Assembly (NCBI GenBank): GCA_022826925.1
Contig: JAJDTX010000164.1
Coordinates: 62,001 to 126,000, forward strand
Length of the DNA: 64,000 nucleotides
Reading direction: 5' to 3'
Source: Bryobacterales bacterium
GTDB taxonomy: Bacteria > Acidobacteriota > Terriglobia > Bryobacterales > UBA6623
Under the pieces are notes generated by a model. That model made no database searches, was not told the origin of the DNA, and saw only the letters and a list, made by a program, of their open reading frames with translations. Shown here piece by piece: positions 1 to 64,000 of this stretch; position 1 is the first letter of the stretch; each line of letters starts with the position of its first letter. The position numbers and the translations under genes are program-made.

Positions 1-4
1 TTGA

Positions 5-274
5 CTGACCGGCACTCTGTCAGGGGCCCTGGCAGTCCGTAAGATTCCGAACCATCCCGATCGCGTCCAGAGCGACATCGAGGGGGACATCGAAAACGTC
101 GACGGCGTCATGCGCATCACGCGGATCCGCGTGCACTACCGCCTGAAGATCCCGGCCGGCACCCGCGACCGCGCGCAGCGCGCGCTGGACACCCACCAGG
201 TAAAGTGCCCGGCCGCAATGAGCGTCAAGGGATCGATCGACATCGAGACCAGCGCGGACATCGAGGAGATCTGA
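5..274 (+). CDS. OsmC-family protein, C-terminal fragment at window edge
   Basis: The frame ends at TGA 272-274 and encodes about 89 residues. The part from roughly residue 40 on, including a CPAAMSVKG stretch, resembles the C-terminal half of OsmC/YhfA-type peroxide-detoxification proteins. That half normally carries the second redox cysteine, seen here in KCPAAMS. An in-frame TGA lies at 2-4 and no credible start codon is visible before ATG 110, so the N-terminal half with the first cysteine is missing. It is either cut by a frameshift at the edge or truncated. Family assignment rests on short motifs only. Confidence 0.45.
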   Translation: MTGTLSGALAVRKIPNHPDRVQSDIEGDIENVDGVMRITRIRVHYRLKIPAGTRDRAQRALDTHQVKCPAAMSVKGSIDIETSADIEEI

Positions 275-290
275 GCCGGCCCGCTCAAGG

Positions 291-1181
291 TCAGTGCTCT
301 TTGTCGATGTCGCGGTGCTGCACGCGCACGTTGCGGCCCGCGGCCGCGAAGCGCTTGGCCGCGGCCTCGGCGAGGTAGACCGACCGGTGCCGGCCCCCCG
401 TACAGCCGAAGTAGATCGAAAGGTAGCTCTTGCCCTCGGCCGCATAGCGCGGCACCACGAAGTCCAGCAGGCCCATCGCGCGCTCTAGGAACTCGGCGGT
501 TTCCGAGTACGACTCGAGAAACCTAACCACGCCGGCGTCCTTGCCGGTGAGATGCCGACAAGCCGGCTCGTAGTTCGGATTCGGAAGGAAGCGCACGTCC
601 AAGACCAGATCGCCGTCCAGCGGCGGTCCGTACTTGAAGCCGAAGCTGCCTACCGTCACGCGCAGGTCGGAATCGTCGGGCTGGCCCTGGAAGATCTCCA
701 ACACCTTGCGCCTCAGGTCATGGACGTTGAAACGGCTGGTGTCAAGTTCGAGATCGGCCAGGGCGCGGATCGGCCGGAGCAAGGCCCGCTCGGCGGCAAC
801 GCTCTCCGCAACGCTGGCACCGCCCGCCGGATGCGGCCGGCGCGTCTCGCTGAAGCGGCGTTGCAACACCGCGTCGGCGGTTTCCAAGAACACCAGGCTG
901 GCCGGCAGCGACTCCTGGATCTCCGCGAAAGTGGCGGGGAACCGGCTCAGTCCGGTGCCCTCGCGAATGTCCACCACGAGCGCCGCCCGGCCGGCGTCCT
1001 GCGTGAGGGGGCCGGCCGCCGCAAACGGCTTCATCAAATCGACCGGCAAGTTATCGACGGTGTAATAGCCGGCGTCCTCGAGCGCTCGCAGCACGGTCCC
1101 CTTGCCAGAGCCGCTCAGGCCGGTCACTACGACCAAGCGAGCCCGGGCAACGCGCGCGAGGCCCTCGGGCCCGCCCGCCAT
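291..1181 (-). CDS. rapZ: RapZ-family nucleotide-binding protein (RNase adapter/YvcJ family)
   Basis: A 296-residue P-loop protein. The Walker A segment GLSGSGKG lies at about residues 21-28, followed by the family signature DAGYYTVDNLP. The C-terminal domain has the conserved GCTGGRHRSV motif, which in RapZ is part of the RNA and metabolite-binding domain. Length matches the usual 285-300. In enterobacteria RapZ presents the sRNA GlmZ to RNase E to control glucosamine-6-phosphate synthase. Outside that group the role is less clear, though it is often tied to cell-envelope precursor supply. It starts 2 nt after the hpf stop, so the two are probably co-transcribed. The usual neighbours rpoN and hprK are not in the window. 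Confidence 0.93.
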   Translation of the reverse strand: MAGGPEGLARVARARLVVVTGLSGSGKGTVLRALEDAGYYTVDNLPVDLMKPFAAAGPLTQDAGRAALVVDIREGTGLSRFPATFAEIQESLPASLVFLETADAVLQRRFSETRRPHPAGGASVAESVAAERALLRPIRALADLELDTSRFNVHDLRRKVLEIFQGQPDDSDLRVTVGSFGFKYGPPLDGDLVLDVRFLPNPNYEPACRHLTGKDAGVVRFLESYSETAEFLERAMGLLDFVVPRYAAEGKSYLSIYFGCTGGRHRSVYLAEAAAKRFAAAGRNVRVQHRDIDKEH

Positions 1182-1183
1182 GG

Positions 1184-1753
1184 CTAGCTGCCCTCGACCA
1201 GCTCCGCCGCGCCGTCGCGACGGCGCAGCAGGACATTGATCTTGCCGCTGCCGGCGTCCCGGTACGAGACATAGTCCCGGTCTCCGCCCTCGAGCAGGAG
1301 AAACGCCTCGTCCTCGGTCATGGGCTTCGGCTCGACCGCTCCGGAGCGCACGATTCGCGAGGGCGCGGGCGGCGCCTCGCTAACCGGTTCGCTCGCCACC
1401 GCCCGCCGAATGGAATCCGCCACGACGACCGACGGAACGTCGCGCTGCTTGCCCGGCCGGTGCGTGTCGATGATCTTGTGCTTGTTGCGCACGGCCTGCC
1501 TCTCGAGCTTGTCCAGCGCAGCGTACACGGCGATGAATGCGGTGCTGCCCGTGCCGGCCACGACCAGCGTGTGGCGCAGCGCGCGCAGCATGACTTCCGC
1601 CTCGCAGAGATGGCGCTGCTGCGACAGCCTCACGTGGGTCTCGAGATCGTTGCGCCGGGTCAGGATCCGCTGGATCTTGGCCAACTTGCGCTCGACTTTT
1701 GCGACCTCGCGCTGTGTCAAGTCCGCCTTGCGGCCTGTGTACTCAATTCGCAT
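1184..1753 (-). CDS. hpf: Ribosome hibernation promoting factor, long form
   Basis: 189 residues from the ATG at 1751-1753, which is preceded by a purine-rich GGAAAGGGG. The frame stays open further upstream to 1843, but the family start MRIEYTGRK begins here. The N-terminal part (about 1-100) is the RaiA/YfiA ribosome-binding domain. The C-terminal part (about 130-185, with MTEDEAFLLLEGGDRDYV) is the HPF dimerisation domain of long HPFs, which join 70S ribosomes into 100S dimers in stationary phase. It is the first gene of an hpf-rapZ unit. Confidence 0.93.
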   Translation of the reverse strand: MRIEYTGRKADLTQREVAKVERKLAKIQRILTRRNDLETHVRLSQQRHLCEAEVMLRALRHTLVVAGTGSTAFIAVYAALDKLERQAVRNKHKIIDTHRPGKQRDVPSVVVADSIRRAVASEPVSEAPPAPSRIVRSGAVEPKPMTEDEAFLLLEGGDRDYVSYRDAGSGKINVLLRRRDGAAELVEGS

Positions 1754-1880
1754 CTCGCACCCCTTTCCACCCGGCCGGCGTGCGCGGCGAATCCTGGCCG
1801 GAACCGCCGCCATCCTGGCCAATCGGGCGGATCCTAGTTTCAAGTTGGGTTGAATATGACGGATAATGCATCGAACTTAG

Positions 1881-1886
1881 AGTATA
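1881..1886 (-). promoter_or_regulatory. Candidate -10 (TATACT) for hpf-rapZ
   Basis: On the minus strand TATACT lies in an AT-rich pocket (about 1850-1925) between hpf and the divergent acyltransferase gene. It is about 125 nt before the hpf ATG. No good -35 is visible at 16-18 nt. Confidence 0.35.
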
Positions 1887-1986
1887 GCAGCGTACTAACT
1901 TTCCTATTCCTAACGAGTTACGAATTCGCACGGCACTCTTGGGACGTCGGCGGGCGCGGGCCGGTGGTAGGATGCTGATTCTCTCG

Positions 1987-2697
1987 ATGTGGCGTTCATA
2001 TCTTCTGACGTATCCGTTCTTGGCGGTCTATGTCTTGCTGGTGGTGCCCGCATTCGTGCCGATCACTTGGGTCACGGGATCGATCCGGCCGATCTATCGG
2101 ATGGCCCAGCTGGGCTGTCGCATCGCATTCCGGCTCAGCGGCGTGCGGCTGCGCGTGCTGGACCGCCAAAGGGCGTTTGAGCATCCGTGCTGCGTGTTCG
2201 TGGCGAACCACGTCAGCAACCTTGAAGCTCCGGCGTTATTCGCGACCCTGCCCCGCATCGCGGTCATCATGAAGGAGTCGCTCGGCCGCATTCCGCTGCT
2301 CGGATATGCCATGCGCCTGGGCGGCTTTATCTGCGTTGACCGCAGCGCGAAGGACTCGCGCAAGAAAGCCCTGGACGAGGCGCTGCGGACCCTCCGGGGC
2401 GGGATCTCGATGCTGATCTTCCCGGAGGGCACGCGCAATCCCGCCGGTCCGCTGCTGGCCTTCCGGCCTGGCCCGTTCCAACTGGCGATCGGAGCAGGAG
2501 TGCCGGTGGTGCCGATCACGATCCACGGGGCCCAGGCGCTGATGCCTCGGGGAACGACGTACATGCGGCCGGGGGTCGTCACGCTGCGATTTCACCCGCC
2601 GGTCCAGACGACTGGATTGACCGAGAAGGATCGCTTGGACCTGATGGCCCGAGTGCGCGCTTGCATGCAAGCCGCGATCGATGCCGATCGGGACTAG
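1987..2697 (+). CDS. plsC: 1-acyl-sn-glycerol-3-phosphate acyltransferase (PlsC family)
   Basis: About 236 residues with an N-terminal membrane segment (residues 5-28). It has the acyltransferase block NHVSNLE (His75, with Glu80 where HX4D normally has Asp) and the glycerophosphate-binding block FPEGTR (145-150). It would acylate lysophosphatidate to phosphatidate at the inner membrane in phospholipid synthesis. The start is uncertain. The frame is open from TTG 1939 and ATG 1972 is possible. ATG 1987 is preferred because a TANNNT hexamer (TAGGAT, 1968-1973) sits 13 nt before it and would overlap the 1972 start. It is transcribed away from hpf. Confidence 0.87.
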   Translation: MWRSYLLTYPFLAVYVLLVVPAFVPITWVTGSIRPIYRMAQLGCRIAFRLSGVRLRVLDRQRAFEHPCCVFVANHVSNLEAPALFATLPRIAVIMKESLGRIPLLGYAMRLGGFICVDRSAKDSRKKALDEALRTLRGGISMLIFPEGTRNPAGPLLAFRPGPFQLAIGAGVPVVPITIHGAQALMPRGTTYMRPGVVTLRFHPPVQTTGLTEKDRLDLMARVRACMQAAIDADRD

Positions 2698-2726
2698 CGC
2701 CGGCAGGGTGGGCGACCAGCGCGCCT

Positions 2727-4193
2727 TCAAGCAAGCATCCTGCGAATCACGTTGCCGCGAACATCGGTCAGCCGAAAATCGCGCCCTTGGTGGCGGAACG
2801 TGAGCTTGGTGTGGTCCAGGCCCAAGCAGTGCAGGATCGTGGCCTGCAGGTCGTTGACGGCGACCGGGTCCTCGGCTACCTCCAGGCCCAGCTCGTCGGT
2901 TTGCCCAACGGCACAGCCCGGGCTGATCCCGCCGCCTGCCAGCCACATGCTGAAGGCAAGCCTGTGGTGGTCTCGCCCGCGGCTTGCTTCACGGCTCGGA
3001 GTGCGGTCCTCGACCATCGGAGTCCGCCCGAACTCCCCGCCCCACACGACCAGTGTGGAATCGAGCAAGCCTCGTTCCTTCAGGTCGGCGACGAGCGCGG
3101 CGGACGGCTTGTCCGTGGCAAGGCACTCTTTCTCGATGCCTTTCTTGAGTTCGGCGTGATGGTCCCAGCTGGCGTGAACGATTTGCACGAAGCGCACGCC
3201 GCGCTCGACCATGCGCCTGGCCAGCAAGCAGTTGCGTCCGTACTGGGCGGTCTCCTTCTCGTTGACTCCGTAGGCGTCCAACGTCGCCTCCGACTCGCCT
3301 GAGAAATCGAGCAGTTCCGGGGTAGCCATTTGCATGCGGAAAGCCAGCTCGTAGGACGCGATACGCGCTTCGACCTCGGGATCGCCGCTCGCGGCTCCGT
3401 GCACTGCATTGAGGTCGCGCAATGCGTCGAGGCGGGCGCGCTGGGAGGCGCGGCTGTATCCCGGCGGATTGGACAAGTGCAGCACCGCGTCGCCAGTGCT
3501 GCGAAACGGGACGCCCTGATAGCTGGACGGCAGGAACCCGCTCGACCAAATGCCGCTTCCCGCGTCGGCGCCGCTGCCGGAGTTGAGCACGACGAACCCC
3601 GGCAGGTCGCGGGACTCGCTGCCCAGGCCGTAGGTGACCCAAGCGCCCATCGAGGGATGGCCGACAAACGGGGTGCCGCAGGCCATCATGAGCTGGCCGG
3701 TGTGGTGATTGATCTGGTCGGTCGTCATTGACCGGACCACGCACAGGTCGTCGACGCATCGGGCCGTGTGCGGCAAGAGTTCCGAGACGGCCAGCCCGCT
3801 CTCGCCGTGCCGGTCGAAGCGGCGCGGGCTGGCCCAGATCTTGGCGTCGGGCTTGATGAAGGCCAGTTCGAGGTCTCCAGCGAGCGAATCGGGCAGCGGC
3901 TGTCCGTCCCATCGACGCATCGACGGCTTGGGATCCAGGAGGTCCAGCTGGCTCGGCCCGCCAGCCTGGAAAAGGAAGATCACGTTTTTCGCGGTGGGCT
4001 CGAAGTGCGGCTCCCGCTGGCGGAGCGGATCGGCGGCCTCGGCGGGATGGCCGTCTTCGGCCAGAAGAAGCGAGAGCGCTATCGATCCGAGCCCGCAGGC
4101 CGAGTCCCGCAAGAATCGGCGGCGGTGAGAGAGCTGCACGTCAACTACAGGGCTAGTCCGACGCCGCGGCTGCGCTCCGTCACCCATGGCCAT
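2727..4193 (-). CDS. DUF1501 family protein, Tat-exported
   Basis: 488 residues. A twin-arginine signal (HRRRFLRDSACGLGS, about 23-37) is followed by a DUF1501 domain, a sulfatase/alkaline-phosphatase-like fold of unknown reaction. Family marks include VIFLFQAGGPSQLDLLDPKP, GGEFGRTP and the C-terminal FRLTDVRGNVI. DUF1501 genes usually follow a PSD1 (DUF1549/DUF1553) cytochrome-like gene; here none is adjacent, unlike the paralogue at 32621-34072. A TATGCT hexamer 8 nt upstream suggests a leaderless transcript. It is divergent from the HEPN/MNT module. Confidence 0.88.
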   Translation of the reverse strand: MAMGDGAQPRRRTSPVVDVQLSHRRRFLRDSACGLGSIALSLLLAEDGHPAEAADPLRQREPHFEPTAKNVIFLFQAGGPSQLDLLDPKPSMRRWDGQPLPDSLAGDLELAFIKPDAKIWASPRRFDRHGESGLAVSELLPHTARCVDDLCVVRSMTTDQINHHTGQLMMACGTPFVGHPSMGAWVTYGLGSESRDLPGFVVLNSGSGADAGSGIWSSGFLPSSYQGVPFRSTGDAVLHLSNPPGYSRASQRARLDALRDLNAVHGAASGDPEVEARIASYELAFRMQMATPELLDFSGESEATLDAYGVNEKETAQYGRNCLLARRMVERGVRFVQIVHASWDHHAELKKGIEKECLATDKPSAALVADLKERGLLDSTLVVWGGEFGRTPMVEDRTPSREASRGRDHHRLAFSMWLAGGGISPGCAVGQTDELGLEVAEDPVAVNDLQATILHCLGLDHTKLTFRHQGRDFRLTDVRGNVIRRMLA

Positions 4194-4201
4194 CGGAAGT
4201 C

Positions 4202-4237
4202 AGCATAGCAACGTGCATTGCGCGCGCTGGCTAGGAT
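4202..4237. promoter_or_regulatory. Divergent -10 hexamers for DUF1501 (-) and MNT (+) genes
   Basis: The 50-nt gap between the two divergent genes holds TATGCT on the minus strand (4202-4207), 8 nt from the DUF1501 ATG. It also holds TAGGAT on the plus strand (4232-4237), 6 nt from the MNT ATG. The spacing predicts 5' leaders of about 0-2 nt for both. Confidence 0.45.
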
Positions 4238-4243
4238 GAGGTC

Positions 4244-4660
4244 ATGGGGCGCCAGTCTCGGGCCACGCCAGACGAGCGCGAGCGCATCAAGCGCACGCTG
4301 GTCGCCGCGCTCGAGAGCGAGCCGGATCTGGAGTTTGCGTGGCTCCACGGCTCGTTCCTGATAGCCGACATGTTCCGCGACATCGATATCGGCGTCCACC
4401 TAAGTGCGCCGGCCAAAGCCCGCTCGCAGCGCGGGCTGGAGCTGGCAGCGCGACTGGATCAGGAAATCGGAGTTCTGATCGATGCGTGCGTGCTCAACGA
4501 CGCTCCCGCGACGTTCCTGTTTCACGTCTTCCGGTAAGGACGCCTGCTGCTCAGCCGAAACGGCGAGCGCTTGGCCGACCTTATGGAACGGACAGTGCGG
4601 GAGTATCTGGACGCCGCACCGTTGCTGCGGCAGGCCACCACCGAGGCTTGCGGGGCGTGA
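4244..4660 (+). pseudogene. MntA-type nucleotidyltransferase antitoxin with in-frame stop
   Basis: A minimal nucleotidyltransferase (MNT) gene. The nucleotidyltransferase signature GSFLIADMFRDID (residues 36-48, GSX8DXD) is intact. The frame is cut by TAA at 4535-4537, after residue 97. It then continues in the same frame as GRLLLSRNGERLADLMERTV to TGA 4658-4660. That continuation looks like the genuine C-terminal helix of the family, so the full protein would be 138 residues. The original TGA overlaps the GTG of the HEPN gene (GTGA, 4657-4660), the usual antitoxin-toxin coupling. In the family, MntA AMPylates HepT to silence it. Either the antitoxin is truncated, the codon is read through, or there is a base error. 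Confidence 0.75.
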
Positions 4661-5079
4661 CTCTCAACCCAGACGTGGTCCGCACTCGGAGCGCGGAAAT
4701 CGAGGCGTCCGTGGAGCGGCTAAAGTCGCGGGCCGAACTCCCGCTCGCCGAATTCCTAGCGGATCGGGACGCGCAAGACATCGCGCGCTATCGCCTGCTC
4801 GTGGCGATTGAGGCTTCGCTTGCGCTCTGTCTTCACGTGTCTTCGCGGCGGCTGCGCACCGCGCCGGCGGACTACCCCGGCTGTTTCGCGCTACTCCAAG
4901 ACGCTGGCATCCTCGCACCCGACCTCGGCGAGCGGCTACAGCGGGTGGCAAGGTTCCGAAACCCGCTGGTCCACGTCTATCGGAAGGTTGACAACCGGCA
5001 AGTAGATGCCGCGCTGCGGAAGAATCTGGGCGATCTGCGAGCGTTCTCGGCGGCGATCATGTCGTTGTTAGAGGGCTGA
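4657..5079 (+). CDS. HepT-like HEPN toxin (RNase), partner of MNT gene
   Basis: 140 residues from a GTG overlapping the MNT stop by 4 nt. The helical HEPN domain carries the HepT RNase motif RX4HXY as RNPLVHVY (Arg101, His106, Tyr108). This is the catalytic pair plus the tyrosine that MntA-type antitoxins AMPylate. Length is typical of HepT/DUF86 (about 115-150). In type VII HEPN/MNT modules the toxin cleaves RNA, in one described case tRNA. The toxin frame is complete although the antitoxin upstream has a nonsense codon. Confidence 0.82.
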   Translation: MTLNPDVVRTRSAEIEASVERLKSRAELPLAEFLADRDAQDIARYRLLVAIEASLALCLHVSSRRLRTAPADYPGCFALLQDAGILAPDLGERLQRVARFRNPLVHVYRKVDNRQVDAALRKNLGDLRAFSAAIMSLLEG

Positions 5080-5127
5080 AGCACCCCCGGTTAGCTCCAG
5101 CGCTGCGGCCGAAATCGCACGCGATCG

Positions 5128-5157
5128 TTAGAACATTCGCGGCAGGATTGGTACAAT
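5128..5157 (+). promoter_or_regulatory. Candidate promoter of DUF2203 gene
   Basis: TTAGAA (5128-5133) and TACAAT (5152-5157) are separated by 18 nt, about 77 nt before the ATG at 5235. The -10 is strong and the -35 is weak. Confidence 0.4.
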
Positions 5158-5234
5158 TAACACTGTCGCCGACGCTTCGCACGTCGCCGTGCGAGTATCT
5201 GGGGCGCTTTTCCCTGCTGCGAGGACGATCCGAC

Positions 5235-5675
5235 ATGTCGCGCTACTTCACCCTGCAAGAAGCGGAGAGCCTGATTCCCACAGTCGAGGAGGGCCTGAAA
5301 GCCGCAATCAGTGCGAAAGAGCGCATCGGAGAAATTGACCAAGCCATGCAGAACCTGTCAGCGCACATCTGCATGGTTGGCGGCGCCGAGATCAATCCGG
5401 ACAAGATCGCGCGCCAGAAGCTCGAACGCATCTCGCTGATGCAGCTGATCGACGACCGAGTCTCCGACATCCAGAGCAGCGGGTGCTTGGTCAAGGATCT
5501 TGACCTTGGCCTGCTGGACTTCCCCGCCCTGCTGAACGGCGTCGAGGTGTACCTGTGCTGGAAGCTGGGCGAAAGCAAGATCGAGTGGTGGCATTCCACC
5601 CAAGAGGGCTATTCGGGCCGGCGCAGGATCATGGACGAGTTCGGCGACGACAGTCCCACGCCGCTGCCGAACTAG
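5235..5675 (+). CDS. DUF2203 family protein
   Basis: 146 residues starting MSRYFTLQEAESLIP. The frame opens upstream at 5148, but ATG 5235 has GAGG about 9 nt before it and matches the usual start of the family. DUF2203 features include an N-terminal helical region and the conserved block GCLVKDLDLGLLDFPA, followed by LCWKLGE and the WWH segment. Function is unknown; the family is small, soluble and widespread in Acidobacteria, Bacillota and others. It stands alone between the HEPN gene and a convergent sulfatase. Confidence 0.85.
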   Translation: MSRYFTLQEAESLIPTVEEGLKAAISAKERIGEIDQAMQNLSAHICMVGGAEINPDKIARQKLERISLMQLIDDRVSDIQSSGCLVKDLDLGLLDFPALLNGVEVYLCWKLGESKIEWWHSTQEGYSGRRRIMDEFGDDSPTPLPN

Positions 5676-5709
5676 CCTCGCCCAGCCGCCCCTGGCGGTA
5701 ATCCGCGCA

Positions 5710-7092
5710 CTAGCGATAGGGCAGGTCGGCGCGGTCGGTCCAGCTGTCCTCTGTGCGAGCGAACCAATCCATCGTGAGTTCATCCAGCTCCGCCTGCACG
5801 GCGGCGTGCTCGGGCTTGTCCGCCAGATTCTGCAGCTGGAACGGATCGGCTACGTCGTCGTACAGCACCCAGGCTCGGTCTTGATTCCGGGCATAGGTGT
5901 AGCGCTCGGTGCGCACGCCGCGCCAAGCCGGGAACTCATCGCGCTCGGTCGGCGTGTAGCTCTGGGCGTAGACGGATTCGGGAGCGGCAGAGTCCGGGCT
6001 CCCGCCGTGCTCCTCGGCCAGCAGGTGACGCGACAGGTCCGTGCCCGAAGCGGTCTCGGCCATGGGCAGTCCGGCCAGGCCTAGCAGCGTCGGCACGACA
6101 TCGACGTGAGACGCGGGCAGCGTCAACTGCTGGCCCGCAGGAACCGCTGCCGGATAGTGCACGATGCCGGGCACCTGAAGCGATTCGGCCCACGGCTTGC
6201 GCTTGAGCACGGTGCCTTGGGAGCCGAGCATGTCGCCGTGGTCCGACGTGATCAAGATGACGGTGTTCTCGAACTGGCCCGCGGCCTTCAGCGCGTCGAC
6301 GATTCGCCCGACCTCGTCATCGAGAAACGTGATTGCCGCATAGTAGCCGGCGATGTCCTGCCGCGAGCCCATCGCGCGGCCGGCCCGCAGCTCGACGGGG
6401 CCGTTCCAGTTCTCCCGCATCTTGAGCAAGTTCGGGTCGTACATGTTCATGTACGCCGGCGGTGCCACGTAGGGGTTGTGCGGCGGCCCCCACTGGACGT
6501 AGGCCAAGAAAGGCGTTTCGGTATCGCTGCCGATGAAATCGATGATCTCGTCCGTGAACGCCGTGGCCGAGTAGCCCTCGATCTGGATCGGCTCCGGGGA
6601 GTCCCGGAAATACTGCATGTTCCAGTAGTTGTGAGTGCAGATGTTGGCGGCCCAGAAGTCGAACCCTTGGCGCCGCTCGGGCCGGACATAGCCCGGCAGA
6701 CGCTTGCCGCCCTCCAAGTGCCACTTGCCGGCGAAGGCGGTGCGGTAGCCGTTGTCCCGCGCGATCTCGGCAATCGTGACTTCGCTGTCAGGCAGCGGCG
6801 CGTCGTTGACATCCACGCCGTGCTCGTGGGCGAACCGCCCGGTCAGCAACGTGCCCCGCGCAGGGCAGCAGACCGGGCAGTTGGCGGTGACGTTCCGCAG
6901 CAGAGCGCCTTTCGCCGCGAGGGCGTCCATGTTGGGCGTCCGCACGTCCGGATTGCCCATCGCGCCGAGGTCCATCGCCCGCCACTGGTCGGGCATCAGC
7001 ACCAAGACGTTAGGCCTGGGCAGGCGCGGGCCGACACAGGCCGAACCTGCGGCGGCCGCGGCGGAGGCGAGGAACGCCCGGCGGTTCATCAT
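5710..7092 (-). CDS. Sulfatase (formylglycine-dependent), exported
   Basis: 460 residues. The N-terminus MMNRRAFLASAAAAAGSACVG reads as a Tat signal with a possible lipobox (GSAC). The domain opens with PNVLVLMPDQWRA, holding the first metal aspartate. The active-site motif CCPARGTLLTG fits C-X-P-X-R, with the first Cys of CCPAR as the expected formylglycine. A later ITSDHGDMLGSQG motif supplies further metal ligands. It should hydrolyse a sulfate ester outside the cytoplasm; the substrate cannot be read from sequence. No sulfatase-maturing enzyme is in the window. Confidence 0.92.
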   Translation of the reverse strand: MMNRRAFLASAAAAAGSACVGPRLPRPNVLVLMPDQWRAMDLGAMGNPDVRTPNMDALAAKGALLRNVTANCPVCCPARGTLLTGRFAHEHGVDVNDAPLPDSEVTIAEIARDNGYRTAFAGKWHLEGGKRLPGYVRPERRQGFDFWAANICTHNYWNMQYFRDSPEPIQIEGYSATAFTDEIIDFIGSDTETPFLAYVQWGPPHNPYVAPPAYMNMYDPNLLKMRENWNGPVELRAGRAMGSRQDIAGYYAAITFLDDEVGRIVDALKAAGQFENTVILITSDHGDMLGSQGTVLKRKPWAESLQVPGIVHYPAAVPAGQQLTLPASHVDVVPTLLGLAGLPMAETASGTDLSRHLLAEEHGGSPDSAAPESVYAQSYTPTERDEFPAWRGVRTERYTYARNQDRAWVLYDDVADPFQLQNLADKPEHAAVQAELDELTMDWFARTEDSWTDRADLPYR

Positions 7093-7201
7093 CAGGGCCA
7101 GAATGCCAGCCTCGCGGGAGCAGTGTCAACCACGCGATCCTTGCATGGCCGAGGCGGATGGCCGGGCCGGGTGTCGCCAAGATGGCCGCAACGACTCCGC
7201 A

Positions 7202-8599
<1,398 letters not shown>

Positions 8600-8621
8600 T
8601 GAGAGCCCGCAGTATGCGCCT

Positions 8622-8627
8622 ATTGTA
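8622..8627 (-). promoter_or_regulatory. -10 hexamer TACAAT for cysS
   Basis: TACAAT on the minus strand, 22 nt before the GTG start and just after the stop of the preceding lactonase-like gene. No clear -35 is visible. Confidence 0.4.
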
Positions 8628-8636
8628 GCGAGCCGC

Positions 8637-9464
8637 CTACAGCCGGTAGGCTTCGACAGCCGTTCCGCCGAGCACCCGGTCGCGCTCGTCCGCGCTGAGG
8701 CGCGCGGCAAAGCCGGCGACCAGTTCGAACCAGCGAGCGTAGCCTACTGCCGTCAGGCACACCGGCCAATCCGAGCCGTACATGAGCCGCCGCGGGCCGA
8801 ACGCGGCCAAGACGGCATCCATGTACGGGGCAAGCTCGGCTTCGCTCCAGCGCTCCCAGTCCGCCTCGGTCACCATTCCGGAGATCTTGCAGTAGAGGTT
8901 GGGCCGCCGGGCGAGGTCTCGGATCGCGGCGCGCCAAGCGCCGAACGAGCCGTCCCGGATCCTGGGCTTGCCGATATGGTCGAGGACGAATACCTGATTG
9001 GGGTGCCGGTCGACGAATTCCAGCGTTTGGGGCAGGTGGCGCTCGAAGATGAGGATGTCGTACACCAAGCCCGCCGCAGTGACGGCGCGCACGCCGTCGT
9101 TGAAGTCCTCGCGCAGCATGTAGTCGTCGTCCGGCTCGTCCTGCAGGACATGCCGGCATGCCCGCAAGCATGGATCCTGCGCAAGTTCTTCCAAGGTGCC
9201 GCGCACGGCGGGGTCGACCAGCGGGACCCAGCCGACCACCCCGCGGATGAAGTCGTTCTCGCGGGCGTGCGCTAGCAGTGCGCGAGTCTCGGACAGCGTC
9301 TGCCTGGCCTGTACCGAGACCACGCCGTCAACGCCGGCAGCGTCGATCTCCCGGCGCAGGTCGGCAGGCAGAAAATCGCGCCGCAGGGCCCGCATCGAAT
9401 CGGAGATCCACCCGTATTCGGCCGGATCGTAGCGCCAGAAGTGATGGTGCGAGTCGACGATCAC
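8637..9464 (-). CDS. Amidohydrolase (Amidohydro_2, sugar lactonase-like, COG3618)
   Basis: 275 residues, TIM-barrel metal-dependent hydrolase. The start MIVDSHHHFWRYDPAEYGW is the usual N-terminus of COG3618 proteins, which include L-fucono- and L-rhamnono-lactonases. LDHIGKPRI and MYGSDWPVC supply the later barrel histidine and the catalytic aspartate. No signal peptide, so cytoplasmic. It follows the aldo/keto reductase gene by 12 nt. The pair looks like sugar dehydrogenase plus lactonase, the first two steps of oxidative L-fucose, L-rhamnose or L-galactose breakdown. The exact sugar is inference. Confidence 0.85.
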   Translation of the reverse strand: MIVDSHHHFWRYDPAEYGWISDSMRALRRDFLPADLRREIDAAGVDGVVSVQARQTLSETRALLAHARENDFIRGVVGWVPLVDPAVRGTLEELAQDPCLRACRHVLQDEPDDDYMLREDFNDGVRAVTAAGLVYDILIFERHLPQTLEFVDRHPNQVFVLDHIGKPRIRDGSFGAWRAAIRDLARRPNLYCKISGMVTEADWERWSEAELAPYMDAVLAAFGPRRLMYGSDWPVCLTAVGYARWFELVAGFAARLSADERDRVLGGTAVEAYRL

Positions 9465-9476
9465 GCGAATCGCGCC

Positions 9477-10415
9477 TCAGCGAGGGTCTTGGTTCTCTTC
9501 CAGGCCGGTCGGCCAGATCTGGTTGCGCACCGGATCGACGAGCTCGCGAATCTCGTCCAGCAGCCCGTCCGGCTCTTCGAAATCGAACGCCTTGAGGTTG
9601 CTTTCGACATGCCGGCTCTTGGACATTCCCACCAGCACGCTGGCCGTGTGAGGGTAGTCGTAGCAGAACTTCAGCGCCGCTTCGGAGACATCGACACCAC
9701 GGGCGCGGCAGTGCTGCGCCACCCGTTGTCCGACCTGCTGCACCTGCTCCGAAGCAAGGTGCCACGGCGGCGCCCCGCGCTCGGTCAGGATGCGCAAGTG
9801 CAGCGGCGAGGCGTTGATCAGGCCGACCCCGCGCTCGGCGCAGAGCGGTCGCAGCTCGCTGTCCAAGTCGTCCACCATCAGGTTGTAGCGGGCGTAGGAG
9901 AGGATGCTGTCGACCTCGGCCCGTTCCGCCACGTCCCGCAAGATGCCCAGCGGCAACGCCGTGATGCCGACGTAGCGGCACTTTCCGGCGCGCTGCAGTT
10001 CGCGAGCGACTGGCAGGGCCTCGTTGATGACCTGCTCGCGGTCCACGAACTCGATATCGTGCATCTGGTAGATGTCCACGTAGTCCGTGCCCAAGCGACG
10101 GAGCGACTCGTCGATGCTCGAGCGCACGCGCTCGGCCGAGAAGTCGAACGCATCGAAGTCGTAGCGGCCGCACTTGGTGGCGAGCACGATGTTCTTGCGG
10201 CGCGGGCCGAGCGCCCGGCCGAGCCGCTCTTCGGAGAGCGTGCGACCGTAGTAGGGCGAGGTGTCGAAGAAATTGATCCCCAGGTCGATCGCCATGTGCA
10301 CGGCGCGCTCGCCCTCGCGCACGTCGATCTCCTCGAACTCGTTGCCCAGCGGCGACGCGCCGTACCCGAGAACCGAGACTTCAAGGTCGGTGCTTCCGAG
10401 CTTGCGGTATTCCAT
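9477..10415 (-). CDS. Aldo/keto reductase (L-galactose/L-fucose dehydrogenase-like)
   Basis: 312 residues. AKR fold: LGYGASPLGN at the N-terminus, NFFDTSPYYG with the catalytic Asp and Tyr, then LATKCGRYD (Lys) and YQMHDIEFV (His) complete the tetrad. The MEYRKLGSTDLEVS start and overall pattern resemble L-galactose 1-dehydrogenase-type AKRs, which oxidise L-sugars at C1 with NAD(P)+. It is the first gene before the lactonase-like gene. It is divergent from murQ across a 95-nt gap. Confidence 0.85.
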   Translation of the reverse strand: MEYRKLGSTDLEVSVLGYGASPLGNEFEEIDVREGERAVHMAIDLGINFFDTSPYYGRTLSEERLGRALGPRRKNIVLATKCGRYDFDAFDFSAERVRSSIDESLRRLGTDYVDIYQMHDIEFVDREQVINEALPVARELQRAGKCRYVGITALPLGILRDVAERAEVDSILSYARYNLMVDDLDSELRPLCAERGVGLINASPLHLRILTERGAPPWHLASEQVQQVGQRVAQHCRARGVDVSEAALKFCYDYPHTASVLVGMSKSRHVESNLKAFDFEEPDGLLDEIRELVDPVRNQIWPTGLEENQDPR

Positions 10416-10510
10416 GGAAAAGATCGGCTACCCTGCTGATTGGAAGGGATAGCCAGCTTAGCAGTTCCCGCGGGGCAGCCCGCCGGGAGCCGCCAAGACC
10501 GCCCAGTCCG

Positions 10511-11413
10511 ATGACCGAAGGCCTGCCCGCCACCGAAGAGCGGAACCCGCGCTCGGCCGGGATCGACCTCGCTACCACCGAAGAGGTGTTGGCAGTCATC
10601 AATGCCGAGGACACGCGCGTGGCGGAGGCGGTTCGAGATCAGATCCCGCAAATCGCCAGGGCGCTGGACGCCATCGTCGACCGCTGGGACCGCGGCGGGC
10701 GGCTGTTCTACTGCGGGGCCGGCACCAGCGGCCGGCTGGGAGTGCTCGACGCAGCCGAGTGCCCGCCAACCTTCGGCACTCCGCGCGACCGCGTCGCAGC
10801 GGTGATCGCCGGCGGCGCGGAAGCGCTGCTGCGCTCCGTGGAGGGAGCCGAAGACAGCCCCGAGACCGCTCGCGCGGACCTAGAAGAGCAGGGGCTCGAC
10901 GGCCAGGACGCCTTGGTCGGCATCGCTGCCAGCGGGCGCACTCCATACGTGCTGGGCGCGGTCGAACACGCGGCCGCGATGCGTGCCGTCACGGTGGGGC
11001 TGAGCTGCAACCCGGGCTCCGAACTAGAACGGGCGGTCGACTACCCCATCACGCCGGAAGTAGGGCCGGAAGTAGTCACAGGCTCGACCCGCATGAAGAG
11101 CGGCACCGCTCAGAAGCTGGTGCTGAACATGCTCTCTACCGGGCTGATGATCCGCACGGGCTGCGTGCTGGGCAACTTGATGGTGAACGTGCAGGTCAAG
11201 AACGCCAAGCTGGCGGACCGGGCCGAGCGGATCGTCGGAGAGGTCTGCGGCTGCGACCGAGAGCGGGCGCGCGCCACGCTGCAGGCGGCGGGCCTCAACG
11301 TCCGGCTCGCGATTCTGATGCTAAAGCGGCAGCTGGACCGCGACGCCGCCGAGTCGCTGCTGGCGCGCTTCGGCGACAACCTGCGCCTGGCACTGGAGGC
11401 AAACGATGACTGA
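10511..11413 (+). CDS. murQ: N-acetylmuramic acid 6-phosphate etherase
   Basis: 300 residues, the normal MurQ length. N-terminal TEERNPRS is the family signature. The SIS domain follows, with FYCGAGTSGRLGVLDAAECP containing the catalytic Glu and phosphate loop, then GIAASGRTPYV and STRMKSGTAQKL. It cleaves the D-lactyl ether of MurNAc-6-P to GlcNAc-6-P in peptidoglycan recycling. Its last 8 nt overlap the start of the next esterase gene. Confidence 0.96.
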   Translation: MTEGLPATEERNPRSAGIDLATTEEVLAVINAEDTRVAEAVRDQIPQIARALDAIVDRWDRGGRLFYCGAGTSGRLGVLDAAECPPTFGTPRDRVAAVIAGGAEALLRSVEGAEDSPETARADLEEQGLDGQDALVGIAASGRTPYVLGAVEHAAAMRAVTVGLSCNPGSELERAVDYPITPEVGPEVVTGSTRMKSGTAQKLVLNMLSTGLMIRTGCVLGNLMVNVQVKNAKLADRAERIVGEVCGCDRERARATLQAAGLNVRLAILMLKRQLDRDAAESLLARFGDNLRLALEANDD

Positions 11414-12551
11414 TCGATTCCAAACCACTCGCAAGGGGCTGCTCGCAGCGGCATTGGCGATCGCGGCTTGCGCCGGCTCGCTGACGGCCCAGCCGCGCCG
11501 CGCGCGACTAGAATCTCCGACGGTATCGGCGGACGGCCGCATCCACTTCCAAGTCGCCGCGCCGGACGCGCGGAAGCTGCGCTTGCAGGCGCCGTGGGCC
11601 GGCCGGAACCTCGAGTTTGAACGGGGCGAAGGCGGGACTTGGTCGCTAACTGTCGGCCCGGTGCCGCCTGCGATCTACAGCTACACCCTGCTGCTCGATG
11701 GCGTGCGCGTTCTGGATCCGCACAATACCGCTGTCAAGCGCTGGAGCGGGGGCAATGCCAGCCTGGTCGAAGTCCCGGCGCCCGAACCAGTGCCGTACGA
11801 CCTGCGGGACGTGCCGCATGGCTCGCTGCACGTGCACTACTACGCTTCCGAGGCGGGCGGGGCGAACCGCAGGCTTCTCGTGTACACGCCGCCCGGATAC
11901 TACGACGAGGCGGACAGGCGTTACCCGGTGCTGTACCTGCTCCACGGCTCGGGCGACGACGAAACAGCCTGGGCGGAGGTGGGAAAAGCCAACCTGATCC
12001 TCGACAACCTGATCGCTTCCGGGACCGCCGAGCCGATGCTGGTGGTCATGCCGAACGGGCACCCCGTGCCGTGGGCCGCGCGCCGCCGGGGCATCGGGTC
12101 CGACAACACGCAGCGGTTTCGCGATGACCTGATCGAAGGCGCGATGCCGTTGGTCGAATCGCTCTACCGCGCCGAGCGCGGACCGGCCCAGACAGCTGTC
12201 GCCGGCCTGTCGATGGGAGGCGGGCAGTCCCTGTATTGCGCCGCGACCGGCCTGGATCGCTTCTCGTGGGTGGGGGCTTTTTCGGCCGCAGCTCCCGCCC
12301 CTGAGAGCGACGCCGCACAAGGCCTGCTGGCCGACCCGGAGCGCGCCAATGCGAGCCTCGACCTGCTCTGGATCGCAATCGGACGCGACGACTTCCTGCT
12401 GGATCGCAACGAGGCGTTCAAGGCTGCCCTGGTCGAGGCCGGCGTTAACCACACTTACAGCGTCACCGCCGGAGGCCACAGCTGGCCGGTCTGGCGCGGC
12501 TACTTGGCCGAGTTCGTGCCGCTGCTGTTCCGCGACGCCGGCAAACCTTGA
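11406..12551 (+). CDS. Secreted esterase, enterochelin esterase (IroE/Fes)-like with N-terminal E-set domain
   Basis: 381 residues. A hydrophobic signal (GLLAAALAIAACAGSLTAQ) has a possible lipobox at AIAAC. An E-set/CBM48-like beta domain (about 35-120) precedes an alpha/beta hydrolase of the esterase D type. The nucleophile elbow is GLSMGGG; YPVLYLLHGSGDDE and the terminal GGHSWPVW supply oxyanion and histidine regions. Such proteins are often feruloyl or acetyl-xylan esterases. GGAGG-type Shine-Dalgarno lies 8 nt before ATG 11406, inside murQ, so the two are translationally coupled. Confidence 0.82.
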   Translation: MTDRFQTTRKGLLAAALAIAACAGSLTAQPRRARLESPTVSADGRIHFQVAAPDARKLRLQAPWAGRNLEFERGEGGTWSLTVGPVPPAIYSYTLLLDGVRVLDPHNTAVKRWSGGNASLVEVPAPEPVPYDLRDVPHGSLHVHYYASEAGGANRRLLVYTPPGYYDEADRRYPVLYLLHGSGDDETAWAEVGKANLILDNLIASGTAEPMLVVMPNGHPVPWAARRRGIGSDNTQRFRDDLIEGAMPLVESLYRAERGPAQTAVAGLSMGGGQSLYCAATGLDRFSWVGAFSAAAPAPESDAAQGLLADPERANASLDLLWIAIGRDDFLLDRNEAFKAALVEAGVNHTYSVTAGGHSWPVWRGYLAEFVPLLFRDAGKP

Positions 12552-12613
12552 CGAGCCGGGCACGGGGCATAACCTAGACGGGCGAGTTTCCGTCATTACA
12601 TTGACCGGCGCAG

Positions 12614-13900
12614 ATGTTGCGCCGCAGTAGATTCTTGGCCATGCCGATCCCGATTCCGAACCGTCCCTGGCTGCGCGCCGGCTTGGTCGTCGCAGCCTCA
12701 GCGACACTGACCGCCCTAGGTCTGCAGTTGTACGGGCCTGCACCGGTGGAGCTGCCGACCGCCGAAGTCGAGCGCCGCGACTTCTTGCGCACGGTGCGCA
12801 GCCGCGGAGAGCTCAAGAGCGCCGAATCCGTGCAAATCACCGCGCCACAGACGCCGAACCTCCAGATCGTCCAGCTTGCCGAGAACGGCAAGCCGATCGT
12901 GGCCGGGGACATCGTGGTGCGATTCGACGAGTCAGCCCAGGAAGACACCCTGATCGAACGCCAGACCGAGGTCCGGCAAGTGGACAGCGAGATCGAGCAA
13001 GCCGAGGCCTCGCATGCCATCACCGACGAGCGCAACGAGATGATGATCATGCAGGCGACGTACAACGTCGAGCGCGCCGGGCTAGAGGCCAGCAAGCAAG
13101 AGATCCTGGCCGAGATCGAGGCCGAGAAGGCCAAGATCGACGTGACCATCGCCGAGGGCGAACTCCAAAAGACCGAGACGACGGCCGATGCCAGCGACAT
13201 GTCCCAAGCGGCCGATATCGAACGCTTGATGGAACGCAAGGGCAAGGCGGAGAGGGATCTCAACCTCTCCCACACCTACCTGCGCAGCATGGTGCTGCGA
13301 GCGCCGAGCGACGGCATCGTCCACATCCTGCCGAACAACCGCGCCCAAGGGTCGTTCGGAACGGCCCGCCCGCCCTTCCAGGAGGGCGACACGGTATGGA
13401 CCGGGGCGGCGATTGCCGAGATCCCGGACCTAGCGTCGTTGCGGGTGGAGTTCCGCGTGGACGAGGTGGACCGCGGCCGCGTGGGCGAGGGCCAGGAAAC
13501 CCGCATTCGCGTCGATGCGGTGCCCGACGTGGTGCTGGGCGGCTCGGTGAGCTGGCTGAGCCCGATCGCCACGCTGGTGTTCAACCGCCTGCCGCCCGAG
13601 AAGAACTTCCCGGCCTTCGCCGCGCTCGACGAGATCGACGAGCGCCTGCGGCCCGGCATGAGCACCACGGTGGAGATCGTCGTGCAGCGGATCGAGGACG
13701 TGCTCGTGATTCCCAGCAAGGCGTCGACCCAGATCGACGGCAAGCCAACCGTTTTCGTCCAAGACGGGGTCAACTACCGGCGCGTGCCGATCGAGGTAGC
13801 CGCAACCAACGGCACCGAGATCGTCGTCGCCGCCGGGCTGCAAGAGGGCGATGTGATCGCCCTGGAGAATCCCGAGACCGCCGAGGGACGAACCTTATAA
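12614..13900 (+). CDS. HlyD/MacA-family periplasmic adaptor (first of operon)
   Basis: 428 residues. One N-terminal membrane anchor (about 17-38) precedes a biotinyl-lipoyl-like half (residues about 55-95). A long charged coiled coil (about 100-215) follows, then the second lipoyl half and beta-barrel. The C-terminal part (VIPSKASTQ... GLQEGDVIALENPE) is typical of adaptors linking inner-membrane transporters to TolC. A TACATT hexamer at 12597-12602 lies 11 nt before ATG 12614; an internal ATG at 12641 is also possible. It starts a four-gene efflux operon with no ATPase gene. Confidence 0.88.
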   Translation: MLRRSRFLAMPIPIPNRPWLRAGLVVAASATLTALGLQLYGPAPVELPTAEVERRDFLRTVRSRGELKSAESVQITAPQTPNLQIVQLAENGKPIVAGDIVVRFDESAQEDTLIERQTEVRQVDSEIEQAEASHAITDERNEMMIMQATYNVERAGLEASKQEILAEIEAEKAKIDVTIAEGELQKTETTADASDMSQAADIERLMERKGKAERDLNLSHTYLRSMVLRAPSDGIVHILPNNRAQGSFGTARPPFQEGDTVWTGAAIAEIPDLASLRVEFRVDEVDRGRVGEGQETRIRVDAVPDVVLGGSVSWLSPIATLVFNRLPPEKNFPAFAALDEIDERLRPGMSTTVEIVVQRIEDVLVIPSKASTQIDGKPTVFVQDGVNYRRVPIEVAATNGTEIVVAAGLQEGDVIALENPETAEGRTL

Positions 13901-13919
13901 CACCATCGGAGACAAAACC

Positions 13920-16055
13920 ATGACGAAGCTACTGTTGCGGATTGCGATCGTCTTCGTGGCCGGGGCACTCGCGGCCGGCGGCTACTTTGTGTGGCAGAGC
14001 CTTCCCGAGGACGACCAGAGCTTCGCCCTCGCCGAGGTGCAGCGGGGCGACTTGGTGGTCAAGACTTACTTGCGCGGCGAGTTGCGCGCCGTGCGATCGC
14101 TGACCCTGACCGCGCCCAATATCGGAACCCAGTCGCAGATCACCCAGCTGGCGCCGATGGGCGCCCTCGCCAGGCGCGGCGACCTGATCTTCGAACTGGA
14201 CGATTCCGAGCGCGTGGCAGCGCTCGAAGACAGCCTGCTGACGGTGGAGCAGATTGAGGAGAACCTCAAGAAGGCCGAGGCCGAACTGGAGATCCGCAAG
14301 AGCCAGGACGAAGTCGAGATCGTCCAGGCGAACTTCCAGGTGCGGCGAGCGGAGCTGGAGGTCCAGCGCAACGAGCTGCTGGCTGACATCGACGCGCGCA
14401 AGAACGAACTCACCCTCGAGGAAGCGCGGCGGCGCAAGCAGAAGCTCGAGGCGGACATCCAGAACCGGCTCAAGCAGCGCGAGTCCGAGCTGGCGGTGCT
14501 GCGCGAACAGCTGAACAAGGCGCAATTGGACGTGGAGCGCGACGAGCGCCGGATCGCGCAGTCGCGCGTGCTCGCGCCGCTCACGGGCCTGGTGGCGATC
14601 CTTCAGAACCGCTCCGGCGGGCGCGGCGGATTCGGGCAGTCGCTGCCCGAGATCCGCGAAGGGGACCAGATCCCGGCGGGCATGTCGGTTGCGCAATTGC
14701 TGGACTTGTCCGAAATGGAGTTGCTGACCCGCGTGGAAGAGTCCGAGCGGGCCAACCTGCGCGAGGGACAAGAGGTGCTCATCCGCCTCGATGCCATACC
14801 GGACAAGACCGTGACGGGCACGATCAAGCGTTTGGGCAACACCGCGTCGGCCAACATCTTCTCCGGCGAAGCGGTCAAGAAGTTCGAATGCGTCATCGGC
14901 ATCGACATGGAGCAATTGCTCGACAACATTGGCGCCGAGCCCGAGCGCATCGAGCGAATCATGGCAACGGCGCGGCAGAACGCGTCCGTGGGCTACGGGG
15001 CGCAGCGCGGGAACGCCGCCGCGCGAGCCCCGCGGGGCGACCCGGCCGGCGCGCCGCCGGAAGGCCGCGGCCAGGGACAGCGCGGGGGAGGCAACCGAGA
15101 CGGCCAGGCTGGCGCACGCGGCGGGGGACAGGCGGGCACGCGCCAGCAAGCTCAGAACGCCGGACCGGGCGGCGGCCAGCGTGCCGAGGGACAACAGCGG
15201 CAACGGACGGGCAACGAGCAGCGCGGCGAACGCGGCCAGCGCGGCGGCGGGCAAGGGCAGCAACGCGCCGGGGGCCAGGCGCAAGGCGGGCAGGGCCAGC
15301 AGCGCGGCCAGCGCGGCGGACAGGGATTCGACCCATCGCGCATCCTGAGCCGCCTGCCAGAAGAGTCCCGCAAGCAGGCCGAAGACCTGCTCAAGGGCCG
15401 CAGCCCGCAGGAGCTCAGCAACGAAGAGCGCCAGCAGTTCCGCCAGATCATGCAAGCCGCCGGGGGCGGCGGTCGCCAGGGCGGCGGCGGTGGTCCGGGC
15501 GGCGGATTTGGAGGCCCAGGTGGCGGATTTGGAGGCCCAAGTGGCGGATTCGCAGGCCCGGGCGGCGGATTTGGAGGCCCAGGCGGCGGATTCGGCGCCG
15601 GAGGTGGCGCGCCCGGCGGTGGCGCGGGAGGCGCACGTGGCGGTCGCCAGCCTCAAACCGCGACGGCGGCTTCGTCCGGATCGGAGTTCAGCGAGGGCGA
15701 GCGGGCGGGGGCACAGCTTCCCGAGCCGCCCCAGCAGGGCTCGGACGTGGAGGTATTGCTCCGCCCCGGCTTGCTGGCCGACGCGGAAGTGACGGTCGAA
15801 AACATCACGGACACGCTCTACATTCCGTACCAAGCGGTGTTCGAAGAGGGCGCGCAGAACATCGTCTACGTGCTGGAGTCCGGGCGGCTCCGGGCCAGGC
15901 GCGTCCAGCTCGGGCGCAGGTCCGAGTCCCAGGTGGCTGTCGTGGACGGGCTCGCCGAGGGCGATCTGGTCTCGCTGTACCGCCCCGACTCCGCCCCTGC
16001 TTCGCAGACCAAGACCCCCGAATCCTCGACCGGGCCAGCGTTCCCGGGAGGCTGA
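13920..16055 (+). CDS. HlyD-family periplasmic adaptor with large Gly/Gln/Arg-rich insert
   Basis: 711 residues, far longer than the usual 350-450. Residues 1-25 anchor the protein; about 40-90 form the lipoyl half, 100-215 a coiled coil, 215-355 the second lipoyl half and barrel. Residues about 355-600 are low-complexity. They hold a stretch rich in RGG and GQ, a short charged helical island (FDPSRILSRLPEESRKQ to QFRQIMQAA), and five GGFGGPG-type heptads. The adaptor fold resumes at VEVLLRPGLLADAEV and ends in GLAEGDLVSLYRP. It follows the first adaptor by 19 nt and precedes the permease by 3 nt. Such inserts are unusual for this family. Confidence 0.87.
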   Translation: MTKLLLRIAIVFVAGALAAGGYFVWQSLPEDDQSFALAEVQRGDLVVKTYLRGELRAVRSLTLTAPNIGTQSQITQLAPMGALARRGDLIFELDDSERVAALEDSLLTVEQIEENLKKAEAELEIRKSQDEVEIVQANFQVRRAELEVQRNELLADIDARKNELTLEEARRRKQKLEADIQNRLKQRESELAVLREQLNKAQLDVERDERRIAQSRVLAPLTGLVAILQNRSGGRGGFGQSLPEIREGDQIPAGMSVAQLLDLSEMELLTRVEESERANLREGQEVLIRLDAIPDKTVTGTIKRLGNTASANIFSGEAVKKFECVIGIDMEQLLDNIGAEPERIERIMATARQNASVGYGAQRGNAAARAPRGDPAGAPPEGRGQGQRGGGNRDGQAGARGGGQAGTRQQAQNAGPGGGQRAEGQQRQRTGNEQRGERGQRGGGQGQQRAGGQAQGGQGQQRGQRGGQGFDPSRILSRLPEESRKQAEDLLKGRSPQELSNEERQQFRQIMQAAGGGGRQGGGGGPGGGFGGPGGGFGGPSGGFAGPGGGFGGPGGGFGAGGGAPGGGAGGARGGRQPQTATAASSGSEFSEGERAGAQLPEPPQQGSDVEVLLRPGLLADAEVTVENITDTLYIPYQAVFEEGAQNIVYVLESGRLRARRVQLGRRSESQVAVVDGLAEGDLVSLYRPDSAPASQTKTPESSTGPAFPGG
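15501..15605 (+). repeat. Five 21-bp in-frame tandem repeats
   Basis: Five consecutive 21-bp units, each starting GGCGGATT and coding mainly GGFGGPG/S, lie at 15501-15521, 15522-15542, 15543-15563, 15564-15584 and 15585-15605. The last is degenerate (GGFGAGG). They are part of the glycine-rich insert of the adaptor. Confidence 0.9.
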
Positions 16056-16058
16056 CGA

Positions 16059-17312
16059 ATGCAACTTCCCAACGTAATGCCCGAACTCCAGATGGGGATC
16101 GGGAGCCTGCTGGCCCATAAGCTGCGCACGCTGCTGACGATGCTCGGCATGATCTTCGGCGTTGGCGCCGTGGTCGCCATGCTGTCGATCACCGAAGGCG
16201 CGCGGCAGGAGATGATCCGCTACATCGACCTGCTTGGCGTGAACAACATCGTGGTCGAGGCCAGCGAGGCGCCGGACCGCGACACGCTGATCGAGGTGCG
16301 CCAGGTCTCGCCCGGGCTGACGTTCCGGGACGCCCGGGCGATCGCGGCGAACACGCCGAACATCGCCAGCCTGTCCGAGCGCAAGACGTTCCAGCCCACC
16401 AGCCTGCTGCCCAGCATGGACGGCGACCTGCCTACCCTGATCGGAGTCCGGCCCAACTACACCGACATCTACAGCATGTCGCTGATCGAGGGCCGCTTTT
16501 TCACCGATGACGAGCACTCCCGCTCCGCTCCGGTGTGCGTGCTCGGAGAGCGGGCCAAGATCAGCGTCCTCGGCTACGGCAACGCGGTGGGCAAGTACGT
16601 CAAGGTCAACGAGGTGTGGATGCACGTCATCGGGGTCACGGCGCCGCAGGCGACCGCCGAGTCCGATGTGGAGGGGCTGGAAGCCGACGACCGCAGCAAC
16701 GTCATCCTCGCTCCGCTGAACTCGGTCATGCGCCGCTTCGAGGACAACAACAGCTACCTCAAGGACGAGATCGACGGCATCTACATCCGAGTCGAGGCCG
16801 AGGCGGACCCCATCGAGACCTCACAGATCGTGCGGGCCATCCTGAACACGACCCACAACGGCGCCAGCGACTTCTCGGTGCTGGTGCCGGCAGACCTGCT
16901 CGCGCAGCGCGAGCAGCAGCAGCTGGTGTTCCAGATCGTGATGATCTGCATCGCGGGCATCTCGCTGCTGGTGGGCGGCATCGGCATCATGAACATCATG
17001 CTCGCGACCGTGCTCGAGCGCACGCGCGAGATCGGCATCCGGCGCGCTATCGGAGCGCGCCAGCGCGACATCGTGCGGCAGTTCCTGATCGAGGCGGTGA
17101 TGATATCCATCCTCGGCGGCCTGATCGGCATCGCGGCCGGCTTCGGCGGCTCCAAGATCATCGCCGCCATCGCCGGCTGGGCGACCGTCGTGACGGTCAT
17201 TTCGATCGTTGTCTCGTTCGGCGTCTCGGTCTTCATCGGACTGCTGTTCGGCATCTACCCCGCCATGCAGGCGGCCAAGCTCGACCCCATTGAGGCCATC
17301 CGCTATGAGTAA
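16059..17312 (+). CDS. ABC transporter permease, MacB/FtsX family (no adjacent ATPase)
   Basis: 417 residues. The N-terminal membrane helix (about 20-45, LLAHKLRTLLTMLGMIFGVGAVVAMLS) is followed by a large periplasmic MacB_PCD domain (about 50-280). Three C-terminal helices make the FtsX domain, with TVLERTREIGIRRAIGAR as the family signature. In MacAB-TolC-like systems this is a mechanotransmission permease that works with an ATP-binding subunit. The fused or adjacent ATPase normally present is missing here, so one would have to be supplied in trans. The stop overlaps the tolC-like start by 8 nt. Confidence 0.9.
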   Translation: MQLPNVMPELQMGIGSLLAHKLRTLLTMLGMIFGVGAVVAMLSITEGARQEMIRYIDLLGVNNIVVEASEAPDRDTLIEVRQVSPGLTFRDARAIAANTPNIASLSERKTFQPTSLLPSMDGDLPTLIGVRPNYTDIYSMSLIEGRFFTDDEHSRSAPVCVLGERAKISVLGYGNAVGKYVKVNEVWMHVIGVTAPQATAESDVEGLEADDRSNVILAPLNSVMRRFEDNNSYLKDEIDGIYIRVEAEADPIETSQIVRAILNTTHNGASDFSVLVPADLLAQREQQQLVFQIVMICIAGISLLVGGIGIMNIMLATVLERTREIGIRRAIGARQRDIVRQFLIEAVMISILGGLIGIAAGFGGSKIIAAIAGWATVVTVISIVVSFGVSVFIGLLFGIYPAMQAAKLDPIEAIRYE

Positions 17313-18960
17313 TGCTCTCCGCAAAGCCCTCCCCGCCCTGGCATTCGCCCTGGCCGCCGGCCCCGCCGCGGCCCAGTTCGCGACGTTTCCGGACGGAGCT
17401 TACTTCCGGGAGCAGTGGCAGGCCGCCCCGTACGACGTCGAAGTCGGATCCGTCGGGCAGCTGGAGGACTACGTCGTAGACGGCAAGCTCGAGCTGAATC
17501 TGAACTCCTACTTGCAGCTGGTGATGGCCAACCACCCGGACGTGCAGATCCAGATCCTGACGGTGCTCCAATCGGAGAATTCGATCCAGTCCGCCTTCAG
17601 CCCGTTCGACCCCACGCTGGCGCTGAACTTCAACGCGAACCGCTCCACGAACCCGTCGCAGGACCAGCTGCAGGGCGGCGACGTGATCAGCTCGCTGCGC
17701 CAGAACGGCGGTTTTACCTACCGCCACACGCTGGACACGGGCACGAACTACCAGATCGGCTTCACCGGCCTGAAGAGCGCCAGCAGCAGCTCGTTCCGGA
17801 CGTTCAACCCTTCGATCCAAGACACGCTGCAGTTCAGCATCACGCAACCCCTGCTGCGCGATCGCGGGCGAGGCATCCAGCGCATCCCGATCCTGATCGC
17901 GCGGGCCCGCTATGACAACTCGCAGTCGACGGCCAGGACGCGCATTCTCGCCCTGATCGCGCAAGCGGAGAACACCTACTGGCAGGTGGTGTCCAACCGC
18001 GAGTCCCTCAATGTGCAGGAGAACAACCTGGAGTTGCGGCGCAGGTTCTTGGAGCGCTCGCAGCGCGAGCTGGAACTGGGCGCGATCTCCCCGCTGGACA
18101 TCTACCAGCCCGAGCAGAACTACGCCAACGCCCAAGTGAGCGTCACGCGCGCCCGCTACCAGCTGCAGCAGGCGGAAGATCGCGTGCGCCGGCAGATCGG
18201 AGCGGACCTGGACCCCGAGATCCGCAATCTGCCGCTGGTGCTGACCGAGTCCGCCGACCCGCCGATCTACATGCCGACGTTCGAGCCGGAGGAGTCCATC
18301 CGCAAGGCGACGCTGATGCGCCCCGAGATCCGGCTGCGCAGGACGACCCTGGCGATCGACGACTACAACATCAAGCGCGACACCAACGCCCAGCGCCCCG
18401 ACCTCGCCCTGACGGCCCAATACAGCGCGACGGGGCTGGGCGGAAACCTCTTCCAAAACTCCATCTTGGGTGCCGGCTCGACCCAGCTCATCGAGGCCAG
18501 CGGCTTTCCGGCGGCGATGGGCCAGCTGTTCCGATTCGCGTTCCCCACCTATAGCGTGGGGTTGCAGCTGAACCTGCCGCTGCGCAACCGGCGCGCGGCC
18601 GTCAGCCTGGCCAACTCGGTGCTGCAGAAGAAGCAGAACATGTACGAACTGCGCGCCTTGGAGCAGCAGGTCCGGCTCGAGGTCTTGAACGCGATCACGG
18701 GCGTGGAGCTGAGCAAGGCCGCCATCCAGCAGGCCGCCGTGGCGCTGGATTTCTCTCAGAAGCGCCTGGACGCCGAGCAGCGCAAGTACGACCTGGGCGT
18801 GAGCACGGCCTTCATCGTGCTGGACGCGCAGGATGACCTGGTGCAGAGCCAGGCCGACCTGCTCCAGGAATCGATCGGCTACCGCCGGGCGATGGTGACC
18901 CTGCTGCAGGCGACCGGCGAGCTGTTGGAAGCGCGGGGCGTCACGCTGGACTTCAACTAG
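17305..18960 (+). CDS. TolC-family outer-membrane efflux protein
   Basis: 551 residues from ATG 17305, which overlaps the permease stop by 8 nt. The signal peptide is MSNALRKALPALAFALAAGPAAAQ. Two OEP repeats with long amphipathic helices (about 200-330 and 440-550) are visible, including ELGAISPLDIYQPEQNYANA and YDLGVSTAFIVLDAQDDLVQ. It should form the outer-membrane duct for the upstream adaptors and permease. The product ends 33 nt before tRNA-Pro. Confidence 0.93.
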   Translation: MSNALRKALPALAFALAAGPAAAQFATFPDGAYFREQWQAAPYDVEVGSVGQLEDYVVDGKLELNLNSYLQLVMANHPDVQIQILTVLQSENSIQSAFSPFDPTLALNFNANRSTNPSQDQLQGGDVISSLRQNGGFTYRHTLDTGTNYQIGFTGLKSASSSSFRTFNPSIQDTLQFSITQPLLRDRGRGIQRIPILIARARYDNSQSTARTRILALIAQAENTYWQVVSNRESLNVQENNLELRRRFLERSQRELELGAISPLDIYQPEQNYANAQVSVTRARYQLQQAEDRVRRQIGADLDPEIRNLPLVLTESADPPIYMPTFEPEESIRKATLMRPEIRLRRTTLAIDDYNIKRDTNAQRPDLALTAQYSATGLGGNLFQNSILGAGSTQLIEASGFPAAMGQLFRFAFPTYSVGLQLNLPLRNRRAAVSLANSVLQKKQNMYELRALEQQVRLEVLNAITGVELSKAAIQQAAVALDFSQKRLDAEQRKYDLGVSTAFIVLDAQDDLVQSQADLLQESIGYRRAMVTLLQATGELLEARGVTLDFN

Positions 18961-18980
18961 CGGACCAGCGGGCCTACAAT
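18952..18980 (+). promoter_or_regulatory. Promoter of tRNA-Pro
   Basis: TACAAT (18975-18980) lies 13 nt before the tRNA 5' end. TTCAAC (18952-18957) stands 17 nt upstream of it and overlaps the last codons of the tolC-like gene. Confidence 0.5.
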
Positions 18981-18993
18981 GGGAATCAGGCGC

Positions 18994-19070
18994 CGGGGCG
19001 TGGCGCAGTCTGGTAGCGCGCCTGCTTTGGGAGCAGGAAGTCGGGGGTTCGAATCCCTCCGCCCCGACCA
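18994..19070 (+). tRNA. tRNA-Pro (anticodon TGG)
   Basis: 77 nt with CCA encoded. Acceptor CGGGGCG (18994-19000) pairs with CGCCCCG (19060-19066). The anticodon stem CCTGC/GCAGG encloses TTTGGGA, giving anticodon TGG. The T-loop is TTCGAAT. All stems close. Confidence 0.97.
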
Positions 19071-19307
19071 TCGCTCAATTCAGTCATTATTCTTTCCCAC
19101 CGACTGAACAACCCCTCGAAATCGCCCGAATCGCTCCAATCAGGGCCTCTGGCGGTGCCCTCGACGGCCTCCCGCACGGTCGCTCCACGGTACCCTTGTT
19201 TGCGACTTCTATCCGGCAAGACAGACCCGAGCGGCAGAATCGAGCCGTCGTGCAGCGAGACCTCTCCCGCTCTCGTCCATGACAATGGACGTCGAGATCA
19301 GTACCCC

Positions 19308-20771
19308 ATGGCAACCCGCCGAAACATCCAATCGCATGCCGCGCCCCGCCAGCTGCTCGGGCTTGCGGGCTTCTGCCTCGCATTCGCCGCCTCCTGCTCT
19401 CCCGCCGAGCAAACCAAGCCAAACGTCCTGTTCATCGCCGTAGACGATCTCAACCATTGGGTCGGCCACCTCGACGGTCAGCCCAATTCGCTCACCCCAA
19501 ACATCGACCGCCTCGCCGCGCGAGGCACCTCGTTCACGCGCGCCTACAGTTCCGCACCACTCTGCAATCCCTCGCGCGTCAGCTTGATGACCGGCATCAC
19601 CCCCGCACGCTCCGGCGTCTACGGAAACATGGAGAGACTCCGCACCCATCTGCCCGATGCCGTCACCCTCTCCCAGTACTTTCGCGACCACGGCTACGTC
19701 GCCAAGGGCGGCGGCAAGATCTATCACAGCAGAGCCGCCTACGATGAGGCGTCCTGGGATCAATACTTCTCCGCAAGCTCCGCGAAACGGCCCGCGACGC
19801 CACGCCCCGAGAACGCTCCCGACGATATGTGGGTCAACTGGGGCCCCACGCCGCTCGACGACACGGACATGTTCGACGCGCAAATCGCCGACCAGGTCAT
19901 CGCCGAACTCGGCAAGGCGCACGACAAACCCTTTTTCATCGCCTACGGTCTCACCAAACCCCACATGCCCTGGGTCGTCCCGGAAAAGTATTTCGACCTC
20001 CACCCCCTCGATTCCATCTCTCTGCCGTCAGTGACCGATGACGATCTAGCCGACATCCCACCCTTCGGCCGCAAACTCGCCGCTGAAGTCTACGACCCCT
20101 CCGGCGCCAGAAACTTCGCCCACCCCGGCGGCGACCACGCCTCCATCCTCAGGCACAACCAGTGGAAGCCCGCCGTGCAAGGCTACCTCGCCACCATCAG
20201 TTTCGCCGACGCACAGATCGGCCGCGTACTCGACGCGCTCGATCGCTCTCCCCACGCCCACAACACCATCGTCGTCCTGTGGGGCGATCACGGCTGGCAC
20301 CTCGGCCAAAAGGAACACTGGCGGAAACACGCGCTCTGGGAAGCTAGTACACGCACCACGCTCGTCATCGCCCTCCCCGAAGACTCACCAATCGCCACAC
20401 AACGCGGCGTCCAATGCGATCGCATCGTCAGCCTCATCGATCTCTACCCCACTCTGCTCGAACTGGCTGGCTTGCCGCCGCGCCGCGGCCTCGACGGGCA
20501 ATCCATCTCTCCGCTCTTGAGTGACCCATCTCTCCCTTGGACGCGCCCCGCACTCACCACCTACGGCCACAACAACCACTCGCTGAGATCCAGCCGGTAC
20601 CGCTACATCCGCTACCACGACGGAACCGAAGAACTCTACGATCACCTTTCCGATCCCAACGAATGGAACAACCTCGCCCATCAATCCGTAACTGCCCAGC
20701 ACCGCGCCGTGATCGACGAGCTGGCCGAACACCTGCCCTCGGAGAATAAACCGCAAGCGGTCTATGAATAG
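19308..20771 (+). CDS. Sulfatase lipoprotein (iduronate-2-sulfatase-like), atypical codon usage
   Basis: 487 residues from ATG 19308; the frame runs open upstream without homology. The signal GLAGFCLAFAASC has a lipobox ending at Cys. NVLFIAVDDLNHWVG carries metal aspartates and CNPSRVSLMTG is the formylglycine motif. LWGDHGWHLGQKEHW matches iduronate-2-sulfatase-like enzymes. Codon use departs from the neighbours: Leu is mostly CTC, Pro CCC, Glu GAA and Gln CAA, against CTG, CCG, GAG and CAG around it. It sits just downstream of tRNA-Pro, a common integration site, so horizontal acquisition is likely. A paralogue lies at 54166-55584. Confidence 0.92.
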   Translation: MATRRNIQSHAAPRQLLGLAGFCLAFAASCSPAEQTKPNVLFIAVDDLNHWVGHLDGQPNSLTPNIDRLAARGTSFTRAYSSAPLCNPSRVSLMTGITPARSGVYGNMERLRTHLPDAVTLSQYFRDHGYVAKGGGKIYHSRAAYDEASWDQYFSASSAKRPATPRPENAPDDMWVNWGPTPLDDTDMFDAQIADQVIAELGKAHDKPFFIAYGLTKPHMPWVVPEKYFDLHPLDSISLPSVTDDDLADIPPFGRKLAAEVYDPSGARNFAHPGGDHASILRHNQWKPAVQGYLATISFADAQIGRVLDALDRSPHAHNTIVVLWGDHGWHLGQKEHWRKHALWEASTRTTLVIALPEDSPIATQRGVQCDRIVSLIDLYPTLLELAGLPPRRGLDGQSISPLLSDPSLPWTRPALTTYGHNNHSLRSSRYRYIRYHDGTEELYDHLSDPNEWNNLAHQSVTAQHRAVIDELAEHLPSENKPQAVYE

Positions 20772-21215
20772 CTGTGTGGCGATTGAAGAGATCATCCGCC
20801 GCACTTCTGCTCGCGGGTCCGGACCGGAGACGCAGGTAACAGAACGTACCGGAGACATGGGTTACAACTTCGCGCCGAACGGGGTGTCGATAGCCTGCAG
20901 TGTCCTCTGTCGTGAGTCAATACTGTCCCGATCGCAGTGCATGCCCTTGACGAGCTAGATGGCGTCGTCGAGCACGGCCCGCGCATGCTCAGGATGTGCG
21001 GAACAAGGCAGGAGTGGCCGCATTGTTGCGCTCAGGCCCGGTGCGTGGCTTGAGCCCCGAGCCGGTACAAGCAAGACCCTGTAGTGTCGTGCTCGATTCC
21101 GAAGTGACGCGAGTACGGCTCGCTCATCCGTCGGCGGGATGGGGCCAAGGCCATTCCGCTTGCACGAGCCTTGACGATCGGATCGTTTCTGCGGACCACC
21201 GGCCCCATGCGGAGC
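20772..21215. other. 444-nt gap with possible IS-end remnant
   Basis: No coding region can be supported. At 20835-20870 the sequence GGTAACAGAACGTACCGGAG, followed by ACATGGGTTACAACTT, resembles from memory the terminal regions next to IS481-type transposases. No transposase remains. Otherwise nothing is recognised. Confidence 0.3.
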
Positions 21216-22598
21216 CTACTTCGCCAGAAGCGTCCCGAGATGGCCCTCGGGGTACTTGAAAGACTTGTAGGTGGGCGCGGACCCCTTGTATTCGGCGACG
21301 ACTTCCTTATCGCGCCTCACTTCGAGCACTTGGCGATGCACTGTGTTGCTAATGAGGGTGTTGCCGTTCGGCAAGCGTCGCGCCCCGCCTTGGAAGGGGG
21401 CGAAGTAGCTCGGGTTCTCCCAGTCCCAAACGCGCTCGGCTGTGAACGGGCTGCCCTCGGCTCTGGCGTACGTGCCATCGGGATTCACCGGCAGCCTGAG
21501 TTCCTGCACGTTGCTGACGCCCTTGAGATCCTGCTGGCGTTGTAGGCGAGTGCGGCTGGCGCCGGGGCCACCTCCTCTGAGCATGCCGGGGCGGATGACA
21601 GTGTTGTTGTTGTGCACGATCAGGTTGCCCTCGCCGGGGGCATCCAAGTCGATCCAGTTGGCGTCGTGCTGCTTGAGGAATACGCGGTCGCGTTCGCTGC
21701 CCATGTCGTAGGCCTCAGGATTTCCGTAGCGAAACAGCAGGTCGCCGCCCTTCCCGCCACGCCCCCCGGCAGAGGACGTCGCCTCGGCAGCCGTAGTGCT
21801 GTGATCGATGATCCAGATCTCGTTGTAGATGAACGAGCTGACCACAATCTGGTCGAGCGCCGGGTTGTAGTCGACGCTGTTGAGATGTTGGCGCACGAGG
21901 TTCATCGGTGCATAGCTGGCCGGATAGTGCGGATCGATCCGCTCGGGATGATCCTTGACGACCCCGTAATTCGGGGCGTCAGCGGCGCGGTCTTGGATCA
22001 GGTGATCCTTGAAACTCCACTCCCACAAGACTTCGTGCGATCCGTCGCCGAGGTCCGGCTTGATCTCGATCACCCCGTCGGACCAGACGGTCTCGCTTTC
22101 GCCCGGGTCCCAGCCGATCGCGCGTGCTTCGTCAGCAGACAGCGGCTTGTACGTCAGTAGCAGGATATTGCCATTGGGCAGTGGAGTCAGGTCGTGGTGG
22201 AAGGTCAGCGGACCCAGCTCCGAGGCGCTCAGCTCCCACAGGACTGTCGAGTCGGGGCCGAGGATCTGGACGGCATCGACTGCGACCACCGGCTGGCCTT
22301 GCACGAGGCTGCGGTCGCGAATGCCCATGCGCAGGAGCCTGCCGCCGTCGAGCAGGTAGGCCGTGTGGCCGCCGCCGTCGAGGTCGCTTTCCCAGCGGTG
22401 GACTTCGACTCCCTTGTAGTCCGTCAAGACGGTGTAGTTGTCGACGTCGGTTCCGATCTCGTCCGCGCGATGCCAGAGCAGGTAGCCCCGATCGACTTGG
22501 TCATCGTCCATCGAGACGACTTCGACGTCCGGCTGACCTTGGGCTGGCGCCCACTCGGATAGAGCCAAGACCAGAACGAGGGCCGTCAATCGCTTCAT
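21216..22598 (-). CDS. Arylsulfotransferase (ASST)-like secreted beta-propeller protein
   Basis: 460 residues with a Sec signal (MKRLTALVLVLALSEWAPAQG). Features of the arylsulfotransferase family are FHHDLTPLPNGNILLLT, QHLNSVDYNPALDQIVVSS followed by EIWIIDHST, and GGARRLPNGNTLISN, repeated propeller blades with conserved histidines. PAPS-independent ASSTs move sulfate between phenolic compounds in the periplasm through a sulfohistidine. That activity is plausible but unproven here. A TAGGCT hexamer is 6 nt before the ATG. It lies near a sulfatase gene, which makes sulfate-ester metabolism a shared theme. Confidence 0.82.
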   Translation of the reverse strand: MKRLTALVLVLALSEWAPAQGQPDVEVVSMDDDQVDRGYLLWHRADEIGTDVDNYTVLTDYKGVEVHRWESDLDGGGHTAYLLDGGRLLRMGIRDRSLVQGQPVVAVDAVQILGPDSTVLWELSASELGPLTFHHDLTPLPNGNILLLTYKPLSADEARAIGWDPGESETVWSDGVIEIKPDLGDGSHEVLWEWSFKDHLIQDRAADAPNYGVVKDHPERIDPHYPASYAPMNLVRQHLNSVDYNPALDQIVVSSFIYNEIWIIDHSTTAAEATSSAGGRGGKGGDLLFRYGNPEAYDMGSERDRVFLKQHDANWIDLDAPGEGNLIVHNNNTVIRPGMLRGGGPGASRTRLQRQQDLKGVSNVQELRLPVNPDGTYARAEGSPFTAERVWDWENPSYFAPFQGGARRLPNGNTLISNTVHRQVLEVRRDKEVVAEYKGSAPTYKSFKYPEGHLGTLLAK

Positions 22599-22604
22599 AG
22601 ACCT

Positions 22605-22610
22605 AGCCTA
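22605..22610 (-). promoter_or_regulatory. TANNNT hexamer (TAGGCT) of arylsulfotransferase-like gene
   Basis: TAGGCT on the minus strand ends 6 nt before the ATG at 22598, predicting a leaderless mRNA. Confidence 0.4.
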
Positions 22611-22821
22611 TAGCGTCCCCTCGGGCGTGACTGGCCAATACGATCGGCGGGAGGCTCTGGATAACCGGAAGGACGATCCAAGAGCCGGCGTCGTTGACCG
22701 ATTTATCGGCGCATTCGGCGAGGTTGCCGAAGGCTATTTCCGCTGTAGCCCTCTCCACGGCGGCTGCGAAGCTCGCCTCGGCGCCGCCCGCCCGAATTTC
22801 GGCTGAGACCGACTCGGTCGA

Positions 22822-23760
22822 TCAGCCCTTCTTCGGGGGTTTCGGATCAAGGTTCCGGGCTATCTCGTCATCGATGACGGTGGAAGATCCGATTCCCAGC
22901 CGCGGCACCTTGAGCCCGGCCAGCCAATAGATCGCGTTCATGACCACCTTGCGGTATTCGTCGTTCTGCCAATTGCTGTGGAAGTGGCCGCCGGTAAAGC
23001 CGAACCCGCGACCGCCGTCCGGGCGCTCGATCGTCCACAGCATGGCCTCGTCACGCCCCTTGGCCGCCTGAATGTGCGGGTACGGCCCCTTGGGGTGCAC
23101 GTACGGGCCGTCGCGGGTCTCGTCGCTAGGCTTGGCCACCAAGATCGGCGTGAACGTGGATCCGTCGATCTGTTTCGGCCCCGAGGCGTCGAAGCCCTCG
23201 CGGAAGCGCATGTTGAAGTACCACTCGTCCTCGGCGGCGAAAGGCTTGACTCCGTTCGCGACCGGGTGGTCCGGGAAGCGCTCGAACGATGGCGTCCAGA
23301 TCGGGTTGCATGACCACTCGTGCTCGTAGTAGCCTCCCAGCCAATCCGTGAACTCCTTGCCGGCATTGTCGCGGAGCACCTCGACGCCGTAGTGCATGCA
23401 GCCCAGCCCGGCGCCGCGAGCGATCTGCCGCGCCATGATCGCCTGCCGTCCCTTGTCGGCCAGCGGATGCTTGCGCCCGCCGTCGGAATAAATCACGATC
23501 GCGGCGGCGTCCTCGAAGGTCGCTTCGTCGGGCACCCAGTCGTTGTCGTGCCGCTCCACGGAAAGGCCTGGCACCTGTGCCAGGCGCTTCTCGAGCAACA
23601 GGGTGCCAGCCCTGAACTCGTGCATGCCGGGCGGATGGCTGGGCCTGCCAGCGATCAGGACGAGCTTGCGCGTCTCGCCGGGAGTGGCGACAACTCTTCG
23701 CGCGGTGGCGGGTATCGCCGCACTCGCCGCGAGCAGGCGGAGAAATTCGGAGCGAGTCAT
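22822..23760 (-). CDS. ThuA-like domain protein, Tat/Sec-exported
   Basis: 312 residues. N-terminus MTRSEFLRLLAASAAIPATARR is a signal peptide with a weak twin-arginine-like start. The ThuA (trehalose-utilisation, class I glutamine-amidotransferase-like) domain has KLVLIAGRPSHPPGMHEFRA, GLGCMHYGVE at the nucleophile-elbow position, and GRGFGFTGGHFHSNW. The Cys of GCMHYG replaces or mimics the amidotransferase nucleophile. Function of these proteins is unknown; they are common beside PSD1 and sugar genes in Planctomycetes and Acidobacteria. A second member is at 47362-48246. Confidence 0.87.
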   Translation of the reverse strand: MTRSEFLRLLAASAAIPATARRVVATPGETRKLVLIAGRPSHPPGMHEFRAGTLLLEKRLAQVPGLSVERHDNDWVPDEATFEDAAAIVIYSDGGRKHPLADKGRQAIMARQIARGAGLGCMHYGVEVLRDNAGKEFTDWLGGYYEHEWSCNPIWTPSFERFPDHPVANGVKPFAAEDEWYFNMRFREGFDASGPKQIDGSTFTPILVAKPSDETRDGPYVHPKGPYPHIQAAKGRDEAMLWTIERPDGGRGFGFTGGHFHSNWQNDEYRKVVMNAIYWLAGLKVPRLGIGSSTVIDDEIARNLDPKPPKKG

Positions 23761-23789
23761 ACCTTGAATGTTAACCCGTCACAGGTACG

Positions 23790-23795
23790 TACAAT
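23790..23795 (+). promoter_or_regulatory. -10 hexamer TACAAT of BtuF-like gene
   Basis: TACAAT ends 6 nt before TTG 23802, so transcription should begin at or next to the start codon. This supports the TTG start. Confidence 0.45.
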
Positions 23796-23801
23796 GAGCG
23801 C

Positions 23802-24758
23802 TTGGCACAGCAAGACGATCTACGCGTCCTGTCCCTGATCGCGAGCGCGACCGAGATCGTCTGCGCGCTTGGGTTGCGCAACCGGCTGGTGGGGCGGTCG
23901 CACGAGTGCGATTATCCTCCCGACGTGGGGGACTTGCCCCAAGCCACGCAGCCGCGCTTCGACGTACACGCCTCCAGCCAAGAGATCGACAGGCAGGTCA
24001 AGGCCCTGTCCAGCGAGGCGCGGGCGCTCGACGCGCTGGGCGTCTACGACATGCAGCCAGGGGCGCTGCGCACGACCCGGCCAACCCACATCGTCACCCA
24101 AAGCCAGTGCGACGTCTGCGCTGTCAGCCTGCGCGACGTAGAAAGGGCAGTTGCCCGCGAGGCCGGGTGCAGCGCCGAGATCGTATCCTTGCAACCCAAT
24201 TCGCTCGCCGATATCTGGGAGGACTTCCAGCGAGTGGGGGACGCATTGGGACATCGCGACGCAGGAGCCCGCTTGGTGTCGGACACCAAGAGCCGCATCG
24301 ATGCGGTCGGCGAGGCTGCCCGCGACCTGCCGTCGAAGCCCACCGTGGCAGCGATCGAATGGATTGACCCGCTGATGGCCGCCGGCAACTGGATGCCTGA
24401 ACTGATCGAAATCGCCGGAGGAAGGTGCCTGTTCGGCAGCGCGGGCGAGCACTCGCCTTGGATCGGCTTCGAGGACGTGCTGCGAGCCGACCCCGACGTG
24501 ATCCTGCTGAGCCCGTGCGGCTTCGACATCGAGCGCACGCTGGCGGACGTGCCGATCCTGCAGGCCGAGCCCCGCTGGTCCTCTCTCAACGCGGTTCGCC
24601 GAGAGCAGGTCTTCGTCGCCGACGGCAACCAGTTCTTCAACCGTCCCGGACCCCGGCTGGCCGAATCCGTCGAGATCCTCGCCGAGCTCCTTCACCCGGA
24701 CCGATTCGACTTCGGACACAAGGGCGAGGCCTGGGTAGCGGTACCGCGGAGCGCTTGA
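23802..24758 (+). CDS. Cobalamin-binding protein (BtuF-like, COG0614)
   Basis: 318 residues from TTG. The pattern SLIASATEIVCALGLRNRLVGRSHECDYP, then VTQSQCDVCAVS and DPDVILLSPCGFD, matches cobalamin-binding periplasmic-binding-protein-like members. They share a two-lobe fold with a connecting helix. No signal peptide or lipobox is visible and no BtuC/BtuD genes are near, so it may be cytoplasmic or lack its own transporter. The TTG is supported by a TACAAT 6 nt upstream. It is divergent from the ThuA gene over 41 nt. Confidence 0.82.
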   Translation: MAQQDDLRVLSLIASATEIVCALGLRNRLVGRSHECDYPPDVGDLPQATQPRFDVHASSQEIDRQVKALSSEARALDALGVYDMQPGALRTTRPTHIVTQSQCDVCAVSLRDVERAVAREAGCSAEIVSLQPNSLADIWEDFQRVGDALGHRDAGARLVSDTKSRIDAVGEAARDLPSKPTVAAIEWIDPLMAAGNWMPELIEIAGGRCLFGSAGEHSPWIGFEDVLRADPDVILLSPCGFDIERTLADVPILQAEPRWSSLNAVRREQVFVADGNQFFNRPGPRLAESVEILAELLHPDRFDFGHKGEAWVAVPRSA

Positions 24759-24776
24759 GAGTCCGCGCCGACACCC

Positions 24777-25937
24777 TTACAGGCGCACGCCCATGTTGCG
24801 GCCGCGCAGCGTCACTGTAAGTTCAAGCTCCGCGTCCCCGCGCAACACGCGCAGGGCCACCCGATCCCCGGCCAGCTTGAGCGAGAGCGCCTGCTGCATC
24901 GAGGTCTTGTCGGTGACCGCCGCGCCGTCGACCTCGATGATCACGTCCCCGCCCCATGGCACGCGGTAGTTGCCGACGATGATGTCCCGGCTGGCCCCGC
25001 GCAGGCCCGCCTCGGCGGCCGCAGAACCCCTGGCCACGTCCGTGACGAGATACCCGGTCGTGGGGAGGCGCAGCGCCCGCGACCAGCGCCGCGTCAGGAA
25101 GAAGCCTTCCACGCCCATGTCTTGCGGCGGCTGCGCCCCGCCCTTGACAAAACGCAACAGCGCCTTGGCGCGGTTGATCGGCATGGCGAAGCCGATGCCG
25201 ATATTGCCGCTGGGGCCGTAGATGGCCGTGTTCACTCCGATCACGTTGCCGCTGGAGTCCAGCAGCGGCCCGCCGCTGTTGCCGGGATTGATGGCCGCGT
25301 CGGTCTGGAAGAGATCCTTGAGCACGCCGCTGCGATCTTGGATGGAGCGTCCCGTCGAACTGATCACGCCCGTGGTCAGCGTGCCTTCCAAGCCGAACGG
25401 GTTGCCGATCGCCAGCACCTTCTGGCCGACCTTGACCCCGTCGGAATCGCCCAGCGCGAGAAACGGCATCGGGGCTTCCGGCCGGATCTGGATCAGCGCC
25501 AGGTCATTGGCCGGATCCGTGGCCAGCACGGTGGCCTTGTAGCGGTTGCCATCGTCGTCCTCGGTCAGCGGGTTGACCTCCAGCTCGGCGCTGCCTTGGA
25601 TGACGTGGAAATTGGTGAGGATGCGCCCCTCCGCATCGATCAAGAAGCCGGACCCGGTCGATTCGCTGGGATAGACTTCCAAGAACCAATTCCGTTGCAG
25701 CACCGTGCTCGTGATATGCACCGTCGCCGGACTCGCCCGGTTGTAGATATCGATGTTCGACAGCTCGTCGGCGTTGAGCGTCGAATCCGCCTCGGTCCAA
25801 AACGGCTCTTCGAACACGACCGGGGCCACCCTGCTGAGCTGAACCGGCCAGATGGACCAGAGCACGAGCGCGAACACCACCAAGGCGCCGCAGAAGATCG
25901 CGCGCGCAGCGCCCCTAGCTGGACTGGACATCTCCAT
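24777..25937 (-). CDS. HtrA/DegP-like serine protease, membrane-anchored
   Basis: 386 residues. One N-terminal membrane helix (about 12-30) anchors the periplasmic part. The S1C protease domain has His111 (LTNFHVIQG), Asp145 (DPANDLALI) and Ser221 (NPGNSGGPLL), so the triad is complete. One C-terminal PDZ domain (about 285-380) follows. It should act in envelope protein quality control. The start overlaps the end of coaE by 23 nt, and a second in-frame ATG two codons later is also possible. Confidence 0.92.
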   Translation of the reverse strand: MEMSSPARGAARAIFCGALVVFALVLWSIWPVQLSRVAPVVFEEPFWTEADSTLNADELSNIDIYNRASPATVHITSTVLQRNWFLEVYPSESTGSGFLIDAEGRILTNFHVIQGSAELEVNPLTEDDDGNRYKATVLATDPANDLALIQIRPEAPMPFLALGDSDGVKVGQKVLAIGNPFGLEGTLTTGVISSTGRSIQDRSGVLKDLFQTDAAINPGNSGGPLLDSSGNVIGVNTAIYGPSGNIGIGFAMPINRAKALLRFVKGGAQPPQDMGVEGFFLTRRWSRALRLPTTGYLVTDVARGSAAAEAGLRGASRDIIVGNYRVPWGGDVIIEVDGAAVTDKTSMQQALSLKLAGDRVALRVLRGDAELELTVTLRGRNMGVRL

Positions 25938-26553
25938 CCACCCCCTTCTTCTCGGCCTCGCTGCGCAGATGGCGGTAGACCTCGCGGACTTGCTCCAGCG
26001 TCCTGGCTTCGCTGCCGCCCGTGTCGATCACGTAGTCAGCGTACTTGCGCTTCTCGTCCAGCGGCATCTGACGGCCGAGCCTGGCTTCGGCCTCGGCGCG
26101 AGTGGAGCCTTCGCGCCGCACGAAGCGATCGATCTGAGCCTCTCGCGGGCAGGCGGCCAAGACCAAGCGATCATAGCGGCGGTAGCTGCCGGTCTCGACC
26201 ATGATCGCCGCTTCCACCAAGGCGACCGCGTCCGGGTCGCGCTGCGCGGTCTGGCAGAAAAAGTCTTCCACGCGCTCGAAGACGCGCGGATGCACGATGG
26301 CGTTGAGGCGCTGCAATTCGTCCTTGCTGGCGAACACGACCTTGGCCAGCGCCTTGCGGTCGATCGTGCCGTCTGCCCGCAGCACCCGCTGGCCAAAGGC
26401 GGCGGTCACTTCGCCGAGCACGGCGGCGTCGTCCGCCAGAATCGCATGTCCGAGCCGGTCCGCTTGCAAGACGACGCAGCCGAGACGCTCGAACTCGCTG
26501 GCGGCGAAGCTCTTTCCACTAGCCAAGCCGCCCGTCAAGCCGACTCTCAGCAT
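25915..26553 (-). CDS. coaE: Dephospho-CoA kinase
   Basis: 212 residues. Walker A is GLASGKS (about residues 8-14). LQADRLGHAIL and HPRVFERVEDF are family motifs, and the lid region DRFVRREGSTRAEAEARLGRQ is typical. It phosphorylates the 3'-OH of dephospho-CoA, the last step of CoA synthesis. It lies 26 nt downstream of tRNA-Gln on the same strand and overlaps the protease gene. Confidence 0.95.
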   Translation of the reverse strand: MLRVGLTGGLASGKSFAASEFERLGCVVLQADRLGHAILADDAAVLGEVTAAFGQRVLRADGTIDRKALAKVVFASKDELQRLNAIVHPRVFERVEDFFCQTAQRDPDAVALVEAAIMVETGSYRRYDRLVLAACPREAQIDRFVRREGSTRAEAEARLGRQMPLDEKRKYADYVIDTGGSEARTLEQVREVYRHLRSEAEKKGVDGDVQSS

Positions 26554-26579
26554 TGGTGCGGCGAGGCAGCCCCAAGAAG

Positions 26580-26653
26580 TGGCTGGCCGGGGAGGATTCG
26601 AACCTCCACAACGGGCTCCAAAGGCACGTGTCCTACCGTTAGACGACCGGCCA
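26580..26653 (-). tRNA. tRNA-Gln (anticodon TTG)
   Basis: 74 nt with CCA encoded. Acceptor TGGCCGG pairs fully with CCGGCCA. The anticodon loop CTTTGGA gives TTG. The T-arm GGAGG/CCTCC encloses TTCGAAT. The anticodon stem CGTGC/GCCCG has one mismatch (T29-C41). A TAAGCT hexamer lies 15 nt upstream on the minus strand. Confidence 0.93.
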
Positions 26654-26727
26654 TCGGCTCGTTCGGTTAGCTTAGCACGCCGGGTTGCGGCCTGCCGCCC
26701 GACTCCGGCAGCCGCAAGGCCTATTCC

Positions 26728-28128
26728 CTACTGGTAGCCTTCTGTGCTGACAGGCAAGCCGCTGAGCAGAATCTCCTCGCCGGCCTGCAGGCCCGTTTCG
26801 ATCAAGGCCTCGGTGTCGCTGACATCCTCCACGCGAACTTCGCGGCGGAGAAACTGGCCGTCGCTGTGGACGTAAACGAAGTTCGACGCTTGCCCGTCCT
26901 CGCTCCTGAGCGCCTCGCGCGGCACCAGCACTCCCTTCGGGCGATTGGACGCCCGCACGTCGACGCTGGCCGACAAGTCCGGCAGGATGCGCTCATCATG
27001 ATCTTCGATCAGGATGCGCATCGGGATGTGCTTGATGAACGCGCCGGGCTTGCCGCGGCTATACCTCGAGCCGCCCGATGCCGAACTCGCCATCGCGCCC
27101 ATGTTCACGACCCGCCCGCGGAACTGCTCGCCCGGATACGCGTCAAGCTCGACCACCGCCTCGTCGCCGATGCGGATGGACTGCGCGTCCACCTGATTGA
27201 CCGACGCGCTGACAACCATCTGCGACACGTCGACGATGCGCATGAACAGCGCACCGGGATAGATTTGGTCGCCTTCCTTGGCCTGGGCGAACTGGCCGCT
27301 CTTGTTGAACAGCGACTCGCGCACGATCATGCCCGGGATCGGAGCCTTGACCTGGAGCCGCTCCAGGTCGCGCACGTGGCGTTCCACGTGGAGCTCCTCT
27401 TCTCGCACTATCAGCTCCTCGCCGCGAATGGTTGCGGCGTGGACAGTCTCTTTGATCCTGCCCTCATCTTCGAGCTGGCCCCAAGTAGCGCGGGCCTCCT
27501 CGGAAACGTTCTTCAGCACCTCGGCCTCGATCTCTGAACGCACCTCCGCGGTTCTCAGATCCAAGAGCGCTTTCTCGAACTCGGCCTTGGCGGTCACCCG
27601 CGCCTGGCGCTCGGTCTCCTTGAGGATCAGTACATCGGCGACCTGTTTCTTTAGGGTCGATTGCGCCCTGTTCACGACTGATTCGCGATCCTCGATGTGG
27701 TCCACAAGCCACCGCAGCTCAAACTCCGCGACCACGGCCCCCGCCTTTACGATGCTGCCGGCCGGCGCCAGACTCATCAACGTGAGATCGGCCCTGCCAG
27801 AATCGCGAGGGCCGCGCATCTGGGGCGCGCGAATCGCGCTGAAGTTCAGCGTTTCGACCGTTCCGCCGACGCGCAAGGACTTCAGCAGTTCCCCGCCGGT
27901 GGCCACGGCCAGGCGCGCCTGGGAGCCGGCACCCGAACCCGACAAGGAGTCCACGCCGCGATTGGCAAGGGCCCACATCGCCAGGGCGGTCACCAACGAT
28001 GCGACCAAGCACAAGCCCGCAATGAGCCCGACGCTGGGCTTGCGGGGCTGCCCTGGGGGGCTGGGAGGTGCGACCGGCTCTGGGCGTGGCTCGATTTCAG
28101 GCGCTTGCGGCAGCGGGTTGGTAGACAT
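26728..28128 (-). CDS. HlyD-family efflux adaptor with Pro-rich cytoplasmic tail
   Basis: 466 residues. A Pro-rich N-terminal tail (about 1-32) precedes one membrane helix (33-53). It then follows adaptor order: lipoyl half with APAGSIVKAGAVVAEFE, a long charged coiled coil (about 135-250), the second lipoyl half at KAPIPGMIVRES, and a beta-barrel with VELDAYPGEQFRGRV. The C-terminal domain ends GLQAGEEILLSGLP. No transporter or TolC gene is adjacent, so the partner must be encoded elsewhere. A TATAAT on the minus strand lies about 50 nt upstream. Confidence 0.87.
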   Translation of the reverse strand: MSTNPLPQAPEIEPRPEPVAPPSPPGQPRKPSVGLIAGLCLVASLVTALAMWALANRGVDSLSGSGAGSQARLAVATGGELLKSLRVGGTVETLNFSAIRAPQMRGPRDSGRADLTLMSLAPAGSIVKAGAVVAEFELRWLVDHIEDRESVVNRAQSTLKKQVADVLILKETERQARVTAKAEFEKALLDLRTAEVRSEIEAEVLKNVSEEARATWGQLEDEGRIKETVHAATIRGEELIVREEELHVERHVRDLERLQVKAPIPGMIVRESLFNKSGQFAQAKEGDQIYPGALFMRIVDVSQMVVSASVNQVDAQSIRIGDEAVVELDAYPGEQFRGRVVNMGAMASSASGGSRYSRGKPGAFIKHIPMRILIEDHDERILPDLSASVDVRASNRPKGVLVPREALRSEDGQASNFVYVHSDGQFLRREVRVEDVSDTEALIETGLQAGEEILLSGLPVSTEGYQ

Positions 28129-28178
28129 GATGACTCGTGCACCGCGGCTGAGCCGACGGCGCGCTATCAGGCACGTTG

Positions 28179-28184
28179 ATTATA
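28179..28184 (-). promoter_or_regulatory. -10 hexamer TATAAT of HlyD gene
   Basis: Perfect TATAAT on the minus strand, 50 nt before the ATG at 28128. No convincing -35 is visible. Confidence 0.45.
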
Positions 28185-28279
28185 CGCCCTGCGGCGGCTT
28201 GACGCGACCGCAAGACATATTTGGCCTCGAACGGCATCATTTTCGCGGCAAGCGGGCGGGATTTCGGCTTCGGCGGCAC

Positions 28280-29233
28280 TCAGGCGCGCTCACGGCTGTC
28301 AAAGGACAGTCGGTCGGCCTCGATCGCGTCCCGGTTGAGCAGCACGATGTGCTGGTTCGCCGGCTCGCGCGTCACCGGGTCGCGGTCCAGGCCCAAGCGC
28401 TTCATCGTGTAGTACAGGAAGGCGCGGCGCACGCGCAGCGTGACCCTTCCGTCCTGCATGCCGTAGTCGAGCGCGATCACCTCTTGCTGGGACTCGGACA
28501 GCCCTGGGTGGGGGCCGATATCCAAGGCCACGTGCTCGTGCCAGTCGCGGTCCGTGTCCGGATCGTTGCCGGGCCGCCGCGTGGCCCGCGTGTCGATGAC
28601 CCGCGCCAGCAGGAAATCCTTGTACAGGCGATCCCTGTCGCAGAACGCGCGGATGTGCCAGCGGAAGCCATCGAAACCGATCGCATGCGGCGCGATCCAA
28701 CGCCACTCCGGCGTCGGCGCGCTCAGGGACTGGTACCTGATCTCGAGTGCCACCTCGTCGCGCAAAGCCTCCAAGACGGTCTGCAGTATGGCCGGATCGA
28801 CGACGCGCGTCGGGGCGGGTGCCGCGTCGAACACGGGGTATTCCATGGCCCACGACTCTTGCTTGGTCACGATGCCGTCGGAAAGCGCGCGCAGCTGATT
28901 CAAGTAGGTGGCAGCGTCAAGTTTGAGGAACAGCGGCTTGAAGCTGTCGCTGCGCAGGTAGCTCCTGGCGCTCTTGTCGTAGACCATGTTGTCCGGCGCC
29001 AGTTTCAGGTACCGGTTCAGATCGGTTGAGGCTTGGTTGACCGAGACCCCGAAGATCTTCATCAGGTCGCCTCGGTTCATCCTGCCTTCGAAAAAGAGCC
29101 GAAACTCAATGAACTCCAGCCGCTTCTCGACGCCCCATCGCAAGTTGGACTCTCTATTCGAACTGCGCACTTCGTTTCTCCCGTGTTCTATCTGCCGCCG
29201 TTCGCTCGCGCTATCCCTCGTCGCGCTTGTCAT
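28280..29233 (-). CDS. WYL-domain transcriptional regulator (BrxR/CapW-like)
   Basis: 317 residues. The N-terminal winged-helix part (about 33-85, RLEFIEFRLFFEGRMNRGDL then FGVSVNQASTDLNRYL) matches the opening of BrxR/CapW-type repressors. The WYL domain (about 140-235) has the altered signature FRWHIRAFC, and a WCX C-terminal region follows. Such regulators usually sit beside CRISPR, BREX or CBASS genes and repress them, sensing nucleic acid or nucleotide ligands. No defence operon is adjacent here; neighbours are a HlyD gene and a divergent PSD1 gene. A palindrome just upstream of its -10 is a candidate operator. Confidence 0.88.
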   Translation of the reverse strand: MTSATRDSASERRQIEHGRNEVRSSNRESNLRWGVEKRLEFIEFRLFFEGRMNRGDLMKIFGVSVNQASTDLNRYLKLAPDNMVYDKSARSYLRSDSFKPLFLKLDAATYLNQLRALSDGIVTKQESWAMEYPVFDAAPAPTRVVDPAILQTVLEALRDEVALEIRYQSLSAPTPEWRWIAPHAIGFDGFRWHIRAFCDRDRLYKDFLLARVIDTRATRRPGNDPDTDRDWHEHVALDIGPHPGLSESQQEVIALDYGMQDGRVTLRVRRAFLYYTMKRLGLDRDPVTREPANQHIVLLNRDAIEADRLSFDSRERA

Positions 29234-29290
29234 TCAGCGCCCGAAGCCACAATGCCGCGCCTAGGGGCCCGGCTTGCAAACCACGCATCT

Positions 29291-29311
29291 ATTGTAAGGG
29301 TCTTGTAAGAC
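29291..29311 (-). promoter_or_regulatory. WYL gene promoter with palindromic operator candidate
   Basis: On the minus strand the -10 is TACAAT (29291-29296). Three nt upstream is the palindrome GTCTT-AC-AAGAC (29300-29311), lying in the spacer/-35 position. A repressor bound there would block RNA polymerase, which fits autoregulation by the WYL protein. Confidence 0.4.
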
Positions 29312-29456
29312 TTGTCATCCAGAACCTACGGGTCCATCGCGCAAGCACTCCCCCGGACCGTTTGGCTGTCGCCGAGACTCTCGTTCTTGCTTGATCGTCG
29401 CCCGGATCGACGCACCGCCGAGGTCGCCAGGAGAGTCAGTTTCGGCCCTCCGCTGG

Positions 29457-29462
29457 TACAAT
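29457..29462 (+). promoter_or_regulatory. -10 hexamer TACAAT of PSD1 gene
   Basis: TACAAT ends 6 nt before GTG 29469 and supports that start, which gives a clean signal peptide. Confidence 0.45.
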
Positions 29463-29468
29463 CGCTGT

Positions 29469-32400
29469 GTGGGCCGGGCAGTAACCTACCTGTTGCTCGC
29501 TGGCTTGGCCGCGGCCGCTAGCAGCGCGGCGACACTGCCCTCCGAACGCGTTGACTACAACGACGACGTGCGTCCGATCCTGTCGGATCGCTGCTACAGC
29601 TGCCACGGTCCGGACCAGGGCCAGCGCCAAGCGGGGCTGCGCCTGGACCGCGAGTCCGGCGCGTTCGGCGCGGCTGCCAGCGGCGCCATGCCAATCGTGC
29701 CGGGCGAGCCCGCCGAAAGTGGTGTGCTCCAACGGGTCACCAGTTCGGATCTAGCCCGGCGGATGCCGCCCGCGTACATGGGCCACGATCCGCTCAGCGA
29801 TAGCGAGATCGAGACCCTGCGGCGCTGGATCGAGCAAGGAGCCCAGTGGGAAAGCCACTGGGCGTTCAGCCCGCCCGAGCGCCCGGACCTGCCGCAGCCC
29901 GCCAGGGACGGGCTGCACCCCATCGACGCGCTCGTCGCCGACAGGCTGGCCCAAGAAGGACTCGCCCCGGCCGCGCCGGCGGACCGGCGCACGCTCGCCC
30001 GCCGGGCGGCACTGGATCTGACAGGCCTGCCGCCGGCTCCGGACATGGTGCAAGAGTTCGCGGCAGATCCGGGGACAGCCGCTTACGAGAGGCTGCTGGA
30101 CCGCCTGCTCGCATCGGCCAGCTACGGCGAGCACCTGGCGGGCATGTGGCTGGACGCCGCTCGCTATGCCGATACGAACGGCTACCAGACCGATGGCACG
30201 CGCTCGATGTGGCGCTGGCGCGACTGGGTGATCGACGCCTTCAATCGCAACGTGCCTTTCGACCAGTTCACGCTCGAGCAACTGGCCGGCGACATGCTTC
30301 CGGACGCCTCCCGGGCGCAGATCGTCGCAACCGGGTTCAACCGCAACCACCGCACGACCGCGGAGGGCGGCTCTGTCAACGAGGAGTTCCGCGTGGAGTA
30401 CGTGGCCGACCGGGCCGAGACCACGGCCACGGTCTGGCTGGGCCTGACGCTGGCTTGCGCACGCTGCCACGATCACAAGTTCGACCCGCTGTCGCAGCGG
30501 GAGTACTACCAGTTCTTCGCCTACTTCAACAACATCCAGGAAAAGGGCATGGTCTGGAACTTCGGCAACGAAGATCCCTTGCTGCACGCCCCGACGCCGG
30601 AACAGGAAGCGCGGCTGGCCACCTTGGCGGCCGAGCTGGCCGACGCCCGGGAGCGCTGGGATCCGCTAGAGCCGCAGATCGCCCGCGAGCAAGCGGCATG
30701 GGAGGCTCGCCTGGCCGACGCCCCGGACCTGAACTGGGCCCCCACCCGGGGCCTGCGGGTGCACGCGCCTTTCGACGGCCGATTCGGCACTGCCAGCTTC
30801 GAGGGGGGCTCGATTGACGGAAGCACTGCCCCGGAGCGGGTGGAGACTGAGTTCGCCGATGGACAGTCGGGCACGGCGGCGGTGTTCGACGGCGAGCGCT
30901 ATGCGGACCTGGGCAAAGTCGGCATCTTCAACTACATGGATCCCCTCACGGTCTCGGCTTGGATCCGGCCCGAGACCGGCGACGACGGTTCGATCGTCGC
31001 CTCCATGGAGGAGAACCCGATCGGCAACGGCTGGGGTCTCTTCGTGCGCGGCGGCAAGCTCTGGTGGCACATGTCGCAGCGCTGGAGCGACCTGAGCATG
31101 CGCTTGGCGAGCCAGCGTCCCATCGAGCCCGGTCGCTGGCAGCACGTGCTGCTGACCTACGACGGCAAGCGCAAGGCCAAGGGCGTCCGCATGTACATCG
31201 ACGGCCGTGAGCAGGAGTTCGAGGTCCTGTTCAACAACCTCGACTGGCCCTCGCAAAGCAACGCGAGCCTCAAGGTAGGCGGCGGCGGCGGCCTCGACAA
31301 CCGCTTCTCCGGACGGATCGACGAGGTGCGCGTGTACGGCCGAGCCCTCGCTCCGGCGGAGGCCAGGGCACTGGCTTCGACCGCGCCGCTGGGCGTCCTG
31401 GCAGCGATCCGGCCCGGCGACCGCACCCCGGCACAGCGGGACAAGCTGCGCAGCGCGTTTCTCGACTTGGCCGCATCGACAAGCATCCGCAAGGCAAGCC
31501 TGGCCGAGGCCGAGGCGCAACGGCGATACGACGCCTTCCTCGACACCGTTCCCACCGTGATGGTGATGAAGGAGGGGCCGTCGCGCCAGGCTTACGTGCT
31601 CGAGCGCGGCCGCTACGACCTGCACGGAGATCCGGTCGAGGCCTCCATTCCCGAAGCCCTGCTCGCTGCGACCGCCCCCAGCATCGCGAACCGGCTCGAG
31701 CTGGCGCGCTGGATCGTCAGCCGGTCCAACCCGCTGACGGCGCGCGTGATCGTCAACCGCTTCTGGCAGATGCTGTTCGGGGTCGGCCTGGTCAAGACCG
31801 TCGACGACTTCGGCTCCCAAGGCGAGGTGCCGTCGAATCAAGCGCTGCTCGATTGGCTGGCGGTCGAATTCATGGAGTCGGGCTGGGACGTCAAGCGGCT
31901 GCTGAAGACAATCATGCTCAGCGCGACCTACCGGCAGTCCTCGCACGTGGGCGCGGAACTGATCGAGCGCGACCCCGAGAATCGACTGCTGGCTCGCGGA
32001 CCCCGGTTCCGCTTGGCAGCGGCGACGATCCGCGACCAAGCGCTCGCGGCCGCGGGGCTGCTGCAGCAAGACATCGGCGGGCCGTCGGTGCGCCCCTACC
32101 AGCCGCCCGGACTGTGGGAGGAAGTCTCCGGCAACGCCTACCAACCCGGCGAAGGCTCAGAGCTCTACCGGCGCAGCCTGTACACCTATTGGAAGCGCAC
32201 GGTGGCGCCCCCGTCGATGATGAACTTCGACGCGTCCGACCGGGAGGTCTGCACGGTCCACGTCAAGCGCACCAACACGCCTCTGCAAGCGCTCAACCTC
32301 ATGAACGACGCCACGTTCGTGGAAGCGGCGCGACACCTCGCGGACACGGCATTGCGCGGCGAGGCCCGCAGCCCGGCGGCGCGCATCGACCAGATGTACC

Positions 32401-32624
32401 TGAAGGTGCTCGGCCGGTTGCCGGGAGAGGACGAGCGGGATATCCTTGAAGACCTGTACCGCGCCTACGCGGATCGGTTCCAGTCGGATCGAGACGCGGC
32501 CGAAGCGTATCTCGCGGTGGGCGACTCGCCGTGGGATCCGCGCTCCGACCCGCGGGAGCTGGCCGCCTACGCCGGGGTAGCCAGCCTCGTGCTGAATCTG
32601 GACGAAGCGGTGACGAAGCAATGA
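29469..32624 (+). CDS. PSD1 protein: cytochrome c-like, DUF1549, LamG, DUF1553
   Basis: 1051 residues from GTG 29469; the frame is open from 29391, but the signal peptide [20 protein letters not shown] begins here. Domain order: a planctomycete-type cytochrome c segment with CYSCH (residues 42-46); DUF1549 (about 130-350) with a second [11 protein letters not shown]; a LamG/concanavalin-like domain (about 445-620); DUF1553 (about 690-1000). PSD1 proteins pair with DUF1501 proteins and are thought to process polysaccharides or carry electrons outside the cytoplasm; the reaction is unknown. It overlaps the DUF1501 gene by 4 nt (ATGA), so the two are translationally coupled. Confidence 0.93.
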
Positions 32625-34072
32625 CGCCGGAAACCCACGCCCCGGAGACCGACACCCGGAGACACTTCTTCGGCAAGGCGGCCAGCGGAGTCGGAGCCAT
32701 CGCCCTGGCCCACCTGCTGGGCCGCGACCTGAACGCATCCGATGCGGCCAAGCCCGCCATCGGCGGCTTGGACGGCCTGCCGCACTACGCGCCCAAGGCC
32801 AAGCGCGTGATCTGGCTGTTCCAGTCCGGCGGTCCCTCGCAGCTCGAAACGTTCGACCCCAAGCCAGGCTTGGCCAAGCTGCGCGGGCAGGACCTGCCGG
32901 AGTCGATCCGGAAGGGCCAGCGGCTGACCACGATGACCTCCGGCCAGAGCAGCTTTCCGCTGGTCGAATCCGCGTTCGGCTTCCAGCAACACGGCGAATC
33001 GGGCGCTTGGATCAGCGACTTGCTGCCGCACACGGCCAAGATCGCCGACGACATCAGCATCGTGCGCTCGATGCATACCGATGCCATCAACCACGATCCC
33101 GCCGTCACGTTTTTGCAGACCGGGGCGCAGATCGCGGGCCGTCCCAGCATGGGCGCCTGGCTGAGCTACGGGCTCGGCAGCGAGTCCAGCGACCTGCCCG
33201 CCTTCGTCGTGATGATCACGCAGGGCACGGGCGGCCAGCCGCTCTACGACCGGCTGTGGGGATCGGGCTTCCTGCCGACGCGCTACCAAGGGGTCAAGTT
33301 CCGCTCGGTGGGCGACCCGGTCTTGTACCTGTCCGACCCGGCGGGCATCTCGCGCGACCAGCGGCGCACGTTCCTCGACGCGCTTGCCAAGCTCAACCGC
33401 AAGCAGTTCGAAGAGTACGGAGACCCCGAAATCGTCACGCGCATCGCGCAGTACGAAATGGCGTTCAAGATGCAGCGCTCGGTTCCGGAACTGACCGATC
33501 TGGCCGGCGAGCCCGAGCGCGTGTTCGACCTCTACGGAGAAGACGCCCGCCGCCCCGGCACGTATGCCTACAACTGCCTGCTGGCGCGCCGGCTGGCCGA
33601 GCGCGGCGTGCGCTTCATCCAGCTCTACCACCGGGGCTGGGACCAGCACGGCTCGCTCAAGCAGGGCATCCAGCGCCAGACCAAGACCACCGACCAAGCC
33701 TCGGCGGCCCTGGTGATGGATCTCAAGCAGCGCGGCCTGCTCGATGACACGCTCGTGGTCTGGGGCGGCGAGTTCGGGCGGACCGTCTACTGTCAGGGCA
33801 CGCTGACCGAGTCCGAGTACGGCCGCGACCACCATCCGCGCTGCTTCTCGATCTGGATGGCCGGCGGCGGCGTCCAGCCCGGCCAGACCTACGGCGCTAC
33901 TGACGAGTTCAGCTACAACATCACCGAGAACCCCGTCTCCGTGCATGACCTGCACGCCACGATGCTGCACCTGCTAGGGGTCGACCACACCAAGCTGACG
34001 TTCAAGTTCCAAGGGCGGAGATTCCGGCTCACCGACGTCCACGGCAACGCCGTCAAGCCATTGCTGGCCTGA
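32621..34072 (+). CDS. DUF1501 family protein, partner of PSD1
   Basis: 483 residues from the ATG overlapping the PSD1 stop. The Tat-like signal is [22 protein letters not shown]1501 motifs include [31 protein letters not shown] and the ending [16 protein letters not shown]. These belong to the alkaline-phosphatase/sulfatase-like superfamily but no reaction is established. It forms a two-gene operon with PSD1. The solitary paralogue at 2727-4193 shares the same plan. Confidence 0.93.
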
Positions 34073-34094
34073 TTCGACGCCGGCAGCGGCTGCC

Positions 34095-34862
34095 TCAGAG
34101 AGCCTGCGGATCGAACTCGCAGAAGTCGCGCCGCAGCGCCTCGACGTACCCGTATGCCGTGTGGTCGAAGTGTAGCGGGGTGATAGATAGCAGGCCCTGA
34201 TGCACCGCAGCGTAGTCGCTGCCATCCGAGGCGGCTTCGACGGGCACCTCTTCGTGCATCCAGTAGTACTTCCGGTCGTGCGGATCGCGGGCCTCGATCA
34301 TCAGATTGCGCGAGATCTTGCGGCACTGGTGGGTCACGGCCACTCCGGAAGCCTCGCCGGCGGGCACGTTCACGTTCAGCGCGATACCCTTCGGCAACCC
34401 CTCCGCGAGCACCCTCTTGGACAGGGCCGCGGCGATGCGGGCCGACGGACCGAAGTCTATGGAAGATCGCTGGTTTACCGAAACGGCCATGGCGGGGATG
34501 CCGTATTTCGAGCCCTCGGCGGCTGCGGCGACTGTGCCGGAATAGTAGATGTTCTCGCCGAGGTTGGGGCCGGCGTTGATGCCGGCGACGACCAAGGCCG
34601 GCGTCTCCTCGACCAGCAGCGTGAGCGCCATCATCACGCTGTCGGCCGGTGTGCCGTCCACGCCGAAGCGGCCCTCGCCCTTGCGCTCGTAGCGCAGGGG
34701 GCGGCGCAGCGTGATGCGCCGACTGGCAGCGCTCTGCTCCATCAGTGGCGCGACTGTGCGGATCCGTCCGAGCGGTGCCAGGGCGCTTTCCAATGCGAGG
34801 ATCCCTGGCGCGTCGATCCCGTCATCGTTGGTGACCAAGATGAGCGGATCGGAGGCGGTCAT
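34095..34862 (-). CDS. surE: 5'/3'-nucleotidase SurE
   Basis: 255 residues. N-terminal LVTNDDGIDAPGI holds the metal-binding Asp-Asp pair. NAGPNLGENIYYSGTVAAA provides Asn and the active-site loop. Length is typical. It dephosphorylates nucleoside monophosphates and helps stationary-phase survival. A TACGCT hexamer lies 8 nt before the ATG. It is convergent with the DUF1501 gene. Confidence 0.95.
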   Translation of the reverse strand: MTASDPLILVTNDDGIDAPGILALESALAPLGRIRTVAPLMEQSAASRRITLRRPLRYERKGEGRFGVDGTPADSVMMALTLLVEETPALVVAGINAGPNLGENIYYSGTVAAAAEGSKYGIPAMAVSVNQRSSIDFGPSARIAAALSKRVLAEGLPKGIALNVNVPAGEASGVAVTHQCRKISRNLMIEARDPHDRKYYWMHEEVPVEAASDGSDYAAVHQGLLSITPLHFDHTAYGYVEALRRDFCEFDPQAL

Positions 34863-35261
34863 GCTCTCCCAGCGTAGCCAATCGCCGCCGAAGGAACCTG
34901 AAGCCTGTCCACAGTGAAGCCAGTCTTGGCCTCAGGCTCTGCGAGCGGGGACTTGGTGTTGGATTAACCCGGACCGTCAGCAACAGCTATACGCAAACCC
35001 GGTGCAGGACGTCGTCGCCCGGAATGGGGGGCTAGCTCGAAAGCTTCCAGAGCGCCACCTTTGCCTACCGGCCATCCGAGCCCAGTTGCACATCGGTTCT
35101 GCTGACCGCTCTACCTCAACTGTTGCGCGGCTGGCGGGGAGCCTAACTGCATCATCAATCCCAACGGCACATCCCCGAAACTGCAACCATAGCTCGCCCC
35201 GTCTCATATCAGCCAGCCAATCTAGGGCCTCTTAAAATGTAATCTCGGGCTGGAGAGAGCC
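34863..35261. other. 399-nt gap upstream of hicB
   Basis: No gene is supported. The right end has the hicB promoter region: TAAAAT at 35233-35238 and a GGAGAG Shine-Dalgarno at 35252-35257. The rest holds nothing recognised. Confidence 0.5.
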
Positions 35262-35465
35262 ATGAAGCTGAAGGTTGTCATTCGCGAGGCAGAAGAAGGC
35301 GGTTTTTGGGCAGAAGTGCCAGCCATTCCTGGATGTGCCGCGCAGGGAGACACCTTCGAAGATCTGCTCAGCAACATCTATGAGGCGGTCGAAGGTTGTA
35401 TGTCGATCGAGAATCAGGAGATCCCTCTGTCCGGCACGGACCGATTAATTGAGATCGCGGTGTGA
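35262..35465 (+). CDS. hicB: HicB-family antitoxin
   Basis: 67 residues, the short HicB type. The fold-defining pattern EEGGFWAEVPAIPGCAAQGDTFEDLL (a partial RNase H fold) is intact, through NIYEAVEG. HicB binds and blocks the HicA mRNA interferase. The Shine-Dalgarno GGAGAG is 4 nt before the ATG. Its stop overlaps the GTG of hicA by 4 nt. The antitoxin is intact although the toxin is broken. Confidence 0.88.
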   Translation: MKLKVVIREAEEGGFWAEVPAIPGCAAQGDTFEDLLSNIYEAVEGCMSIENQEIPLSGTDRLIEIAV

Positions 35466-35660
35466 AGACCGTCACTGGCAAAGAGTTCTGCCGGATTCTC
35501 CAGTCGCTTGGCTGGCGGTTGCGGCGGATCTAGGGCAGCCATCACCTCTACTCAGCGGCAGGCATCTCGGCCTGCATCTCAGTGCCGGTCCACGGAGACG
35601 CCGATCTCAAGCGCCGCCTCTGGATCAGCGGTGCAGCATCGTCAAGGACACTGGCGGGGC
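35462..35660 (+). pseudogene. hicA: HicA mRNA interferase toxin, inactivated
   Basis: Translation from GTG 35462 gives KTVTGKEFCRILQSLGWRL, a clear HicA N-terminus. TAG at 35531-35533 then stops it after 23 residues. The same frame continues GSHHLYSAAGISACISVPVHG, which contains the catalytic-histidine motif GSHH and the HicA core. Beyond about 35610 the match fades in this frame, suggesting a second lesion. The toxin is therefore almost certainly inactive, while its antitoxin gene is kept. The downstream limit is approximate. Confidence 0.8.
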
Positions 35661-35735
35661 GTACAGCGGAGGTTTATTGGTGCGACGGGCTAAGGACAGA
35701 TCGCACGCTCGGGCGGGTGCTAGTCTGAGGAGGAA

Positions 35736-36962
35736 ATGCCTGTTGCCTCTCCAGAAACGGACACAGAACAGATCGTCGCGCGGGACCACCAGTATGTGGT
35801 GCGCAACTACGGGCGCTACCCGCTGGTCGTCAGCCGAGCCGAAGGCGTCTATCTCTACGGCGAGGACGGCCGCAAGTACCTCGACTTCGTCTCCGGCATC
35901 GGGGTCATGGCCCTGGGCCACTCCCATCCCCGTGTCGTGGCGGCGATCGCCGACCAGATCGGCACCCTGGTGCACTGCTCCAACCTGTACTACCACCCGC
36001 TGCAAGGCGAGGTAGCTCAGATGCTCGCGGAACTGAGCGGCTTGCAGCGCACGTTCTTCTGCAACAGCGGCGCGGAGGCCGTCGAGGCGGCCCTGAAGAT
36101 TGCCAAGGGGTGGGGCCGCGCGCGCGGCAGCGCCAAGACCGAGATCGTCGCACTGCACGAGTCATTCGGCGGCCGCACGCTGGGCGCGATCTCCGTCACC
36201 GGCCAGCCCAAGTACCGCGAGCCATTCGAGCCGGTCATTCCGGGCGTGCGGTTCATCGCGCCCAACGACGAAGCCGCGCTCGAGGCCGCCGTGGGTGACA
36301 ACACCGCCGGCATCGTGTTCGAACCCATTCTGGGAGAGGGCGGCATCATCGAGATCTCGCCCGCATTCGCGGCGCGAGCCCGCCAACTGGCAACGCAGTA
36401 CGACGCGCTGCTGATCTGCGACGAAGTCCAGTGCGGCATGGGGCGCACCGGCGAGGCTTTCGCGTTCCAGAACTGGGGCGGTGACTTCCTGCCGGACGTG
36501 ATCACCCTGGCCAAGCCGCTGGCGGCCGGGCTGCCAATCGGTGCCGTTGTCTGCAACGAGGCCGCCGCGGCGGTCCTCGCGCCCGGCATGCACGGCTCCA
36601 CCTTCGGCGGCGGAGCGCTGGCCTGCCGCGTGGCACGGGAGTTCCTCGGCATGCTGCCAGAACTGCTGCCGCACGTCCGGGAAGTGTCGGCGTACTTCCG
36701 GGCGCGCCTCGCAGATCTGGCCACCGGCTATGACTTCGTCGGTGACCTGAGGGGCCTCGGCCTGATGGTCGGGCTCGAGCTGAACATCCCCGGCGGAGGC
36801 TTCGTGCCGCGGGCACAAGAACGCGGCCTGCTCATGAACTGCACCGCGGGCAATATCCTGCGGTTCCTCCCGCCGTTCGTGATCGAGGAGGAGCATGTTG
36901 ACGAAGCCGTCGCCGCACTGGACGAAGTGTTTCGCCAAGGTCCGCCGGACGGCGCGAGCTAG
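35736..36962 (+). CDS. argD: Class III PLP aminotransferase, acetylornithine aminotransferase-like
   Basis: 408 residues. FVSGIGVMALGHSHP, FCNSGAEAVEAALKIA and LLICDEVQCGMGRTG are class III aminotransferase motifs. The PLP lysine is in TLAKPLAAGLPIGA, and STFGGGALACRVA follows. Overall it matches ArgD/RocD-type enzymes, which transfer the amino group of N-acetylornithine to 2-oxoglutarate in arginine synthesis. No other arg genes are in the window, so the exact substrate is unproven. AGGAGG (35728-35733) is only 2 nt from the ATG, and TAGTCT lies 9 nt upstream. Confidence 0.85.
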   Translation: MPVASPETDTEQIVARDHQYVVRNYGRYPLVVSRAEGVYLYGEDGRKYLDFVSGIGVMALGHSHPRVVAAIADQIGTLVHCSNLYYHPLQGEVAQMLAELSGLQRTFFCNSGAEAVEAALKIAKGWGRARGSAKTEIVALHESFGGRTLGAISVTGQPKYREPFEPVIPGVRFIAPNDEAALEAAVGDNTAGIVFEPILGEGGIIEISPAFAARARQLATQYDALLICDEVQCGMGRTGEAFAFQNWGGDFLPDVITLAKPLAAGLPIGAVVCNEAAAAVLAPGMHGSTFGGGALACRVAREFLGMLPELLPHVREVSAYFRARLADLATGYDFVGDLRGLGLMVGLELNIPGGGFVPRAQERGLLMNCTAGNILRFLPPFVIEEEHVDEAVAALDEVFRQGPPDGAS

Positions 36963-37001
36963 CCAGATTGGGCCGGCATCGGTTGCTACGATGGTCGGCT
37001 C

Positions 37002-38171
37002 ATGAAGATCGACCGCTTGGAAACCCGCCATTGCGATGCGGGGTGGCGTAATTACCACTTCGCCAAAGTCACAACCGGCGACGGCGTGGTGGGCTGGAGC
37101 GAGTACGACGAGGACTTCGGCTCCCCGGGAATCACGGCGACGATCGAGCGCTTGGAGCCGACCCTAATAGGCAAGGATCTCGGCAACCACGAGCGGATCT
37201 ACTCGGAGCTGTTCTGCCAGCTGCGACCGGCCGTCGACGGGGCGACCGGGCAAGCCTTCGCCGCGATCGAGAACGCCCTGCTTGACGCCAAGGCCAAGAC
37301 CTTGGGAGTCCCCTGCTACGCGCTCTTCGGGGGCAAGGTGCGCGACCGTATCCGGCTGTACTGGTCGCACTGTGCCACATGGCGCATCAATCACCCGGAG
37401 TTCTACCCGCCGGCGATCCACGACCTCGATGGCGTCCGCGGGATCGGCGCGGAAGCCAAGCAGAGGGGCTTCACCGCCTTGAAGACCAATATCTTCCAGT
37501 TCGGGGACGGGACCGTGCGGGGGTGGCGACCGGGCTTCGGCACGCCCTACGAGCCGGGCCGCAACATGGAGCGCTCCACGTTGCGGCAACTGCGCGCCCA
37601 CTTGGATGCCTTGCGGGACGGTGCAGGGCCGGACATGGACATCCTGCTCGACCTGAACTTCAACTGCGCCACCGAGGGCTATCTCAAAGTCTTGCGCGAG
37701 CTGCGCGACTTCGACCTGTTCTGGGCGGAGATCGACACGCGCAACCCGCGCGCGCTGCAACACATCCGCGAGCAAAGCCCCTGCCCCATCAGCTCGTGCG
37801 AAACGCTGATGGGCCTGCGCAACTTCCTGCCCTTCTTCCAACACGAAGCCGTTGACGTCGCGATTATCGACGCCGTTTGGAACGGTGTCTGGCAGAGCCT
37901 AAAGGTGGCCGCTTGCGCCGAGGCCTACGAGGTCAATGCGGCGCCGCACAACTTCTACGGGCACCTGGCGACGATGATGAACGCCCACTTCGTGGCCGCC
38001 GTGCCGAACCTGCGCATCATGGAGATCGACATCGACCGGCTGAGCTGGGATGCCGATATCTTCACCCACGTTCCGCCCATCGAGGACGGCCATCTGGTCG
38101 TGCCGGACCGGCCCGGCTGGGGCACCGAGCCCGACGAGGACGCGTTGCGCGATCATCCAGTGCGCAACTGA
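37002..38171 (+). CDS. Enolase-superfamily (mandelate racemase/muconate lactonising-like) enzyme, cytoplasmic
   Basis: 389 residues with no signal peptide. The N-terminal capping domain (1-120) precedes the TIM barrel. Metal ligands are visible as LLDLNFN (Asp), FWAEIDT (Glu) and SSCETLMG (Glu). A lysine is in LKTNIFQFG and the barrel-end His in AAPHNFYGH. These fit acid-sugar dehydratases of the superfamily; the substrate is unknown. TACGAT lies 9 nt before the ATG. It contrasts with the Tat-tagged relatives at 55.9-59.7 kb. Confidence 0.87.
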   Translation: MKIDRLETRHCDAGWRNYHFAKVTTGDGVVGWSEYDEDFGSPGITATIERLEPTLIGKDLGNHERIYSELFCQLRPAVDGATGQAFAAIENALLDAKAKTLGVPCYALFGGKVRDRIRLYWSHCATWRINHPEFYPPAIHDLDGVRGIGAEAKQRGFTALKTNIFQFGDGTVRGWRPGFGTPYEPGRNMERSTLRQLRAHLDALRDGAGPDMDILLDLNFNCATEGYLKVLRELRDFDLFWAEIDTRNPRALQHIREQSPCPISSCETLMGLRNFLPFFQHEAVDVAIIDAVWNGVWQSLKVAACAEAYEVNAAPHNFYGHLATMMNAHFVAAVPNLRIMEIDIDRLSWDADIFTHVPPIEDGHLVVPDRPGWGTEPDEDALRDHPVRN

Positions 38172-38201
38172 GAGCCCAAGCGAGCCCCTGCGCAGCGGGG
38201 A

Positions 38202-39500
38202 TCAAGCCGCACCCGCACCAGCGAGCGCGGCCTCGATGGCGTCCGCCGTGCGCGGCAGGCCCGCGCTCATCACGCGACAGCCATCGCCTGTCACCTCGAC
38301 CATGTCCTCGATGCGGATGCCGACGCCTTCCTCCGGCAGGTACAAGCCGGGTTCGATGGCGAGCACCATGCCCGGTTCCAAGGCGCGACCGGGCGGCGTT
38401 GGATCATGCACGTCCAGTCCGACATGGTGCCCGATGGCGTGCGGCAGGTAGGGATCCACGCCACGGGGCGCTCGCTTGCGCAGGACGCCCTCGGCAACCG
38501 ATTCGACGCTGTTCCGAGCGGGCCCGCCCAGCACAGCACCGGGCTGCACGGCCGCAAGCGCCTGCTCGTGCGCCTCGAGCACGGCTTCGTACAGCCGCCG
38601 CTGCTTCTCGCCGAACCGTCCGCTTACCGGGATGCTCCGCGTGATGTCGGCGGCATAGCGAGCCCTTTCGCCGCCAGCGTCAATAAGCAACATCTGCCCG
38701 TTCTCCAGCCGGCCGGAGTTGCGCTGGTAGTGCAAGATCGTCGCATGAGGCCCCGCGGCCACGATCGGCGCGAAAGCCAAGCGTTCGCAGCCGGCCCGGA
38801 AGGCCCCTCCAATCAATCCGGCCGCGACTTCGCGCTCGGTCGCCCCATCGGCGACTCTGGCCCAAGCATCGCGGAAGCCCACTTCGGTGGCTTCGACGGA
38901 CGCTTGAATCAGGGCAACCTCGGCAGGCGACTTAATGCTGCGCAGCGCGGCCAGCGGAACTCGGATGTCGCGGGTCGGCTCGCGCCCGGCCGCTTCCACC
39001 AAACGCTCGTGCCGCGAGCGCGCCTGGGCGTCGTCCGCCGGCCGCGCTCCGGCCAATCCAGCCAATCTGTTCCGATCCCGCAAGAGGGCGCGCAAGGTCC
39101 GACGGAACTTCGACTCGGTCAGGACCTCGGCAAACCCCAGATGGCCGGCGTCCTCCGGCTCCAAGCTTGGCCCATGCCACTCTTGGGAGCGGCCGGCGGG
39201 GTCGGCCAAGAACAAGATCTCGCGATACGGCAGGCCCCCGCGGGCCGGAGCAATGAGCAGGGCCGCGCCCGGCTCTTCGTGTCCGGTGAGGTAGAAGAAG
39301 CTGCTCTCTTGGCGAAAGCCCGTGAACCCGGACTGGCCTTCCGATTCGGTCGAGCCAAGCAGCGCGATGACACCGCGACCAATCGCCTCGGCCAGCGCTC
39401 GCCGACGCTTGCCATATTCGTCGGCAGCAGTCGCGCCGGCGGCGCCCGAGGAAGGCAGAGCCGCGCAAGCAGCCAAAAACGCCCTACGAGTCCGCAGCAA
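38202..39500 (-). CDS. Xaa-Pro aminopeptidase (M24B), Tat-exported
   Basis: 432 residues from TTG (minus 39500). The frame is open to 39569, but this start gives a compact Tat signal MLRTRRAFLAACAALPSSG and has TACGCT 6 nt upstream. The N-terminal creatinase-like domain (about 20-190) precedes the pita-bread domain. All five metal ligands are seen: LIDAGGERARYAADIT (two Asp), AIGHHVGLDVHD (His), AIEPGLYL (Glu) and RIEDMVEV (Glu). It should remove N-terminal residues before proline from periplasmic peptides. Confidence 0.9.
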   Translation of the reverse strand: MLRTRRAFLAACAALPSSGAAGATAADEYGKRRRALAEAIGRGVIALLGSTESEGQSGFTGFRQESSFFYLTGHEEPGAALLIAPARGGLPYREILFLADPAGRSQEWHGPSLEPEDAGHLGFAEVLTESKFRRTLRALLRDRNRLAGLAGARPADDAQARSRHERLVEAAGREPTRDIRVPLAALRSIKSPAEVALIQASVEATEVGFRDAWARVADGATEREVAAGLIGGAFRAGCERLAFAPIVAAGPHATILHYQRNSGRLENGQMLLIDAGGERARYAADITRSIPVSGRFGEKQRRLYEAVLEAHEQALAAVQPGAVLGGPARNSVESVAEGVLRKRAPRGVDPYLPHAIGHHVGLDVHDPTPPGRALEPGMVLAIEPGLYLPEEGVGIRIEDMVEVTGDGCRVMSAGLPRTADAIEAALAGAGAA

Positions 39501-39506
39501 CCCTTC

Positions 39507-39512
39507 AGCGTA
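39507..39512 (-). promoter_or_regulatory. TANNNT hexamer (TACGCT) of Xaa-Pro aminopeptidase gene
   Basis: TACGCT on the minus strand is exactly 6 nt before TTG 39500. The plus-strand TATGAT of the RNase H gene (39552-39557) lies nearby, giving a divergent promoter pair. Confidence 0.4.
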
Positions 39513-39571
39513 GCCGAGGACGGAGCCGCAATCCGCATCGGATCGCGGCGCTATGATTGGGGGCAACATCG

Positions 39572-40030
39572 ATGAAGAACGTCCGGCTGGTCACCGACGG
39601 ATCGTGCATCGGCAACCCCGGCCCTGGCGGCTGGGCGGTGATCCTTCGCTACAACAAGCACTCTCGCGAACTGAGCGGGGGAGAGGCCAGAACGACTAAC
39701 AACCGCATGGAGATGATGGCGGTTGTGAAGGGCTTGCAGGCCCTGCGCGAGCCCTGCGCAGTCACTCTGGAGATTGATTCGGAGTACGTCAAGAGCGGCG
39801 TGACGCGCTGGATGAAGAAGTGGAAGCGCAACGGGTGGATGACGACGACGAAGCAACCCGTGAAGAATCAAGACCTGTGGCGAGAGCTGGAGGCCGCCGT
39901 GGCCCCACACCGAGTGCGGTGGGTCTGGGTGAAGGGGCACTCCACGCACAAGGACAACAACCGTTGCGACAAGCTTGCCAAGGCCGCGGCGCATAGCCAA
40001 GCCTCGCAGCAATCCGGCGTTGCGGAATAG
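39572..40030 (+). CDS. rnhA: Ribonuclease HI
   Basis: 152 residues from ATG 39572; a TTG at 39557 overlaps the TATGAT -10 and is less likely. Catalytic residues are Asp9 (TDGSCIGNPGPGGW), Glu47 (TNNRMEMMAV), Asp69 (EIDSEYVKSG) and Asp133 (NRCDKLA). The handle region WMKKWKRNGW is present. It degrades RNA in RNA-DNA hybrids. Single gene, divergent from the aminopeptidase. Confidence 0.96.
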   Translation: MKNVRLVTDGSCIGNPGPGGWAVILRYNKHSRELSGGEARTTNNRMEMMAVVKGLQALREPCAVTLEIDSEYVKSGVTRWMKKWKRNGWMTTTKQPVKNQDLWRELEAAVAPHRVRWVWVKGHSTHKDNNRCDKLAKAAAHSQASQQSGVAE

Positions 40031-40141
40031 AGCATTCCGAAGCCGCCTAGCCCGCCGCAGGGACCGACGGCTGAAGATTGCGTCCAAGGACTCGCCGGCT
40101 TGCTCGGAGGGTCCCGCAATCGACGGGACTCAATTCAGGTC

Positions 40142-41098
40142 CTACCGACGCTGGCGGAAGAGCCACTGCCACACGTCGCTGGTCGGATCCACTTGGTCTC
40201 CGCTGGCTTTTGTCAGGAAGCCACGAGCCGGGTCGTCGCCCGTGTACGTGAACGCCTGGATCCAGGAGTTGTGCCGGACACCGCGAAGCTCGGTGTACTT
40301 GATCGAGCCTCCGGCAGCGCTGAGCTTGTCGAACATCCTGCGGGAATTCTCCACCGGTGCCGTTGGGTCGTCGGCACCGTGGAATAGCCAGACCGGGGTC
40401 TGTGCCAAGCCCTTGACATCCTCAGGGGGGCGACCTGCGCAAACCGGGATACCGGCGGCGAAGAATCCCGGCCGGGCTTGGAGGAAGTTCCAAGTCCCTG
40501 TGCCTCCCATGGACGAGCCGAGAAGATATATGCGCGATTCGTCGATCGGGAGTTCTTGCTGCAGCGCCTCGATGATCTCGAAGACCACTGGAATCATGTT
40601 CTTGATGTAGATGTTCTGGAGGTTGCCGACCTGCGATCGCTCTCCCCAAGTGCCGCCCGAGACGGCTTGGGGCACAACGACGAAGGAGGGATGTGCGCGT
40701 CTCCATTCCTCCTTGGCCATGACGCCGTTCCACCATCGCAATTGGGACAAGTTGTCGTCGCCTACACCGCCGCCGCCATGCAGGCTCAGGATCAGCGGGT
40801 AGCGCGTGCCGGGATCAAGGGCCAGGGGTTGCATCAGTCGGTAACGGGTTTCTCCGTGCGACCGTTCCTCGAATGCGTCGAGCAATTCTGGGGGCCCGTC
40901 GACCGGACCGCGGTTGACCCTTCGGCCAGATACGCGGACCACGTAGTCCATCGCCTCGAGCTCCGTCAGACTGCCGTCGCCGTTGGCGTCGGCCTCCGGA
41001 TGGTGCCGATGCATTGTCTGAAGGCGTTCCTCGACCGAGGCAGAAGAGGCGATCAGCAAGGACAACGAGGTGAGAAGGAGAAGGCCGTACCGGGTCAT
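40142..41098 (-). CDS. Secreted COG4099-type esterase/peptidase with EF-hand
   Basis: 318 residues. The signal peptide is MTRYGLLLLTSLSLLIASSAS. A single EF-hand-like calcium loop DANGDGSLTELE (about 38-49) precedes an alpha/beta hydrolase domain. Oxyanion region is LSLHGGGGVGDDN, nucleophile elbow GSSMGGTG, acid near FHGADDP, and His in RGVRHNSW. Similar proteins are PHB-depolymerase-like esterases or glucuronoyl/feruloyl esterases. TAGACT is 9 nt before the ATG. A close paralogue with the same EF-hand is at 62093-63067. Confidence 0.85.
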   Translation of the reverse strand: MTRYGLLLLTSLSLLIASSASVEERLQTMHRHHPEADANGDGSLTELEAMDYVVRVSGRRVNRGPVDGPPELLDAFEERSHGETRYRLMQPLALDPGTRYPLILSLHGGGGVGDDNLSQLRWWNGVMAKEEWRRAHPSFVVVPQAVSGGTWGERSQVGNLQNIYIKNMIPVVFEIIEALQQELPIDESRIYLLGSSMGGTGTWNFLQARPGFFAAGIPVCAGRPPEDVKGLAQTPVWLFHGADDPTAPVENSRRMFDKLSAAGGSIKYTELRGVRHNSWIQAFTYTGDDPARGFLTKASGDQVDPTSDVWQWLFRQRR

Positions 41099-41121
41099 CG
41101 CAACAGGAGTCTAACAGCCCA

Positions 41122-43014
41122 TCAAGCCTTAAGTGGGCGAAATCCACAGGCGACGAGATAGCTGTATGTCTCATCCAGACAGCTGAGTTCCGGAACGAAC
41201 ACGACATGGGCATCGCGGCCCCGAGTGAGGAGCACGCGATACGCATTGGCGCGGAGTTGCCATGGATTGGAGGGCCCGGGGGCCTTATAGCCGCGAGCTC
41301 GATCGTTTGACCAACTTCCGTCTCGCAGAACGAAGTCAGTTCCCCAGGCCAGCAAGACGGCGTCCAACTCAAGGCCTTGCGCACCGAACTCCGTGACACA
41401 CGTCTCCAAGTGCCGGCACGAGCGGCCCTCGCCATGGCTCTCCGGATCGTTGTACCAAGGCCCGTACCTGACACTCCTAGTTGCATTCCAGCTATTGGGG
41501 ATGCCGCAGACAGGTTCCAAGTCCTTGTCCCGACTTGATGCCACGAGTCCGAACCGGGCCTCGGAGTGATCAGCGTACCTTTCCTTGAGATACGCCTTCG
41601 CTTGGTCTAGTCTGCGCGTGATCCGAAGATCGTGCCCTTCATGCTCCAGGCGCCGGGCGATGGGCAGCAGGGAAGCCGCTGCGTCCGGCCGGCGACGCAG
41701 GAGTCTCCCGACGTATTCGTGTAATTCCGTTGCCATGTGTGAACGGATGGTCTGGCCGAGATTGAGCGAGTCATCCACCGAGAATTGCAGTCCGTCGAAC
41801 GCGTTTTGCATTGTTCGAGGGCCGTGAACGAGCCACGAGCCGGGGGCCGAGGTGCTTGCGAGGGCCCGCACCCACAGGCCGATGCCTCCCTCCTCGCCGA
41901 CGTGAATTTCCTGCCCGTTCCCGATGAGTCCGACGACAACCGCCCAGTCGGGGCGTCGCTCAGCGAACTCGATCAGCAGTTCCGGTTCGGATTGCTGGCC
42001 TTTTGCCCCATGAACCTCGCTCACTCGCTCTGCGTCATGAGCCCTTTGCGCTTCATCGAAGATCACGACGTTCTCGCTGGGAACCAGCGACCGCTGATTC
42101 TTGTGGCGGTTCACGTAGGCTTTCACGGGGCGAACGAAGACCTTGCTCTCCAGCACATACTGCAGGACATCGACAAGAGGGCCATTGCCGGACAGGAAAA
42201 TCGTGCCCGGGCTTTCCCCTTCGCCATCCGTTGGGTTCATTCCGGGCGCGTGCGCGACTCGCAGCCCGACCAGCGTCTTGCCTGCCCCAGGGACACCCGT
42301 CAGCAGCACCAGCCTCCGGGTCTGCGTCGCACGGGCTTCTTGAATAATGCGCTGCACGGCACACACGGCGTCGTCCGTGTTGGCGATGGACCTCCACAGT
42401 TGAGGCGGCTTCTTCTCGAAGAAGAGCTTGCGTGCAGCCGTGACCAGCGACGGCAGAGGCTTGTAAGCCTCGGCTGCGAGAAATTCCGCCGGATCGACCG
42501 CGTGGTCGCCTTCCGAGTCGAGTTCATTGATCAGCTCGTCCAGTCGATCCGCTGGACAGACATGCACGTCGCGTTCGAACCGCTGCGGGCCTCGCATCCG
42601 CGTTGGCACCACGACGGGGCTGACCTCTCGGTCATGGCAGCTTCGGTGGTAGTTCCTCAGATCCCTGGCGTATGCATGTGCCTGGTCGATCGCCGCGTCG
42701 TTCGCGTCGACCTCCCCCTTGAGCTCGAGAATCACGATGCCGCCGCGCACCAGCAGGACGGCATCCGGCCGGCGCAATTCCATGGGCAGTTGGTACTCCA
42801 AGACGGCGGTGCATGTCTGGATCGACTGGTCCGCTTGCATGGACTCTCGCACCTCGGCCTGGAGTAGCGGTATGTTGACCGTCCAGGAGCGATCTTCCGC
42901 CGGACTTGAATCCGGATAGCTGGCCCGTAGCGCCTGCAGCACCCGGGACTTTGTCACGGCGCTGAAGTCTACAAACGACGAGTCCCAGCCGCGTCGTGCC
43001 TCTGGCTGCATCAC
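41122..43014 (-). CDS. PD-(D/E)xK nuclease-like plus DUF2075 P-loop ATPase/helicase
   Basis: 630 residues. The N-terminal region (about 45-150) contains RRPDAVLLVRGGIVILELKG, with Asp84, Glu97 and Lys99 arranged as a PD-(D/E)xK nuclease core. A DUF2075 (Schlafen/UvrD-like) domain follows: Walker A GVPGAGKT (240-247), Walker B VVIFDEAQ (316-323), and late helicase-like motifs (TEFGAQGLELDAVLL, VLLTRGRDAHV). DUF2075 proteins are often linked to phage defence or restriction. It stands alone, with transposon-end-like repeats 370 nt beyond its start. Activity is inferred from motifs only. Confidence 0.85.
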   Translation of the reverse strand: MMQPEARRGWDSSFVDFSAVTKSRVLQALRASYPDSSPAEDRSWTVNIPLLQAEVRESMQADQSIQTCTAVLEYQLPMELRRPDAVLLVRGGIVILELKGEVDANDAAIDQAHAYARDLRNYHRSCHDREVSPVVVPTRMRGPQRFERDVHVCPADRLDELINELDSEGDHAVDPAEFLAAEAYKPLPSLVTAARKLFFEKKPPQLWRSIANTDDAVCAVQRIIQEARATQTRRLVLLTGVPGAGKTLVGLRVAHAPGMNPTDGEGESPGTIFLSGNGPLVDVLQYVLESKVFVRPVKAYVNRHKNQRSLVPSENVVIFDEAQRAHDAERVSEVHGAKGQQSEPELLIEFAERRPDWAVVVGLIGNGQEIHVGEEGGIGLWVRALASTSAPGSWLVHGPRTMQNAFDGLQFSVDDSLNLGQTIRSHMATELHEYVGRLLRRRPDAAASLLPIARRLEHEGHDLRITRRLDQAKAYLKERYADHSEARFGLVASSRDKDLEPVCGIPNSWNATRSVRYGPWYNDPESHGEGRSCRHLETCVTEFGAQGLELDAVLLAWGTDFVLRDGSWSNDRARGYKAPGPSNPWQLRANAYRVLLTRGRDAHVVFVPELSCLDETYSYLVACGFRPLKA

Positions 43015-43384
43015 TTTTTCCGCACGCTAGTACGACAATCTCGTCCCGCCCTCACTCGCAGCCCGATCTTGAAGGCAGTCGTAGTTGGAGGAAATAACGC
43101 CAGAACCAAAGAGCCCTGCCCTGATCGCGAACTCCGGCCAGGATAGCACCGTCATCAACGATCCGATTGCTAGTGCTCGGTTTCGCACGCGAACCCCATA
43201 GACGGTCGCGATCCGGTCCGCCCCGACAGTGGGTTGGCCTACACTGCCGGCCGTAGTCGGCTAGGCCCGGGGATCAGTGCCGCGATGGCTCTGCCACCGC
43301 GGAGGTCATTCGGCCAGCGGCGAAGAGGGTGCCCGGATCGAAGGGGCGATTGCTGCGCGATCCCTGTGTCGACTCTTTGTTAAT

Positions 43385-43431
43385 GGGCATCGAAATGGCA
43401 CACTCCTGGGCATTGAAAATGGCACACTCCC
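43385..43431 (+). repeat. Tandem direct repeats resembling an IS21-family end
   Basis: Two adjacent 23-24 nt copies: GGGCATCGAAATGGCACACT plus CCT (43385-43407), and GGGCATTGAAAATGGCACAC plus TCCC (43408-43431). Repeats of the type GAAA-TGGCACACT are, from memory, typical of IS21-family termini. No istA/istB genes are in the window, so this would be a solo end or scar. Confidence 0.45.
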
Positions 43432-43448
43432 GGCGCCCGGAATGCCCG

Positions 43449-43454
43449 TACAAT
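43449..43454 (+). promoter_or_regulatory. -10 hexamer TACAAT of CehA-like gene
   Basis: TACAAT lies 19 nt before ATG 43474 and just downstream of the IS-like repeats. Confidence 0.35.
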
Positions 43455-43473
43455 CTAGTCGGGCCGGACGATC

Positions 43474-45084
43474 ATGAGGCACCGAGCGATTGCACTGGGC
43501 CTGTTTCTGGCCTGCTTGGTTGTCGCCTGCCTAACGACCCGGGACGCTGTCCTGTCAGTGACCGTGCTCGACGCCGGCACCGGGGATGCCACCCCCGTCC
43601 GAGTGCGGCTCACGGATGCCGACGGCAATCCTCCCGCGATGCTAGGGGCCTCAACCGAGACCGCGTCCTCATTCGCTCCCCCTCCGCAGGCCATCGCCGT
43701 CATGTGGGGCCGCTCGGACCGCGCGGACGGGTACGCCCTGCAACCGGACGGCTCCTTCTATGTCGATGGGTCCTTCGAAGCCCGATTGCCGGTCGGCACC
43801 TATCGCCTCGAACTCTCGAAGGGCTACGAGTACGCGAGGCAGACACACGACATCGAGCTTGGGCAGGGAGACCAAGCCAAACGCACGTACGAGCTGGAGC
43901 GATGGATCGACATGCCTGCCCGCGGCTGGTACTCCTCGGATGACCACATCCACATCCGCCGCTCGCCACGCGACAACCCATCCATCCTGCGCTGGATCGC
44001 GGCCGAGGACGTGCATGTCGGCCACCTGCTGCAAATGGGCGACTTCTGGCACTTTGTCTTCTCCCAGTACGGGTGGGGGGAGACCGGTCGCTATTGCGAA
44101 GGGGGCACGATCCTCTCGTCGGGCCAGGAGGAGCCGCGCACGCCGGAATTCGGCCACACCATCTCCCTCGGGGCCGATGACTTCGTGCGTTTTCAGGATG
44201 ACTATTACTCGTACGGCCGCGTCTTCGACCGCGTGCACGAGCTGGGCGGCGTCAGCGGTTTCGCCCATCAGGGCATGTCGTTCCATGGCTATCGCGGAAT
44301 GACCGTCACTGTACTCTCGGGCAAGCTCGATTTCCTGGAACTGGCCCAGTTCTGCGTCCCCGACGGCCCCATCCACACGGAGCACTACTATCGCTTCCTC
44401 GATCTCGGGTTCCGGCTGACCGCACTCGGCGGCTCGGACTTTCCATGGTGCGGCAGGGGAGAGCGCGGCGACCCGAACCGATTCAGCCAGATCGGCGACG
44501 CCCGCTTCTACACCTATGTCGGGGAGGATCTAACCTTCGACCGTTGGCTTTCTGCCGTCAAGGCCGGCCACACCTTCGCGACCACCGGGCCGATCGTAGA
44601 ACTTGAGGTGAACGGCAGTCTCCCCGGCAGCCAAGTGAATGTCGGCGAGGGCGAGACCGTGCGGGTGACTGCGAACGCCTTCGGCGACGGCTCGCGAATT
44701 GGACTCACGGACCTTGAGATTGTCGGTCACGGCGAGGTTCTCAAGCGGGTCACCGGCCAAGGGGAGAAGCAACTCTCGCTGGAGTTCGATCTCGAAGTCG
44801 AGCGCGGGATCTGGATTGCCGCTCGCGTGTCCGCCGGACCTGGGTATCTGGCCCATACCACGCCCGTGTATGTGACCGTGGACGGGGGGAGCTTCCACAA
44901 CCCCGCCACGCTGGAGGCGAACCTGGAGCGGTGCGAGCGCGATCTCGCAGAACTGGAGCAGGAACTCCGCGAGCCCGGCTCCCGACTCGACAGCGAAGCA
45001 TGGAGGCATGCCGACGGCCTTCGGAAGCAGATCGCCGAGACCCGCGAAGCCCTCAGCGCGCTCGCGACGAGGTTGAGGGAATAA
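43474..45084 (+). CDS. CehA/McbA-like (PHP-type) metallohydrolase, lipoprotein
   Basis: 536 residues. The signal LGLFLACLVVAC has a lipobox ending at Cys. An N-terminal beta-sandwich region (about 25-145) precedes the PHP-like domain, where YSSDDHIHIRRSPRDNP and GFAHQGMSFHG supply metal-binding histidines; LGGSDFPWCGRG and HTFATTGPI are further family marks. The C-terminus has a beta domain and a coiled coil (about 480-535). Relatives act on carbamates or phosphoesters, or are of unknown role. It is followed 12 nt later by a hydrolase gene, likely an operon. Confidence 0.8.
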   Translation: MRHRAIALGLFLACLVVACLTTRDAVLSVTVLDAGTGDATPVRVRLTDADGNPPAMLGASTETASSFAPPPQAIAVMWGRSDRADGYALQPDGSFYVDGSFEARLPVGTYRLELSKGYEYARQTHDIELGQGDQAKRTYELERWIDMPARGWYSSDDHIHIRRSPRDNPSILRWIAAEDVHVGHLLQMGDFWHFVFSQYGWGETGRYCEGGTILSSGQEEPRTPEFGHTISLGADDFVRFQDDYYSYGRVFDRVHELGGVSGFAHQGMSFHGYRGMTVTVLSGKLDFLELAQFCVPDGPIHTEHYYRFLDLGFRLTALGGSDFPWCGRGERGDPNRFSQIGDARFYTYVGEDLTFDRWLSAVKAGHTFATTGPIVELEVNGSLPGSQVNVGEGETVRVTANAFGDGSRIGLTDLEIVGHGEVLKRVTGQGEKQLSLEFDLEVERGIWIAARVSAGPGYLAHTTPVYVTVDGGSFHNPATLEANLERCERDLAELEQELREPGSRLDSEAWRHADGLRKQIAETREALSALATRLRE

Positions 45085-45096
45085 CGGGAGGCCGGC

Positions 45097-46185
45097 ATGA
45101 GATCGATCCATCGACGACGCCTGCTGCAAGCCCTGCTCGGCAGCAGCGTCGCGTCCGCCGGGGCCGAAGATGTCCACGAGCGGATCCGCAGGCTCGCGAG
45201 CGAGGCGCCGTTGAAGATGAAGTTCCAGGGCTCCACGGCGGACGAGTGCCGGGCCTGGCAGCAGTCGTTCGGAAACAAGCTCGAGGAGCTTCTCGGGGCC
45301 TATCGGCCGCCATTGCGGTGGAAGTCACAGATCGAGGAGACGGTCGAATTCCCTGACCACCAGCGCCAGTCCGTGATCTTGCGTGCCCCGGGCGTTGCAG
45401 AACTGCCGATCTACCTGCTGACGCCAAAGGCTGCTCGCGACGGAGCGCGTCCGGGCATTCTGGCTCTGCACGGTCACGGACCCTTCGGTCACGATGCGGT
45501 CGTCGGAATTGACAGCACTGCGGAGCGAGCGCAGAACATCGAAACCGCGAACTATGACTTCGGGCTCGAGCTCGTCCGCCAAGGCTATATCGTGGTAGCC
45601 CCTTGCTTCACGCCGTTCGGTCGCCGCCTCGACTCGTCCGAGGCGTACAGGGGCAACGACGCTTGCGCCGTGGCCTTCGTGCGGATGCAGCTGCTGGGCC
45701 GGAACCTGATGAGCGAGAACCTGCGCGACGCCTTGTGGGCTTTCGAGTTCTTGACTCGCAACAACGCGGTCGATACGGACCGAATCGGCTGCGTCGGCCT
45801 GTCGTACGGCGGCAGGATGACCATGCTTGCGGCAGCGGTCGAGCCGCGCATTCGGGTCTCCGTGATTTCCGGCGCGCTGAACGTCATGCAAGAGCGCATC
45901 GGAGGGCGCTATAGCTGCGGGGCCCAAGTGATTCCGGGCCTTCTGGAGTTCGGCGACGTTCCGGAGATCGCCGGGTTGATCGCCCCTAGGCCGGCCCTGT
46001 GGGAAGTCGGGCTGCGCGACGGGCTAATGGTCAAGGAGTGGATCCCCGGAGCGTGGGACAGGATACAGCGGGCCTACCGCGCGCTCGGAGCCGAAGAACA
46101 CCTCTCGATGGACTCCTTCGATGGCCACCACCGCTGGAACGGTGTGATGGCGACGCCGCTGTTGGCAAGCATCCTGAAGCCCTAG
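45097..46185 (+). CDS. Alpha/beta hydrolase (Abhydrolase_7/acetyl-xylan esterase-like), Tat-exported
   Basis: 362 residues. The Tat signal is HRRRLLQALLGSSVASAGA. The hydrolase has LALHGHGPFGHDA as oxyanion region, GLSYGGRMTM as nucleophile elbow, and FDGHHRWNG with the likely catalytic His. The large insert and LRDALWAFEFL pattern match the Abhydrolase_7/dienelactone-hydrolase-like family, which includes carbohydrate esterases. GGGAGG is 6 nt before the ATG. Its end overlaps the next convergent gene by 4 nt. Confidence 0.83.
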   Translation: MRSIHRRRLLQALLGSSVASAGAEDVHERIRRLASEAPLKMKFQGSTADECRAWQQSFGNKLEELLGAYRPPLRWKSQIEETVEFPDHQRQSVILRAPGVAELPIYLLTPKAARDGARPGILALHGHGPFGHDAVVGIDSTAERAQNIETANYDFGLELVRQGYIVVAPCFTPFGRRLDSSEAYRGNDACAVAFVRMQLLGRNLMSENLRDALWAFEFLTRNNAVDTDRIGCVGLSYGGRMTMLAAAVEPRIRVSVISGALNVMQERIGGRYSCGAQVIPGLLEFGDVPEIAGLIAPRPALWEVGLRDGLMVKEWIPGAWDRIQRAYRALGAEEHLSMDSFDGHHRWNGVMATPLLASILKP

Positions 46186-47165
46186 CGCAAGACCTTGTTG
46201 AAGAACTCGGCCATCGCTTCGAATGCTTCCATCGTGAAGCTATGCTCGCCGGGCGGCTGATGGATCCGCAGGGCGCGTTCCGCCCCGGCTTGGGCATAGG
46301 CGGGCTCGACCTGTTCGCGGAATCGGTCCACTCCCTCGCGCGGCATCCCGACGTCCGACGTCGGGGCCCACAGCATCAAGGGCTTCGGGGCCATCGCCGA
46401 GGCGAAATCGCCGTGATCGCCTCGCTGGAGCATGCCTGGCAGCCACCAATACGTGCCGTGGTAGGACAGCCTTCCGAGCCGGATGAACGATTCCAGCGAG
46501 CCCACTCCTCCGCAGATCGGGGCAGCGGCCGCAACACGATCGTCCAGCAGCCAGGTGTAGAACGAGGTGATTCCTCCGAACGACATCCCGGTGATGCCAA
46601 TCCTGCCCACGTCTTCCCGCCCCTTGAGGTAGGTCAGGCCTTGCCGGATTTCGTAGAGGATCTCCCCCATGGCCGTGCGGCCTTGCACGAGCATGGCGTT
46701 GGCCTGCACGTTGATCGGCGGCTCTCGCCGGTCAAGGCCGCGTTGCGTGATCGCCAGGGCGATGAAACCCCGGCGCGCCAGTTCGCGAGCCCAGCCCAGC
46801 ATCCTGGTATGAGGGGCATCGCGGCCAGGACGCGTCCACTGTCCGGGCCCGAACTCATGCGTTGCCATCGATTCCCGGCTGCCGCTGGATCCGTGCAGGC
46901 AGATTACCGCCGGCAACCGTCCAGTGGGCTCGGCAGGCCGAATCAGGTAGGCCGGAACGGTCTCGTTGTCGCTCGACTCCCACGTCAGATCCTCGACCAC
47001 CAGTCCCGTTTCGGCGACCCGACCGTGCGACGTGACCGACACCGGCGGTGCGCTCGCAGAGGTCTTCAAGAGTTCCGCGAACGTCTGCCGGGAAACCGCG
47101 GCGCGGGGCTCCTGGGCAGCTGTCGCCAAGGAAATGAGCAACGTGATCGATGCGAGCCGGATCAT
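46182..47165 (-). CDS. Secreted alpha/beta hydrolase (dienelactone hydrolase-like)
   Basis: 327 residues with a Sec signal (MIRLASITLLISLATAAQ). Oxyanion region is VICLHGSSGSRES, nucleophile elbow GMSFGGITS, and catalytic His in PGEHSFTMEAF. The overall pattern fits alpha/beta hydrolases around the dienelactone and acetyl-xylan esterase groups. It is convergent with the preceding hydrolase and divergent from the ThuA gene at 47362. Confidence 0.83.
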   Translation of the reverse strand: MIRLASITLLISLATAAQEPRAAVSRQTFAELLKTSASAPPVSVTSHGRVAETGLVVEDLTWESSDNETVPAYLIRPAEPTGRLPAVICLHGSSGSRESMATHEFGPGQWTRPGRDAPHTRMLGWARELARRGFIALAITQRGLDRREPPINVQANAMLVQGRTAMGEILYEIRQGLTYLKGREDVGRIGITGMSFGGITSFYTWLLDDRVAAAAPICGGVGSLESFIRLGRLSYHGTYWWLPGMLQRGDHGDFASAMAPKPLMLWAPTSDVGMPREGVDRFREQVEPAYAQAGAERALRIHQPPGEHSFTMEAFEAMAEFFNKVLR

Positions 47166-47346
47166 CTCAGCAGGTGCGTTCCTCGGAACTTTGGCAGGCC
47201 GGGCGCGGGCGGCGGCACACTAGGCCGTTCTTCCGGCAGCGCGCACCCGATTATCCACCCGGCGCTTGCCTTGCGAGTCGTAGAACTGCTTCGGATGCAA
47301 TGCCCCTCGGCGACAGATCCTTCGGTCAATTGTCTAGCAGATTGCC

Positions 47347-47352
47347 GATAAT
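47347..47352 (+). promoter_or_regulatory. -10-like GATAAT of ThuA gene
   Basis: GATAAT ends 9 nt before ATG 47362. It departs from TANNNT at the first base. Confidence 0.3.
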
Positions 47353-47361
47353 ACCTGCACG

Positions 47362-48246
47362 ATGAACCCGTGCACGGCACTCGCGCTGCTCTTCCTGGCG
47401 GCGGGCTCCGTTCTTCAAGGGGCTGATGCTACTCGAATCCTGGTCGTGGTGGGTCCAAGCAATCATCCGCCCGGCTCGCACGAGGTGGCCGCGGGCGGTC
47501 GCCTCCTGCAGGATGCCCTCCGTGGGATGAAGAATGTTGACTCGGTCCAGACCGACATCGTCTACGAATGGCCACAGGACAAGGCGCTGCGCGAGTCGGT
47601 CTCGACGATCGTCTTTATCGGCGACACGTTCCCGCCAAACCGCTTCGAGAATCCCGAACGCAACCTCGCCGATCTCGCGAAGATGATGGACCGCAGGTGC
47701 GGAATCGTCTGTCTGCACTTCGCTACGGGACTGCTCGGCGAGGACGTGACATCCGATGGGGACCATCCGCTCTTGCGCTGGATGGGCGGATACTTCGCCA
47801 ATCGCTCGTGCCCTCACCACCGGTCATTTGCACGGGTCTACGAAGAGGCCAGAATCGAACCCGCTGCTCCAAGCCACCCCATCTCGCGGGGCTGGAAGAG
47901 CTTCACCATCCACGACGAACCCTACACCAACAACTATTTCGGCGGGTCCGGCAACCGGCCTGCGTCGAACGTGACAGCCTTGGCGACGTCGATGCTCCCG
48001 CCCGAGGCTCCGAAGAGGGAAATCGTCGCCTGGGGCGTCGAGAGGACTGATGGCGGGCGCGGCTTCGGCATCGTGATGCCCCACTTTTACAAGAGCTGGA
48101 CCAACGACGACCTGCGCCGGTTCATCCTGAACGGAGTCTTGTGGACGGCGAAGCGGGCGGTGCCCCCCGAAGGGGTGGAGACGGACAAGCCCGATCTGAA
48201 CGCCTTCGACCCGGTGTCGGTGGAGTTCATTCCTCGCAGGAGATAG
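47362..48246 (+). CDS. ThuA-like domain protein, secreted
   Basis: 294 residues with a Sec signal (MNPCTALALLFLAAGSVLQGADA). The ThuA domain includes RILVVVGPSNHPPGSHEVAA, GIVCLHFATG at the nucleophile-elbow position, WGVERTDGGRGFGIVMPHFY and the C-terminal FILNGVLWTAK. It parallels the gene at 22822-23760 (shared SNHPPGSHE/SHPPGMHE and GGRGFG). Role unknown; relatives occur with sugar oxidation and PSD1 genes. Confidence 0.87.
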   Translation: MNPCTALALLFLAAGSVLQGADATRILVVVGPSNHPPGSHEVAAGGRLLQDALRGMKNVDSVQTDIVYEWPQDKALRESVSTIVFIGDTFPPNRFENPERNLADLAKMMDRRCGIVCLHFATGLLGEDVTSDGDHPLLRWMGGYFANRSCPHHRSFARVYEEARIEPAAPSHPISRGWKSFTIHDEPYTNNYFGGSGNRPASNVTALATSMLPPEAPKREIVAWGVERTDGGRGFGIVMPHFYKSWTNDDLRRFILNGVLWTAKRAVPPEGVETDKPDLNAFDPVSVEFIPRRR

Positions 48247-48286
48247 GCGCGGGGGGCAGTCGATCTGTTCCTTGGCGGCTTGTATC

Positions 48287-49285
48287 TCAGACTCCGATCT
48301 CTGCTTGCAGAAACGCCACTGCCGCGGAATATGCCCTGTCCGATTCGGCGGAACTTGATCCGCCGATGCCGTGTTCGGCCCCTTCGAATGTCAGCAGTTC
48401 GTGCCGCACCCCGTGCCGGCGGAACTCCTCGGCCATGAGCGTCGATTGCTCGTAGGGCACGTCCGTGTCCGCCGTGCCGTGCACCAGTAGCGTTGGGGGA
48501 TAGCTCGGCGTGACGTTTCGCACCGGCATATACGGGACGAACATCTCGGCTTCTGACACCGGGTCCCAGCCCGACACCTCCTCAGGCCAGATTCCGTGCT
48601 GCCGGCAGTGCTGGTAGAAGGCTCCGCCGTTGCCGTCGCGGTCGGCCGAGTTGGAGATCGGGGGCCCGCTAACCTGCGCCAGCGCCTGCTCGCGCGTCAT
48701 GACGATCCGGCGGTGGCGGGCGTGAGGGCTCGGTGTCGAGTACCACGGCCCGATCAGATCTCCATAGCCCCAGAACGACACCAAAGCCTGCGGGCGCGGG
48801 TCCACCCGGTGCCCGGTGGTCAGAGTCAGGTATCCGCCGGCCGATGAGCCCAGGACCGCGATCCGATCCGGATCTGCTCGGAAGAGATCGGGGCCTTGGC
48901 CTCGGATCCAATCGAAGGCGTCCTCGACATCCTCGATGATGGCGGGCAGCTTGGTTTCCGGTGCCAGGCGGTAGTCGATGGACACGACGGCGAAGCCGGC
49001 CTTGATCAGCCGGTCCATCAGGGGTTGCGGGACGCCCTGGCGACGGCCCATGATCAAGGCGCCGCCATGAATCCAGACTGCAATCGGCCGCACGCGATCG
49101 TCCTCGGCGAGGTGCACGTCCGCCCGAATTGCCAGGCCGTCGACCGCCTTGTAGGTGTGTGTCGTGATCTGGCCCTGTGATCGAGACGGGCGGCACCCTG
49201 CGCCGGCCCCGATTGCCGCAAGGGTGCGGAGGAAGCCTCGCCGGCTGCCCATGGTGTGCTCGGACGCGTCGGCTAAGTGGGACAT
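48287..49285 (-). CDS. Esterase/lipase (BD-FAE/HSL-like), Tat-exported
   Basis: 332 residues. The Tat motif SRRGFLRTLAAIGAGAGC lies at about 14-31. The hydrolase carries the HGGA oxyanion hole (AVWIHGGALIMG), nucleophile elbow GSSAGGYL, acid HGTADTDVP and His GAEHGIGG, as in hormone-sensitive-lipase-like and feruloyl esterases. The start at 49285 is supported by TAGAAT 9 nt upstream; ATG 49252, directly before the Tat motif, is an alternative. Convergent with the ThuA gene. Confidence 0.87.
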   Translation of the reverse strand: MSHLADASEHTMGSRRGFLRTLAAIGAGAGCRPSRSQGQITTHTYKAVDGLAIRADVHLAEDDRVRPIAVWIHGGALIMGRRQGVPQPLMDRLIKAGFAVVSIDYRLAPETKLPAIIEDVEDAFDWIRGQGPDLFRADPDRIAVLGSSAGGYLTLTTGHRVDPRPQALVSFWGYGDLIGPWYSTPSPHARHRRIVMTREQALAQVSGPPISNSADRDGNGGAFYQHCRQHGIWPEEVSGWDPVSEAEMFVPYMPVRNVTPSYPPTLLVHGTADTDVPYEQSTLMAEEFRRHGVRHELLTFEGAEHGIGGSSSAESDRAYSAAVAFLQAEIGV

Positions 49286-49384
49286 GGCGATCGGATTCTA
49301 CGACATCGGTCAAAGACCAAATATCGGCCAGTCCCAGAAGTTACGGGCAATCAAAGCACCCACGATGGCTCCGCGGGCGTATCG

Positions 49385-49390
49385 TAAAAT
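49385..49390 (+). promoter_or_regulatory. -10 hexamer TAAAAT of phosphatidyltransferase gene
   Basis: TAAAAT ends 11 nt before GTG 49402, predicting a leader of about 4 nt. Confidence 0.4.
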
Positions 49391-49401
49391 AGTTTCGGAT
49401 C

Positions 49402-50067
49402 GTGTCGAGGCAATTCGCATCGCTGCTCGTGAGGCTGGCCAACGGCGTGAGCCTGGTGCGGCTCGCCTCGGTACCGGTCATCGTCCTGCTGATCTGGAAG
49501 TCCAGCAATGGCGAGGCTTGGCGGTACGCAGCCTTCTGGCTGGTCGTGGCCCTGCATCTCAGCGACATGGTGGATGGCTACCTCGCACGCAAGGGCACCC
49601 GCCGACTGGCAATACGCAACGATTTCGGCGAGGTGATCGACCCGATCGCGGACAAGATGTATCTCGGCGCGGCCTTCATCACGCTCTCCCTGACGGACCA
49701 GATCGCCGTCTGGGTCGCGCTGCTGGTGGTTGCGCGCGACGCAGGAATTCTCGGCGGCTGGTCATTCGTCTACAAGCGCTACGGCATCAGGCTGCTCCCC
49801 AACACGCTGGGCAAGGTCACCGATGCCAGCCTCGCGGTGCTGCTCGGCGTCGTGCTGCTGAGATGGGACGGCGGCGCGGCCGGGGCGCTCACGCCGATGG
49901 TGGCCATGCTGGTGGTGGCTTCGGGCTGCTCATACGCCCGGATGGCCACCCGTCAAGCCTCGGCAGTGACGATCCGCCGCCTGCGCGCGATGGCGGTCGC
50001 CAGACGCCAAGAGCGCCGGCAGGCCGCCAAGACCCGCATCAAGGGCGGCGTCGGCATGACGCCGTAG
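49402..50067 (+). CDS. CDP-alcohol phosphatidyltransferase (PgsA-like)
   Basis: 221 residues from GTG. The family motif is complete: Asp55-xx-AspGly-xx-AlaArg ... Gly76-xxx-Asp80-xxx-Asp84 (DMVDGYLAR and FGEVIDPIAD). Several membrane helices surround it. It should couple CDP-diacylglycerol to an alcohol such as glycerol-3-phosphate or another polyol at the inner membrane. The acceptor cannot be fixed from sequence. The basic C-terminal tail (ARRQERRQAAKTRIKGG) is extended. Confidence 0.87.
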   Translation: MSRQFASLLVRLANGVSLVRLASVPVIVLLIWKSSNGEAWRYAAFWLVVALHLSDMVDGYLARKGTRRLAIRNDFGEVIDPIADKMYLGAAFITLSLTDQIAVWVALLVVARDAGILGGWSFVYKRYGIRLLPNTLGKVTDASLAVLLGVVLLRWDGGAAGALTPMVAMLVVASGCSYARMATRQASAVTIRRLRAMAVARRQERRQAAKTRIKGGVGMTP

Positions 50068-50082
50068 CACCCAGAGCGGCGA

Positions 50083-51109
50083 TTATTCCTCGGGCAGCCG
50101 CTGTTGGCCGCCGGGCCTGTCAATGCCGAGCCGCTGCATATCCGGCCCCTCTGGCGCCGCCAAGATTGATTCGGGCGCGACGCGCCCGGCGAGGCGGCGG
50201 GTGCCTGCCACCAGCACCCCGCCAAAGATCATCAGCACGGCGAGTATGCCGCACAGGATAAACGTGTCCAGGATGATGTTGGCCAAGCTGTCGTGGCGCT
50301 CGGCATCCTCGACATGCTGGGTCACCTCGGCCCGGTAGCGCACGCGGGCTAGCAAGAGCTGCGCGGCGTCGGGCGCCTGCTGGCCGAACGCGGCCGCGAT
50401 GAGCGGGCCGTCCTGCTTGGCCAGCCAGCCATCGACCTGCTGAAACGCTTCCACCTGTCCGCGAGCGATCGGATTGGAGGGATAGCTCCAAATGATCATC
50501 GGGAGCTCGCCAGCAGGCGTGACGAACCTGCCGTAGTAGCCCTCGGGGGAAAAGTGGAACCCGACCACGGACGGCGTGAGATCCGGCGCGAGCCGCTCCA
50601 GCGAGACCGGCCCTAGGATGAGCCGTCCCGAGCCCGGCAAGAGCGCATCGTCAGGGACGTACTGCAGCACTGGCGGGTCGGGGGTCGGCTTGGGGCGCGG
50701 GAGATAGGCCAGCGCGAGCTCGACATCTTCCTCGTCGGGCAGATCCCCGCGCATGGAGACCACGTAATTGGCGAACTGTATCACGGTCAAGTCGCCCTTC
50801 TCCACGGCGCGCTCGCCGCGCTCCACCGATACGCCATCGTGCGGGCGGATCCAGGCATAGGCGGCAACCGCCCCGGTGTCGTCGTAAAACTGCAGCGCTC
50901 GGAACACGACTGACAGTCCGTCCGGGGTGCGATATTCCGCCTCTTCGGCCTCTTCCAGGCCGAACTCCTGAAGCACGTCCAAGTCGGAGGGCTCGAACGG
51001 GCGGAGCTCGAGCCTCTCGAACGGACCGAGGGCCTCGTGCAGCATCTCGGCGGCCGCCGGCGCGGCGAGCGCCAGCGCCAAGGTCATCAACAAGGCGGAT
51101 TGGATCGCC

Positions 51110-51123
<14 letters not shown>
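50083..51123 (-). CDS. DUF6599-like protein, signal peptide and C-terminal membrane helix
   Basis: 346 residues from GTG (minus 51123), which overlaps the secA stop by 14 nt; an AGAGG lies about 10 nt upstream. The frame is open to 51249 without homology. The signal peptide is [21 protein letters not shown]. Repeated [17 protein letters not shown] and [16 protein letters not shown] patterns resemble, from memory, the acidobacterial family DUF6599. A C-terminal membrane helix (about 285-308, [21 protein letters not shown]) leaves a short cytoplasmic tail. Function unknown. Translational coupling to secA is notable. Confidence 0.7.
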
Positions 51124-53926
<2,803 letters not shown>

Positions 53927-53957
53927 CGGAAGGGGGGCACTCGGAATGCCAATTCTC

Positions 53958-53963
53958 ATTGTA
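53958..53963 (-). promoter_or_regulatory. -10 hexamer TACAAT of secA
   Basis: TACAAT on the minus strand, 31 nt before the preferred secA ATG. With the alternative ATG at 53959 it would overlap the start codon, which argues for the shorter protein. Confidence 0.45.
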
Positions 53964-53991
53964 GTCTTGGCACGCCGCGCCTAAGGCTGAG

Positions 53992-54141
53992 CAGGGCTGC
54001 TTCGACCAGAAGCTGCTAATCTACCCGAACGGCTCCGAGCCCGCAGCCGCCCGGAATTACGCGAGGGCGCTAGCGAGGTCGGCGAGGAACGACTACCGGA
54101 TCGTCGCCATGATCGCCGCGGCCATCCACAGCCCGCTGTTC
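53992..54141 (+). pseudogene. DUF1585 C-terminal remnant (DUF1592/DUF1588 family)
   Basis: Frame 1 here translates to CFDQKLLIYPNG, ARNYARALARSARNDYRIVA and MIAAAIHSPLFRE. This matches the end of DUF1585 proteins, which typically read KLLTYALGRG, then DYRFSSLI and AIVTSPPFR. The upstream body of the gene is absent: secA begins on the other strand directly before it. It is a decayed or deletion-truncated gene. DUF1592-DUF1588-DUF1585 proteins are PSD-family partners of DUF1501-like proteins. Confidence 0.6.
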
Positions 54142-54165
54142 CGCGAATCGACAAGTCCAGTCAAC

Positions 54166-55584
54166 ATGACCACTTCCAAGATCTGTCTCGCGCTGGCCGC
54201 GTGCTTGCTCGCACCAATTCAGACTGTCGCCGCCAAGCCGGACATTCTGTTCATCGCCATTGACGACCTCAACGACTGGGTCGGCCCGCTGGGCGGTCAC
54301 CCGCAAGCGAAGACACCCAACATCGACCGCCTCGCCGCGCGCGGGATGACCTTCACGAACGCTCATGTCACGGCACCGCTGTGCAACCCGTCGCGCGCGT
54401 CACTGATGAGCGGGATGCTGACGTCGTCCTTCGGCGTTTACGTCAACAACCAAGACTGGCGGGAAGCTCCTCTTCTGCAAGGCAAGCCCGTGCTGCCACG
54501 CTTCCTGCAGAGCAACGGCTACCGGACTCTGGGAGGCGGCAAGCTGTTTCACGCCGCGACGCTCATCCCGATACAGTTCTACGGCCTGCTGCCGCGGCGC
54601 GGATTCGACGACTACTACCCGGCTCCGAACCGGCAGCTTCCGGACGAGATCCGGCCGATCGGCCGCCCGATCAACAACAACCCCGGGTTTATCAGCGGGT
54701 TCTTCGACTGGTCGCCGGTGGCCGCCGAGGACAGCGCGATGGGGGATGGCCAAGTCGTCGCGTGGGCAGGCCGTCAATTGCGAGCGGCGCACGGCAAGCC
54801 CCTGTTCCTCGGAGTCGGCATCTACAGGCCGCATATCCCGTGGTACGTGCCGCAGGCATACTTCGACCAGCATCCGCTCGATCGCATAGAGCTGCCAGCA
54901 ACGGTGCCGGACGACTTGGGCGATGTTCCGGGATCCGAAAGGTACGCCAGGAACCAGAGGGTCCATCGGTGGGTCCTTGAGACCGGCAATTGGAAGGCGG
55001 GGGTTCAGGCGTACCTAGCGAGCATCTCCTTCGCAGACGCGATGGTGGGCCGGCTCCTAGACGCACTGGATGCGAGCAATCGCGCGGAGGAGACCGTGAT
55101 CGTCCTGTTTTCTGACCACGGCTACCACCTAGGCGAGAAGGACCAGTGGCGCAAGTACACCCTCTGGGAGGACTCGACGCACGTCCCGCTGATCGTGCAC
55201 GCGCCCGGGATTACGGAGCCGGGAAGCCGATCTGACGCACCGGTCTCAACGCTGGACATCTATCCGACCCTGGCAGAACTCGCGGGTCTGGGCCTCCCGG
55301 CGCACCTAGAGGGGCACAGCCTGTTACCGCTGCTGCGGGATCCAAGTGCCGAATGGCCTCACCACGCGATCACGACGTATCGCTTCGGCAACCACTCCGT
55401 GCGAACCCGACGCTACCGCTACATCCGCTACGAGAACGGCGACGAGGAGCTCTACGACCACGACGAAGACCCGCACGAGTGGCGGAACCTCGCATCGTCA
55501 GCCGACCATGGCGACATCAAGGCACGTCTGAGATCCTTGCTCCCGCAGGTCAACATCGAGCCGATCACCGCTACTTGGAGGTAG
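54166..55584 (+). CDS. Sulfatase (iduronate-2-sulfatase-like), secreted
   Basis: 472 residues from ATG 54166, giving signal MTTSKICLALAACLLAPIQTVAA. An earlier ATG at 54109 lies inside the DUF1585 remnant. DILFIAIDDLNDWVG holds metal aspartates, CNPSRASLMSG is the formylglycine motif, and LFSDHGYHLGEKDQW is the iduronate-2-sulfatase-like block. It closely parallels 19308-20771 in motif order and ending (RYRYIRYENGDEELYDH), but here codon use matches the surrounding genes. It should desulfate a polysaccharide or small sulfate ester in the periplasm. Confidence 0.92.
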   Translation: MTTSKICLALAACLLAPIQTVAAKPDILFIAIDDLNDWVGPLGGHPQAKTPNIDRLAARGMTFTNAHVTAPLCNPSRASLMSGMLTSSFGVYVNNQDWREAPLLQGKPVLPRFLQSNGYRTLGGGKLFHAATLIPIQFYGLLPRRGFDDYYPAPNRQLPDEIRPIGRPINNNPGFISGFFDWSPVAAEDSAMGDGQVVAWAGRQLRAAHGKPLFLGVGIYRPHIPWYVPQAYFDQHPLDRIELPATVPDDLGDVPGSERYARNQRVHRWVLETGNWKAGVQAYLASISFADAMVGRLLDALDASNRAEETVIVLFSDHGYHLGEKDQWRKYTLWEDSTHVPLIVHAPGITEPGSRSDAPVSTLDIYPTLAELAGLGLPAHLEGHSLLPLLRDPSAEWPHHAITTYRFGNHSVRTRRYRYIRYENGDEELYDHDEDPHEWRNLASSADHGDIKARLRSLLPQVNIEPITATWR

Positions 55585-55919
55585 CGCCGACCAAGCCGGA
55601 TCATTCGGCGAAGCGCGCGACTGCTCCCAGCATCCGCTCTCGTGGAAAGATCTGGCACGGGTGACGGCCGGTGTGCAGGCGGAGTCTGATTCAGGCATTG
55701 ACAGCGGCGGCGTTGGCCCGTAACCTGTGATCCCGGAGGGGCGAGGGCGCGCAATGGAGCGAGGAATCGCTCGACCAGCATCGGCAATCGCGCCAAGCAG
55801 GGCGGGTCGACGGCACGGCCTCGAGCCGGCCAGACGGTCACCGTCGCTATTCGATCACGAATCCCGAAGCGGACTCTAGAGACTCGAGCCACCCGCCAAT
55901 GATTGGAGAGCACTGCGGC
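55585..55919. other. 335-nt gap upstream of dehydratase cluster
   Basis: No gene is supported. A GGAGAG Shine-Dalgarno at the right end serves the next gene. No clear TANNNT promoter or terminator is seen. Confidence 0.4.
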
Positions 55920-57215
55920 ATGGGACAACGCGCACAGACCGGCACGACGACTTCTCCACCGATGAGTCGGCGGGATCTTCTCGGCTTCGCGGCGGTTCTC
56001 GCCGGCTCGGCGGCAGCGGCTGCCGCGCAGCAGCAATGGCCGGTCGAAACCGATCTTGAGATCACGGACGTCCGCGTCGTGAGGACCCGTCCGAAGAACC
56101 CCCTGCCTGCCTACGAGCCGACCCCGGGCTCGTACTGGGCGACTCGCGAGGCGGCCCGGCCGATCGAGGTCCATCCCGAGTACACCGGCAAGCGCGGCCC
56201 GGGATCCAAATGGATGCCGGACCGGTCCCTCGGCGCCGTCACTGTCGAGATCAGCACGAACAAGGGATTGAAGGGCTACGGCCGGGCCGGCTCCGCCGGG
56301 GGCCCGTTCGTCGTTCCTGCCCTTAAGAAGCTGTTGGTCGGCAAGAACCCGCTGGATGTCGAGCGCCTCTGGGACGTGATGTGGCGGGCGACGCTGTTCT
56401 ACGGACGCGCCGGGGCGGTGGTGCACGCGATCAGCGGCGCGGACCTCGCTCTGTGGGATCTGGTGGGCAAGGCATTCGGAGTCCCCGTCTACGACCTTGT
56501 CGGCGGCAGGACTTGGGAGCGCATACCCTGCTACGCCACCGGGAACGATGTCGAGCAAAGCCTCGAATTCGGCTATACGAAGGTCAAGCTGGCACTCCAG
56601 CACGGCCCGCCCGACGGCCGCGAGGGGCTGAAAAAGAACGTCGAGCACGTCAAGCGGACGCGCGAGCTGGTGGGCCCGGACGGCGAGATCATGATCGACT
56701 GCTGGATGGCGCTGTCGGAAGCCTACACGATCCAACTGGCCGAGGAACTGGAACCGTACCGGGTGTACTGGCTGGAAGAGGTCTTGATGCCGGACGAGTA
56801 CAAGGGGTTCGGGCGCCTCAACTCCCAGATCACTTCCACGTTCCTGGCGACCGGCGAACACGAGTACACGCGCTACGGTTTCGGCCGGCTGGCCCATTAC
56901 GGGGCGGTCGACATCTGGCAGCCGGACATCAACTGGTGCGGCGGCATGAGCGAGATGAAGAAGATCGGCGCCATGGCCCTGGAGCAGGGGATTCCGGTGA
57001 TCCCGCACGCGGGCGGCGCTACCGACTGCATCCACTACCTCGCGGCCCAGCCCCAGATGACCTGGGCCGAGACCACGATTCCCGCTCCTGGCGGCCCGCC
57101 GGAGGTCTACGAGATGTTCGCCGAGCAGCGCCTCATGAGCCGTGGGCCGGAGGGCGTGTACATCCAGCCCCCGGAGGAGCCTGGATTCGGCTGGAATATC
57201 GAGGTGGCGGACTGA
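55920..57215 (+). CDS. L-rhamnonate dehydratase-like enolase-superfamily enzyme, Tat-exported
   Basis: 431 residues from ATG 55920 (GGAGAG 9 nt upstream; ATG 55899 and 55962 are alternatives). Tat signal SRRDLLGFAAVLAGSAAAAAA. After the capping domain, the barrel has KVKLALQHGPPDGREGL, IMIDCWMAL (Asp), YWLEEVL (Glu), ATGEHEYTR (Glu), WQPDINWCGG (Asp) and IPHAGG (His). These are the metal ligands and His-Asp dyad of RhmD-type dehydratases, which make 2-keto-3-deoxy sugar acids. The active site looks intact despite the export signal. First of three tandem relatives. Confidence 0.85.
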   Translation: MGQRAQTGTTTSPPMSRRDLLGFAAVLAGSAAAAAAQQQWPVETDLEITDVRVVRTRPKNPLPAYEPTPGSYWATREAARPIEVHPEYTGKRGPGSKWMPDRSLGAVTVEISTNKGLKGYGRAGSAGGPFVVPALKKLLVGKNPLDVERLWDVMWRATLFYGRAGAVVHAISGADLALWDLVGKAFGVPVYDLVGGRTWERIPCYATGNDVEQSLEFGYTKVKLALQHGPPDGREGLKKNVEHVKRTRELVGPDGEIMIDCWMALSEAYTIQLAEELEPYRVYWLEEVLMPDEYKGFGRLNSQITSTFLATGEHEYTRYGFGRLAHYGAVDIWQPDINWCGGMSEMKKIGAMALEQGIPVIPHAGGATDCIHYLAAQPQMTWAETTIPAPGGPPEVYEMFAEQRLMSRGPEGVYIQPPEEPGFGWNIEVAD

Positions 57216-57260
57216 AACGGGGCCCACACGGCCCACGGCCACCCAAGGGAGGATTTCTCA

Positions 57261-58505
57261 ATGCATCGTCGTAGCTTTCTGAAGCTCGCACCGCTAGCGG
57301 CGGCAGCGCCGCACGCGCTCGCCGCAGCGCCCGTCGTGGAGGACGACCTCGAGATCACCGGCGTGCGCCTGGTGACCATGCGCCCGACGCGTCCGGTGCC
57401 CACATACGAGCCGGCGCCGGGATCGTGGTCGACCGGAGGCGTGGAGGTCGCGAACCCGGTCTCGATCTACCCGAAGTACAAGCCGATGCGCAGCCTGTTC
57501 CGACCTTCCGGGCCGAGGGTTGGAAGCTTCTGGGTGGAGATCGACACCAACAAGGGCGTCAAGGGCTACGGCCCGGGCGGACCCGGCGGAGGCGTAATCG
57601 TCGAAGATCACCTGACCAGGCTGCTGATGGGCGAGAATCCGCTCGACATTCAGCGGCTGTGGGACATCATGTGGCGCTCGACGATGTCGTACGGCCGCAA
57701 GGGTGTCACGGTCAACGCGATCTCCGCCGTCGATATCGCCCTGTGGGACATCGCCGGCAAGGTGCTGAACGCGCCGGTTTGGCGGCTTCTGGGCGGGCGG
57801 ATCCAACCGCGGATCCCGTGCTACTGCACGGGTAACGACATCGAGCAGCACGTGGAGTTCGGCTACACGCGGCTCAAGCTGGCACTTCCCTACGGACCCG
57901 CCGACGGAAGGCCGGGAATCCGCAAGAACGTCGAACTGGTCAAGCGCGCCCGCGAGGCGGTAGGCCGCGATGGCGACGTGATGATGGACTGCTGGATGGC
58001 TCTCACCGAGCGCTACACCCTGGAACTGGCCGAGGCGTTCGAGCCGTACAACGTCTACTGGATCGAAGAGGCGCTGCCGCCGGACGACTTCGAGGGCTTT
58101 GGCCGGCTGCGCCAGCAGATCACCTCGACCCGGATCGTCACCGGCGAGCACGTCTACACGCGCTACGGATTCCGACAGTTGCTGCGTGTCAACGGCGCAG
58201 AGATCTGGCAACCGGACATCCACTGGTGCGGCGGCATGAGCGAGCTGATCAAGATCGCGCACATGGCAGCCGCGCACGACATTCCGGTGATTCCGCACGG
58301 CGGGGGCTCGCGCGACTCGGTGCATTTCATCTACGCCACGCCGAACTCGCCGTGGGCCGAGATGTTCATGCCGGCACCCGGCGGACCCGACGTGGTGTAC
58401 GAGCGCTACGAAGAGGACAACAACCTCACGCGGGGACCCGAGGGGATCTATACCCGTCCGTCCGACGGTCCGGGCTTCGGCTGGGATCTCGAGCCCGCGG
58501 GGTGA
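57261..58505 (+). CDS. L-rhamnonate dehydratase-like enolase-superfamily enzyme, Tat-exported (paralogue)
   Basis: 414 residues. Tat signal MHRRSFLKLAPLAAAAPHALA. RhmD-like motifs are KLALPYGPADGRPG, VMMDCWMAL, YWIEEALPPDDF, VTGEHVYTR, WQPDIHWCGG and IPHGGG, so metal ligands and dyad are kept. It shares both the N-terminal LEITGVRLVTMRPTRP region and the barrel with its upstream neighbour; the two look like a tandem duplication that has since diverged. A GGGAGG Shine-Dalgarno precedes the ATG. Substrate unknown. Confidence 0.85.
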   Translation: MHRRSFLKLAPLAAAAPHALAAAPVVEDDLEITGVRLVTMRPTRPVPTYEPAPGSWSTGGVEVANPVSIYPKYKPMRSLFRPSGPRVGSFWVEIDTNKGVKGYGPGGPGGGVIVEDHLTRLLMGENPLDIQRLWDIMWRSTMSYGRKGVTVNAISAVDIALWDIAGKVLNAPVWRLLGGRIQPRIPCYCTGNDIEQHVEFGYTRLKLALPYGPADGRPGIRKNVELVKRAREAVGRDGDVMMDCWMALTERYTLELAEAFEPYNVYWIEEALPPDDFEGFGRLRQQITSTRIVTGEHVYTRYGFRQLLRVNGAEIWQPDIHWCGGMSELIKIAHMAAAHDIPVIPHGGGSRDSVHFIYATPNSPWAEMFMPAPGGPDVVYERYEEDNNLTRGPEGIYTRPSDGPGFGWDLEPAG

Positions 58506-58510
58506 TTTCC

Positions 58511-59743
58511 ATGACCGAGATCACACGCCGGCACCTCCTCGGCCGGGCGTCGGCCGCGGCGCTCGGATCTTGCCTTCCGGCATTCCTGGCGGCACAGCAG
58601 CGGAACCAGCAGTCCCGGGTGCGCATCACCAAGGTCGAGACCTTCCGGATCCGCATCCCGCCCGAGGACGGCCAGCCGCCCGACCCGTTCCGCATCTACG
58701 GGTACCAAGTCAACCGGGTCCACACCGATTCCGGGATCGTCGGCACGTCATTCGTGCGGGGCGACACCGAGCTCATCGAGCGCTGGGCCAAGCCCACGCT
58801 CGAGGGCGAGGACCTGTTCGCCGTCGACCGCCACGTCCAGCGGCTCCAGATGCAGCGCGGCGAGTCCGGGGTGCAGGGTTGGTCAGGCGTCGAGCATGCC
58901 ATGTGGGACGCCATCGGGCGCGCGGCCGGACTGCCGGTAGCGCGGCTGCTGGGTGGCTACCGCGACCGATTGAAGGTGTACCGGACCTGCGTGTTCCCGG
59001 GCAAGCAGGACCAGTCCGACGTGCCGTACGAGACCCAAGCCGAGTACGCTGTCCGGCTCAAGGAGGCCGGGTACGGGGCCATGAAGGTACGCGCCTGGCG
59101 GCCCCGGCCGATGGACGACGTGGAGATGCTGGCCGTCGCGCGCCAGGCTGTCGGCGAGGACTTCGAAATCATGTTCGACCGGACGGCGGTGCGCCCGGGT
59201 TGGGTGTGGGACTACGACACGGCCCTGCAGGTGGCCCGCGGCATGGAGCGCTACAACGCGCGCTGGCTAGAGGAGCCGTTCGACGGCAACGACCTCGAGA
59301 GCCCCGCACGCCTGGCCGCCGAGGTCGACATTCCGATTACCGGAGGAGAGCTCGGCAAGGGCATTCACCAGTTCCTGGCGTTTCTGACGCACAAGACGTA
59401 CGACGTGCTACAGCCGGACACGCGCATCTGCGGCGGCATCCTGACCGCCCGGAAGATCAGCATCCTGGCCGAGGCATTCCACGTCCCTTGCATCCAGCAC
59501 GGCACGCAGGGCCTCTCGCTGGCTGGCTACATCCAAGCGGGATGCGCCATGCCCAACTGCGACTACCAAGAGATGATCGGCCAGCCGAACTTGCCGGAAG
59601 AGCAATGGTCGCCGGCGCTGCGGATCCTGCGCACGCCACATGTCTTCGAGATCGAGGACGGCACCGTGCTACTCCCGGACCTGCCCGGTCTGGGCCTTGA
59701 CATCGACGAGGAGGCAATCGAGGAATACCGGGTCCGAGCTTGA
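58511..59743 (+). CDS. Mandelate racemase/enolase-superfamily dehydratase, Tat-exported
   Basis: 410 residues from ATG 58511, 5 nt after the previous stop. Tat signal TRRHLLGRASAAALGSCL. A different subgroup from its neighbours: LKEAGYGAMKVRAW (Lys), FEIMFDRTA (Asp), WLEEPFDG (Glu), PITGGELGKGIHQ (Glu), VLQPDTRICGG (Asp) and CIQHGTQG (His). Ligands for Mg and the barrel-end His are present, as in galactonate- or gluconate-type acid-sugar dehydratases. It completes a three-gene operon-like run. Confidence 0.84.
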   Translation: MTEITRRHLLGRASAAALGSCLPAFLAAQQRNQQSRVRITKVETFRIRIPPEDGQPPDPFRIYGYQVNRVHTDSGIVGTSFVRGDTELIERWAKPTLEGEDLFAVDRHVQRLQMQRGESGVQGWSGVEHAMWDAIGRAAGLPVARLLGGYRDRLKVYRTCVFPGKQDQSDVPYETQAEYAVRLKEAGYGAMKVRAWRPRPMDDVEMLAVARQAVGEDFEIMFDRTAVRPGWVWDYDTALQVARGMERYNARWLEEPFDGNDLESPARLAAEVDIPITGGELGKGIHQFLAFLTHKTYDVLQPDTRICGGILTARKISILAEAFHVPCIQHGTQGLSLAGYIQAGCAMPNCDYQEMIGQPNLPEEQWSPALRILRTPHVFEIEDGTVLLPDLPGLGLDIDEEAIEEYRVRA

Positions 59744-59823
59744 CCGGGCGGCGAGCGGTCCCGAGCGATGACAACAGGGCGGCAAGTCTCGCAATCGCCA
59801 GGGCCTGGCCGGCCCGATCCGGA

Positions 59824-60642
59824 CTACTTGCGACGTCGCTTCTGATCAAGCATCCAGGCAATCACTTCGGGGTCTTCGTACACACGCCTGGCGATGGCGT
59901 GCCCTACGCCCGCATACTCCGTGTAGCGCGGATTGCCGGAGCTGCCTTGGATCGCGGCGACCATTCGCCTGGCAAGAGGCGCCGTGCTGAGGTGGTCCGT
60001 CTCCCCCTGGAACAGCCACACACCCATCCTGGCCAGCACAGGGGCGTCTTCAAGCACGATCGTGGCGGAGCCGGACACCGGTGCGACGGCGGCAAACCGC
60101 TCGGGATGGAGCGCGGCGTATCGGATAGACCCCTCTCCACCCATCGAAGAGCCCGTGATCACCACTCTGTCCGTGTCGACCGCAAATTCCGCGATGAGGG
60201 CATCAATCAACGATGTGATGTGATCCTCTGCATCGGGGACCGGATCGCGCCCGTGACGCTCCAAGCGCCAGCTGGACTGCACGGGGTCCGCCGGTATGGG
60301 AGACCAGATCTTACCCCGTGGGCACCGTGGAAAGGCTACGAGTGCCGGAAACCGCTCAGGGTGGTTGCGGACGTGCTGCACAAGGGGCTGCCTGTTGAAG
60401 CGCTCGGTCAGAGCATTCCCGTTGTTGTCGCCGTTCCCTCCTCCGCCATGCAGGTAGACAATCAGCGGCCAGCTCTTCGAGCCGTCGTAGTCCGGCGGCA
60501 CATATAACCCTGCCGTACGCTCCGCGCCCTCCACCGTGAATGCGAAATTCACGAAGCCCGTGCTGGCGGATTCGTCATCAGCAGCGTGAGCGCTGGCGCC
60601 CATCAACACCAATAGCAATAGAACTGTGTACTTGCTTCTCAT
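59824..60642 (-). CDS. Secreted esterase (COG4099/PHB depolymerase-like)
   Basis: 272 residues with a Sec signal (MRSKYTVLLLLVLMGASAHA). Oxyanion region IVYLHGGGGNGDNNGN, nucleophile elbow GSSMGGEGS, acid FQGETDH and His AGVGHAIAR. It belongs to the same esterase group as 40142-41098 and 62093-63067 but lacks their EF-hand. Convergent with the dehydratase run and close to the mannonate dehydratase-like gene, so possibly part of the same polysaccharide-processing group. Confidence 0.83.
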   Translation of the reverse strand: MRSKYTVLLLLVLMGASAHAADDESASTGFVNFAFTVEGAERTAGLYVPPDYDGSKSWPLIVYLHGGGGNGDNNGNALTERFNRQPLVQHVRNHPERFPALVAFPRCPRGKIWSPIPADPVQSSWRLERHGRDPVPDAEDHITSLIDALIAEFAVDTDRVVITGSSMGGEGSIRYAALHPERFAAVAPVSGSATIVLEDAPVLARMGVWLFQGETDHLSTAPLARRMVAAIQGSSGNPRYTEYAGVGHAIARRVYEDPEVIAWMLDQKRRRK

Positions 60643-60829
60643 GGTTGCCTCTTCAATCGGCCGTCCAGCGTAACCCGACGCCTTGGTGCCGTGGGAACCC
60701 CTTGTAGGTTCCCGTCATTCTACCGCCAGATACGAGAATCTAGTTGATGCGATGTACTCGGCAGTCGCAGCGATATCGGTCGCATAAGCGACCGCAGCGA
60801 CGATAGGATCGATGCGAGAGGAGGGTGCC

Positions 60830-61993
60830 ATGAAGGTGACAAGGAGACGTCTGGGGAATGCGGCGCTAGGCGGGGCCGCGATTGGACTGGCACCCGCCGC
60901 AGCACAGCAGCTGCCCCGCTGGGACCCCTTGGTGCCGGGCACGGAAGCGCCAAGGGCGAAAGAGTGGATGGACCGGCCCGATACAACGCCCCTGCAGTTG
61001 GCGCCGGCAGATCCCTTTGCGGCAGGTGCCGGAATCGGAATCGGGCATCGCTTCCCGCCGCAGCCCGAGCCGGAGGTTTATGACTTCTATCGGGCGTCAG
61101 GTATCGAATACGGCAGCGTGCTGGCGCGCTTGGGAGAAGTCAACTACGACTGGATGGCTCGCATGAAGGAGCGGATGGAGGAACGCGGCGTCCGTTTGCT
61201 GAATGTCAACGTCGTCGGACTGCATTGCGATCCGGTCATCGTCTTGGGGCTCTCCGGTGTCGAGGAGAAGCTGGAACTCTACCGTCAGTTTCTTCGCGAT
61301 GCAGGCAAGGCAGGAATCCCGTACACAACGTATGGGCACATGGCGAACCTGCGCCTGCGGTACGGGGTGACGGCGCGCGTTCCGACGCGCGGGCAGCGGG
61401 CGCGCCAGTTTGATGCGAGGGTGGCAAGCAGCTTTCCTCTCTCGCACGACCGCATGTACTCGGAGGACGAGATCTGGAAGTCATTCACGAGGTTTGCCAA
61501 CGCCGTCGTTCCTGTCGCTGAAGAAGCCGGAGTGCGCATCGGTCTTCATCCTGACGACCCGCCCTTGCCGTCCCTTGGCGGCGTGGCGCGGGTTTTTCGC
61601 AACTACGAGGGCTACAGGCGCGCGCTCGAGATCACCGACAGCCCAAACTTCGGATACTGCTTCTGCATGGGCACGTGGGCGGAAGGAGGCGAGAGCACGG
61701 GCAAGTCGGTGATCGACATGATCCGCGAGTTCGCGCCCCAGGGAAAGATCTTCAAGGTGCACTTTCGCAACGTGGACGGGCCCATGCCGCGGTTCACCGA
61801 AACCTTCGTCGACGACGGCTACATCGACATGATCGAGGCGCTCAGGGAACTGCGAAAAGCAAACTTCAACGGCGTCATCGTGCCCGACCATGTTCCGGGA
61901 GGAAGACCCATGGGCGACAGCAACACGGCCTACACGGTGGGCTACATGAGGGCATTGAGGGATGTCATCAACCGGGAGTTCGCGCAGGGATAA
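60830..61993 (+). CDS. Mannonate dehydratase (UxuA)-like enzyme, Tat-exported
   Basis: 387 residues from ATG 60830, with AGGAGGG 5 nt upstream (an ATG at 60812 is less likely). Tat signal TRRRLGNAALGGAAIGLAPAAA. UxuA-type TIM barrel: NVNVVGLHCDP, GVRIGLHPDDPPLPSLGG, FCMGTWAEGG, KIFKVHFRNVDG, DGYIDMIEAL and IVPDHVPGG. These supply the metal-binding His, Cys, His and Asp of mannonate dehydratases. Mannonate dehydratase is normally a cytoplasmic uronate-pathway enzyme, so the export signal is unusual. The substrate is unproven. Confidence 0.85.
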   Translation: MKVTRRRLGNAALGGAAIGLAPAAAQQLPRWDPLVPGTEAPRAKEWMDRPDTTPLQLAPADPFAAGAGIGIGHRFPPQPEPEVYDFYRASGIEYGSVLARLGEVNYDWMARMKERMEERGVRLLNVNVVGLHCDPVIVLGLSGVEEKLELYRQFLRDAGKAGIPYTTYGHMANLRLRYGVTARVPTRGQRARQFDARVASSFPLSHDRMYSEDEIWKSFTRFANAVVPVAEEAGVRIGLHPDDPPLPSLGGVARVFRNYEGYRRALEITDSPNFGYCFCMGTWAEGGESTGKSVIDMIREFAPQGKIFKVHFRNVDGPMPRFTETFVDDGYIDMIEALRELRKANFNGVIVPDHVPGGRPMGDSNTAYTVGYMRALRDVINREFAQG

Positions 61994-62080
61994 CTGCAGG
62001 CGATCCTCCTAGCGAACGGTTCCGCGCTTCGCCCTTTGGACCCCAAGTCCAAGGCTGTCCCGCTCGCTGCTCCGGGACGC

Positions 62081-62086
62081 TATACT
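62081..62086 (+). promoter_or_regulatory. -10 hexamer TATACT of EF-hand esterase gene
   Basis: TATACT ends 6 nt before GTG 62093 and 21 nt before ATG 62108, favouring the GTG start by the pattern seen elsewhere. Confidence 0.4.
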
Positions 62087-62092
62087 CCGGCC

Positions 62093-63067
62093 GTGCCCCG
62101 GTTTCCGATGCGACTGTTGATCGTTGGTCTTGTGTCCCTTGCATGCGCTTTCAGTGCCTATGCGGATGTAGAGAGCGAACTCCAGAGGATGCTCGCCAGT
62201 CACCCGGAGGCTGATGCCAACGGAGACGGCGCTCTGACCGAGGACGAAGCCGCCAATTACATCTTCAAGACGAGACAACGCGGCCGCATGAACCGCGGGC
62301 CGGGCATCCGAAACCGCCATCTGATCGACGCGTACGAAGCGCGCTCGCATGGGTCCATGCCGTACCGCCTCATGAAGCCGCTTCACCTAGAACCCGGCAA
62401 GCGCTATCCGCTGATAGTCAGTCTTCACGGCTCCGGCGGGGTAGGCGACGACAACCTGAGCAATCTCCGGTTCTGGAACGGAGTCATGGCACAGCCGGAA
62501 TGGCGGCGGAAGTACCCGAGCTTCGTGCTCGTCCCGCAACGAAGGCCCGGAGGAATCTGGGGGCCGAAACCCGATGTGCCCGGAACCGAGGATTTATTTG
62601 TCCGCGACGATTTGACCGGGGCTTTCGAGATCATCGAACTGCTCCGAGAGGAGTTTCCTATCGACTTGGATCGCATCTACGCGCTGGGCTCTTCAGGGGG
62701 CGGTGCGGGCACTTGGAACATCGTTTTCGCTCGACCAGACCTGTTTGCAGCGGCGATTCCCGTTTGCGGGCGATTCAATCCCGCCTACGCGTCCAAATTG
62801 GCGCAGCTGCCCATCTGGGTGTTCCACGGCGATGCCGACCCGCTCATCTCGGTCGAGTTTTCGCGCAGCGCGTTTGGCGCCCTGCGTGAGGCTGGAGGGG
62901 ATATCAAATACACCGAACTGCGGGGTGTCAAGCATGCGTCGTGGATCCAGGCCTTCACCTACGCCGGCGACGACGAGTCGAAGGGATACGTGACCCGGCT
63001 TGGAAACGAGAAATCCGATCCCACCTCCGACATCTGGGAGTGGCTCTTTGCGCGCAGGAAGAACTAG
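62093..63067 (+). CDS. Secreted COG4099-type esterase with EF-hand (paralogue)
   Basis: 324 residues from GTG 62093 (TATACT 6 nt upstream; ATG 62108 also possible). Signal MPRFPMRLLIVGLVSLACAFSAYA. EF-hand-like loop DANGDGALTEDE, then NRGPG and a hydrolase domain with SLHGSGGVGDDNLSNLRFWN, nucleophile elbow GSSGGGAGT, acid FHGDADP and His RGVKHASW. It mirrors 40142-41098 along its whole length, including the DPTSDIWEWLFARR ending. The elbow is GSSGGG instead of GSSMGG. Confidence 0.84.
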   Translation: MPRFPMRLLIVGLVSLACAFSAYADVESELQRMLASHPEADANGDGALTEDEAANYIFKTRQRGRMNRGPGIRNRHLIDAYEARSHGSMPYRLMKPLHLEPGKRYPLIVSLHGSGGVGDDNLSNLRFWNGVMAQPEWRRKYPSFVLVPQRRPGGIWGPKPDVPGTEDLFVRDDLTGAFEIIELLREEFPIDLDRIYALGSSGGGAGTWNIVFARPDLFAAAIPVCGRFNPAYASKLAQLPIWVFHGDADPLISVEFSRSAFGALREAGGDIKYTELRGVKHASWIQAFTYAGDDESKGYVTRLGNEKSDPTSDIWEWLFARRKN

Positions 63068-63112
63068 TGAGCGCGCACTGGGCCTGAACGGAACCCCGCC
63101 GCTTTCCGCGCT

Positions 63113-64000
63113 CTAGCGAACCTCGTGGTAGTCCGAACTAGCGGTCAGGTCGCCGCTGCGGACGTTTACGAACCACGCTGTTACGGCATCGGGGAGATCT
63201 GCGGTGACTCGCCAAGTTTCGCCGTCGCGAGAGAGGCTCGCGGGTGACTGGACCCACTTTCGGGAGCCCGTGAAACCCCCATCGCTTGTCCAGACGAGCG
63301 ACGCGCTATCGAGCGGCTTGGCGGCCGTCATCTCGATGCGCACGCTGTCCTCGGAGAGGTCGGATTCCCCCTGGACCAGCCAGGGCTCGCCCGAGTAAAC
63401 GACGCTGTCGGCAAAGGCGTAACTGTCCGGCGGAGTCCAGCCCGCCCTGTGGCTATGGCCCATGCCAGGAATCAGGGAGACCATGCGCGGGCCCGGGGCG
63501 GAGCGATAGCTGGCGGCCTGGCTGTCTAGAGGAAAGGCTGCGTCGCCGGGCCACGAGAGCCACAACACGGGAGTTCGCACGCGATCCATGCGCACCATCG
63601 GATCCCAGACCTCGCGGTAGAGTCGGTTGCTGCCGAGGGCCTCGCCCCAATGGTTGGCAGAGTCGAACAGGTGCCCGCATCCATAGGTGGGAATCGCGAA
63701 CGCGAAGCGCGCGTCGATGCCGATGACAGTGCTGGTGATGACTCCGCCCCACGAGATTCCCATGAGCCCGACCTTGTCGGCATCAACTTGCGGCAACGAC
63801 CGCAGCAGCGAATTCGCTAGCACCGTGTCCGCCACCGCGTGGTACATCCACTGATCCCTCAAGGGCTCGGAGGAGTCAGCGTAGATCCCGTCGCGCTTGG
63901 GACCGCCCCAGGCGTGTCGCTTCCAGGACCGCCTGGCACCGGCGGGGACTTCCTCGGCCTCATCCGTCTGGCCCTCGACAGCGATCGAGATCGCGGCATA
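63113..64000 (-). CDS. Alpha/beta hydrolase (acetyl-xylan esterase/dienelactone hydrolase-like), partial
   Basis: The frame is open to the window edge, giving at least 295 residues and lacking its N-terminus. Nucleophile elbow GISWGGVITS, acid region LSWPGDAAFPLD and His PGMGHSHRAGW. The pre-elbow segment WMYHAVADTVLANSLLRSLP and AFAIPTYGCGHL fit the AXE1/PhoPQ-like hydrolase group. A C-terminal beta domain (about the last 100 residues) has MTAAKPLDSASLVWTSDGG, an immunoglobulin-like fold seen in some secreted esterases. Confidence 0.75.
   Translation of the reverse strand, partial: YAAISIAVEGQTDEAEEVPAGARRSWKRHAWGGPKRDGIYADSSEPLRDQWMYHAVADTVLANSLLRSLPQVDADKVGLMGISWGGVITSTVIGIDARFAFAIPTYGCGHLFDSANHWGEALGSNRLYREVWDPMVRMDRVRTPVLWLSWPGDAAFPLDSQAASYRSAPGPRMVSLIPGMGHSHRAGWTPPDSYAFADSVVYSGEPWLVQGESDLSEDSVRIEMTAAKPLDSASLVWTSDGGFTGSRKWVQSPASLSRDGETWRVTADLPDAVTAWFVNVRSGDLTASSDYHEVR

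Follow-up and report, generated by a model that had tools for sequence, protein, structure and literature searches.

Predicted Tat signals on four sugar-acid dehydratase-family enzymes of a Bryobacterales bacterium, a local grouping within a genome-wide tagged set

A 64,000-nucleotide stretch of a Bryobacterales genome (the window) carries four clustered genes for sugar-acid dehydratase-family enzymes, each with a predicted twin-arginine (Tat) signal. They belong to a pattern of tagging seen across the whole genome, and this pattern hints at an extracytoplasmic breakdown of sugar acids. In our favoured reading, to which we assign a probability of about 0.55, the folded dehydratases would be exported through Tat and form 2-keto-3-deoxy acids extracytoplasmically; its export, catalysis, substrates and uptake are what we infer.

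Results

The initial annotation had placed the four genes correctly, and with their neighbours they are arranged as follows.

54109-55584, + strand: upstream sulfatase (PF00884) with a Sec-like N-terminus
55899-57215, + strand: P0001, RhmD-like enolase-superfamily enzyme (PF02746 and PF13378)
57261-58505, + strand: P0002, another RhmD-like enolase-superfamily enzyme and the one of the four with the widest conservation
58511-59743 (ATG at 58511), + strand: P0003, enolase-superfamily enzyme without subgroup assignment
59824-60642, - strand: secreted-looking esterase, on the opposite strand between the dehydratase genes
60812-61993, + strand: P0004, UxuA-like enzyme (PF03786)
62036-63067, + strand: secreted-looking alpha/beta hydrolase downstream, which accompanies P0004 in G001 and G007

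Gaps of 45 and 5 bases separate P0001 from P0002 and P0002 from P0003, and no importer gene lies inside the four-gene cluster. Whole-gene omega values of 0.02-0.11 (NG86; 15 pairwise comparisons, six relatives) indicate that the four genes are under purifying selection.

Going by the metal ligands of these families, we located the corresponding residues at D267/E293/E320 in P0001, D243/E269/E296 in P0002 and D224/E255/E281 in P0003, with barrel-end pairs D343/H370, D319/H346 and D304/H331 (P0003 numbering includes one residue before Met), and at H246/C285/H317/D359 in P0004, lining up with 1tz9/3ban. Three carboxylate metal ligands and the Asp/His dyad line up with E. coli RhmD and are invariant across 34 aligned sequences. 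The earlier claim that metal ligands and barrel-end histidines are kept was borne out. The P0002 model (pLDDT 89.1, with residues 1-25 alone unstructured) finds L-rhamnonate dehydratase 2oz3 (2oz3_C) as its best solved fold (TM 0.80, E 9e-40, 38% identity); the P0004 model is poor (mean pLDDT 46). In a phylogenetic tree, P0001, P0002 and E. coli RhmD fall in a fully supported four-row clade. The labels "dehydratase" and "RhmD/UxuA-like" hold at family level but not at equivalog level, as curated cut-offs are missed throughout: P0001 and P0002 reach 275.7 and 309.1 bits against 393 for the RhmD equivalog NF011968, P0004 reaches 109.3 against 191 (NF003027) and 75.4 against 199.55 (TIGR00695), P0003 is far under every NCBIfam equivalog cut-off (best AraD_Arch, 132.5 against 650 bits), and none of the four reaches that of GalD. 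P0004 does pass the PF03786 gathering score (129.5 against 23.7 bits), over residues 216-361 only. Because the RhmD and UxuA cut-offs are missed, the substrates probably differ from those of RhmD and UxuA, as judged from these profile scores. The genome's untagged UxuA-like protein is likewise under the UxuA cut-offs (149 and 103 bits).

Tat-like signals were called with a rule-based detector that looks for RR-x-hydrophobic with a start codon at most 32 residues upstream, followed by a 12-residue uncharged stretch whose mean Kyte-Doolittle hydrophobicity is at least 0.85 for window genes and P0002 orthologues; thresholds of 0.8 or 0.7 were used in other listings, with 0.7 applying to the P0004-type and DHDPS best matches. 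Consistent with the initial annotation, all four proteins were positive (4/4).

55962-56030, + strand: predicted Tat signal of P0001 from Met22, with SRRDLLGF and likely cleavage before QQQW (by eye); N-terminus counted from Met22, MSRRDLLGFAAVLAGSAAAAAAQ
57261-57335, + strand: predicted Tat signal of P0002, residues 1-25, pLDDT < 50; N-terminus MHRRSFLKLAPLAAAAPHALAAA
58511-58594, + strand: predicted Tat signal of P0003, MTEITRRHLLG; N-terminus MTEITRRHLLGRASAAALGSCLPAFLAAQ
60830-60904, + strand: predicted Tat signal of P0004 from Met7, KVTRRRLG; N-terminus counted from Met7, MKVTRRRLGNAALGGAAIGLAPAAAQ

Altogether 13 of 49 window genes were positive, the four included. Of 80 P0002 orthologues, one lacks an N-terminus; each of the other 79 (59-99% identical) has the RR pair, 69 by detector and 10 by eye. 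The same pair occurs in 29/29 P0004-type best matches having an N-terminus, by eye or detector (24/30 by detector), with an Arg interrupting the hydrophobic stretch, and hence a weaker signal, in five close P0004 orthologues.

Tagging extends well beyond the cluster. Across the genome, 20 of 36 PF13378 (enolase-superfamily) matches carry a Tat-like signal, 19 by detector and one (L008) by eye, and the matches outside this set include classical enolase and one truncated copy; 4/5 UxuA-like ORFs are also tagged, and two further genomes give a similar picture. Inspection by eye settled several rows: an in-domain detector match (L015) was dropped, L008 and the second UxuA ORF of contig C161 were added, and the call for L315 in G059 was judged false. 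On a 35-row tree the Tat label needs 10 changes against a shuffled mean of 11.6, and we conclude that tagged and untagged paralogues are intermixed. The genome-wide count rules out a signal specific to the cluster, as had been proposed from the related enzyme P0005 (37002-38171); P0005 does lack a Tat signal, but it is a poor stand-in for a genome with 20/36 matches tagged and scattered over the tree. Separately, one of 15 PF08450 lactonase matches has a Tat-like start, and no PF02615 dehydrogenase was found in this genome; our aldolase listing leaves out L160, L162 and L166-L168, for which the frame chosen gave a different ORF.

Further support for an exported pathway comes from sequences outside the cluster and the window, on contig C45, where a Tat-tagged RhmD-like gene abuts a DHDPS-family gene that also has a Tat-like N-terminus. 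Among solved structures, the DHDPS-family protein comes closest to L-2-keto-3-deoxyarabonate dehydratase (E 1.2e-20, its Lys aligned), which catalyses a following step in non-phosphorylative sugar-acid breakdown. This double-tagged pair is present in 14/21 genomes examined, six of which, including this one, have no ATG/GTG/TTG close to the RR of the pair. Beyond these closely related genomes the pattern does not hold: among 30 phylum-wide best matches to the DHDPS-family protein, RR occurs in 7; the six foreign ones have no enolase gene within about 1.5 kb, and three further matches (L211, L214 and L215) have an enolase neighbour and no signal.

The four-gene cluster itself is confined to close relatives, all four genes occurring together in G002, G009 and, spanning a contig break, G005, with the reverse-strand esterase missing between the dehydratase genes in G009 and G004. 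Around P0002 we found no conserved neighbourhood across 80 loci (locus and genome labels overlap, L021 being G002, L022 G009, L023 G010, L026 G013 and L027 G008, and counts were kept apart). The "module" originally envisaged is a weak reading, as the four genes are grouped in close relatives only. A P0002 remnant of 65 residues is present in G006. We also considered and rejected a mobile-element origin, as plasmids hold no near match to 55899-62000 and the 1479 plasmid records matching the P0002 protein are all below 60% identity.

Discussion

In the mechanism that we propose, the four enzymes would fold and load metal in the cytoplasm and then leave via Tat. Once outside, the three enolase-superfamily enzymes and the UxuA-like enzyme would act as sugar-acid dehydratases on acids of aldonic or uronic type, yielding 2-keto-3-deoxy acids that may be processed further there or taken up, and the cluster would be a local grouping within a much larger exported set of Bryobacterales. 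The extracytoplasmic sugar-acid role first suggested for these genes is compatible with everything observed, its export, activity and substrates being predictions. A broader scheme seems possible, if somewhat short of an even chance: Bryobacterales may run an extracytoplasmic non-phosphorylative sugar-acid pathway in which several sets of Tat-exported dehydratases, of the enolase superfamily and of UxuA type, form 2-keto-3-deoxy acids. Exported DHDPS-family (L-2-keto-3-deoxyarabonate-dehydratase-like) and perhaps HpcH/HpaI-type enzymes would process these onward and TRAP carriers would import the small oxo-acids, cytoplasmic steps having thereby moved out on many occasions.

The strongest competitor, which we nevertheless hold to be unlikely, is that the enzymes are exported and catalyse another superfamily reaction, such as epimerisation or cycloisomerisation, or act on lactones, oligosaccharide ends or anhydro-sugars. 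The missed curated cut-offs fit this, as do the nearest solved relative of P0003, an unassigned isomerase/lactonizing enzyme (4hcd/1rvk), its K-x-R second-strand motif, and the alignment of P0001 and P0002, which have no counterpart of the stretch with His29 of E. coli RhmD, which we take to be the capping-loop His33 of literature numbering. Dehydration is favoured by the supported clade with RhmD, by L-rhamnonate dehydratases as the best structural matches of P0001 and P0002, and by the retention of all four metal-ligand positions in P0004.

That the grouping is incidental, reflecting duplication and a high Tat base rate in the order with no pathway behind it, appears improbable. Such a base rate is visible in the 20/36 tagged enolase-superfamily matches and in 9/45 other window genes, and the restriction of the cluster to close relatives, with losses such as the G006 remnant, and the lack of a wider P0002 neighbourhood point the same way. 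Against this, tagging of the enolase superfamily exceeds that of the other window genes (20/35 versus 9/45, Fisher p = 0.0009; with 19/35, p = 0.002; both against 45 genes of one window, a non-random sample), P0001-P0003 are tightly spaced, and all four genes stay together in three relatives. It is more improbable still that the RR N-termini are non-functional and the enzymes remain cytoplasmic. The signals are predictions from a detector that also accepts 53/980 shuffled heads (5.4%), yet RR is invariant though N-termini diverge, a complete domain follows the unstructured residues 1-25 of P0002, substitutions in the N-terminal codons follow a protein-coding pattern (omega < 0.4 where computable), and the genome has one TatC gene (C29:4807-5463, E 1.7e-61).

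If the enzymes are indeed exported and active, a superfamily described as cytoplasmic and central to carbon degradation would be at work extracytoplasmically in a common order of Acidobacteriota. Genome-based prediction of sugar-acid use would then change, some of the extensive Tat cargo of such bacteria would be explained, and keto-deoxy acids might be imported or shared instead of being produced in the cytoplasm. The idea can be tested directly on the double-tagged pair of a dehydratase and a keto-deoxy-acid enzyme.

Well-known relatives in these enzyme families are cytoplasmic and do not have the conserved tags. P0001 and P0002 have E. coli RhmD (b2247; PDB 2oz3, 3fxg, 2p3z) as their top sequence and structure match and share with it three metal ligands, the GEH motif, the Asp/His dyad and, in the P0002 model, the fold; they differ in a capping-loop segment, in score (276 and 309 versus 393 bits) and in the Tat signal, E. 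coli rhmD starting without one. P0004 shares with UxuA (PF03786; PDB 1tz9, 3ban, 4eac) the C-terminal barrel half and four metal-ligand positions, but has a Tat signal, a poor N-terminal-half match and scores of 109 and 75 against 191 and 200 bits. The C45 DHDPS-family protein aligns its Lys with that of L-2-keto-3-deoxyarabonate dehydratase (PDB 7c0c, 3fkk), but scores only about 26 bits per 100 residues and has an extra signal-like N-terminus. In the open-licence PMC literature, weak evidence of absence, we found no description of a Tat-exported enolase-superfamily or UxuA enzyme. A further close system is SAR202 (Chloroflexota): in the two papers on it, "periplasm" does not occur in either (PMC10444878, PMC6946804), nor "tat" in PMC10444878, nor "secreted" or "signal peptide" in PMC6946804. 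What these papers do describe in SAR202 is an expanded set of enolase-superfamily paralogues for non-phosphorylative sugar-acid catabolism. The size of that set, the sugar-acid pathways proposed to run in parallel and the L-rhamnonate dehydratase annotations are features in common with the system reported here (PMC10444878, PMC6946804).

Four dehydratase-type enzymes with predicted Tat export

The enzymes P0001 to P0004 most likely dehydrate sugar acids outside the cytoplasm, which they would reach by predicted Tat export. Their genes share one strand:

55899-61993, + strand: four dehydratase-type genes, P0001 to P0004 (gene calls and Pfam)
59824-60642, - strand: esterase between P0003 and P0004, setting P0004 apart from the other three

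A Pfam search found PF02746 and PF13378 in P0001, P0002 and P0003, and PF03786 (UxuA) in P0004. Because gaps of only 45 bases (P0001/P0002) and five bases (P0002/P0003) separate them, the first three genes look like one transcription unit.

Tat signals are conserved among relatives

The initial annotation had assigned Tat signals to all four enzymes, and a rule-based detector agrees. In each N-terminus, an RR-x-hydrophobic motif is followed by an uncharged stretch rich in alanine and by an end that resembles a cleavage site. All four scored positive; in total, 13 of 49 window genes and 53 of 980 shuffled heads did so. When 84,980 species genomes were scanned with P0002, 80 loci were kept. Most are from Bryobacterales or elsewhere in the Acidobacteriota, and a small number carry the labels Verrucomicrobia, Opitutae or Acidimicrobiia. 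Since the detector was positive at 69 of these, RR was seen by eye in ten more and the last (L097) lacks its N-terminus, RR is kept in 79 of 79 testable orthologues (59-99% identity), the remaining leader being variable; in a 34-row alignment, R3 and R4 belong to nearly invariant columns. For P0004, the best match was read in each of 30 relatives: 24 were detector-positive, one was cut off, and five close orthologues have RR but carry an Arg inside the hydrophobic stretch. Omega is 0.02-0.11 over whole genes, and an AlphaFold2 model of P0002 (34 sequences, pLDDT 89.1) falls below 50 at residues 1-25 and is confident from about residue 30. The source genome has one TatC gene. From these sequences, we judge the predicted Tat signals of all four enzymes to be real and conserved.

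The cluster is intact in few of the relatives inspected

The initial annotation had proposed a search for conserved Tat-dehydratase clusters. Among 12 relatives inspected, all four genes occur together in G002 and G009, and in G005 across a contig break inside P0002. Others keep P0001-P0003-P0004 (G004), P0001-P0003 (G010), P0001-P0002 (G013), P0004 with the downstream hydrolase (G001, G007), P0004 alone (G008), or at most a P0002-type gene (G012, which also has a distant neighbour, and G016). G006 has P0001 and P0003 homologues with a 65-residue P0002 remnant between them (L286 6909-7094, G006:C109), which is read as a recent loss from the cluster. Further P0002-P0003 pairs lie at L024 and L025, and in L055 P0003-type genes sit ahead of P0002; beyond these, comparison of the 80 loci found no conserved neighbourhood for P0002. 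The source genome also holds a 227-residue, 5'-truncated near-copy of P0003 (L144 473-1153, - strand; G000:C7, ~49.1-49.7 kb), and G008 has similar truncated copies (L343, L349).

Tat tags are widespread in the genome and the order

The idea that the signal is peculiar to this cluster did not survive a genome-wide count. Among 36 PF13378 hits in the source genome, 20 are tagged (19 by the detector, L008 added by eye), the others including the truncated copy and a classical enolase (L151); four of five UxuA-like ORFs are likewise tagged (three by the detector, one with RR by eye), the fifth, on C8, having no signal. In G008, which belongs to the same genus, sequences were retrieved for 41 of the 44 hits; 20 are detector-positive and three more have RR by eye. 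G059, from the same order, has 29 hits, of which 28 yielded an ORF and 14 were detector-positive, L315 among these being judged false. Tagging is commoner in enolase-superfamily genes (20/35) than in other window genes (9/45; p = 0.0009), although the comparison genes come from a single window and were not drawn at random. On a tree built from 34 enolase-superfamily proteins of the source genome plus E. coli RhmD, the label of the 20 tagged rows needs 10 changes; 108 of 500 shuffles were equally low, and at least four changes are required by branches with good support. Tags were thus gained or lost repeatedly. Tat-tagged dehydratase-type enzymes are, in our judgement, ordinary within Bryobacterales; our searches of the open-licence PMC literature found no description of Tat-tagged sugar-acid-dehydratase-type enzymes.

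Tat-like leaders were also seen on two DUF1501 proteins (window 2727-4193, -; 32624-34072, +), on an M24 peptidase of the usually cytoplasmic aminopeptidase P type (window 38202-39569, -) and on an oxidoreductase-like ORF beside the classical enolase gene (L151 2195-3001, +; G000:C88). Two overlapping tandem UxuA-like ORFs at L152 1276-3686 (-; G000:C161) both start with RR leaders, and one of these contains LLAGAC, which resembles a lipobox.

A tagged pair elsewhere in the genome as a lead for a possible exported pathway

Contig C45 of the source genome carries a tagged pair of genes:

L171 5958-8163 (G000:C45): adjoining Tat-tagged RhmD-like gene and Tat-like-tagged DHDPS-family gene

The RhmD-like protein is 44% identical to P0002. 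The neighbouring DHDPS-family protein starts SRRQWLAALALAPGLRALAAEP. The solved structures closest to it are those of L-2-keto-3-deoxyarabonate dehydratases (7c0c, E 1.2e-20), and the Lys lines up. Such an enzyme uses a 2-keto-3-deoxy sugar acid as its substrate, and sugar-acid dehydratases yield products of this type. With the matching stretch fetched in 20 relatives, the pair occurs in 14 of 21 genomes, and RR plus a hydrophobic stretch was seen by eye at both N-termini in 14 of 14; in G056 (L197), a relative at the level of the order, the two genes lie the other way round. In the source genome and five close relatives, the DHDPS start codon may be CTG or an ATG far upstream. Seven genomes lack the pair: in three of them an RhmD-like gene is present and tagged, and the other four have no more than a remote enzyme that is untagged. 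Nine DHDPS hits occur in the source genome, and six besides the C45 gene were read and have no signal.

We regard the pair as a lead for an exported sugar-acid pathway, and count the following results against that reading. When 247 Acidobacteriota genomes were searched with the C45 DHDPS protein, seven of the 30 best matches read show RR, the query's own included (L206-L210, L212, L213), and an enolase-superfamily gene is absent within ~1.5 kb of all six foreign ones. Such a neighbour does occur beside three further matches (L211, L214, L215), but these carry no signal. No carrier gene was found within the window cluster. A TRAP carrier does occur elsewhere in the source genome, where an HpcH/HpaI-family protein whose leader looks export-like (MTRKQFLATPLMAAGAAAAA; RK, not RR) is directly followed by TRAP genes (L181 5049-8851, -; G000:C163): DctP and DctM by Pfam and, lying between these two, an ORF called DctQ-like from its position.

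Active sites and comparison with characterised families

Retention of metal ligands and barrel-end His residues, also claimed initially, was confirmed by alignment to family members, with the metal ligands kept in all four proteins and the barrel-end His in P0001, P0002 and P0003, and the active sites of these putative sugar-acid dehydratases are complete. P0002 positions D243, E269, E270, E296, H297, D319 and H346 are invariant in 34 sequences, and its closest fold is L-rhamnonate dehydratase 2oz3 (TM 0.80, 38% identity). In P0003 the ligands and the dyad are in place, and the solved structures closest to it (4hcd, 1rvk) both bear the name isomerase/lactonizing enzyme. P0004 keeps the four UxuA ligand positions.

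The labels RhmD-like and UxuA-like hold as family likeness and for the active-site positions, but not as full membership, the curated cut-offs being missed: P0001 (276 bits) and P0002 (309) against 393 for RhmD, and P0004 (109 and 75) against 191 and 200 for UxuA. P0003 reaches at most 133 bits against a cut-off of 650, below curated family cut-offs. The substrates are putative sugar acids. By the cut-off and capping-loop tests, P0001 and P0002 are RhmD-like and P0004 UxuA-like rather than members of those families. P0001 and P0002 agree with E. coli RhmD at its three metal ligands, at the GEH motif and at both residues of the Asp-His dyad, whereas the stretch of the E. coli enzyme with the capping-loop His is unmatched in P0001 and P0002 in the alignment.
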